A DNA stretch of 47,304 bases from Kineococcus rubinsiae. Its GTDB lineage: Bacteria > Actinomycetota > Actinomycetes > Actinomycetales > Kineococcaceae. The notes beneath the pieces were generated by a model. It saw only the letters and a list, made by a program, of their open reading frames with translations. It searched no databases and had not been told where the DNA came from. The position numbers and the translations under genes are program-made. This document shows positions 1-47,304 of the stretch, one piece after another (positions within the stretch are counted from its first letter, which is position 1; every line of letters begins with the position of its first letter). Location of the stretch: the NCBI RefSeq assembly GCF_011839805.1, contig NZ_VWPY01000034.1, positions 1 to 47,304 on the forward strand, read 5' to 3'.

Positions 1-299
1 GCGCGGGCCGCCGCGAGCCCGCCCGGGTGCACGCGCTCCGCGGTCCGCAGCACGACGACGGCGGCGCCGCGGCGCGCGAGCCGGCCGGCGGCGTAGAGGG
101 CGTCGCCGCCGTTGTCACCCGCCCCGGCCAGCACGACGACGCGGCGGCCCACCACCCCGCCGGTGCGCGCGCGCAGCACGGCGGCGCACTCGACGGCCAG
201 GGCGGCGGCGGCGCGCTGCATGAGGGCGCCCTCGGGCGAGCGGGCCATCACGGCGGCCTCGGCGGCCCGGACGTCGGCGGTGCGGTGCGCGGGGATCAC
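1..299 (-). CDS. nnrE: NAD(P)H-hydrate epimerase (YjeF N-terminal domain), 3' end cut by window edge
   Basis: Only the first 99 codons are inside the window. The frame opens at a GTG reading VIPAHRTADVRAAE, with an AGG-type ribosome site about 9 nt upstream. It contains LAGAGDNGGDALYAAGRLAR near residues 55-74, the glycine-rich GxGNNGGDG-like motif of the YjeF N-terminal (NAD(P)HX epimerase) domain. This family repairs hydrated NAD(P)H in the cytosol, often fused to a C-terminal ADP-dependent dehydratase; whether that domain follows cannot be seen. It starts 47 nt after the acpS stop on the same strand, so it is probably co-transcribed with acpS and glmS. Confidence 0.8.
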   Translation of the reverse strand, partial: MIPAHRTADVRAAEAAVMARSPEGALMQRAAAALAVECAAVLRARTGGVVGRRVVVLAGAGDNGGDALYAAGRLARRGAAVVVLRTAERVHPGGLAAAR

Positions 300-346
300 G
301 CGGGCGAGCCTCGCACCGCGCCCGCGCCGGCGCACTCAGACGCCGG

Positions 347-700
347 TCAGCGGCCTTCGGCGACGACCATCGCGGAGGCGATGCCCGCGTCGTGCGAGAG
401 CGAGAGGTGGAAGGTCTCGACCCCGAGGTCCGCGGCGATCTTGGCCACGCTGCCGCGCACGACGATCTGCGGCCGGTGGCCGTTCTCGCGCTCGACGACG
501 ACGTCGCGCCACACCAGGCCCACGGGAGCCCCGAGCGACTTGGCGACGGCCTCCTTCGCGGCGAAGCGCGCGGCGAGCGACTCGGCGGGCAGGCCCCGCT
601 CCCCGTCGCCGAAGAGGCGGTCCAGCAGGCGTGGCGTGCGCTCGATCTGTCGCACGAACCTCGCGATGTCCACCACGTCGATCCCGATCCCGACGATCAT
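347..700 (-). CDS. acpS: Holo-[acyl-carrier-protein] synthase
   Basis: This 117-residue protein has the size and motifs of AcpS, which transfers 4'-phosphopantetheine from CoA to the serine of acyl carrier proteins. The N-terminus [15 protein letters not shown] holds the Mg-binding aspartate region, and [13 protein letters not shown] near residues 45-57 holds the conserved glutamate and lysine. The ATG start follows a GGAGGGGGACC ribosome site. It lies 68 nt downstream of glmS and is followed by nnrE. The coaA gene, which starts the route to its substrate CoA, is nearby on the other strand. Confidence 0.95.
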
Positions 701-768
701 GCGGGTCCCCCTCCGGCCGAGGCGCCACCGTCCCACGGTGCGGCGCGCCCGGCTGCGGCGGGGTGGGC

Positions 769-2631
769 TCACTCGACCGTGACGGACTTCGCCAGGTTGC
801 GCGGCTGGTCGACGTCGAGGCCCTTGGCGGTCGCGAGCTCGCACGCGAAGACCTGCAGCGGCACCACGGCCAGCAGGGGCGAGAGCAGCGTCGAGGTCTG
901 CGGGATGCGGATGATCACGTCGGCGAAGGGCTCGACCGCCGTGTCGCCGACCTCGGCGATGACCAGGGTGCGCGCGCCGCGGGCCCGCACCTCCTGGATG
1001 TTCGAGACGACCTTGGCGTGCAGCGAGTGCCGCCCGCGCGGGGAGGGCACGACGACGAACACCGGCTGGCCGGGTTCGACGAGTGCGATCGGGCCGTGCT
1101 TCAGCTCGCCGGCCGCGAAGCCCTCGGCGTGGATGTAGGCGAGCTCCTTGAGCTTCAGCGCGCCCTCCATCGCCACGGGGTAGCCGACGTGGCGGCCCAG
1201 GAACAGCACCGAGCGGGTGTCGGCCATGTAGCGGGCGATCTCGCGGACCTGCTCGAGGCCGTCGAGCACCTGCCGGACCTGGCCGGGGATCTCCTGCAGC
1301 TGCTCCATCACGCCGGCGACCTCGTCGGCGTACTTGTCGCCGCGCAGCTGCGCCAGGTACAGGCCCAGCAGGTAGCAGGCCGTGATCTGCGCGAGGAACG
1401 CCTTGGTCGAGGCGACCGCGATCTCCGGGCCCGCGTGGGTGTAGAGCGCGGCGTCGGACTCGCGCGGGATCGTCGAGCCGTTGGTGTTGCAGATGGCCAG
1501 GACGCGCGCGCCCTGCTCGCGCGCGTGGCGCACCGCCATGATCGTGTCCATCGTCTCGCCCGACTGCGAGATCGCGACGACCAGCGTCCGCTCGTCGACC
1601 ACGGGGTCGCGGTAGCGGAACTCGTGCGCGAGGTCCACCTCGACGGGGATCCGGCACCAGTGCTCGATGGCGTACTTCGCGACCTGCCCGGCGTAGGCCG
1701 CCGTCCCGCAGGCGACCACGACGATCTTGTTCACGGCGCGCAGGTCGGCCTCGGAGATCTTCATCTCGTCCAGGACGAGGCGGCCCGTGGCGTCCGTGCG
1801 GCCCAGCAGGGTGTCCGCGATCGCCTGGGGCTGGTCGTGGATCTCCTTGGCCATGAAGCTGGGGAAGCCGCCCTTCTCGGCGGCCGCGGCGTCCCAGTCG
1901 ACGTGGAAGCGGCGGCCCTCGGCGGGACGGCCGTCGAAGCCCTGCACGCGCACCGCGTCGGGGGTGATGGTGACGACCTGGTCCTGGCCGAGCTCCAGCG
2001 CCTCGCGGGTGTGGGCGATGAACGCCGCGACGTCGGAGCCGAGGTAGTTCGCGCCCTCGCCCAGGCCCACGACGAGCGGGGAGTTGCGGCGCGCGCCCAC
2101 GATCGTGCCCGGCGCCCCGCGGTGCACGGCGAGGAGCGTGAACGCCCCCTCCAGCCGCGCGCACACGAGCCGCATGGCCTCGGTGAGGTCCTGCGTGCGG
2201 GCGAACTCCGCGCCCAGCAGGTGCGCGACGACCTCGGTGTCGGTCTCGCTCGTGAACGGCACGCCCGCCTCGAGCAGTTCGCCGCGCAGCACGGCGAAGT
2301 TCTCGACGATGCCGTTGTGGATGACCGCGACGGTGCCGGACGCGTCGACGTGGGGGTGCGCGTTCTCGTCGGTGGGCCCGCCGTGGGTGGCCCAGCGGGT
2401 GTGCCCGATCGCCGTGGTCGAGGCGGCCAGCGGGTCCAGGTCGAGGGCCTCGACGAGGTTGACCAGCTTGCCGGAGCGCTTGCGGACGTCGAGGCCGTCC
2501 GGCGTCACGACGGCGATGCCCGCGGAGTCGTAGCCCCGGTACTCCAGGCGCCGCAGCCCCTCCAGGACGACGGCGGTGCCGTCGACGGCGCCCGCGTGCT
2601 CGGAGCTGACGTATCCGACGATTCCGCACAT
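769..2631 (-). CDS. glmS: Glutamine--fructose-6-phosphate aminotransferase (isomerizing)
   Basis: The 620-residue protein matches full-length GlmS, which makes glucosamine-6-phosphate from fructose-6-phosphate and glutamine, the first committed step to UDP-GlcNAc and peptidoglycan. It begins [10 protein letters not shown], so the nucleophile Cys is residue 2, exposed after Met removal. The glutaminase domain (about 1-230) has GHTRWATHG and HNGIVEN. Two SIS sugar-isomerase domains follow, with [18 protein letters not shown] and a C-terminus ending [10 protein letters not shown]. The ATG is chosen because Cys must follow it; a possible -10 lies 8 nt upstream, so the message may be leaderless. 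glmM, two steps later in the pathway, lies about 2.3 kb away on the same strand. No glmS ribozyme-like leader fits the short upstream gap. Confidence 0.97.
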
Positions 2632-2638
2632 GGTTGCC

Positions 2639-2644
2639 AGCCTA
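2639..2644 (-). promoter_or_regulatory. Candidate -10 hexamer for glmS
   Basis: On the minus strand TAGGCT lies 7 nt before the glmS ATG. It fits the TANNNT actinobacterial -10 consensus and would place the start of transcription at or next to the start codon. No convincing -35 was found. Confidence 0.35.
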
Positions 2645-2737
2645 CGGTGGGTGACGGCGCGCCGAGGGCGTCCGCGCGCCGTCCCTCCGGACGGCCCAAC
2701 GGCGCCCGCGCCCGCCGGGGGCGGTGCGGGCACCCGG

Positions 2738-2743
2738 TAGCGT
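2738..2743 (+). promoter_or_regulatory. Candidate -10 hexamer for coaA, probable leaderless transcript
   Basis: TAGCGT ends 7 nt before the GTG chosen for coaA. The usual 6-8 nt spacing from a -10 puts the transcript 5' end at the GTG, which fits the absence of a Shine-Dalgarno sequence. It is divergent from the candidate glmS promoter about 100 nt away. Confidence 0.45.
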
Positions 2744-2750
2744 TCGGCCC

Positions 2751-3743
2751 GTGAGCACCGCTGGTCCGGCCCACGAGGCGCAGCTGCCCGCGGAGCGCGC
2801 CGGCGTCCGGGACGCCTCGCCCTACGTCGAGCTGGACCGCAAGGCCTGGAGCGAGCTGCGCGCCTCGACACCGCTGACCCTCACGGCCGAGGACGTCTCG
2901 CGCCTGCGCGGCCTCGGGGACCGCATCGACCTGCGGGAGGTCGAGGAGGTCTACCTGCCGCTGTCGCGGCTGCTGACCCTCTACGACCGCGCCGCCGGCA
3001 GCCTGCACGCCGCGACGTCGACGTTCCTCGGCGAGCGCACGGCGCGCACCCCGTTCGTCATCGGCGTCGCCGGGTCCGTGGCCGTCGGGAAGTCGACGAC
3101 GGCGCGCATCCTGCGGGAGCTGCTGTCGCACTGGCCCGAGACGCCGCGCGTGGAGCTCCTCACGACCGACGGGTTCCTGCTGCCCAACGCCGAGCTGGAG
3201 CGCCGGGGCATCCTGCACCGCAAGGGCTTCCCCGAGTCCTACGACCGGCGGGCGCTGCTGCGGTTCGTGTCCGCCGTGAAGTCCGGCGCCCCCGAGGTGC
3301 GGGCGCCGGTGTACTCCCACCTCACCTACGACATCGTCGAGGGCGAGGAGGTCGTCGTCCGCCAGCCCGACGTCCTCATCGTCGAGGGCCTCAACGTCCT
3401 GCAGCCGGCCCGCGTGCGGGCCGACGGCACGCAGGGCGTGACCGTCAGCGACTACTTCGACTTCTCCGTCTACGTGGACGCCCGCACCGACGACGTCCGC
3501 AACTGGTACGTCTCGCGGTTCCTGCGCCTGCGCGAGACGGCGTTCAGCCGGCCGGAGTCCTACTTCCACCGCTACGCCGGCCTCACCGACTCCGAGGCCG
3601 TGACGCGCGCGCAGCGCATCTGGCACACCATCAACGAGCCGAACCTCGTGGAGAACGTCCGGCCCACCCGCGCCCGGGCGACGCTGGTGCTGGCCAAGGA
3701 CTCCGACCACTCCGTGCGCCGCGTCCGCCTGCGCAAGCTGTAG
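2751..3743 (+). CDS. coaA: Type I pantothenate kinase
   Basis: This 330-residue protein phosphorylates pantothenate, the first and regulated step of CoA synthesis. It carries the P-loop [17 protein letters not shown] near residue 105 and the family signatures [21 protein letters not shown] and VEGLNVLQ, typical of bacterial type I CoaA. The GTG at 2751 is preferred over an in-frame GTG 27 nt upstream because it lies just after a TAGCGT -10-like hexamer and leaves a family-typical N-terminus. It is the only plus-strand gene in the left part of the window, divergent from glmS and convergent with the GNAT gene, whose stop is 15 nt away. Confidence 0.95.
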
Positions 3744-3758
3744 CCGGGCGCGCCGGGC

Positions 3759-4832
3759 CTAGCGCCGCACCGCGTCCCGGGCGGCGAGGGCGCTGCGGAC
3801 GTCCGCGACGGGGGCCTCGAGCTCCTCGCACAGCTCGTCGAGCCGGAACCCCATGGCCTCGTTCACCGCGATCATCGGGACGTTGGACGTCGCGTTCCAG
3901 GTGGACACCCTCGTCGCCTCCGGCGCGTCGGCGACGGCGGCGCGCAGGGCGGCGACCTTGAGCAGCGTCCCGAGCCGGTGCCCGCGGTGCTCCGCCACCA
4001 CCAGGGTGTCCCACTGCTGTAGGCGGTCCGGCTCGTGCGCGGACTGCACGAGCGTCGTGTAGCCGACGAGGGTGCCGGCGGCGTCGGCCGCGACGGCGGT
4101 CCAGCTGCGCCGGCCCTGCGCGCGCCGCAGCGCCTCCCCCGAGCGCACGCGCGCCGCGTCCCACACCTCCGGCTCGACGGCGAGGTCGCCCTGCGGGGCG
4201 TCGGTGCTCATGCGGGCCATCAGCCCCGCCACCGCCTCGACGTCGGGCTCGGGCACGGCGTCGGGGAAGGTCCACCAGCGGTAGCCCGCGGCGTGCGGCC
4301 GGGCGGCGGCCTCCAGGTCGTCCAGCGTCCGCGCCGGCACGGGCAGGGCGAGCTGGCGGCGCGCCTCGACCAGCCCGGGGGCGAAGCCCCAGCGCCGGAG
4401 CGCGACGGTGCCCGGCCAGGTGCCCTCGGGGTGGGCGACCGGTCGCTCGGTCTCGGCGCGCAGGACGCTGCACCCCGCGGCGGCGGCCACCTCGGCCACC
4501 GCGGCGAGCAGCCGGGTGCCGACCCCGCGGCGGCGGGAACCCGGGGGCACCGCGATCTGCAGCCGCGCGACGTGGCGGTTGTCGTGCACCGCCACCCGCA
4601 CGTCGGCGGCCCCGGCCGCGGTGCCGTCGTCGTCGAGGGCCAGCAGCCAGTGCAGGACGTCGTGGTCGGTGCCGCGCGCGAGCTCGGCCCGCAGCTCCTC
4701 CGGTCGCCACGACGCGGGGTCGGGACGGTCGTGCCCCTCGCCCGCGGCGAGCGCGGCGTACCAGCGGTCGAAGAACTCCCCCGCCCACGCCTCGCGGGCG
4801 GGGTCGTCGGACGACGTCGTCACGAGTCTCAC
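3759..4832 (-). CDS. Tandem GNAT-domain acetyltransferase, substrate unknown
   Basis: A 357-residue protein with two GNAT (Gcn5-related) folds. The first (about 20-150) has the acetyl-CoA loop AVPPGSRRRGVGTRLL. The second (about 195-345) has VVAEHRGHRLGTLLK followed by TWNATSNVPMIAVNEAMGF, the classic end of a GNAT domain. Both loops keep the R/Q-x-x-G-x-G/A pattern, though the second reads RGHRLGT. The pattern resembles actinobacterial mycothiol-synthase-like double GNATs, but nothing identifies the substrate. An alternative GTG at 4823 has a better upstream GGTGA. A 6-bp hairpin (4832-4849) overlaps the longer start. It follows glmM by 72 nt. Confidence 0.8.
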   Translation of the reverse strand: MRLVTTSSDDPAREAWAGEFFDRWYAALAAGEGHDRPDPASWRPEELRAELARGTDHDVLHWLLALDDDGTAAGAADVRVAVHDNRHVARLQIAVPPGSRRRGVGTRLLAAVAEVAAAAGCSVLRAETERPVAHPEGTWPGTVALRRWGFAPGLVEARRQLALPVPARTLDDLEAAARPHAAGYRWWTFPDAVPEPDVEAVAGLMARMSTDAPQGDLAVEPEVWDAARVRSGEALRRAQGRRSWTAVAADAAGTLVGYTTLVQSAHEPDRLQQWDTLVVAEHRGHRLGTLLKVAALRAAVADAPEATRVSTWNATSNVPMIAVNEAMGFRLDELCEELEAPVADVRSALAARDAVRR

Positions 4833-4904
4833 CCGCTCAGTGAAGCGGGCCGCCGCTGCCCGGGGCGAGCGCTTTTCCGCGGGCCCGGGCGGAGGGGGCC
4901 GGCC

Positions 4905-6254
4905 TCAGAGGGCCAGGCGGTCCCGCACGACGACGGCGAGCCGGTCGGCGATCTCCTGCGCGTGCCCCAGCTCGGCGGCCTCGACCATGACCCGCACCAG
5001 GGGCTCGGTGCCGGAGGAGCGCAGCAGGACGCGGCCGAGGCCGGCGAGCTCCGCGTCGGCGGCGGCGACGGCGGCCTGCAGCCCCTCGTCGGTGGCGGCC
5101 CGGGCCTTGTCGACCCCGCGCACGTTGACGAGGACCTGCGGCAGGCGCTGCACGACGCCCGCGAGGTCGGCGAGGCTGCGGCCCGTCTGCGTCATGCGGC
5201 CCGCGAGCTGCAGGGCCGTGAGGACGCCGTCACCCGTCGTCGCGTGCGAGGGCAGCACCACGTGGCCGCTCTGCTCTCCGCCGATGCTGAACCCGCCCGC
5301 GGTCAGGGCCTCCAGCACGTAGCGGTCGCCCACGCCGGTCACGACCATCCGGACGCCCTCGCGCTCCATGGCCAGCTTCAGCCCGAGGTTGCTCATGACG
5401 GTCGCGACGAGCGTGTCGTCCGTGAGCTCACCGCGCTCCTTCAGCGCGAGCGCGAGCACGGCCATGATCTGGTCGCCGTCGACGACCTCGCCCGCCGCGT
5501 CCACGGCCAGGCAGCGGTCCGCGTCGCCGTCGAGCGCGACCCCGAGGTCGGCGCCGTGCGCCAGGACGGCGGCCTGCAGCGGCCCGAGGTGCGTGGAGCC
5601 GACCCCGTCGTTGATGTTCAGCCCGTCCGGCGCGGCCGCCAGCGCGGTCACCCGGGCGCCGGCCTCGGCGAGGACCCGGGGCGCGATGGCGCTGGCCGCG
5701 CCGTGGGCGCAGTCGACGACGACGTGCAGCCCGTCGAGGGAGTGCGGCAGCGAGGCGAGGACGTGCGCGACGTAGGCGTCCGCGGCGGCGGCCTCGACCA
5801 CCGGGCCGCGCTCGACGCGGCCCACGTCGGCGCCGGTCGGGCGGTGCGCGACGCCGTCGCGGTACGCCTTCTCGACCGCGTCCTCGACGTCGTCGGGCAG
5901 CTTGGTGCCGCCGCGGGCGAAGATCTTCAGCCCGTTGTCGGGCATGGGGTTGTGCGAGGCGGAGAGCATCACGCCGAAGTCGCTGCCGGTGAGGCCGACC
6001 AGGTGGGCCAGGGCCGGGGTGGGGACGACGCCCACGTCGCGCACGTCCACGCCCGCGCTGGCGAGGCCGGCCACGACGGCGGCGGAGAGGAACTCCCCGG
6101 ACGCGCGGGGGTCGCGCGCCACGAGGGCGGTGGTGCGCCCGCTCGCGGCGCCGAGGACGCCCGCGGCGGCCACCGACAGGCCCAGGGCCATCTCGGCGGT
6201 GAGGTCGACGTTCGCGACACCGCGCACGCCGTCGGTCCCGAAGATGCGGCCCAC
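4905..6254 (-). CDS. glmM: Phosphoglucosamine mutase
   Basis: The 449-residue protein converts glucosamine-6-phosphate to glucosamine-1-phosphate, the step after GlmS. It begins [12 protein letters not shown], the universal GlmM N-terminus. Further motifs are [15 protein letters not shown] with the phosphoserine at about Ser100, the metal loop DGDADR, and near the C-terminus [14 protein letters not shown]. The GTG at 6254 is chosen over an ATG 51 nt upstream because it has GAGGAGG at good distance and the family start. It lies downstream of the rpsI terminator and probably has its own promoter, not identified. Confidence 0.96.
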
Positions 6255-6315
6255 TGCGTCGTCCTCCTCCTGCCCGGCCTCGCGGCCGGACGTGCTGCTG
6301 GGCACCTGCCGCAGA

Positions 6316-6356
6316 CGCCAAGACGGCCCCGGGGTCGCCCCCGGGGCCGTCTGGCG
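6316..6356 (-). terminator. Strong hairpin terminator after rpsI
   Basis: AGACGGCCCCGGGG at 6321-6334 pairs perfectly with 6339-6352 around a 4-nt loop. After one bulged A, CGCC pairs with GGCG, giving an 18-bp stem. It lies 33 nt past the rpsI stop and 62 nt before the glmM start and has no U-tract, as is common in actinobacteria. Confidence 0.85.
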
Positions 6357-6388
6357 GCTGCTGCCGTCCGCGCGGTGCGCGGGCGGGA

Positions 6389-6886
6389 TCAGCGCTTGCT
6401 GAACTGAGGCGCCTTGCGGGCCTTCTTGAGTCCGGCCTTCTTGCGCTCGATGGCGCGCGGGTCGCGGGTCAGGAAGCCGGCCTTCTTCAGCGCCGGGCGG
6501 TTGGCCTCGAGGTCGATCGCGTTCAGCGCGCGGGCCACGCCGAGGCGCAGGGCGCCGGCCTGACCGGACGAGCCGCCGCCGTGGATGCGGGCGACGACGT
6601 CGAAGGAGCTCTCCAGCTCGGTGACCCGGAACGGCTCGTTGACGAGCTGCTGGTGCACCTTGTTGGGGAAGTAGTTGTCCAGCTCACGGCCGTTGATGAC
6701 CCACTTGCCGGTGCCCGGGACGATGCGCACGCGGGCGATGGCCTGCTTGCGCCGGCCCGTCGCCGCACCGGGGGCGATGATGCTGGACCCGCCGGTCCGC
6801 GGCTGCGCGGACTCGGAGGTGTAGGTGCCCGTGAACTCGTCGGACTCGGTGATGTCCTCGACGGTCTCGGTGGTGTACTCGGCCAC
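6389..6886 (-). CDS. rpsI: 30S ribosomal protein uS9
   Basis: The 165-residue protein has the uS9 core with [17 protein letters not shown], the loop [22 protein letters not shown], and the basic tail ending KAPQFSKR, whose last residues reach the P-site tRNA. About 40 N-terminal residues rich in Glu, Thr and Ser precede the core, as in other actinobacteria. The GTG start has GAGGAG 6 nt upstream. It follows rplM by 35 nt in the usual rplM-rpsI pair and is closed by the 6316-6356 terminator. Confidence 0.98.
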
Positions 6887-6921
6887 GATTCTCCTCAGTC
6901 AGTTCGCAGTGGGCGCAGTGC

Positions 6922-7365
6922 TCACTGCGCGACCTGGGTCAGCTGGTACGGCACGGGCTGCTGGGCCGCGTGCGGGTGCTCAGAGCCCGCGTAGACCTTG
7001 AGCTTGGACAGGACCTGACGGCCCAGCGAGTTCTTGGGGATCATCCCGCGGATGGCCTTCTCGACGGCCTTCTCCGGGTTCTTCTCCAGGAGCTCGGTGT
7101 ACGAGGTGGCGCGCAGGCCGCCCGGGTAGCCGGAGTGGCGGTACGCCAGCTTCTGCTCCCGCTTGGAGCCCGTGAGGGCCACCTTGGCCGCGTTGATGAT
7201 GATGACGTGGTCACCACCGTCGACGTGCGGGGCGTAGGTCGGCTTGTGCTTGCCACGGAGGAGGATCGCGGTCTGCGACGCGAGGCGCCCGAGCACGACG
7301 TCCTCAGCGTCGATGACGAGCCAACGGCGGTCGATGTCGCCTGGCTTCGGGGTGAACGTGCGCAC
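6922..7365 (-). CDS. rplM: 50S ribosomal protein uL13
   Basis: The 147-residue uL13, an early-assembly 50S protein, begins [15 protein letters not shown] and shows [21 protein letters not shown] and [14 protein letters not shown]. The frame stays open a further 32 codons upstream, but family comparison fixes the GTG at 7365. The nearest good ribosome site (GAGGAG) is 13 nt upstream, longer than usual. A strong promoter lies at 7460-7489, giving a leader of about 88 nt. Whether the protein autoregulates through that leader, as in E. coli, cannot be seen. Confidence 0.97.
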
Positions 7366-7459
7366 GGGACTAGCCCAACTCCTCGAGACGGTTTCCGGAC
7401 ATGGCCCTCGCTCGGGGCCGCCGGGGTGGGCAGGCACTGCGTGGGCGCAACGGCCAGTC

Positions 7460-7489
7460 ACGTTACCTTCCGGGTGGCCGCAGGGTCAA
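7460..7489 (-). promoter_or_regulatory. rplM-rpsI promoter
   Basis: On the minus strand TTGACC (7484-7489), an 18-nt spacer, then TAACGT (7460-7465): a near-consensus housekeeping-sigma promoter. The -35 sits inside CCGTTTTGACCCT, 13 nt identical to the rpsL promoter at 31.8 kb. Confidence 0.8.
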
Positions 7490-7529
7490 AACGGTGCGGT
7501 TCCGGGGGTCGCGCGGGCCGGGAGGCTGC

Positions 7530-9224
7530 TCAGCGTGCCCGGAGGACCCGACCAGCGTCCCAGACCGGCTCGGGTGCCTCGAACACGCCGCCGTCCTCGC
7601 CGAAGACGAGGAAGCGGTCGAAGCCGCGGGCGAACCAGCGGTCGTGGGTGACGGCCACGACCGTGCCCTCGAACGCCGCGAGCGCCTCCTCCAGGGCCTC
7701 GGCCGAGTGCAGGTCGAGGTTGTCCGTCGGCTCGTCCAGCAGCAGCAGCGTGGCGCCGGACAGCTCCAGCAGCAGGATCTGCAGCCGCGCCTGCTGGCCG
7801 CCCGAGAGGTGCTCGAAGCGCTGCTCGGCGGCCTCGGCGAGGCCGTAGCGGTCCAGGGCGCGCGAGGCCGTCTCGCGGTCCATGCCGCTGCGGTGGCCCG
7901 TGCCGCGGTGCAGCACCTCGAGCAGGGTGCGCCCCGCCAGCGTCGGCTGCTCGTGCGTCTGCGCGAACCAGCCGGGGCGCACGCGGGCCCCCAGCCGCGC
8001 GGAGCCGGTGTGCGCGACGGGCGCCACGGGGGTGCCGCCGTCCTCCTCCCCGACCGGCTGGTGCTCGAGGTCGGGGTCGCTGCCGCCGGCGGCCAGCAGC
8101 CGCAGGAAGTGCGACTTGCCGGAGCCGTTGGCGCCGAGCACCGCCACCCGGTCGCCCAGCCACAGCTCCGCGTCGAAGGGCCGCATGAGGCCCGTCAGCT
8201 CCAACCGCTCGCAGACCACGGCGCGCTTGCCCGTGCGCCCGCCCCGCAGCCGCATCCGCACGTCCTGGGCCGCGGGCGGGGCCTGCGGCGGGCCGGCCTC
8301 CTCGAACTTGGCCAGCCGGGTCTGCGCGGCGGCGTAGCGCGAGGCCAGGCCGTCGTTGAACTTGGCCTTCTCCCGCAGCGTGAGGACCAGGGCGCGCAGC
8401 TTGACCCGCTCCTCGTCCCAGCGCCGGCGCAGCTCCTCCAGCCGCTCGCCGCGGGCCGTGCGCGCCGCGCCGTAGGAGGCGAAGGAGCCGCCGTGCACCC
8501 ACGCGACGGCGCCCAGCGCGCCCGGTTCGAGGGTCACGATCCGGTCGGCCGCGGCGGCCAGGAGCTCGCGGTCGTGGCTGACGAGCAGGACCGACTTCGG
8601 CGTCTCGCGCAGCTGCTGCTCGAGCCAGCGCTTGCCGGGCACGTCGAGGTAGTTGTCCGGCTCGTCCAGCAGCAGGACCTCGTCGTCGCCGCGCAGCAGG
8701 GCCTCCAGCACGAGCCGCTTCTGCTCCCCGCCCGACAGCGTCCGCACGAGGCGGTGCTGGCAGCGGTCGAACTCCACGCCGAGCGCCGCGAGGGTGCAGG
8801 AGTCCCACAGCACCTCGGCGTCGTAGCCGCCGGCGTCGCCGAAGTCGGCCAGGGCGTGGGCGTAGCGCATCTGCTCGCGCTCGGCGTCGGTCTCGAGCAT
8901 GGCCAGCTCCGCGGCGTCGACGGCGGCCGCGGCCTCGCGCAGCCGGGGCCCGGCGACCGAGACGAGCAGCTCGCGCACGGACGTGTCGTCGCGCAGGGAC
9001 CCCACGAACTGGCGCATGACGCCGAGGCCGCCGCTGCGGGCCACGGCCCCGGACTGCACCGGCAGGTCGTCCGCGATGAGCCGCAGCAGCGTCGTCTTGC
9101 CGGTGCCGTTCGGGCCGATCAGGGCGGTGGTCCGGCCGTCGGAGACGCGGAAGCTCACCTCCGACAGCAGCGGCCTGCCGTCGGGGAGCTCGTGACTGAC
9201 GGCCTGGACGTCGACGTGACCCAC
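7530..9224 (-). CDS. ABC-F family ATPase (ribosome-associated, two nucleotide-binding domains)
   Basis: A 564-residue protein with two ABC ATPase domains and no membrane segments, the ABC-F plan. Domain 1 has Walker A GPNGTGKTT (37-45), signature LSGGEQKR (about 163-170) and Walker B VLLLDEPDNYLD. Domain 2 has GANGSGKS, LSGGQQAR and LLLLDEPTDNLD. A charged helical linker between them (EELRRRWDEERVKLRALVLTLREKAK region) fits the P-site tRNA-interaction motif. Known ABC-F proteins bind the ribosomal E site, either as housekeeping factors or for antibiotic protection; this one cannot be assigned. The GTG start has a weak ribosome site. It lies between a SixA-like gene and rplM, all on the same strand. 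Confidence 0.9.
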   Translation of the reverse strand: MGHVDVQAVSHELPDGRPLLSEVSFRVSDGRTTALIGPNGTGKTTLLRLIADDLPVQSGAVARSGGLGVMRQFVGSLRDDTSVRELLVSVAGPRLREAAAAVDAAELAMLETDAEREQMRYAHALADFGDAGGYDAEVLWDSCTLAALGVEFDRCQHRLVRTLSGGEQKRLVLEALLRGDDEVLLLDEPDNYLDVPGKRWLEQQLRETPKSVLLVSHDRELLAAAADRIVTLEPGALGAVAWVHGGSFASYGAARTARGERLEELRRRWDEERVKLRALVLTLREKAKFNDGLASRYAAAQTRLAKFEEAGPPQAPPAAQDVRMRLRGGRTGKRAVVCERLELTGLMRPFDAELWLGDRVAVLGANGSGKSHFLRLLAAGGSDPDLEHQPVGEEDGGTPVAPVAHTGSARLGARVRPGWFAQTHEQPTLAGRTLLEVLHRGTGHRSGMDRETASRALDRYGLAEAAEQRFEHLSGGQQARLQILLLELSGATLLLLDEPTDNLDLHSAEALEEALAAFEGTVVAVTHDRWFARGFDRFLVFGEDGGVFEAPEPVWDAGRVLRAR

Positions 9225-9273
9225 ACCCCCGAGTGTGCCGTCCCGCGGGGCGGTGCTGGACCGGGTTGCCGGC

Positions 9274-9762
9274 TCAGTCCTCCGCGCGGGCCGTGTGGAG
9301 GGTGCGCAGGGTGCAGCTGGTGGAGTCGGCGTCGGCCCAGGAGCCCTCGACGTCGAGGACGGCGACCTGGCAGGTGCGCAGCTGGTGCACCTCCCCCGTC
9401 AGGGCCTCCACGAGGGCGCTCACGCCGGGGTTGTGCGCCACGAGGACGACGGTCGCCTCGGGGCCGTCGATGTCCAGCCCCCGCACGATGCGCAGCAGGT
9501 CGCCCAGCGACGCCTCGTACAGCCGTTCCTCGTCGACGACGACGGGCTCGACGCCCCACGCGTCGAGCAGCCGCGCGGTGGTCTCCTCGGTGCGCCGGGC
9601 CGGCGACGTCAGCAGCAGCTGCGGGGACGCGACCGCGCCGGCGAGCCAGCGGCCCGCCTCCTCGGCGTCCGCGCGGCCCCGCGGGGACAGCGGGCGGGCG
9701 ATGTCCTGGAGTCCGGGCGGGCTGTCGGCCTTGGCGTGGCGGACGACGACGAGCGTGGGCAC
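9274..9762 (-). CDS. SixA-like histidine phosphatase
   Basis: A 162-residue protein of the histidine phosphatase (phosphoglycerate-mutase-like) fold, short like SixA. The N-terminal MPTLVVVRHAKAD gives the phosphorylated His9 in an RHxK motif. LLTSPARRTEETT supplies the second arginine, and VLVAHNPGVSALVE the second catalytic histidine. E. coli SixA removes phosphate from phosphohistidine proteins, but the substrate here is unknown. It starts at GTG and lies between truA and the ABC-F gene on the same strand, 82 nt after truA. Confidence 0.85.
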   Translation of the reverse strand: MPTLVVVRHAKADSPPGLQDIARPLSPRGRADAEEAGRWLAGAVASPQLLLTSPARRTEETTARLLDAWGVEPVVVDEERLYEASLGDLLRIVRGLDIDGPEATVVLVAHNPGVSALVEALTGEVHQLRTCQVAVLDVEGSWADADSTSCTLRTLHTARAED

Positions 9763-9844
9763 GGCTCCAGCGTGCCCGACCCGGGTCGCGGGCGGCGCCC
9801 CGGGTCACCGGGTGCCCGCTGAGGCGGGAGGTGGGGCGGGCGGT

Positions 9845-10732
9845 TCAGTCGGGCGGCAGGGTCCGCACGGCGCGGGCCTCGCGCGCCCGGGCCGCGAGGT
9901 CGGCGTCGGGCGGGTAGACGACCTCCTCCAGGCACAGGCCGTGCGGTCCGACGACCGTGACGGCGGGGTCGCGGACGCCGGCGGTCAGCACCTCGGCGGG
10001 CCAGGCGACGGGGTGGCGGCCCTCCCCCACCGCGAGGACGGCGCCGACGAGCGCGCGGACCATCGAGTGGCAGAAGGCGTCCGCCTGCACGTCGGCGACG
10101 ACGAGGCCGTCGTCGCCCTCGTCGCGGCGCCAGCCGTAGCGCAGCAGCGTGCGCACCGTCGTGGCGCCGTCGCGGGGGCGGCAGTAGGCGGCGAAGTCGT
10201 GCAGGCCGACGAGCCGGGAGGCGGCCTCGTCCATGGCGGCCACGTCGAGGGGGCGCCGGTGGGCGAGCACGTCCAGGCGCCGCAGCGGCGGTGCGCCCGC
10301 GGGGTCGTCGCTGACCCGGTAGGCGTAGCGGCGGCGCAGGGCGCCGAAGCGCGCGTCGAAGCCCGCCGGGGCGAGCCGGGCGCCGTGCACGCGGACGTCG
10401 GCGGGCAGGACCCCCGCCAGGCGCCGCACGAGGGCCGCCGGGGGCTCGGCGACCGACCGGCCGGGGACGCCGTCCCAGGCCGCGCGCGGGACGTCCACGT
10501 GGACCACCTGGCCGCGGGCGTGCACGCCGGCGTCCGTGCGGCCCGCGACGATGAGGCGGGGCGCCGGGTCCAGGCGGAGCACCCGGGCGAGGGCGGCCGT
10601 CAGGACGCCCTGGACGGTGCGCAGCCCGGGCTGCTCGGCCCAGCCCGCGAAGGCCGTGCCGTCGTAGCCCAGGTCCAGGCGGACGCGGACGAGCCCGCCG
10701 TCCCCGGTGTCGGGGAGGGCGGGCTCGTCCAC
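9845..10732 (-). CDS. truA: tRNA pseudouridine(38-40) synthase
   Basis: The 295-residue TruA isomerizes uridines 38-40 of the anticodon stem-loop. It shows [11 protein letters not shown] near residue 21, the catalytic motif [13 protein letters not shown] with nucleophile Asp67, and the C-terminal dimer part with [17 protein letters not shown]. The start is a GTG 17 nt after the rplQ stop without a clear Shine-Dalgarno, suggesting translational coupling. An rplQ-truA order is common in actinobacteria. The last third carries an [11 protein letters not shown] tail. Confidence 0.95.
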
Positions 10733-10749
10733 GGACGGGAGGGAGGCGC

Positions 10750-11367
10750 TCAGGCCTTGCCCTCGGTGTCCGCGACGTCGGGCAGGGTGTCCGGCTGGTC
10801 CACGCTGCCGGCCTCGACCTCGGGGACCTCGGTCGTGGTGCCAGCGGTCGTGCCCTCGGCGGGCGCGGTCTCGGCCGTGGTGGCCTCGTCCGTGCTCGTC
10901 GCGGGAGCCTCGTCGCCGACGACGACCTCGTCGGCGGCGGGAGCAGCGGCCGGCGCGGTCGCGGCGGCGACCTGCTCGGCCTCGCGGACGGTGGCCTGCT
11001 TGGCGCTGACCGGCTCGAGGACGAGCGCGATCACGGCCATGGGGGCCTTGTCGCCGCGGCGCGGGCCGATCTTCACGATGCGGGTGTAGCCGCCCGAGCG
11101 CTCGGCCATCGCCGGGGCGATGTCGGTGAAGAGCTCGTGGACGACGCCCTTGTCCTTGACCGTGCGCATGACACGGCGGCGGGAGGCGAGGTCACCCTGC
11201 TTCGCGAAGGTGATCAGCCGCTCGGCGTAGGGCCGCAGCCGCCGGGCCTTGGCCTCGGTGGTGGTGATGCTGCGGTGCTCGAAGAGCTGCGTCGCCAGGT
11301 TGGCCAGGATGTGCCGCTGGTGGGCCGGCCCGCCGCCGAGCCGCGCACCTTTGGTGGGGGTGGGCAT
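10750..11367 (-). CDS. rplQ: 50S ribosomal protein bL17 with long acidic C-terminal tail
   Basis: Residues 1-120 form the bL17 core, which sits near the peptide exit of the 50S subunit: [37 protein letters not shown] and [14 protein letters not shown]. About 85 further residues are a low-complexity Ala/Thr/Glu/Pro/Val tail, likely disordered. The total of 205 residues is long compared with 120-180 in most bacteria, although actinobacterial bL17 often carries such tails. The ATG follows GAGGAG, and a 12-bp hairpin separates it from rpoA. Confidence 0.97.
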
Positions 11368-11390
11368 GTGTGTCGATCTCCTCGGTGATT

Positions 11391-11418
11391 CTCAGCCCCC
11401 TCGGTGGAGGGGGCTGAG
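11391..11418 (-). terminator. Hairpin in rpoA-rplQ spacer, partial terminator or processing signal
   Basis: CTCAGCCCCCTC (11391-11402) and GAGGGGGCTGAG (11407-11418) form a perfect 12-bp stem with loop GGTG. It begins 12 nt after the rpoA stop, and no promoter was seen between it and rplQ. It may reduce or stabilise transcription rather than end it. Confidence 0.5.
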
Positions 11419-11430
11419 GTGCGGACTAGC

Positions 11431-12444
11431 TCAGAGCTGCTCGTCCTCGGCGAAGGACTGGTCGTCCTCCTCGAAGTCGTTGACGACGGCGCTCGGGTCG
11501 AACCCGGGCGGGGAGTCCTTGAGGTGCAGGCCCATGCCGACGAGCTTGGCCTTCACCTCGTCGATGGACTTCTGCCCGAAGTTGCGGATGTCCAGCAGGT
11601 CGGCCTCGCTGCGCGAGACGAGCTCGCCGACCGTGTGGATGCCCTCGCGCTTGAGGCAGTTGTAGGAGCGGACCGTGAGGTCCAGCGCCTCGATCTCGAG
11701 CGCGAGGTCGGCGGCCAGGGCCGCGTCGGTCGGGGACGGGCCCATGTCGATGCCCTCGGCCTCGACGTTGAGCTCGCGCGCCAGGCCGAACAGCTCGGTC
11801 AGCGTCTTGCCGGCCGAGGCCACGGCGTCGCGCGGGCTGATCGAGTGCTTGGTCTCGACGTCGACCACGAGGCGGTCGAAGTCGGTGCGCTGCTCGACGC
11901 GGGTCGCCTCGACCTTGTAGGTGACCTTGAGGACCGGCGAGTAGATCGAGTCGATCGGGATGCGCCCGATCTCCTGCTCACCGGACTTGTTCTGCGCCGC
12001 GGAGACGTACCCGCGACCGCGCTCGACGGTCAGCTCCAGCTCGAGCTTGCCCTTGCCGTTGAGGGTCGCGATGTGGAGGTCGGGGTTGTGGACCTCGACG
12101 CCCGCGGGGGGCGCGATGTCCGCAGCGGTGACCGCACCGGGACCCTGCTTGCGCAGGTACATGACGACCGGCTCGTCGTGCTCCGAGGAGACGACGAGGT
12201 TCTTGATGTTGAGGACGATCTCGGTGACGTCCTCCTTGACACCCGGCACGCTCGTGAACTCGTGGAGCACGCCGTCGATGCGGAGGCTCGTCACGGCCGC
12301 ACCGGGGATGCTCGAGAGCAGCGTCCGGCGCAGCGAGTTGCCGAGGGTGTAGCCGAAGCCCGGCTCCAGAGGCTCGATGACGAACCGCGAGCGGTACTCG
12401 TCGACGACGTCCTCGGTGAGGGTGGGGCGCTGTGCGATCAGCAC
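11431..12444 (-). CDS. rpoA: RNA polymerase alpha subunit
   Basis: The 337-residue alpha subunit has the N-terminal assembly domain ([32 protein letters not shown], about 1-230) and the C-terminal DNA/activator-binding domain (about 250-315, with [17 protein letters not shown] and [15 protein letters not shown]). An acidic tail follows. The GTG at 12444 is chosen over an ATG at 12474 because GGAAGGAAG lies just before it and relatives start with MLIAQRP. It follows rpsK directly; the rpsD gene often found between them is absent here. Confidence 0.97.
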
Positions 12445-12548
12445 GGAGACTTCCTTCCCGCGGGCGTCCGCCATATGACGCCCCGCACGCCCGTCAGCAT
12501 CGGTCCACCGACGGGGTCTGGATCGATCGTGAACTGCGTCGATCGTGC

Positions 12549-12581
12549 GACGGCCCCGGCGGAAGCTCCGCCGGGGTCGTC
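12549..12581 (-). terminator. Hairpin in rpsK-rpoA spacer
   Basis: A 15-nt arm GACGGCCCCGGCGGA (12549-12563) pairs with 12567-12581 with one mismatch and a 3-nt loop. It starts 6 nt after the rpsK stop and about 100 nt before rpoA. It may be an attenuator or transcript-processing hairpin between rpsK and rpoA. Confidence 0.4.
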
Positions 12582-12587
12582 ACCGGG

Positions 12588-12995
12588 TCAGACGCGCCGG
12601 CGCTTGGGGGGCCGGCAGCCGTTGTGCGGGCTGGGGGTGACGTCCTGGATCGCGCCGACCTCCAGGCCCGTGGCCTGCAGCGAGCGGATCGCGGTCTCGC
12701 GGCCCGAACCCGGGCCCTTCACGAAGACGTCGACCTTGCGCATGCCGTGCTCCTGGGCGCGGCGGGCCGCGGCCTCGGCAGCCATCTGGGCGGCGAAGGG
12801 GGTCGACTTGCGCGAACCCTTGAAGCCGACCTGGCCGGCGGAGGCCCAGGCGATCACCGCACCCGTGGGGTCGGTGATCGACACGATCGTGTTGTTGAAC
12901 GTGCTCTTGATGTGCGCGTGGCCGTGAGCGACGTTCTTCTTCTCCTTGCGGCGCGGCTTGCGCGCCGCCGTGGCCTGGCGGCTCTTGGGAGGCAT
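12588..12995 (-). CDS. rpsK: 30S ribosomal protein uS11
   Basis: The 135-residue uS11 of the 30S platform has the recognisable core [43 protein letters not shown] split over residues 28-70, then [24 protein letters not shown] and the basic end [11 protein letters not shown]. The N-terminus [21 protein letters not shown] is strongly basic. It lies 84 nt after rpsM and before rpoA, the usual alpha-operon order. Confidence 0.98.
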
Positions 12996-13035
12996 GTGGT
13001 CCGTACTCCTGGGACTCGAGGACTGAGATCGAGGG

Positions 13036-13074
13036 CGGGTCGGCGAACGACCCGGGCGGCCCGTGCGGGGCCGC
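13036..13074 (-). terminator. Tandem hairpins in rpsM-rpsK spacer
   Basis: CGGGTCG-GCGAA-CGACCCG (13036-13054) and GCGGCCC-GTGCG-GGGCCGC (13056-13074) are two perfect 7-bp stems 1 nt apart. The outer one begins 5 nt after the rpsM stop. They are inside the operon, so a full terminator is unlikely. Confidence 0.4.
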
Positions 13075-13079
13075 GAGCG

Positions 13080-13460
13080 CTACTTGCGGCCGACCTTCTT
13101 CTTGCCGGCGACCGTGCGCTTCGGGCCCTTGCGGGTGCGGGCGTTGGTCTTGGTGCGCTGCCCGCGGACGGGCAGACCGCGGCGGTGCCGCAGACCCTGG
13201 TAGGTGCCGATCTCCACCTTGCGGCGGATGTCGGCGGCCACCTCGCGACGGAGGTCACCCTCGACGCGGTAGTTGCCCTCGATGTAGTCGCGCAGTGCGA
13301 CCAGGTCCTCGTCCGAGAGGTCGCGGACGCGGAGGTCGGGGCTGACGCCAGTGGCGGCCAGCGCTGCCTTGGCGCGGGTGCGTCCGACGCCGTAGATGTA
13401 CGTGAGCGCGATCTCCAGCCGCTTCTCGCGGGGGAGGTCGACGCCGACGAGACGTGCCAT
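13080..13460 (-). CDS. rpsM: 30S ribosomal protein uS13
   Basis: The 126-residue uS13 of the 30S head contacts uL5 and P-site tRNA. It begins [21 protein letters not shown], has the helix-two-turn-helix [17 protein letters not shown], and [23 protein letters not shown] in the basic tail, split here around residue 100. The ATG start is family-typical. It follows rpmJ after a spacer of 164 nt that contains two hairpins. Confidence 0.98.
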
Positions 13461-13525
13461 GCGGGATGGTCCCTTGTCTTCGCGGAGGTCTGCCGCAGCA
13501 CCGGTCCCGTCGGGTTCGGACGGGT

Positions 13526-13571
13526 CCCCGGCCTCCGACCGGGGGTGTCGCCGGGAGCGGGGCTCCCGGCG
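13526..13571 (-). terminator. Hairpins in rpmJ-rpsM spacer
   Basis: CGCCGGGAGC-GGG-GCTCCCGGCG (13549-13571) is a perfect 10-bp stem, followed in the direction of transcription by CCCCGG-CCTCCGA-CCGGGG (13526-13544). The spacer between rpmJ and rpsM is 164 nt and shows no clear promoter. These could attenuate or protect the transcript. Confidence 0.45.
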
Positions 13572-13624
13572 GGTGCTGCGATGGTGCGCCGTCGCGGGAC
13601 GCGACGGTCACGGGTGCTGCTGCG

Positions 13625-13738
13625 TCAGCCCTGGCGCTGCTTGTGGCGCAGGTTCTCGCAGATGACCATGACACGTCCGTGTCGGCGGATCACCTTGCAC
13701 TTGTCGCAGATCTTCTTGACGCTCGGCTTGACCTTCAT
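13625..13738 (-). CDS. rpmJ: 50S ribosomal protein bL36 (zinc form)
   Basis: A 37-codon gene starting [19 protein letters not shown] and ending HKQRQG. Cys11, Cys14, Cys27 and His32 form the zinc site, so this is the zinc-containing (C+) form that binds 23S rRNA late in assembly. It lies between infA (43 nt away) and rpsM, its usual place. A zinc-free paralogue used under zinc limitation would have to be encoded elsewhere. Confidence 0.98.
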
Positions 13739-13781
13739 CACGTCTCCGGTCGTGCGGGCACGCAGCTCGCGGCCAGTGGGG

Positions 13782-14003
13782 TCACTTGTAGCGGTAGACG
13801 ATGCGCCCGCGGGACAGGTCGTAAGGGCTGAGCTCGACGACCACCCGGTCCTCGGGGAGGATGCGGATGTAGTGCTGCCGCATCTTCCCGGAGATGTGGG
13901 CCAGCACCTTGTGCCCGTTGCTCAGCTCGACGCGGAACATCGCGTTGGGCAGAGCTTCGACCACGGTGCCCTCGATCTCGATGACGCCGTCCTTCTTCGG
14001 CAT
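13782..14003 (-). CDS. infA: Translation initiation factor IF-1
   Basis: The 73-residue IF-1 is a single S1-like OB fold that occupies the 30S A site during initiation. It shows [20 protein letters not shown], the loop [20 protein letters not shown], and [22 protein letters not shown] near the C-terminus. The start has GCGGAGG upstream. It is separated from map by 163 nt with a candidate -10, so infA-rpmJ-rpsM-rpsK-rpoA-rplQ may have its own promoter. Confidence 0.98.
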
Positions 14004-14087
14004 GTCCTCCGCTTTTCCGTCGGTGTCGGATCGTGGTCCGCGGTCCTCCCCCGCGGCTGCGGAGGAGGCATGACGGACCGACGGTCA

Positions 14088-14093
14088 AGCTTA
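14088..14093 (-). promoter_or_regulatory. Candidate -10 hexamer upstream of infA
   Basis: TAAGCT on the minus strand, 84 nt before the infA ATG, matches TANNNT. No good -35 is seen. The nearby TTGACC at 14083-14088 overlaps it and has no matching -10. Confidence 0.35.
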
Positions 14094-14166
14094 CGTGACG
14101 GCGAGCCGCAGACGAAATCCGCGACGGGCCACCGGAGCCGCCCTCGCGGGAGGGGCTGCGGCGCAG

Positions 14167-14979
14167 TCAGTCCGTGGGGACCTTCACACCCAGCGGACCG
14201 AGCTCGGAGGCCCCGCCGTCGGGGGCGGTCAGCACCCAGAGCCCCTCGTCGAGCACGGCGACCGTGTGCTCCCAGTGCGCGGCGCGCGAGCCGTCGCTCG
14301 TCACGACCGTCCACTCGTCGGCCAGGACGTCGGTCTCGTCGGTCCCCCGCGTGCACATGGGCTCGATGGCCAGGCACAGGCCCGGGCGGACCTTCGGCCC
14401 CCGGTCGCGGTCGCGGTGGTTGAGCACCTCGGGCGCCTGGTGCATGGCCGTGCCGATGCCGTGGCCGGTGTAGCCGTCCACGATCGCGAGCCGGCCGTCG
14501 ACGGCGTCCTCGACGGCCGCCCCGACGTCGCCGACCCGGCCGCGCCGGTCCAGCGCCGCGATCCCCCGCCACATCGCCTGCCGCGTGATCTCGACGAGCT
14601 CCTCGTCGCCGGCCTCGCGCGGCGTCCCGACGATCTGCGTGAACGCGGAGTCGCCGTGCCAGCCGTCGACGACCGCCCCGCCGTCGATCGAGACGACGTC
14701 GCCCTCCTCGACCACCCGCCCGCCGGGGATGCCGTGCACGACGACCTCGTTGACGGAGATGCAGAGCGTCTTGGGGTAGCCGTGGTAGCCGAGGAAGTTC
14801 GACGTCCCGCCCCCGGCCCGGATGACCTCGGCCGCGACGGCGTCGAGCTCGTCGGTCGTCACGCCCGGCCGCAGCGCGGCCCGAGCGGCCTCCAGCGCGG
14901 CGTGGGTGAGCAGGCCCGCCCGGCGCATGGTGCGGATCTGCTCGGGCGTCTTCAGCTCGACCCGGTCGCGTCCGAACAC
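14167..14979 (-). CDS. map: Methionine aminopeptidase, type I
   Basis: The 270-residue enzyme removes N-terminal Met from new proteins in the cytosol. Metal ligands are visible in VSIDGGAVVDGWHGDSAFT (two Asp), GYTGHGIGTAMHQAPEV (His), LAIEPM (Glu) and HWEHTVAVLD (Glu). It has no N-terminal SH3-binding zinc extension. The GTG start is 2 nt after the adk stop, so translation is probably coupled. The order secY-adk-map-infA is the usual one. Confidence 0.96.
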   Translation of the reverse strand: MFGRDRVELKTPEQIRTMRRAGLLTHAALEAARAALRPGVTTDELDAVAAEVIRAGGGTSNFLGYHGYPKTLCISVNEVVVHGIPGGRVVEEGDVVSIDGGAVVDGWHGDSAFTQIVGTPREAGDEELVEITRQAMWRGIAALDRRGRVGDVGAAVEDAVDGRLAIVDGYTGHGIGTAMHQAPEVLNHRDRDRGPKVRPGLCLAIEPMCTRGTDETDVLADEWTVVTSDGSRAAHWEHTVAVLDEGLWVLTAPDGGASELGPLGVKVPTD

Positions 14980-14981
14980 GG

Positions 14982-15581
14982 TCAGCCGGCGTCCGCGAGG
15001 CCGGCCGCGGGGGCGTCGTCCCCGAGCGCGGCGACCAGGCGCGAGGTCACGTCGTCGATGCTGCCCAGGCCGTCCACGCTGCGCAGCAGACCCCGGTCGG
15101 AGTAGACCTGCACCAGCGGCGCGGTCTGCTCGAGGTAGACCTCCTGGCGCGTGCGCACGACGCCCTCGGCGTCGTCGCTGCGGCCCTCGGCACCGGCGCG
15201 CAGCGTCAGGCGGCGCACCAGCTCGTCGGTGTCGGCCGTGAGCTCCAGGACGGCGGTCAGCGCGGTGCCGGCCTCGGCCAGCATGTCGTCGAGCTCGCGC
15301 ACCTGGTCGGTCGTGCGGGGGTAGCCGTCGAGGATGAAGCCGCCCGCGGCGTCGGGCTGGGCCAGGCGGTCGCGGACCATCGCGTTGGTGACGGTGTCCG
15401 GGACGTACTTGCCCGCGTCCATGTACTCCTTGGCCGTCGTGCCCAGCTCGGTCCCCTGCGCGACGTTGGCGCGGAAGATGTCGCCCGTGGAGATCGCGGG
15501 CACGTCGAGGCGGGCCGCCAGGCGCTTGGCCTGGGTGCCCTTCCCGGCGCCGGGGGGACCCAGGAGGACGAGACGGCTCAT
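14982..15581 (-). CDS. adk: Adenylate kinase, short-lid form
   Basis: The 199-residue enzyme interconverts ATP, ADP and AMP. It begins MSRLVLLGPPGAGKGTQAKRL (P-loop GPPGAGKGT at 8-16), with STGDIFR, GFILDGYPRTTDQ and the lid arginines in RRLTLRAGAEGRSDD. The zinc-lid insertion of longer enzymes is missing, as in other actinobacteria. Its ATG overlaps the secY stop in an ATGA, so the two are translationally coupled. Confidence 0.97.
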   Translation of the reverse strand: MSRLVLLGPPGAGKGTQAKRLAARLDVPAISTGDIFRANVAQGTELGTTAKEYMDAGKYVPDTVTNAMVRDRLAQPDAAGGFILDGYPRTTDQVRELDDMLAEAGTALTAVLELTADTDELVRRLTLRAGAEGRSDDAEGVVRTRQEVYLEQTAPLVQVYSDRGLLRSVDGLGSIDDVTSRLVAALGDDAPAAGLADAG

Positions 15582-16879
15582 CGCAAGAACCCTTCGTAGT
15601 TGCGCTGCTGGAGCTGAGACTCGATCTGCTTCACCGTCTCCAGGCCGACCCCGACGATGATCAGGATGGACGTGCCCCCGAAGGGGAAGTTGCTGTTGGC
15701 GTTGAACGCCACCAGCGCGATGAGCGGCAGGAGCGAGATGAGGCCGAGGTACAGGGCCCCCGGCAGGGTGATGCGGGTCAGGATGTAGTCGAGGTACTCG
15801 GCCGTCGGCCGGCCCGCGCGCACCCCGGGGATGAAGCCCCCGTACTTGCGCATGTTCTCGGCGACCTCGTCCGGGTTGAACGTGATCGCGACGTAGAAGA
15901 ACGCGAAGAAGATGATGAGCAGGAAGTACGCCGCCATGTAGAGCGGGTGGTCCCCGCGCACCAGGTACTTGTCGATCCAGATGACCCAGCCGTCGTTCGG
16001 GTCGTTGAACTGCGCCAGCAGGGCCGGCAGGTACAGCAGCGACGAGGCGAAGATGACCGGGATGACGCCGGCCATGTTGACCTTCAGCGGGATGTAGGTG
16101 CTCGAGCCGCCGAACATGCGGCGCCCGATCATCCGCTTGGCGTACTGCACCGGGACGCGGCGCTGGGACTGCTCGACGGCGACCACGGCCGCGACCACGA
16201 CGAGGCCCATGAGCAGGACCGCCGCGAAGGTGAGGAACCCGCGCTCGCGCTGGATGGCCCACAGCGACGTCGGGAAGCCCGAGGCGATCTGCACGAAGAT
16301 CAGCAGCGACATGCCGTTGCCGACGCCGCGCTCGGTGACGAGCTCGCCCAGCCACATGACGAGGCCGGTGCCCGCGGTCATGGTCAGGACCATGAGGGCG
16401 ATGACGTGCACGCTCTGGTCGGGGACGACCTGGGCGGTGCAGTTCGTCTGGAAGAGCCGCGTGGGGTCCCGCGCGATCGACACGTAGGTCGTCGACTGCA
16501 GGACCGCCAGGGCGATCGTGAGGTAGCGCGTGTACTGGGTCAGCTTGGTGGTGCCCTGCTGACCCTCCTTCTTGAGCTCCTCGAAGCGCGGGATGACCAC
16601 GGTGAGCAGCTGGATGATGATGCTCGCCGTGATGTACGGCATGATCCCGAGCGCGAAGACCGACAGCTGCAGGAGCGCGCCGCCGGAGAAGAGGTTGACC
16701 AGGCCGAGCAAGCTGTTGCCGGTCTCGGCCTGCGCGATGCACTGCTGCACCGCGGAGTAGTCGACCCCCGGCGTCGGCACGAACGAGCCGACGCGGACGA
16801 GGACGATGATGCCGAGCGTGAACAGCAGCTTGCGGCGCAGGTCCGGCGTGCGGAACGCCCGGGCCAATGCGGTGAGCAC
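15578..16879 (-). CDS. secY: Preprotein translocase subunit SecY
   Basis: The 433-residue integral membrane protein forms the Sec channel with SecE and SecG. Ten hydrophobic segments can be traced, starting KLLFTLGIIVLVRVGSFVP, then the plug region and ALGIMPYITASIIIQLL. Conserved cytosolic loops include GVGNGMSLLIF and FNPDEVAENMRKYGGFIPG. The GTG at 16879 is supported by AGGAGG 5 nt upstream and removes a few unsupported N-terminal residues. It ends the spc block but is set apart from rplO by a 191-nt spacer with a strong hairpin and a candidate promoter. Confidence 0.97.
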   Translation of the reverse strand: MLTALARAFRTPDLRRKLLFTLGIIVLVRVGSFVPTPGVDYSAVQQCIAQAETGNSLLGLVNLFSGGALLQLSVFALGIMPYITASIIIQLLTVVIPRFEELKKEGQQGTTKLTQYTRYLTIALAVLQSTTYVSIARDPTRLFQTNCTAQVVPDQSVHVIALMVLTMTAGTGLVMWLGELVTERGVGNGMSLLIFVQIASGFPTSLWAIQRERGFLTFAAVLLMGLVVVAAVVAVEQSQRRVPVQYAKRMIGRRMFGGSSTYIPLKVNMAGVIPVIFASSLLYLPALLAQFNDPNDGWVIWIDKYLVRGDHPLYMAAYFLLIIFFAFFYVAITFNPDEVAENMRKYGGFIPGVRAGRPTAEYLDYILTRITLPGALYLGLISLLPLIALVAFNANSNFPFGGTSILIIVGVGLETVKQIESQLQQRNYEGFLR

Positions 16880-16972
16880 TCGAACCTCCTGCACCGGCCC
16901 TGCGGCACGCAGGGGCGGACTGGGGACTGACGGACGGTTGGTGACCGGCGGCAGGCGCCGACCACGGTCCAG

Positions 16973-16978
16973 ACCCTA
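16973..16978 (-). promoter_or_regulatory. Candidate -10 hexamer for secY-adk-map
   Basis: TAGGGT on the minus strand, 94 nt upstream of the secY start and just downstream of the 16998-17036 hairpin. It fits TANNNT, but no good -35 was found. Confidence 0.35.
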
Positions 16979-16997
16979 CCGCCCCCCGGAACGACCA

Positions 16998-17036
16998 CGC
17001 GGCGGTAGCAGACGATCACTCGTCGCTACCGCCGCG
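16998..17036 (-). terminator. Strong hairpin between rplO and secY
   Basis: CGCGGCGGTAGC (16998-17009) pairs with GCTACCGCCGCG (17025-17036). After one bulged A, GACGA pairs with TCGTC around loop TCAC, giving a 17-bp stem. It lies 34 nt after the rplO stop and probably ends or reduces the spc transcript before secY. Confidence 0.6.
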
Positions 17037-17070
17037 GGGACGCACGGGGTCGTGCAGGTGTGCTGGTCGA

Positions 17071-17532
17071 TCAGAGCGCGGTGGTCGACCCACCGGCTGC
17101 GGCGATCTTCTCCACGGCGGACGCGGAGAACTTGTGGGCGCTGACCTGCAGGGCCACACCCACCTCGCCCGTGCCGAGCACCTTCACGAGGTGCCCGTCG
17201 CGCACGGCGCCCTTGGCGACGAGGTCGTCCACGGACACGCTGCCACCCTCGGGGAAGAGGGAGGCGAGCTTGTCGAGGTTGACGACCTGGTACTCGACGC
17301 GGAACGGGTTCTTGAACCCGCGCAGCTTCGGCAGGCGCATGTGCAGGGGCATCTGGCCACCCTCGAACCCGGCAGGCACCTGGTAGCGCGCCTTCGAGCC
17401 CTTGGTACCGCGACCAGCGGTCTTGCCCTTGCTGCCCTCACCGCGACCCACGCGCTGCTTGGCGGTCTTCGCGCCAGGTGCGGGACGCAGGTGGTGCACC
17501 TTCAGGACGTGCTCGCCCGGAGTGCCGGCCAT
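17071..17532 (-). CDS. rplO: 50S ribosomal protein uL15
   Basis: The 153-residue uL15 organises the centre of 23S rRNA late in assembly. The N-terminal half has [40 protein letters not shown] and [20 protein letters not shown], the basic Gly-rich extension that threads into rRNA. The compact C-terminal half has [14 protein letters not shown]. The ATG is 1 nt after the rpmD stop, indicating coupling. Confidence 0.98.
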
Positions 17533-17533
17533 G

Positions 17534-17716
17534 TCAGTCCACCTCCTCGACGGTGACGAGGTGAGCCACCGTGTTCGCCATGCCGCGGAACTCGGGCTTG
17601 TCGTCCTTGACGACGCTCTGCCCGATCTTGTGCAGCCCGAGGCTGCGCAGCGTGTTCCGCTGGTTCTGCTTGCCACCGATGCCCGACTTGACCTGGGTCA
17701 CCTTGATCCTGCCCAT
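17534..17716 (-). CDS. rpmD: 50S ribosomal protein uL30
   Basis: A 60-residue protein, [19 protein letters not shown] followed by [18 protein letters not shown], the short bacterial uL30 that packs on 23S and near 5S rRNA. Its ATG overlaps the rpsE stop by one base (TGATG), and its own stop is 1 nt before the rplO ATG, so all three are coupled. Confidence 0.97.
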
Positions 17717-18366
17717 CAGGAGGTCACCCCCGCGGCACGTGCGCGCAGCATCGCGGCCGGGGCCACGTGCTCCACGGTCAGACCGCGGCGGGCCGCGACC
17801 TGCTCGGGGCGCTCGAGGCCCTTGAGGGCCTCGATCGTCGCGTGCACGATGTTGATCGCGTTGTCGCTGCCCAGGGACTTCGACAGGACGTCGTGGATCC
17901 CCGCGCACTCGAGCACGGCGCGCACCGGACCACCGGCGATGACGCCGGTACCCGGGGAGGCCGGGCGCAGCATGACCACGCCGGCCGCCTTCTCGCCCTG
18001 GATGGGGTGAGGGATGGTGCCCTGGATGCGGGGCACGCGGAAGAAGTTCTTCTTGGCCTCCTCGACGCCCTTGGCGATCGCCGCGGGCACCTCCTTGGCC
18101 TTGCCGTAGCCGACACCGACGGTGCCGTCGCCGTCGCCCACGACCACGAGGGCCGTGAAGCTGAAGCGGCGGCCGCCCTTGACGACCTTGGCGACGCGGT
18201 TGATGGTCACGACGCGCTCGACGAAGTTGCTGCGGTCGCCCTGACCGCCGCGGGCGTCACCGCGACCGCCGTCACGGCGACCGCCGTCACGGCCACCGCG
18301 GTCGTTGCCACCGGCTCCGCCGGCCGCACCGGTTCCACCGGCGCCTCGGCGCTGGGGTCCAGGCAT
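17716..18366 (-). CDS. rpsE: 30S ribosomal protein uS5 with Gly/Arg-rich N-terminal extension
   Basis: The 216-residue uS5 lines the mRNA entry and helps decoding accuracy. The core starts at [20 protein letters not shown] (about residue 46), followed by [21 protein letters not shown] and [15 protein letters not shown]. The first 45 residues are a Gly/Arg/Asp repeat ([18 protein letters not shown]) encoded by near-identical 15-bp DNA repeats around 18256-18300. The ATG at 18366 has GAGGAA upstream. Confidence 0.97.
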
Positions 18367-18406
18367 CAGACGTTCCTCTTCTCTGCTGCGGTCACGGTCG
18401 TCGCCC

Positions 18407-18784
18407 TCACAGGGCCAGTCCGGCTTCGCGGGCGCCGTCGGCGATCGCCGCGACACGTCCCGCGTAGCGGTTGCCGCCGCGGTCGAAGACCACGGCCTCG
18501 ATGCCGGCCGCCTTGGCGCGCTCGGCCACGAGCTGGCCGACCTGCTTGGCCTTCGCCGACTTGTCGTCGGAGGAGCCGCGCAGGTCCGCCTCCATGGTCG
18601 AGGCGGACGCCAGCGTGTGGCCGGCCGCGTCGTCGATGACCTGCACGAAGACGTGGCGGGTCGAACGCGTGACGACGAGGCGCGGACGTGCGGCGGTGCC
18701 GACGACCTTCTTGCGCACGCGGGTGTGGCGGCGCTTGAGCGACGCGGACTTGCCCTTGGTGGTGCGCTGCGTGGACAGAGCCAT
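18407..18784 (-). CDS. rplR: 50S ribosomal protein uL18
   Basis: The 125-residue uL18 binds 5S rRNA with uL5. It shows [40 protein letters not shown] and the C-terminal [26 protein letters not shown], split around the Gly. The ATG at 18784 is 2 nt after the rplF stop and gives the usual MALS start; an upstream GTG would add two residues. Confidence 0.98.
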
Positions 18785-18786
18785 CG

Positions 18787-19326
18787 TCACTTACCAGCCT
18801 TTCCGACCTTGCGGCGGACTACCTCGCCCGCGTACCGCACGCCCTTGCCCTTGTACGGGTCGGGCTTGCGCAGCTTGCGGATGTTGGCGGCGACCTCGCC
18901 GACCTGCTGCTTGTCGATCCCCGCCACGGAGAAGCGGGTCTGGTTCTCGACGGCGAACGTGATGCCCTCGGGAGCCCGGACGACGACCGGGTGGCTGAAG
19001 CCCAGGGCGAACTCGAGGTCCGAGCCCTTGGCGGCCACGCGGTAACCGGTGCCGACGATCTCGAGGCGCTTGACGTAGCCCTCGGTCACGCCGACGAGCA
19101 TGTTGTTGATGAGCGTCCGCGTCAGCCCGTGCAGCGAGCGCGAAGCGCGCTCGTCGTCGGGACGCACCACCCGGAGGACGCCGTCCTCCGGGCGCTCGAC
19201 CGTGATCGGGTCGGCGATGGTGTGGGCGAGCGTGCCCTTGGGGCCCGTGACCGTGACGGCGGAGCCGTCGATGGTCACGTCCACGCCGGCGGGAACGGGG
19301 ATCGGAAGTCGACCGATGCGCGACAT
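18787..19326 (-). CDS. rplF: 50S ribosomal protein uL6
   Basis: The 179-residue uL6 lies near the factor-binding site beside the sarcin-ricin loop. It has two related domains: [20 protein letters not shown] with GPKGTL, then [23 protein letters not shown] and the signature [25 protein letters not shown], split over residues 148-172. The ATG at 19326 has GAGGAGGACTC upstream. It follows rpsH by 13 nt. Confidence 0.98.
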
Positions 19327-19339
19327 GAGTCCTCCTCCC

Positions 19340-19738
19340 TCACCAGACGTAGGCGAGGACTTCCCCACCCACGCCCTTCTTGTTGGCCTGCTTGTCGGTC
19401 AGCAGCCCCGAGGACGTGGACAGGATCGCCACGCCGAGGCCACCGAGCACGCGGGGCAGGTTGGTCGACTTCGCGTACACCCGGAGACCGGGCTTCGACA
19501 CGCGGCGCAGGCCGGCGATCGAGCGCTCGCGGTTCGGGCCGAACTTCAGGTTCATCGTCAGCTTCTTGCCGACCTCGGCGTCCTCGACCGTCCAGGAGGC
19601 GATGTAGCCCTCCGCCTGGAGGATCTCCGCGATGTGCGACTTCAGCTTGCTGTACGGCATGGAGACCGTGTCGTGGTACGCCGAGTTGGCGTTGCGCAGA
19701 CGGGTCAACATGTCCGCGATGGGGTCGGTCATCGTCAT
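19340..19738 (-). CDS. rpsH: 30S ribosomal protein uS8
   Basis: The 132-residue uS8 binds the central domain of 16S rRNA and in enterobacteria represses the spc operon. It begins [18 protein letters not shown] and ends with the rRNA-binding [25 protein letters not shown], shown here in two parts around residue 115. No S8-type regulatory site could be recognised by eye. It follows rpsN by 82 nt, in which a 6-bp hairpin (19774-19788) is visible. Confidence 0.98.
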
Positions 19739-19820
19739 CGGGCTCGTCCGCCCTTCCTCACCGGGGTTTCCGGACCACGGGGCGTGGTGCGGACCTGCGG
19801 CGTCGTCGTGTACAGAGAGG

Positions 19821-20006
19821 TCACCAGCTGCTCTTCGTCACACCGGGCAGCTCGCCGGCGTGCGCCATCTCGCGGACGCAGATCCGGCACAGGCCGAACT
19901 TGCGGTAGACCGCGTGCGGTCGCCCGCAGCGCTGGCAGCGGGTGTAGCCGCGCACCGCGAACTTCGGCTTGCGCGCGGCCTTCATGATCAGAGCGGTCTT
20001 CGCCAC
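19821..20006 (-). CDS. rpsZ: 30S ribosomal protein uS14, zinc form (type Z)
   Basis: A 61-residue uS14 of the short zinc-binding type, [20 protein letters not shown]. Cysteines in [11 protein letters not shown] and [10 protein letters not shown] form the CxxC...CxxC zinc site (about Cys24, 27, 40, 43). A GTG start with AAGGAG 8 nt upstream is clear; the codon after the rplE stop is only 2 nt away. Many actinobacteria also carry a zinc-free uS14 elsewhere. Confidence 0.97.
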
Positions 20007-20008
20007 GG

Positions 20009-20581
20009 TCAGTTCTCCTTGAAGGGGAAGCCCAGCGCACGGAGCAGCGCGCGGCCCTCCTCGTCGGTCTTCGCCGTCGTCACGACGGTGATGTCCATGC
20101 CGCGGACCCGGTCGATGCGGTCCTGGTCGATCTCGTGGAACATGGACTGCTCGTTGAGACCGAACGTGTAGTTGCCGTTGCCGTCGAACTGCTTCGGCGA
20201 GAGACCGCGGAAGTCGCGGATGCGCGGCAGCGCGAGCGACACGAGGCGGTCCAGGAACTCCCACATGCGGTCGCCGCGCAGCGTGGTGTGCGCGCCGATC
20301 GGCATGCCCTCGCGGAGCTTGAACTGCGCGATGGACTTGCGGGCCTTGGTCACCTGGGGCTTCTGCCCCGTGATGACGGTCAGGTCGCGGATCGCGCCGT
20401 CGATCAGCTTGGAGTCGCGTGCAGCCTCGCCGACACCCATGTTCACCACGACCTTGACCAGGCCGGGGATCTGCATGACGTTGCCGTACTCGAACTGCGT
20501 CTGCAGCGTGCTCTTGATCTCGTCCCGGTAGCGCTGCTTCAGGCGAGGCAGCGGGCGGGCGGTGGTGGTCTCAGTCGTCAT
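20009..20581 (-). CDS. rplE: 50S ribosomal protein uL5
   Basis: The 190-residue uL5 binds 5S rRNA and touches P-site tRNA and uS13. Key segments are [54 protein letters not shown] and [19 protein letters not shown]. The first 15 residues ([15 protein letters not shown]) are a short Thr-rich extension. The ATG overlaps the rplX stop by one base (TGATG). Confidence 0.98.
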
Positions 20582-20952
20582 CAGATGTCCTTGCCGGAGC
20601 GCTTGGCGACGCGGATCCGCTGGGTCTTCTGGCGACCGTCGCGCTCCACGGACTCGGTGCGGATGCCGACGCGGGTCGGCTTGCCCGTCTCCGGGTCGAC
20701 CAGCTGCACGTTGCTGATGTGCAGCGGGGCCTCGCGGACCTCGATGCCGCCGGCGACGCCGGGAGCCGCCTTGGTGTGGCGCTTCATCTGGTTGACGCCC
20801 TCGACGAGCACCCGACCGGTGTCGGCGAAGACCTCCAGGACCTTGCCCTGCTTGCCCAGGTCGGAGGTCTTGGTGCCGTCCTCGTTGCGACGACCACGCA
20901 CGCGCGTGATCACCTGCACGAGGTCACCCTTCTTGATCCTGATCTTCCCCAT
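20581..20952 (-). CDS. rplX: 50S ribosomal protein uL24
   Basis: The 123-residue uL24 starts 50S assembly by binding the 5' end of 23S rRNA. A KOW motif is visible near the start ([20 protein letters not shown], then [20 protein letters not shown]), followed by [12 protein letters not shown]. It lies 2 nt after rplN and overlaps rplE, so it is tightly coupled. Confidence 0.97.
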
Positions 20953-20954
20953 GG

Positions 20955-21323
20955 TCAGAGCACCTCCGGAGCCAGCGAGATGATCCGCATGAACTTCTTG
21001 TCGCGCAGCTCGCGGCCGACCGGCCCGAAGATGCGCGTACCCCGCGGGTCCCCGTCAGCCCGGAGGATGACGGCCGCGTTCTCGTCGAAGCGGATGTAGG
21101 AACCGTCGGCGCGCCGACGCTCCTTCTTGGTGCGGACGATGACCGCCTTGACGACGTCGCCCTTCTTCACGTTGCCACCGGGGATCGCGTCCTTGACCGT
21201 GGCCACGATCACGTCACCGATGCCCGCGTAGCGGCGGCCGGAGCCGCCGAGCACGCGGATGCAAAGGATCTCCTTGGCACCCGTGTTGTCGGCGACCTTG
21301 AGCCGCGACTCCTGCTGGATCAC
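20955..21323 (-). CDS. rplN: 50S ribosomal protein uL14
   Basis: The 122-residue uL14 is highly conserved: [60 protein letters not shown] and [20 protein letters not shown]. It sits at the subunit interface and forms bridges to 16S rRNA. A GTG start follows AAGGAG 8 nt upstream. It opens the spc block after a 115-nt spacer with two hairpins. Confidence 0.98.
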
Positions 21324-21348
21324 TCTCTACTCCTTCGTCGCGCCGGTT

Positions 21349-21377
21349 CTCGCCGTGCGGTCTGGCCGGACGGCGAG
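21349..21377 (-). promoter_or_regulatory. Hairpin in the rplN leader
   Basis: CTCGCCGT (21349-21356) pairs with ACGGCGAG (21370-21377), a perfect 8-bp stem about 25 nt upstream of the rplN start. It may be a leader structure of the spc block; its function is unknown. Confidence 0.35.
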
Positions 21378-21406
21378 CCTGACGGAACGGACATGGACTC
21401 GTCTCG

Positions 21407-21433
21407 GGCGACCCCGGCCGGAGCCGGGGCGCC
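21407..21433 (-). terminator. Hairpin after rpsQ, between S10 and spc blocks
   Basis: CCCCGGC-CGGA-GCCGGGG (21412-21429) is extended by GGCG/CGCC across one bulged A, giving an 11-bp stem that begins 5 nt after the rpsQ stop. No strong promoter is seen before rplN, so read-through is likely and this may be a partial terminator. Confidence 0.5.
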
Positions 21434-21438
21434 TGAGG

Positions 21439-21720
21439 TCACTTGGCGCGCTCGAGGACCTCGACCACGCGCCAGCGCTTGGTCGCGGACAGCGGACGGG
21501 TCTCGGCGATGAGGACGAGGTCGCCCACACCCGCCGACGAGACCTCGTCGTGCGCCTTGACCTTGGTGGTGCGGCGGATGACCTTCGCGTAGAGGGGGTG
21601 CTTGACGCGGTCCTCCACCTCCACGACGACGGTCTTCTGCATCTTGTCGCTGACGACGTAGCCGCGACGCGTCTTGCGCTGCCCGCGGTCGTTCGTCGTC
21701 TCGGCGCTCTGCTCGCTCAC
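21439..21720 (-). CDS. rpsQ: 30S ribosomal protein uS17
   Basis: The 93-residue uS17 is an early 16S-binding OB-fold protein, with [40 protein letters not shown] and [20 protein letters not shown]. The first 12 residues are a Ser/Glu-rich extension. The GTG start overlaps the rpmC stop (GTGA), so translation is coupled. It is the last gene of the S10 block. Confidence 0.98.
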
Positions 21721-21965
21721 TCAGCGGCCTCCTTGGTGATCGGCGCCTCGGTGATGCCGAGCTCGCGCTCACGCATCGTCGTGTAGATGCGGGAGATGTC
21801 CCGCTTGACGGCGCGGAGCCGGCTGTTGTTCTCCAGCTGACCGGTCGCCGACTGGAAGCGCAGGTTGAAGAGCTCTTCCTTCGCCTTCTTGAGCTCCTCG
21901 ACCAGCTTCGCGTCCTCGAACTCGCGCAGCTCGTCCGGGCCGAGGCCCTTGGTCCCGACGGACAT
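21717..21965 (-). CDS. rpmC: 50S ribosomal protein uL29
   Basis: An 82-residue uL29, which sits beside the peptide tunnel exit with uL23. The helical hairpin is visible in [40 protein letters not shown] and [18 protein letters not shown]. It has a short C-terminal tail ([12 protein letters not shown]). The ATG overlaps the rplP stop (TGATG) and the stop overlaps the rpsQ start. Confidence 0.97.
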
Positions 21966-22384
21966 CACGCCTCACCGCCTTCACGACGCACGATCTTGCA
22001 CTTGACCGGCAGCTTGTGGATGGCGCGGGTCAGCGCCTCCGAAGCGGTCTTCTCGTTGGGGAACGACAGCTCGAACATGACGCGTCCGGGCTTGATGTTC
22101 GCGATCCACCACTCCGGCGAGCCCTTGCCGGAACCCATGCGGGTCTCGGCGGGCTTCTTGGTGAGCGGCCGGTCCGGGTAGATGTTGATCCAGACCTTGC
22201 CGCCACGACGGATGTGGCGGGTGATGGCGATACGAGCGGACTCGATCTGGCGGTTGGTGACGTAGCCGCCCTCCACCGCCATGATCCCGTACTCGCCGAA
22301 CGTCACGCGGGTGCCGCCGCTGGCCGCACCACGCCGCGTGGGGTGGTGCTGCTTGCGGTGCTTGACTCGCCGTGGGATGAGCAC
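21965..22384 (-). CDS. rplP: 50S ribosomal protein uL16
   Basis: The 139-residue uL16 helps build the A site and contacts tRNA. It begins [20 protein letters not shown], then [40 protein letters not shown] and [19 protein letters not shown], the loop near the peptidyl transferase centre. A GTG start lies 3 nt after the rpsC stop. Confidence 0.98.
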
Positions 22385-22387
22385 GAC

Positions 22388-23236
22388 TCAGGCCTCCGTT
22401 CCGTTCGAGCCCTTGCCGGTGACGGGCTGGGCAGCCGCCTCACCGGTGGGCGCGGCAGCGCCGGCCGCGGCCTCGGCCACGGGCGCGCTGGTCTCGGTGG
22501 GACGACGCCGGGGGGCGCCGCCGCGGTCGGGACGGTCACCGCGCTCAGGGCGACGGGGCGCCCGGGGGGCGGCCGCCTGCGACTGGGCGAGCTCACGGCT
22601 GGTGACGTCGCCGTGGTAGATCCAGACCTTCACGCCGATGCGGCCGAAGGTCGTCTTGGCCTCGTAGAAGCCGTAGTCGATGTTCGCGCGCAGCGTGTGC
22701 AGCGGCACACGACCCTCGCGGTAGAACTCCGAGCGGCTCATCTCCGCGCCGCCGAGGCGGCCCGAGCACTGCACCCGGATGCCCTTGGCGCCCGAGCGGA
22801 GCGACGTCTGCATCCCCTTGCGCATGGCGCGGCGGAACGAGACGCGGCTCGCGAGCTGCTCGGCGATGCCCTGGGCGACCAGCTGCGAGTCCACCTCGGG
22901 GTTCTTCACCTCGAGGATGTTCAGCTGCACCTGCTTGCCCGTGAGCTTCTCGAGCTCGCCGCGGATGCGGTCGGCCTCCGCACCGCGACGGCCGATGACG
23001 ATGCCCGGCCGGGCGGTGTGGATGTCGATGCGGACGCGGTCACGCGTGCGCTCGATCTCGACCTTGGAGATGCCGGCCCGCTCCATGCCCTTGGACATGA
23101 GCCTGCGGATCGCGACGTCTTCCTTCACGTAGTCGGCGTAGCGCTGACCCGTCTTGGTCGAGTCGGCGAACCACCGGCTGGAGTGGTCGGTGGTGATGCC
23201 CAGTCGGAACCCGTGCGGGTTGACCTTCTGTCCCAC
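22388..23236 (-). CDS. rpsC: 30S ribosomal protein uS3 with Ala/Pro/Arg-rich C-terminal tail
   Basis: The 282-residue uS3 lines the mRNA entry tunnel and contributes to helicase activity. It begins [20 protein letters not shown], with the KH domain ([20 protein letters not shown], about 75-95) and the C-terminal domain [20 protein letters not shown]. The last 60 or so residues are Ala, Pro, Arg and Thr-rich, likely disordered, as in many actinobacteria. The GTG start overlaps the rplV stop (TAGTG). Confidence 0.97.
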
Positions 23237-23616
23237 TAGCGGGTCCTCCTCGTCTTCTTGGCGCCCGGAACCGCGGGCGCGACGACCACGGTGATGTGGC
23301 TCGTGCGCTTCAGGATGCGTCCCGCCCGGCCCTGGGCGCGGGGACGGAAGCGCTTCATCGTCGGCCCCTCGTCCACGGAGATGCTCTGCACGACGAGGTC
23401 GTTCGGGTCGAACGCCTCGGAGTGCTTGTCGGCGAGGAACCGCGCGTTGGCGATCGCACTCTCGACGAGCTTCAGCACCGGCTCGGCGGCCGCCTGGGGG
23501 GCGAACGAGAGCACGGCGACGGCCTCGTTGGCCTTCTTGCCCCGGATCAGGTCGACGACTCGGCGCGCCTTCTGGGGCGTGACGCGGAGGTACCGCGTCT
23601 GCGCCTTGGCTTCCAT
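23236..23616 (-). CDS. rplV: 50S ribosomal protein uL22
   Basis: The 126-residue uL22 lines the nascent-peptide tunnel with its long beta-hairpin. It shows [40 protein letters not shown] and [20 protein letters not shown], then [11 protein letters not shown]. The ATG at 23616 gives the family-typical start and is preceded by GAAGGCAGGGA; the reading frame stays open far upstream but only by chance. rpsS ends 80 nt before it. Confidence 0.98.
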
Positions 23617-23696
23617 CCCTGTCCTGCCTTCTGGTCTCAGTCTCACGACTGGCGTTCGGTCACTTGCTCGGGCTGACGTTCGTGCCGACTCGGTGG

Positions 23697-23978
23697 TCAG
23701 CGACGACGCCCCTTGCGGTCGTCCTTCTCGTGACCGCGGAACGTGCGCGTGGGCGCGAACTCGCCGAGCTTGTGCCCCACCATCGCCTCGGTGACGAAGA
23801 CGGGGACGTGCTTGCGGCCGTCGTGCACCGCGAACGTGTGGCCCAGGAAGTCCGGCGTGACGACCGAACGGCGGGACCAGGTCCGGATGACGGTGTGGGT
23901 GCCCGCTTCGTTCTGAGCGTCCACCTTCTTCTGAAGGTGGTCGTCGACGAAGGGGCCCTTCTTCAAGCTGCGAGGCAT
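23697..23978 (-). CDS. rpsS: 30S ribosomal protein uS19
   Basis: The 93-residue uS19 of the 30S head pairs with uS13. It reads [60 protein letters not shown] and [18 protein letters not shown], a near-textbook uS19. It follows rplB by 15 nt. Confidence 0.98.
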
Positions 23979-23993
23979 TGTTCTTCAGGCTCC

Positions 23994-24833
<840 letters not shown>

Positions 24834-24879
24834 GGTGCGTCAGTCCTCGGGTTCGATGGTGGTCTGCGACGGTCGCCGG

Positions 24880-25191
24880 TCAGGCGGCCGAGCCGCCGAA
24901 GATGTCGATCGTGCCCTCGCGCAACGTCACGATGGCCCGCTTGGTGTCCTTGCGCTTGCCGATCCCGTTGCGGGTCCGCCGGGTCTTGCCCTGGCGGTTC
25001 GCGGTGTTCACGGACGAGACCTTGACGCCGAAGACCTTCTCCACGGCGATCTTGATCTCGGTCTTGTTCGCGCCGGGGTCGACGATGAACGTGTATTTGC
25101 CCTCGTCGATGAGCCCGTAGCTCTTCTCCGAGACGACCGGCGCGATGAGGATGTCGCGCGGGTCCTTCTGCGTGCCGCCGAGCGCGCTCAC
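24880..25191 (-). CDS. rplW: 50S ribosomal protein uL23
   Basis: The 103-residue uL23 sits at the tunnel exit and docks trigger factor and SRP. It shows [40 protein letters not shown] and [20 protein letters not shown]. The GTG start overlaps the rplD stop (GTGA), so the pair is coupled. Confidence 0.98.
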
Positions 25192-25886
25192 AGGGTGCTC
25201 CCTTCCGACTCCGAGGCCACCGCGGTCGCCGTGCGGACCGGTCCGGCCACGAACGCGTCGAGCGCGTCGCGGGTGAACACGACGTCGTCGGAGACCATGA
25301 CGTCGTAGGTGTTGAGCTGGTCGGCCACGAGGACGTGGACGCCGGCGATGTTGCGCAGGCTCTTCTCCGCCACCTCGTCGCCGCGGCGCACGACCACGAG
25401 CACGTTCTTGCGCCCGCTGAGGGTGCTGATCAGCGAGACCGCGGTCTTCGTCGAGGGGACGTCACCCAGGGCGAGGCCCTCGACGACGTGCACGCGCTCG
25501 TGGTTGACGCGGTCCGAGAGCGCTCCGCGCAGAGCGGCGGCGATCATCTTCTTGGGCGTCCGCTGGGAGTAGTCGCGCGGCTTCGGGCCGTGCACGACGC
25601 CACCACCGGTGAACTGGGGGGCGCGGAGCGAACCCTGACGGGCGCGGCCGGTGCCCTTCTGCTTGTACGGCTTCTTGCCGCCACCGCGGACCTCGCCCCG
25701 GCGCTTGACCGACGCGGTGCCCTGGCGGGCGGCGGCGAGCTGCGCCGTCACGACCTGGTGGATCAGGGGGACGTTGACCTGGCGGCCGAAGTGCTCGGCC
25801 GGCAGCTCGACGGTGCCGTTCGTCCCGCCGTCGGCGGTCCGCAGCGGCACGGTGATCGGCTCGGTGGCCTCGATCGTCGTGGACAT
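25188..25886 (-). CDS. rplD: 50S ribosomal protein uL4
   Basis: The 232-residue uL4 lines the tunnel constriction; in E. coli it also represses the S10 operon. It carries the extended loop [20 protein letters not shown] and [20 protein letters not shown], then [19 protein letters not shown]. The N-terminal 25 residues are a Thr/Glu-rich extension. The ATG at 25886 is 4 nt after the rplC stop, and an open frame upstream is coincidental. Whether it acts on the rpsJ leader here is unknown. Confidence 0.97.
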
Positions 25887-25890
25887 CTGC

Positions 25891-26550
25891 TCAGGCCTCC
25901 TTCGTGCGCGCCTTGGACGCGTTCTTGACGAGGACCACGCCACCGCGGGGGCCGGGGACCGCGCCCGTGATGAGCAGCAGACCCTTCGCCGCGTCGATCG
26001 CGTGGACCGTCAGGTTCTGGGTGGTCTGGCGGGCGCCGCCCATGCGGCCGGCCATGCGCATGCCCTTGAAGACGCGACCGGGAGTGGCGCAGCCACCGAT
26101 CGATCCGGGCTTGCGGTGGTTGCGGTGCGCACCGTGGGAGGCACCGACGCCGTGGAAGCCGTGACGCTTCATGACACCGGCGAAGCCCTTGCCCTTGGTG
26201 GTGCCGACGACGTCGACCGTCTCACCGGTGGTGAAGACCTCGACGGTGACCTCCTGGCCGGCGGTGTACTCCGCGGCGTCGGAGGTGCGCAGCTCGACCA
26301 GGTGACGGCGCGGCGCGACGCCGGCCTTGTCGAAGTGCCCGGTCGAGGGCTTGTTCGCCTTGCGCGGGTCGACGACCTGGGCGGCCAGCTGGACGGCCTC
26401 GTAGCCGTCGGTGGACGCGGTGCGGACCTGGGTCACGACGTTGGGCTCGACGCGGACCACCGTCACGGGCACGAGCCGGTTGGCCTCGTCCCACAGCTGG
26501 GTCATGCCGAGCTTGGTGCCGAGCACCCCTCGCAGTTGCCTGTCGCTCAT
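25891..26550 (-). CDS. rplC: 50S ribosomal protein uL3
   Basis: The 219-residue uL3 has a long loop reaching the peptidyl transferase centre. It begins [20 protein letters not shown] and has [40 protein letters not shown] and [17 protein letters not shown], the last two forming the conserved loop. The ATG at 26550 is family-typical, with GAGG 11 nt upstream. It lies 13 nt after rpsJ. Confidence 0.98.
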
Positions 26551-26563
26551 CGTCTGCAGTCCC

Positions 26564-26872
26564 TCAGAGCTTGATCTCGATGTCGACACCCGCGGGGAGG
26601 TCGAGTCGCATGAGCGAGTCGACCGTCTTCGGCGTGGGGTCGATGATGTCGATGAGGCGCTTGTGCGTGCGCATCTCGAAGTGCTCGCGGCTGTCCTTGT
26701 ACTTGTGCGGCGAGCGGATCACGCAGTAGACGTTCTTCTCGGTCGGCAGCGGCACGGGCCCGGCGACGGAAGCGCCAGTACGGGTCACCGTGTCGACGAT
26801 CTTGCGCGCCGAGCTGTCGATGACCTCGTGGTCGTAGGCCTTGAGCCTGATGCGGATCTTCTGTCCCGCCAT
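26564..26872 (-). CDS. rpsJ: 30S ribosomal protein uS10 (NusE)
   Basis: The 102-residue uS10 belongs to the 30S head and also acts as NusE, linking NusG-bound RNA polymerase to ribosomes. It reads [40 protein letters not shown] and [20 protein letters not shown]. It opens the S10 block. Its 400-nt upstream region holds the tuf terminator and the leader element shared with rpsL. Confidence 0.98.
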
Positions 26873-26941
26873 GGCGTCGTCTGACTCTCTCTCTTCGTCC
26901 CGCTACTGACTCGCGCGCGGCGCGGAGCCCTGGTCCGAGCT

Positions 26942-26971
26942 CCGACCCCCGAGGTCGGGCGTGTCGTGCTC
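26942..26971 (-). promoter_or_regulatory. Leader element shared with rpsL, copy 1 (rpsJ leader)
   Basis: On the minus strand it starts GAGCACGACACGCCCGACC and ends GGGGGTCGG. It is 28/30 identical to 31673-31702. CCGACC and GGTCGG can form a 6-bp stem with a 5-nt loop, and one of the two differences is in that loop. It ends 69 nt before the rpsJ start codon. Function unknown. Confidence 0.6.
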
Positions 26972-27020
26972 TCGCACGGCTTCCACCCTCGCCCGGTTGC
27001 CCGGTGTGGTCCTGTTCAGG

Positions 27021-27026
27021 TCTGTA
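27021..27026 (-). promoter_or_regulatory. Weak candidate -10 for the S10 block
   Basis: TACAGA on the minus strand is the only TA-containing hexamer well placed upstream of the rpsJ leader element. The -35 region is poor (CCGACT or ACCGAC at 17-18 nt), so it is a tentative call. Confidence 0.2.
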
Positions 27027-27213
27027 CCGTCCGCCGCCCGACGAGTCGGTCGACGTTCGCGGTTGTGGCCGCGGGCGCGGAAGCACGCCTCAGCGACACA
27101 GCAACCCCGACAGTCTGCCAGAAGGCAGTGGCCCTTGGCCAATCGCGGCCCGCGGCTCCCACCGCGGACGACGAACCTGGTGTCCCCCACCGGAACGGCG
27201 CGGGCTTCTCGTG

Positions 27214-27277
27214 CGTGCGGGGCGGGTCCGAGAGGACCCGCCCCGCACGAGGTGTGAGCTGGGCGGCTAGGCCGCCC
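27214..27277 (-). terminator. Tandem terminator hairpins after tuf
   Basis: CGTGCGGGGCGGGTCC (27214-27229) pairs perfectly with 27234-27249 around GAGA, a 16-bp stem. A smaller GGGCGGC-TAG-GCCGCCC (27261-27277) lies 3 nt after the tuf stop. Together they mark the end of the str transcript. Confidence 0.8.
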
Positions 27278-27280
27278 GCA

Positions 27281-28474
<1,194 letters not shown>

Positions 28475-28504
28475 TGGGGGTCCTCCTCGGACTTGTAGAT
28501 CTTC

Positions 28505-28523
28505 CCCGACCCGGTGGGTCGGG
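28505..28523 (-). promoter_or_regulatory. Hairpin in fusA-tuf spacer
   Basis: CCCGACCC-GGT-GGGTCGGG forms a perfect 8-bp stem 30 nt upstream of the tuf GTG. It contains the same CCGACC/GGTCGG stem as the rpsL and rpsJ leader elements. It may be a leader structure or an intra-operon attenuator. Confidence 0.4.
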
Positions 28524-28588
28524 AGGGTGGGTGTCCGGCCCACCGTGTGGTGGCCCAGATGGTGTTCTGCCGTGCCCTGCTGGGGGTG

Positions 28589-30691
28589 TTACTCCCCGCG
28601 GACCTTCTTGACGATCTCCTCCGACACGTTCCGCGGAACCTCCGCGTAGGAGTCGAACTGCATGCTGTAGACCGCCCGGCCCTGCGTCTTGGACCGCAGG
28701 TCCCCGACGTAGCCGAACATCTCCGACAGCGGGACCGTCGCCTTGACCAGCTTCGCCCCGCTGACGTCCTCCATGGACTGGATCTGTCCGCGGCGGGAGT
28801 TCAGGTCGCCGATGACTTCACCCATGTAGGACTCGGGGGTGCGGACCTCGACGGCCATGACCGGCTCCAGCAGAACCGGGTCAGCGCGCTTGACGGCCTC
28901 CTTGAGGACCATCGAGCCCGCGATCTTGAACGCCATCTCGGAGGAGTCGACGTCGTGCGCCGCACCGTCGAGAAGGCTCGCCCTGATGCCGACGAGCGGG
29001 TAGCCCGCCACGACGCCGAGCTGCATGGCGTCCTGGATGCCGGCGTCCACGCTCGGGATGTACTCCCGCGGGACGCGGCCACCGGTGACCTTGTTGTTGA
29101 ACTCGTAGAACTCCCCGTCAGAGGTGTCCATGGGCTCGATGGTCACCTGGACCTTGGCGTACTGGCCGGACCCACCGGTCTGCTTCTTGTGGGTGTAGTC
29201 CATCTTCTCCACCGCGCGACGGATCGTCTCGCGGTAGGCGACCTGGGGCTTGCCGACGTTGGCCTCGACCTTGTACTCGCGGCGCATCCGGTCCACGAGG
29301 ATGTCGAGGTGGAGCTCGCCCATCCCCTTGATGATCGTCTGGCCGGTCTCCTGATCGAGCTCGACCTGGAAGGTCGGGTCCTCCTCCGCCAGGCGCTGGA
29401 TCGCGGTGCCCAGCTTCTCCTGGTCGCCCTTCGTCTTCGGCTCGATGGCCACCGAGATGACGGGCTCGGGGAAGGTCATCGACTCCAGGACGACCTGCTG
29501 CGCGGGGTCGCACAGCGTGTCGCCGGTGGTCGTGTCCTTGAGGCCGATCATCGCGTAGATGTGGCCCGCACGAGCCTCGTCGACCGGGTTCTCCTTGTTG
29601 GAGTGCATCTGGAAGAGCTTCCCGATGCGCTCCTTCTTGCCCTTGGTCGAGTTCACGACGCCCGAGCCGGCGGCGACGCGGCCGGAGTACACCCGGACGT
29701 ACGTCAGCTTGCCGAAGAACGGGTGCGCGGCGACCTTGAAGGCGAGGCCGGAGAAGGGCTCGGTCGCGTCCGGACGGCGCACGATCTCCACCGTCTCGTC
29801 GCCGACCTTGTGCCCGACCATGGGCTTCACGTCCAGCGGCGAGGGCAGGTAGTCGATGACGGCGTCGAGCATGGGCTGCACGCCCTTGTTCTTGAACGCC
29901 GAGCCGCAGAAGATCGGGTAGAGCTCGGAGTTGACGGTCAGCGTGCGGACGCCGGCCTTGATCTCCTCCGTCGTCAGCTCACCCCCGCCGAGGTACTTCT
30001 CCATCAGCTCGTCGTCCGCCTCGGCGACGCGCTCGACCAGGGCGCTGCGGTACTCCGCGGCCTGCTCGGCCAGGTCGGCCGGGATGTCCTCGACCTCGTA
30101 GTCGGCGCCCATCTGGACGTCACCGCGCCAGGTCAGGGCCTTCATCGTGACCAGGTCGATGACACCGGTGAAGGTGTTCTCGGCACCGATCGGCAGCTGC
30201 ATGACCAGCGGCTCGGCGCCGAGGCGCTCCTTGATCGTCTTCACGGTGAAGAAGAAGTCCGCGCCGAGCTTGTCCATCTTGTTGACGAAGCAGATGCGGG
30301 GGACGTCGTACTTGTCCGCCTGCCGCCACACCGTCTCGGACTGGGGCTCGACACCCTCCTTGCCGTCGAAGACGGCGACCGCACCGTCCAGGACGCGCAG
30401 CGAGCGCTCGACCTCGACCGTGAAGTCGACGTGGCCGGGCGTGTCGATGATGTTGATCTGGTTGTTGTCCCAGAAGCAGGTGGTGGCCGCGGAGGTGATG
30501 GTGATGCCCCGCTCCTGCTCCTGCTCCATCCAGTCCATCGTGGCCGCGCCGTCGTGGACCTCACCGATCTTGTAGTTGATCCCCGTGTAGAAGAGGATCC
30601 GCTCGGTGGTCGTGGTCTTGCCGGCGTCGATGTGGGCCATGATGCCGATGTTGCGGACCTTGGTCAGGTCCGTCAGCACGTCCTGTGCCAC
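28589..30691 (-). CDS. fusA: Elongation factor G
   Basis: The 700-residue EF-G catalyses translocation and works in ribosome recycling. Domain I has [20 protein letters not shown], the switch-[19 protein letters not shown] and [12 protein letters not shown]. Domain IV has the loop [15 protein letters not shown] and [21 protein letters not shown], and domain [17 protein letters not shown]. Full length, wild-type in appearance. The GTG start has GAGG 9 nt upstream, 62 nt after rpsG. Confidence 0.98.
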
Positions 30692-30753
30692 GGTTTACTG
30701 CCTCTTCCCTGGGATCGAGGGGGTGAGTCGGCGAGGTGCGGACGCCGCCGGGG

Positions 30754-31224
30754 TCACCAGCGGTAGTGCGCGAAGGCCCGGTTCGACTCGGCCATCTTGT
30801 GGGTGTCCTCGCGGCGCTTCACCGCGGCACCGAGGCCGTTGGACGCGTCGAGGATCTCGTTGAGCAGGCGCTCGGTCATCGTCTTCTCGCGACGCTGCCG
30901 GGAGTAGCCGACGAGCCAGCGCAGCGCGAGCGTCGTGGAACGGCTCGGGCGCACCTCGATCGGCACCTGGTAGGTCGACCCGCCGACGCGGCGGGAACGG
31001 ACTTCGAGCGCCGGCTTGACGTTGTCGAGGGCGCGCTTGAGGACGACGACCGGGTCGCCGCCCGTCTTGTCGCGCGTGCCTTCGAGAGCGCCGTAGACGA
31101 TGCTCTCCGCGACGGACTTCTTGCCGTCGAGGAGGATCTTGTTGACGAGCTGCGTCACCAGGGGGGACTGGTAGACGGGGTCCACCACGAGGGGACGCTT
31201 GGGTGCGGGGCCCTTGCGGGGCAT
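30754..31224 (-). CDS. rpsG: 30S ribosomal protein uS7
   Basis: The 156-residue uS7 starts assembly of the 30S head and lies at the E site; in E. coli it represses the str operon. It has [60 protein letters not shown] and [20 protein letters not shown]. Its ATG overlaps the rpsL stop (TGATG). No S7 binding site could be recognised in the one-base junction, unlike the long rpsL-rpsG spacer of E. coli. Confidence 0.98.
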
Positions 31225-31598
31225 CAGCTCTTCTCCTTCTTCGCGCCGTAGCGGCTGCGCGCCTGCTTGCGGTTCTTGACACCCTGCGTGTCCAGCGAGC
31301 CGCGGACGATCTTGTAGCGGACACCGGGGAGGTCCTTCACGCGGCCGCCGCGCACCAGGACCATCGAGTGCTCCTGGAGGTTGTGGCCCACGCCCGGGAT
31401 GTAGGCCGTGACCTCGATGCCGCTCGTGAGCTTCACGCGCGCCACCTTGCGCAGCGCGGAGTTCGGCTTCTTGGGCGTCGTGGTGTACACGCGGGTGCAG
31501 ACACCGCGGCGCTGGGGGCTGCCCTTGAGAGCGGGGGTCTTGGTCTTGACGACCTTGTCCTCCCGGCCCTTGCGGACCAGCTGCTGGATCGTAGGCAC
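31224..31598 (-). CDS. rpsL: 30S ribosomal protein uS12
   Basis: The 124-residue uS12 monitors decoding. [17 protein letters not shown] (Lys43) and [20 protein letters not shown] (Lys88) keep the residues whose changes give streptomycin resistance, so the protein looks wild type. The GTG start reads [14 protein letters not shown], with GGAGACAGG upstream. It opens the str block with a strong promoter at 31768-31796 and a leader of about 160 nt holding the shared 30-bp element. Confidence 0.98.
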
Positions 31599-31672
31599 CC
31601 TGTCTCCGTCATTCGTTCGATCTGGTGTGTCGGCCTGCGCTGCCCGTGGTGGGCCGGCGCTACACGCTTGTG

Positions 31673-31702
31673 CCGACCCACGAGGTCGGGCGTGTCGTTC
31701 TC
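31673..31702 (-). promoter_or_regulatory. Leader element shared with rpsJ, copy 2 (rpsL leader)
   Basis: On the minus strand it starts GAGAACGACACGCCCGACC and ends GTGGGTCGG, 28/30 identical to 26942-26971. It lies about 60 nt downstream of the predicted transcription start and ends 74 nt before the rpsL start codon. CCGACC/GGTCGG can form a hairpin with loop TCGTG. Function unknown. Confidence 0.6.
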
Positions 31703-31767
31703 GGTGAGGACCCCCACGCCGACGTCCTGTCAGCTGTGTGCGGGCACGCTCGTGTCAAGCGGACACG

Positions 31768-31796
31768 AATCTACCTGCTGGGCAGGAGAGGGTCAA
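31768..31796 (-). promoter_or_regulatory. str-block (rpsL) promoter
   Basis: TTGACC (31791-31796), a 17-nt spacer, then TAGATT (31768-31773) on the minus strand: a near-ideal housekeeping promoter. The -35 lies within CCGTTTTGACCCT, shared with the rplM promoter. A second TTGACA lies downstream near 31756 but lacks a good -10. Confidence 0.8.
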
Positions 31797-31831
31797 AACG
31801 GCTCGTGGCCGCCCTCTCCCCCACCGTGGCA

Positions 31832-31868
31832 CCGCCCGTCCCCCCGCGGTCAGCGGGGGGACGGGCGG
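31832..31868 (-). terminator. Terminator after rpoC
   Basis: CCGCCCGTCCCCCCGC (31832-31847) pairs perfectly with 31853-31868 around GGTCA, a 16-bp GC-rich stem beginning 11 nt after the rpoC stop and just upstream of the rpsL promoter. Confidence 0.85.
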
Positions 31869-31879
31869 CACCGGAGGCG

Positions 31880-35812
<3,933 letters not shown>

Positions 35813-35825
35813 TCCGTGGAACCCG

Positions 35826-35891
35826 CCCGGGACGTCCCGGGGGCTCCGTTGGCCGGCGGTGGCGGGCCGCAGGTGCGAACACCCGCGGCCC
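35826..35891 (-). promoter_or_regulatory. Two hairpins in the rpoB-rpoC spacer
   Basis: CCCGGGACGTCCCGGG (35826-35841) is a 16-nt perfect palindrome. GGGCCGC/GCGGCCC plus GGTG/CACC with tetraloop CGAA (35864-35891) forms an 11-bp stem starting 7 nt after the rpoB stop. They fill most of the 86-nt spacer and may attenuate or process the transcript. Confidence 0.45.
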
Positions 35892-35898
35892 ACGCCCG

Positions 35899-39381
<3,483 letters not shown>

Positions 39382-39488
39382 GAGGGGTCCTTCCACGGGC
39401 CTGCGAACGTGACGTGCACTACCCGGTCCCACTCGGACGTCCCACTGGTCGACATCCGGTCATATGACGCTGGGCAGCGCAAAACAGC

Positions 39489-39518
39489 AGGGTACCCCAC
39501 GAGGGCAGGTCTGTCCAA
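39489..39518 (-). promoter_or_regulatory. Candidate rpoBC promoter
   Basis: TTGGAC (39513-39518), an 18-nt spacer, then TACCCT (39489-39494) on the minus strand, about 108 nt upstream of the rpoB TTG. It matches TTGNNN/TANNNT well. Confidence 0.6.
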
Positions 39519-39754
39519 GCCCCCTCCGGCGGAGCGCCGGGCGTCGTCCCGACGCCTGCTCCCCGGTGCGACGGCGGTGTCGCACTCCGAGCCTCGGCGG
39601 ATCGTCAGCCGGTGATGAGGATGTCCCCCGCGGGGCGCCGCGTCAAGGCACGCGGCCGCAGCGGTGGACGGCGTGTCGCGCGGAGCCCGCACGCACCCGC
39701 GCGCAGCGCGCCTCCCCAGCCGCGTGCCTGCGCCGGAGCGCCCCGGACGCGCGC

Positions 39755-39817
39755 AGGGGCGGCCGGGCCGCAGCCCGACCGCCCCTGGCGGAGTGCCCCG
39801 CGCCCCTCAGGGCGCGG
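39755..39817 (-). terminator. Tandem hairpins after rplL
   Basis: CCGCGCCC/GGGCGCGG (39798-39817, loop CTCA) begins 9 nt after the rplL stop. It is followed by AGGGGCGGCCGGGC paired with 39773-39786 (14 bp, one mismatch, loop CGCA). They probably end or attenuate the rplJL transcript before rpoB. Confidence 0.6.
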
Positions 39818-39826
39818 AGCGGGGTG

Positions 39827-40210
39827 TCACTTGAGGGTGACGGTGGCGCCGGCAGCCTCGAGCTGGGCCTTCGCCTTCTCGGCGGCGTCCTTGGCGACCT
39901 TCTCCAGGACGGGCTTGGGGGCGCCGTCCACGAGGTCCTTGGCCTCCTTCAGGCCGAGGCTCGTGAGGGCGCGCACCTCCTTGATGACGCCGATCTTCTT
40001 CTCGCCGGCGGCCTCGAGGATGACGTCGAACTCGGTCTGCTCCTCCGCGGCCTCGGCCGGGGCGCCGCCGCCGGGGCCGGCAGCGACGGCCACGGGGGCG
40101 GCCGCGGTGACGTCGAAGGTCTCCTCGAACTTCTTCACGAACTCGGAGAGCTCGATGAGCGTGAGCTCCTTGAACGCGTCGAGCAGGTCGTCGGTGCTGA
40201 GCTTCGCCAT
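39827..40210 (-). CDS. rplL: 50S ribosomal protein bL12 (L7/L12)
   Basis: The 127-residue bL12 makes the multi-copy stalk that recruits GTPase factors. The N-terminal dimer domain ([20 protein letters not shown]) is followed by an Ala/Gly/Pro hinge (about 35-55) and the C-terminal factor-binding domain [39 protein letters not shown]. It follows rplJ by 73 nt. Confidence 0.98.
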
Positions 40211-40283
40211 GGTGGGCGGTCCTTCCTCGTCAGGGGTGCGTCTGGGGTGGTGCTGGGGGTCGTGCTGTCAGCTGCGTGGACGC

Positions 40284-40868
40284 TCAGGCGTCCACGGACT
40301 CCGCGGCGGCCGGCTCGGAAGCGGCGGCCGGCTCCTCGGCGGCCGCGGGCGCACCCTCGGACACCTTCTCCCGCAACGCGTCCACGGTGCGGACGGTCTT
40401 GGACAGCGGAGCCTGGAAGAGCGCTGCGGCCTTGGACTGGGTGGCCTTGAGGACACCCGCGACCTTGGACAGCAGCACCTCGCGGGACTCGAGGTCCGCG
40501 AGGGCGGCGACGTCGGCCGCGCTGATCGCGCGACCTTCGAGGTAGCCGCTCTTGACGATCAGCTGGGGGTTGGCCTTGGCGAAGTCACGCAGGCCCTTGG
40601 CCGCCTCGACCGGGTCACCGGCGACGAAGGCGATCGCGGTGGGGCCCGCGAGCTGCCCCTCGAAGGCCGAGACTCCGGCCTCGGTCGCCGCGATGCTGGC
40701 GAGCGTGTTCTTCACGACCGCGTAGGTCGTGTCGCGACCCAGCGATCGACGCAGCTCGGTGAGCTGCGCGACGGTCAAACCCCGGTACTCGGTGAGCACC
40801 GCAGCGTTGGAACCGTTGAACAGTGCCGCGATCTCCTTGACGGCAGCTGCCCTGTCACTCCGTGCCAT
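40284..40868 (-). CDS. rplJ: 50S ribosomal protein uL10
   Basis: The 194-residue uL10 is the stalk base that carries bL12 dimers. It starts [20 protein letters not shown], with [19 protein letters not shown] and [15 protein letters not shown]. The C-terminal helix that binds bL12 ends in an Ala/Glu-rich tail. The ATG at 40868 has AAGGAGG 5 nt upstream. The long leader before it probably carries the L10-L12 autoregulatory site known in other bacteria. Confidence 0.98.
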
Positions 40869-40919
40869 GGGCCCTCCTTCCACTCATCGGGGGAACCGGT
40901 CGGGGCCCGGACGCACGAA

Positions 40920-40947
40920 ACGCCCCGGCGCAGGTGCGCGGGGGCGT
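40920..40947 (-). terminator. Candidate attenuator hairpin in rplJ leader
   Basis: ACGCCCC/GGGGCGT with an inner GCGC-AGGT-GCGC stem across one mismatch, followed on the minus strand by TTTC. This is one of the few hairpins here with a U run, 52 nt before the rplJ start. Confidence 0.5.
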
Positions 40948-41079
40948 CGGGCCGGACCTCCCGGGGGAGGACGGCTGGAGCTCTGGCTCACCTGCGCAGG
41001 TCGCCCGTGTGCACGGGGCCTTCTGCGGCTGCGGTCCTGGAGGGGACTGCGGCTGCGACCGGCGGTCTTCGGTACGAGC

Positions 41080-41085
41080 AGTCTA
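41080..41085 (-). promoter_or_regulatory. Candidate -10 for rplJL
   Basis: TAGACT on the minus strand, about 212 nt upstream of rplJ and just downstream of the rplA terminator. The same hexamer occurs upstream of rplK and tRNA-Trp. No recognisable -35. Confidence 0.5.
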
Positions 41086-41134
41086 CACGCGGGCGCGGGC
41101 CGCCCCCGACCACCGCGGCGGCGGCCGGTGGCGG

Positions 41135-41180
41135 ACGCGGCAGGGGCGGGACCGCGGCTGCAGTCCCGCCCCTGTCGCGT
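41135..41180 (-). terminator. Terminator after rplA
   Basis: CAGGGGCGGGAC (41141-41152) pairs perfectly with GTCCCGCCCCTG (41163-41174), and the flanks extend it to 18 bp with one mismatch. It begins about 28 nt after the rplA stop. Confidence 0.75.
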
Positions 41181-41208
41181 GCGTGGCCTCGTCAGGCCTG
41201 CGGCGTCG

Positions 41209-41925
41209 TCAGACGGCCGTCGGGTCCTCGATCAGGTTCTTGACCAGCGCCGGGTCCACGGGCACGCCCGGGCCCATCGTCGTGGTCATGGTGGCCTTCT
41301 TGAGGTAGCGGCCCTTGGACGCGGACGGCTTGAGCCGCAGGACCTCGTCGAGCGCGGCGGAGTAGTTCTCGACCAGCTGGCGGTCGTCGAAGCTCGCCTT
41401 GCCGATGACGAAGTGCAGGTTGGCGTGCTTGTCCGTGCGGAACTCGATCTTGCCGCCCTTGATCTCCGTCACGGCCTTCGCGACGTCCATCGTGACGGTG
41501 CCCGTCTTGGGGTTGGGCATGAGGCCGCGGGGCCCCAGCACCTTGCCCAGGCGGCCGACCTTGCCCATGAGGTCCGGCGTCGCGACGGCGGCGTCGAAGT
41601 CGAGGCGGCCCTTGGCGACCTCGTCGATGAGCTCGTCGCCACCGACGATGTCGGCGCCGGCGGCCTCGGCCTGCGCGGCGCGGTCACCGGTCGCGAAGAC
41701 CAGCACGCGGGCGGTCTTGCCGGTGCCGTGCGGCAGGTTGACGGTGCCGCGGACCATCTGGTCGGCCTTGCGGGGGTCGACACCGAGGCGGAAGGCCACC
41801 TCGACGGTCGCGTCGTACTTCGTCGTGGAGGTCTCGCGGGCGAGCTTCACGGCGTCGAGGGGGGCGTAGAGGGCGTCGGCGTCGATCTTGTCGGCGGCGG
41901 CGCGGTAGGCCTTGCTGCGCTTCAC
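41209..41925 (-). CDS. rplA: 50S ribosomal protein uL1
   Basis: The 238-residue uL1 forms the mobile L1 stalk near the E site and in many bacteria represses its own operon. It has [15 protein letters not shown], the rRNA-binding [34 protein letters not shown] and [17 protein letters not shown]. The GTG at 41925 has AGGAGCAG upstream and gives the family-typical start. It lies 104 nt after rplK, a spacer holding two hairpins. Confidence 0.98.
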
Positions 41926-41963
41926 TTCTGCTCCTGGGAGGTGAGAGGGAGTCGTGGTCGGTC

Positions 41964-42017
41964 GGGCCGCGCGCGGCCCTGCCACTGGGTGTTCGGCCGG
42001 GGACGTGGCCCCGGCCG
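41964..42017 (-). promoter_or_regulatory. Hairpins in rplK-rplA spacer
   Basis: CGGCCGGGG/CCCCGGCCG (41994-42017, 9 bp) begins 12 nt after the rplK stop, and GGGCCGCGCGCGGCCC (41964-41979) is a perfect palindrome nearer rplA. Both are within the rplKA operon. They could be attenuators or parts of an L1-binding leader. Confidence 0.4.
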
Positions 42018-42029
42018 GAGGCGGTGGCC

Positions 42030-42461
42030 TCAGTCCGAGACGGTGATGCCCATCGACCGGGCGGTGCCGGCGATGATGCGCGACGCCATCTCGAGGTCGG
42101 TGGCGTTGAGGTCCTGCAGCTTGGTCTCGGCGATCTCGCGGACCTGGGCCTGCGTGAGGTTCGCGACCTTGTCCGTGTGGGGGGTGCCCGAGCCCTTCGC
42201 GACGCCGGCGGCCTTCTTGATGAGCTCCGCGGCCGGCGGGGTCTTGGTGATGAAGGTGAACGAGCGGTCCTCGTAGACCGTGATCTCGACCGGGATGACG
42301 TTGCCGCGCTGGGCCTCGGTCTGGGCGTTGTACGCCTTGCAGAACTCCATGATGTTCACGCCGTGCTGACCGAGCGCGGGCCCGATCGGCGGGGCGGGAG
42401 TGGCCATGCCGGCCTTGATCTGGAGCTTGATGAGCCCGGAGACCCTCTTCTTGGGGGGCAT
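42030..42461 (-). CDS. rplK: 50S ribosomal protein uL11
   Basis: The 143-residue uL11 forms the GTPase-associated centre with 23S rRNA helices 43/44 and is the thiostrepton target. It has [40 protein letters not shown] and [20 protein letters not shown]. The Pro-rich segment that binds thiostrepton is intact. It follows nusG by 164 nt with a terminator between. Confidence 0.98.
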
Positions 42462-42548
42462 GTCTGTCCTCTCGGTGCCCCTGCTGGGGCGTGGCGGCCT
42501 TGTCGGTGCCCGCGGATCGGGCGACGAGGGGTTGCGGCCGGTGGATCC

Positions 42549-42554
42549 AGTCTA
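42549..42554 (-). promoter_or_regulatory. Candidate -10 for rplKA
   Basis: TAGACT on the minus strand, 88 nt before the rplK ATG and directly downstream of the nusG terminator. No -35 is recognisable. Confidence 0.5.
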
Positions 42555-42581
42555 CGCGAGGCGCCGGCGGCGCCCCGCACG

Positions 42582-42616
42582 CACGAGGACCCCGGCCACC
42601 GGCCGGGGTCCTCGTG
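42582..42616 (-). terminator. Terminator after nusG
   Basis: CACGAGGACCCCGGCC (42582-42597) pairs perfectly with 42601-42616 around ACC, a 16-bp stem starting 9 nt after the nusG stop. It separates secE-nusG from rplKA. Confidence 0.85.
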
Positions 42617-42625
42617 AGGGGTGCG

Positions 42626-43543
42626 TCAGATCTTGGCGACCTGGCTGAAGCTCAGCTCGACGGGGGTCTCGCGGCCGAAGATGGACACCAGCACGGTGAC
42701 CTTCTGGCGGTCGGCGGAGATCTCCGAGATCGTCGCGGGCAGGGTCTCGAACGGGCCCTCCATGACGGTGACCGACTCGCCGACCTCGAAGTCCACGACG
42801 CGCTCGGGCTGCGCCGCGACGGGCTTGCCGTCGGCGGTCTTGGCCTGCTTCGGCTCCAGGGTGGCGGCCAGCATCGAGAAGACCTCGTCGTTGGACAGCG
42901 GCACGGGCTGGTGGGTGTTGCCCACGAAGCCGGTCACGCCCGGGGTGTGGCGCACGGCGCCCCACGACTCGTCGGTCAGGTCCATGCGCACGAGGACGTA
43001 GCCGGGGATGCGGACGCGGCGCACGTTCTTGCGCTGCCCGTTCTTGACCTCGACGACCTCCTCCATGGGGACCTCGACCTGGAAGATGTAGTCCTCCATG
43101 TTGAGGGAGGTCATGCGGGTCTCGAGGTTGGTCTTGACCCGGTTCTCGTAGCCCGCGTAGCTGTGGATGACGAACCACTCGCCGGGCATGCGCCGCAGCT
43201 GCTTGCGGAACTCCTCGGCCTCGTCGACCTCCTCCTCGACGGCGTCCGCCCCGGGGGCGTCGGCGTCGGGGGCGTCGTCGGTGTCGCCGGCGTCGACGGC
43301 GTCGTCCACGTCGGCGGCGGTCTCGGCACCCTCGGGGGCGACGGCGTCCAGGACGTCCGCCTCGGCCGCGGCCTCGGCGCCGGGCTCCTCGGCCTCGAAG
43401 TCGCCGACGGGCAGGTCGGGGGTGTCCGCGGCCTGCTCCTGCTCGGCCTCGACGTCGGCCTCGCGGTCAGCGGCCAGGTCGTCGGCGTCGTAGGACTGCG
43501 TGGCGACGAACGGGTCGTCGACCTCGGTCGGGCGCTCGGACAC
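42626..43543 (-). CDS. nusG: Transcription termination/antitermination factor NusG with long acidic N-terminus
   Basis: A 305-residue NusG. Residues from about 120 form the NGN domain that clamps RNA polymerase ([37 protein letters not shown], then [10 protein letters not shown]). The KOW domain is at the C-terminus ([20 protein letters not shown]). The first 115 residues are an Asp/Glu/Ala-rich, probably disordered extension, so the protein is far longer than the 181 residues of E. coli NusG; such extensions are known in actinobacteria. A GTG start follows secE by 36 nt. Confidence 0.97.
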
Positions 43544-43579
43544 GGTGCTTGCCTGCTTCCTTCGGGTTCGGTGGTCGCG

Positions 43580-43819
43580 TCAGGAACTGGACCCGAACAC
43601 CAGCAGGACGAGCTTGCCGATGCCGTAGTCCAGGGCGGACACGAAGAGCATCATCACGACGACGAAGACCAGCACGACCGCGGTGTAGCTCAGCAGGTCG
43701 CGGCGCGTCGGCCAGACGACCTTGCGGAGCTCCTCGACGACCTGGCGCAGGAAGAGCAGGACCCCCGTGCGGCGCTTGGCCGAGGCGTGGTCCTCCTCGG
43801 TCTTCGTCGTCTCGCTCAC
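43580..43819 (-). CDS. secE: Preprotein translocase subunit SecE
   Basis: A 79-residue single-span SecE, the clamp of the SecYEG channel. It has a charged N-terminus (VSETTKTEEDHASAKRRTG), the amphipathic conserved segment FLRQVVEELRKVVWPTRRDL, and one membrane helix (YTAVVLVFVVVMMLFVSALD). The GTG at 43819 is chosen because the open frame further upstream runs into the tRNA gene. It is 71 nt downstream of tRNA-Trp and is followed by nusG. Confidence 0.96.
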   Translation of the reverse strand: MSETTKTEEDHASAKRRTGVLLFLRQVVEELRKVVWPTRRDLLSYTAVVLVFVVVMMLFVSALDYGIGKLVLLVFGSSS

Positions 43820-43890
43820 GTCGACCCTGCTCCCTACCGTTCCCGGTGCTCGTCGTGCGGTCGCGTCCGGCACGGACACGGTGCTGCTCG

Positions 43891-43963
43891 CAGGGCAGGA
43901 GGGACTCGAACCCACAACCGCCGGTTTTGGAGACCGGTGCGCTACCAATTGCGCCACTGCCCT
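43891..43963 (-). tRNA. trpT: tRNA-Trp (anticodon CCA)
   Basis: Read on the minus strand, the acceptor AGGGCAG pairs with CTGCCCT, with discriminator G at 43891. The D arm GCGCAATTGGTAGCGC, anticodon stem CCGGT/ACCGG with loop CTCCAAA (anticodon CCA), and T arm GTGGG-TTCGAGT-CCCTC complete the cloverleaf. The CCA end is not encoded. It lies just before secE, a common placement in bacteria. Confidence 0.97.
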
Positions 43964-43999
43964 GAGCGGTCCCGCAGCCCCAGGGGGCGTGCGTCACCA

Positions 44000-44017
44000 C
44001 GGCGGGAGGACCCGCCG
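44000..44017 (-). promoter_or_regulatory. Hairpin in the tRNA-Trp leader
   Basis: CGGCGGG-AGGA-CCCGCCG, a perfect 7-bp stem, lies immediately after the predicted transcription start and 37 nt before the mature tRNA. It may guide 5' processing. Confidence 0.35.
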
Positions 44018-44023
44018 ACGTGG

Positions 44024-44053
44024 AGTCTAGGCGACGCAGCAGGTGGGCGTCGA
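44024..44053 (-). promoter_or_regulatory. Candidate promoter for tRNA-Trp-secE-nusG
   Basis: TCGACG (44048-44053), an 18-nt spacer, then TAGACT (44024-44029) on the minus strand, about 60 nt upstream of the mature tRNA. The -35 is partial. Confidence 0.5.
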
Positions 44054-44147
44054 ACCAGCGCGCCGGGCACCCGCCCCGCCGACGTGCTCCCCCGCACCCC
44101 GGACCGACCCCTCCCCCACGGCGGGCGACGGGTGCCACGATGGTCCC

Positions 44148-45410
44148 GTGACCGCCTCCAGCGCCCCCGCCACCCCGACGCCGGCCACCGCGGCGACCCC
44201 TCCCGCGCAGCGGGCCCGGGTGTCCGCCCGCGTCGCCGGCATCGCCGAGTCCGCGACCCTCGCGGTGGACGCCAAGGCCAAGGCCCTCAAGGCCGCCGGG
44301 CGTCCCGTGATCGGCTTCGGGGCGGGCGAGCCGGACTTCCCGACGCCCCCGGCGATCGTCGAGGCGGCCGTCGCGGCGTGCACGGACCCGGCCAACCACC
44401 GCTACACCCCCGCCGGGGGGCTGCCGGTGCTGCGCGAGGCCATCGCCGCCAAGACGCTGCGCGACTCCGGCTACGAGGTCGCGGCCTCGCAGGTCCTCGT
44501 GACCAACGGCGGCAAGCAGGCCGTCTACGAGACGTTCGCGGCGCTGCTGGACCCCGACGACGAGGTCGTCCTGCCGACGCCGTACTGGACGACCTACCCG
44601 GAGGCCGCGCGGCTGGCGGGCGGGCGCTGCGTCGAGGTCTTCGCCGGCCCCGAGAGCGGCTACCGGGTCACCGTGGAGCAGCTGGAGGCGGCGCGCACGC
44701 CCCGCTCGAAGGTGCTGCTGTTCAACTCCCCCTCCAACCCCACGGGCGCCGTCTACACGCCCGAGGAGGTCCGGGCGATCGGCCGCTGGGCGCTCGAGCA
44801 CGACCTCTGGGTCGTCACCGACGAGATCTACGAGCACCTCGTCTACGACGGCCACCGCGCGGCGTCGATGCCCGTGGAGGTGCCCGAGCTCGCCGAGCGC
44901 TGCGTCGTGCTGAACGGGGTCGCCAAGACCTACGCCATGACGGGCTGGCGCGTGGGCTGGCTCATCGGGCCGCCCGACCTCGTCAAGGGCGTCGCGAACC
45001 TGCAGTCGCACCTCACGTCGAACGTCGCGAACGTCTCCCAGCGCGCGGCCGTCGCGGCGCTGACGGGGGACCTGGACGCGGTCGCCGCCATGCGGGAGGC
45101 CTTCGACCGCCGCCGGCGCACGATCGTCGGGATGCTCGACGCGATCGACGGCGTCTCCTGCCCGCTGCCGGAGGGGGCGTTCTACGCCTACCCGTCGGTG
45201 CAGGGGCTCATCGGGCGCACGCTGCGCGGCACCGAGATCACCTCCTCCGCCGTGCTGGCGGAGCTGATCCTGACCCACGCGGAGGTGGCCGTGGTGCCCG
45301 GTGAGGCCTTCGGGCCCAGCGGGTTCCTGCGCTTCTCGTACGCCCTGGCCGACGACGACCTCGCCGAGGGCGTCGGCCGGGTCCAGCGCCTGCTGGCCGA
45401 GGCCGTCTGA
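44148..45410 (+). CDS. aspC: PLP-dependent aspartate aminotransferase (class I)
   Basis: The 420-residue enzyme transfers amino groups between aspartate or related acids and 2-oxoglutarate. It has [12 protein letters not shown], the substrate loop [26 protein letters not shown], and the cofactor-lysine segment [16 protein letters not shown] (Lys260). An arginine for the substrate carboxylate is in the C-terminal FLRFSYA. The first 25 residues are an Ala/Thr/Pro-rich extension. The GTG at 44148 fits a possible leaderless transcript (CACGAT just upstream). It is divergent from tRNA-Trp and secE, a neighbourhood common in actinomycetes. Exact amino-acid preference cannot be told. Confidence 0.88.
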
Positions 45411-45413
45411 GCC

Positions 45414-45432
45414 CCCGCGCCCGGGGCGCGGG
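45414..45432 (+). terminator. Hairpin after aspC
   Basis: CCCGCGCC-CGG-GGCGCGGG, a perfect 8-bp stem starting 4 nt after the stop codon. Confidence 0.5.
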
Positions 45433-45483
45433 CACCCGCCCGCCGCCCCGCCGCGGAGCCTGACGCGCCACGGCGAGCACTGG

Positions 45484-45489
45484 CAGACT
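45484..45489 (+). promoter_or_regulatory. Candidate -10 for the adenosine deaminase gene
   Basis: CAGACT ends 8 nt before the GTG, which would make the message leaderless. It deviates from TANNNT at the first base. Confidence 0.3.
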
Positions 45490-45497
45490 CACTGACC

Positions 45498-46544
45498 GTG
45501 ACGCAGCGCCCGCTCGAGTCCCTGCCCAAGGCGCACCTGCACCTGCACTTCACGGGCTCGATGCGGCCCTCGACGCTCGTGGAGCTCGCCGAGCGCAACC
45601 GGGTGCGGCTGCCCGCGGCGCTGACCGGTCACCAGATGCTCACGCTCTCGCCCGACGAGCGCGGCTGGTTCCGCTTCCAGCGGCTCTACGACGCCGCCCG
45701 CGCGTGCGTGCGCACCGCCGACGACATGCGGCGCATCGTCCTGGAGGCCGCCGCCGACGACGCGGCCGAGGGCTCGCGCTGGCTGGAGCTGCAGGTCGAC
45801 CCGACCTCCTACGCGGTCCACGTCGGCGGCATCACCCCGGCCCTGGAGATCGTGCTGGCCGCGGCGCGCGAGGCGACCGAGCTCACCGGGACCGGGGTCG
45901 CGGTGGTCGTCGCGGCCAGCCGGATGCGGCACCCGCTGGACGCCCGGGTGCTGGCCCGGCTCGCGGCCCGGCACGCGGGGGACGGCCCGGGCACGGTCGT
46001 CGGCTTCGGGCTGTCCAACGACGAGCGGCGCGGCACGACGGCCGACTTCGCGGGGGCCTTCGCCATCGCCCGCCGGGCCGGGCTCGCGGCGGTCCCCCAC
46101 TCCGGCGAGCTGCTGGGACCGGCGCACGTCACCGAGACCCTGCGGACGCTGCAGCCCGACCGCCTCGGCCACGGCGTGCGCAGCGCCGAGGACCCCGCGG
46201 TGCTCGCGCGCCTGGTGGACGCGGGCGTCGCGCTGGAGGTCTGCCCGACGAGCAACGTCTCCCTCGGCGTGTACCCGGAGCTCGCCGGCGTGCCGCTGCG
46301 GCGCCTGCTCGACGCGGGCGCGACCGTCGCCCTCGGGGCCGACGACCCGCTGCTCTTCGGCCCGCGCCTGATCGAGCAGTACCGCAGCGCGCGCGAGGAC
46401 CACGGCCTCGACGACGCGGCGCTGGCCGGCCTCGCCAGGGGCTCCATCACGGCCTCCCGCGCCCCCGCGGCGACGAAGGCGCAGCTGTCCGCGGACGTCG
46501 ACGCCTGGCTCAGCGCGGTCCCCGCGGGGTCCCGGAACGGCTGA
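45498..46544 (+). CDS. add: Adenosine deaminase-family hydrolase
   Basis: A 348-residue amidohydrolase of the adenosine/AMP deaminase family, probably purine salvage (adenosine to inosine). Zinc-binding HxH is seen in KAHLHLHFTGS (His15, His17), the catalytic His-x-x-Glu region in VPHSGELL, the third region in DRLGHGVRS, then CPTSNVSLG, and the Asp pair in GADDPLLF. It differs from classical enzymes: FTGS replaces LDGA after HxH and HSGE replaces HAGE. This subtype occurs in actinomycetes. The GTG start lacks a ribosome site and may be leaderless. Confidence 0.85.
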   Translation: MTQRPLESLPKAHLHLHFTGSMRPSTLVELAERNRVRLPAALTGHQMLTLSPDERGWFRFQRLYDAARACVRTADDMRRIVLEAAADDAAEGSRWLELQVDPTSYAVHVGGITPALEIVLAAAREATELTGTGVAVVVAASRMRHPLDARVLARLAARHAGDGPGTVVGFGLSNDERRGTTADFAGAFAIARRAGLAAVPHSGELLGPAHVTETLRTLQPDRLGHGVRSAEDPAVLARLVDAGVALEVCPTSNVSLGVYPELAGVPLRRLLDAGATVALGADDPLLFGPRLIEQYRSAREDHGLDDAALAGLARGSITASRAPAATKAQLSADVDAWLSAVPAGSRNG

Positions 46545-46562
46545 CAGACCGCCTCCGGAGTG

Positions 46563-46586
46563 ATTGACTCAATGAGTCGAGTCAAT
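46563..46586 (+). promoter_or_regulatory. Palindromic operator-like sequence
   Basis: ATTGACTC (46563-46570) and GAGTCAAT (46579-46586) are inverted repeats around AATGAGTC. The inner GACTC-AAT-GAGTC forms a second, overlapping palindrome. Its AT content stands out from the surroundings, and it contains TTGACT, a plausible -35. It lies 33 nt before the membrane-protein GTG, a good place for a repressor site. Confidence 0.55.
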
Positions 46587-46619
46587 GGGTCGGTATGCCG
46601 GCCAGACCGAGGAGGCCCC

Positions 46620-47304
46620 GTGTTCGGACCGCTGGTGCTCGCCGCCCCCCTGCTGCTCCTGCTGGTCGGGGGAGCCGGCGTCGGGGGCTTCCTGCTCGCG
46701 CGCCGCGTCCCGGCGGGCCGGCTGCCGCTGCCCGTGGCGGCCGCCCGCCGCCGCGGCACGGCCCTCGCGCTGGCCGCGCTCGTCGTCGCCGGCACCCTCC
46801 TCGTCGCCGGGACGACGCTGCCGCAGGACAGCCTGGGCCGCACCCGGCTCGTGGCCGTGACCCCGCTCGCGGCCGCGGCCGCGCACGCCCTCGTCCTGCT
46901 GGTCGGCGAGCTCACCTGGCCGCGACCGCGGCAGCGGGTGCGCAGCGCGCGCCTCGCCGTCCGCTCCGTGCGCGCCGACGCCCCGCGCGGCCTGCTGGTG
47001 GCCTACGCGGCGAGCGTGGCCCTGGCGCTGCTCGCCTGCCTGGCGGGCGCGCTGCTGGCCGACGGCACCGGGCGGGCGATCGGCTGGCGGTCCGCCGACG
47101 GGCTCGCGGCCTCGACGCGCGGACCGTTCCCCGGCGCCTTCTACGCCGCTCCCGTGGCCGCGGGTGTGCTCGTCCTCGCCCTGCTCACCGCGGCGCTGCT
47201 GGTCCGGGTGCCGCACCGGCCCGCCGCCGCGGGCGCCGACGCGACGACCGACGGGACCCTGCGCCGCGCCGCCGCCCACCGCGTGCTGCGGGTCTCCACC
47301 GCGG
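46620..47304 (+). CDS. Putative multi-pass membrane protein, 3' end cut by window edge
   Basis: An open frame of 228 codons runs to the window edge from a GTG with GAGGAGG 5 nt upstream. About five hydrophobic segments are visible: residues 4-26, 45-63, 77-98, 128-150 and roughly 180-203, with Arg/Ala-rich loops between. No family motif was recognised, so no function is given. The strong ribosome site and the upstream palindrome suggest a regulated gene, perhaps with its regulator downstream outside the window. Confidence 0.7.
   Translation, partial: MFGPLVLAAPLLLLLVGGAGVGGFLLARRVPAGRLPLPVAAARRRGTALALAALVVAGTLLVAGTTLPQDSLGRTRLVAVTPLAAAAAHALVLLVGELTWPRPRQRVRSARLAVRSVRADAPRGLLVAYAASVALALLACLAGALLADGTGRAIGWRSADGLAASTRGPFPGAFYAAPVAAGVLVLALLTAALLVRVPHRPAAAGADATTDGTLRRAAAHRVLRVSTA

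Follow-up and report, generated by a model that had tools for sequence, protein, structure and literature searches.

In Streptomyces, WhiA is known for sporulation. A WhiA operator has been described before the rpsJ operon of Mycoplasma gallisepticum, where the protein binds the core GAYACRCY with a repressive effect, according to EMSA, MST, reporter and knockdown experiments (Fisunov et al., 2024; PMC11701221). The main text of that paper places the core before rpsJ in the majority of the whiA-bearing species examined, from several phyla, followed in some clades by a clade-specific auxiliary motif downstream. The HTH domain of WhiA binds the core and its homing-endonuclease-like (HEN) domain binds the downstream motif, from which it is released by ATP, and Mycoplasma WhiA is reported as an ATP sensor (PMC11701221). 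In S. venezuelae, Bush et al. (2013; PMC3781837) list rpsJ among the WhiA ChIP-seq targets, with a peak 75 bp before the start codon (their Table 1) and, as the columns read, P values of 4.5E-11 in vegetative growth and 8.0E-06 in mid-sporulation; expression of rpsJ was lower in the whiA mutant. The sign of regulation differs between the main texts of both papers, with repression in PMC11701221 and activation suggested in PMC3781837. According to Bush et al., the specificity of WhiA must also depend on determinants other than GACAC (PMC3781837).

In Escherichia coli, the str and S10 operons are controlled through leaders recognised by uS7 and uL4, respectively, which are described as RNA targets bound by a product of the operon, with separate regulators (PMC10931766, PMC7247131). 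In the accessible texts of the literature, we found no description of a uS7- or uL4-type leader for the actinomycete str or S10 operons.

A repeated element upstream of rpsL and rpsJ

The window, that is, the whole stretch of 47,304 bases analysed here, contains a direct repeat on its minus strand (31673-31702 and 26942-26971) with 28 of 30 bases identical. Its copies end 74 nt before the start codon of rpsL (uS12; 31224..31598, minus strand), the first gene of the str block, and 69 nt before that of rpsJ (uS10; 26564..26872, minus strand), the first gene of the S10 block, confirming the identity and distances given in the first-pass annotation. In a pairwise scan of the window this was the only direct pair of 30-mers with at least 28 identities, and three inverted windows of the same length, sharing a single offset, were also found. 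The 15-mer ACGACACGCCCGACC occurs in exactly two places of the 4.88-Mb assembly, the rpsL and rpsJ copies, and the pattern ACACGCCCGACCN5GGTCGG, with up to two mismatches, in three places.

Among 213 unique sites, the conserved block is ca. 25 nt long (YGACACRCCCGASYKCGKGGGTCGG), with sharp borders and unconserved flanks, its first half having been fixed by the search pattern, so that the invariance of this half is partly due to selection. The distance from the 16-nt core of these sites to the start codon ranges from 36 to 180 nt for rpsL and from 37 to 312 nt for rpsJ. By sequence comparison, the 25-bp element of the window is CGACACGCCCGACCTCGTGGGTCGG upstream of rpsL (31673..31697, minus strand) and CGACACGCCCGACCTCGGGGGTCGG upstream of rpsJ (26942..26966, minus strand). 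Each copy can be divided into a core, GACACGCCCG (31687..31696 for rpsL and 26956..26965 for rpsJ, both minus strand), which we propose as a half-site for the HTH domain of WhiA, and a second half, ACCTCGTGGGTCGG before rpsL (31673..31686, minus strand) and ACCTCGGGGGTCGG before rpsJ (26942..26955, minus strand). The proposal for the core follows from its fit to GAYACRCY (PMC11701221) and, for the rpsJ copy, also from the listing of rpsJ as a ChIP target (PMC3781837); for the second half, we infer a half-site for the HEN domain.

Conservation and placement across genomes

The first-pass annotation had pointed to related genomes, and to the spread of copies within a genome, as the places where its proposal could be checked. 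The element is indeed present at these positions in relatives: at least one site with up to two mismatches to ACACNCCCGACCNCGNGGGTCGG was present in 113 of the 149 genomes sampled evenly from the order, and in an even sample of the class the exact 19-nt sequence GACACRCCCGASYKCGKGG was found in 103 of 128 genomes, at most twice per genome, against a single match of the reversed pattern over all 128. Neither is it scattered, because the loci fetched for the class sample contain 133 unique exact sites, of which 129 lie before rpsL (78 sites) or rpsJ (51 sites). The remaining four (in G136, G289, L199 and L265) were not assigned to either gene: the only site of G136 and one of the two in G289 look like chance matches, that of L199 is on a short contig with no S10 or S12 gene placed behind it, and that of L265 is at the end of the fetched stretch. 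These four sites might speak for a chance repeat, or for a coding or compositional artefact of a GC-rich genome, as might the look-alikes with one mismatch in fusA, which we rejected as a coding coincidence, being codons for the EF-G motif DTPG. Nevertheless, such an origin of the element is refuted by the genes downstream of the 129 sites and by the reversed-pattern control, and its probability is negligible.

At the level of the phylum (even sample of 119 genomes, one mismatch), 14 genomes had a match, including 9 of the 10 from the same class. Among named Actinomycetota loci, collected through S12 and hence independently of the element, 27 of 43 had GACACRCCCG in front of rpsL; of the 25 that included the rpsJ leader, 18 had it there. 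The corresponding figures for other phyla were 1 of 36 and 0 of 10. The word was found at both genes in loci of Streptomyces, Micromonospora, Nocardioides, Knoellia, Cellulomonas and Demequina, at rpsL only in those of Klenkia, Thermocatellispora, Spongiactinospora and Nonomuraea, at rpsJ only in those of Brevibacterium, Nesterenkonia, Agromyces, Frigoribacterium and Rhodoglobus, and at neither gene in two Acidimicrobiia loci (L066 and L067). The orientation of this word was constant: among unique leaders, in a set partly chosen for the element, it was in sense in 117 of 192 for rpsL and 118 of 166 for rpsJ and in antisense in none of either, and the reversed word appeared in none and one, respectively. 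In G368:C3 (L218, L219), rpsJ and rpsL are ca. 115 kb apart and the element is kept at each of them.

A probable WhiA operator

The first eight bases of the element (GACACRCC) agree with the published WhiA core GAYACRCY at all eight positions, and both copies of the window contain GACACGCC. The centre of the 25-mer falls 72-77 bp before rpsJ in ten leaders of the Streptomyces type, namely L040 and L069 (Streptomyces) and eight of family f5, which we take to be Streptomycetaceae, S. venezuelae not being among the named loci. By this comparison the rpsJ site matches the reported WhiA target. The repeat had originally been annotated as not recognisable as any named element, a view superseded by its fit to the core of PMC11701221 and by the listing of rpsJ in PMC3781837 as a WhiA ChIP-seq target at a matching distance.

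The window genome encodes an intact WhiA with all three Pfam domains (WhiA_N, LAGLIDADG_WhiA and HTH_WhiA), which matches the solved chains 8dy7, 8dy9 and 3hyi. The model TIGR00647 matched 58 of 60 genomes tested, including all 55 in the class; the two misses, in other classes, are weak evidence, because the control in Bacillus subtilis, where WhiA is described, was also negative. The presence of whiA does not discriminate, since it occurs in element-bearing and element-lacking genomes of the class alike.

The conservation, specificity and fixed orientation of the element, the intact whiA gene, the fit of the core and the fit to the ChIP distance in Streptomyces are the basis for considering it an operator. 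We thus regard the 25-bp element as most probably a bipartite WhiA operator common to the str (rpsL-rpsG-fusA-tuf) and S10 (rpsJ onwards) operons, and we infer that WhiA binds both sites in this organism. The pentamer GACAC is common (15,116 copies), and the site could instead be an operator for another transcription factor, or for a partner of WhiA (a WhiB-like protein, for instance), that overlaps it; this is quite improbable, given that the agreement at eight of eight core positions and the ChIP distance at rpsJ fit WhiA itself.

As in the rpsJ operator of Mollicutes and Firmicutes, the putative WhiA operator would combine GAYACRCY before rpsJ with a clade-specific motif downstream, contacted by the HTH and HEN domains, respectively, the role of the latter being a proposal in our case; it departs from the system presented in the main text of PMC11701221 in that the second half is GC-rich, whereas the auxiliary motif there resembles a -35 box, in its probable location inside a transcribed leader, and in having a copy at rpsL as well. 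With the Streptomyces sites it shares the internal GACAC and the rpsJ target at 75 bp. However, the main text of PMC3781837 reports that nothing apart from GACAC was over-represented and that its orientation was not fixed, and makes no mention of rpsL, whereas here 25 bp and the orientation are fixed and rpsL has a copy. The fixed orientation, set beside the lack of a consistent one for GACAC in that text, counts against the operator. What looks new, because we did not find it in the literature, supplements aside, is the copy at rpsL, the bipartite form of 25 bp, the constancy of orientation and the probable in-leader position; rpsL is absent from the main texts of both PMC11701221 and PMC3781837.

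Position of the element in the leader

A promoter-like sequence, TTGACC-17-TAGATT, is situated upstream of the rpsL element (31768..31796, minus strand; one found in the scan, 0.3 expected), which would place the element ca. 65 nt into the predicted transcript; nothing was found in the scan before the rpsJ copy of the window. In 111 rpsL leaders from across the genomes, promoter-like sequences clustered 90-180 nt before the element, with 80 hits where shuffles gave 4.6. A weaker cluster was seen 150-180 nt before the element in 102 rpsJ leaders, with 20 hits and 2.1 in shuffles. A plain count of TANNNT repeated the peak for rpsL and showed none for rpsJ. Judging by these promoter predictions, transcription probably includes the rpsL element and may include that of rpsJ. 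This counts against the operator reading, in that the site seems to be downstream of the promoter, unlike the -35-like auxiliary motif of Firmicutes and Mollicutes. The accessible text of PMC6599336 indicates that transcription starts were determined for its promoters, rpsJ included, and in that of PMC2904383 we found none.

A promoter downstream of the element was discarded for the long-form leaders, which showed no clear excess, and in 21 listed rpsJ loci none exceeded the shuffles (p 0.10 or more). We also rejected TTGC-N17..19-TGGCANAAT, a promoter-like sequence that closely follows the core in six loci of the Microbacteriaceae type; it looks alike in the six and has per-locus p values of 0.12-0.79 against shuffles.

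The hairpin and the possibility of an RNA element

The probable transcription of the element, with promoter-like clusters that are less clear at rpsJ, and the presence of the strict core on the sense strand in every case would also be expected if the 5′ leader carried an RNA element that is recognised by a ribosomal or other RNA-binding protein and co-regulates the translation or stability of the str and S10 mRNAs. The CCGACC/GGTCGG hairpin noted in the first-pass annotation can form in both copies of the window, and the folding energies of ten long-form copies were -11 to -13 kcal/mol (z -0.5 to -1.5). Each of the six pairs of the hairpin is kept in 77-98% of the 213 unique sites (83, 79 and 77% for pairs 7-23, 10-20 and 11-19), but neither mutual information nor pair counts over these sites revealed any covariation. 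For a CCCG/CGKG pairing, pair 7-16 holds in 69% and the others vary in at most one site, being uninformative; a CACGC/GCGTG helix and an outer CGAC/GTCG helix were rejected by eye. Additionally, ten leaders of the f47, f60 and L058/L060/L062 types keep GACACGCCCG, lack the hairpin and fold like shuffles (z -0.2 to 1.7). Since the second halves vary by family and folding is no better than that of shuffles, the hairpin is, on the sequences compared, a property of one version of the second half, the first half being the constant part. It is thus a structure that can form and not what is conserved in the element.

No Rfam match was obtained at the leaders, and comparisons of primary sequence with the 23S rRNA of this genome and the 16S rRNA of a relative gave no same-sense similarity above shuffles; antisense matches in eight gapped comparisons (shuffle fractions 0.01-0.11 for 23S and 0.09-0.33 for 16S) were taken as chance. 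Genome G000 has a complete 23S rRNA gene, and no 16S rRNA gene was found in its assembly. A covarying structure, a resemblance to an rRNA site and a curated RNA family were therefore all three lacking, and the main texts of PMC11701221 and PMC3781837 already provide a DNA-binding protein with this core at rpsJ, which makes an RNA element unlikely. A ribosomal-protein-binding or processing site, as suggested in the first-pass annotation, has no support from covariation, Rfam or rRNA, and the hairpin is dispensable in other clades; its more general idea of a shared coordinating element holds in that one element marks str and S10, with a single protein, not an RNA element, as the best reading. 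The controlled operons would be the same two as in E. coli, with the difference that here there is no conserved structure and one site is shared.

A candidate third copy in the fusA-tuf spacer (28506-28528, minus strand), the remaining match of the pattern ACACGCCCGACCN5GGTCGG, was rejected, having six mismatches to the consensus and mainly the hairpin in common; the tuf leaders printed for other loci have 7-10 mismatches. This spacer contains a perfect CCGACCC-ACC-GGGTCGG hairpin, absent from those leaders.

Variation in the second half and in WhiA

Thirty genomes lacking the exact long form, including three from other classes, were searched, and the S10 gene was found in 27 and the S12 gene in 26. 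GAYACRCY was present before rpsJ in 16 of 27 in sense and in 2 in antisense, and before rpsL in 7 of 26 in sense and in 4 in antisense; the stricter GACACGCCCG preceded 14 of 27 rpsJ and 5 of 26 rpsL genes. Near-long forms, which missed the pattern by one or a few bases, account for four of these five rpsL sites and for the rpsJ sites of G167 and G119. The other twelve rpsJ sites with GACACGCCCG have a different second half, linked to the family in 11 of them: TCCTCGGG in four sites of f54, GGTTTGC or GGTTGC in three of f60, GATTA or GATTC in four of f47, and ATGGCGGG in one of f46 (G210). Similarly, the named loci L058, L060 and L062 have GGTTGCAGC. As would be anticipated for a WhiA operator, there is thus, at the sequence level, a clade-specific motif downstream of the core in f47, f54, f60 and these three named loci. 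No core was found before rpsJ in the three f83 genomes G285, G301 and G375, and the f46 genome G151 has none.

Taking the WhiA of the window genome as the reference, identity in the HEN and HTH domains was 72-79% and 78-85% in nine other long-form genomes, 70-72% and 73-77% in five genomes of f83, 66-69% and 76-81% in four of f54, 41-52% and 65-76% in seven of f47 and f60, and 50-62% and 59-80% in four of f46. The larger drop in the HEN than in the HTH domain where the second half differs fits a HEN domain that reads the variable half; identity in the HTH domain also drops in diverged clades, so that the divergence of the HEN domain may be general. The f46 genomes would fit badly with such a pairing, because G119 has a near-long second half before rpsJ with only 52% HEN identity and G151, at 53%, has no core; the conserved WhiA of f83, with no core before rpsJ, argues against the involvement of WhiA.

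The rpsJ leaders of L058, L060, L062, L295, L296 and L300 contain, by eye, a near-palindrome of the type GGATCACTGCC-A-GGCAGTGCA downstream of the core. Likewise, those of L301-L304 (f47) contain an inverted repeat of the type GGCTCGC...GCGAGC with an A/T-rich loop, possibly a separate leader element.

A putative mode of action

We propose that the C-terminal HTH domain of WhiA would recognise GACACRCCCG, with the N-terminal LAGLIDADG HEN domain gripping the downstream half, which is ASYKCGKGGGTCGG in most actinomycetes sampled and other sequences in some clades. A single WhiA protein would adjust str and S10 jointly, with the energy state as a plausible signal, because Mycoplasma WhiA is reported to sense ATP. 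At an in-leader site, WhiA might act as a promoter-proximal block or as a regulator of RNA polymerase, either repressing, like the Mycoplasma protein, or activating, as has been proposed for S. venezuelae. We put forward more tentatively, as a somewhat doubtful extension, that an ATP-sensing WhiA couples str and S10 throughout the actinomycetes via extended bipartite in-leader sites, acting on RNA polymerase past the promoter, and that its HTH domain reads the invariant half while its HEN domain co-evolves with the clade-specific half, which would be the missing determinant of WhiA specificity. The 25-bp rpsL and rpsJ sites are natural candidates for the determinants beyond GACAC, and the clade-specific second halves are ready-made test pairs. 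If true, the two main ribosomal-protein operons would be regulated by WhiA across the whole class, possibly in connection with the energy state, suggesting how actinomycetes control str and S10.

GACACRCCCG occurs twice, at a spacing of 78-275 bp, in six rpsJ leaders (L107, L064, L292, L044, L057 and L164). Between the copies of L107 there is, by eye, a promoter-like sequence, an arrangement that would allow looping by a two-domain protein.
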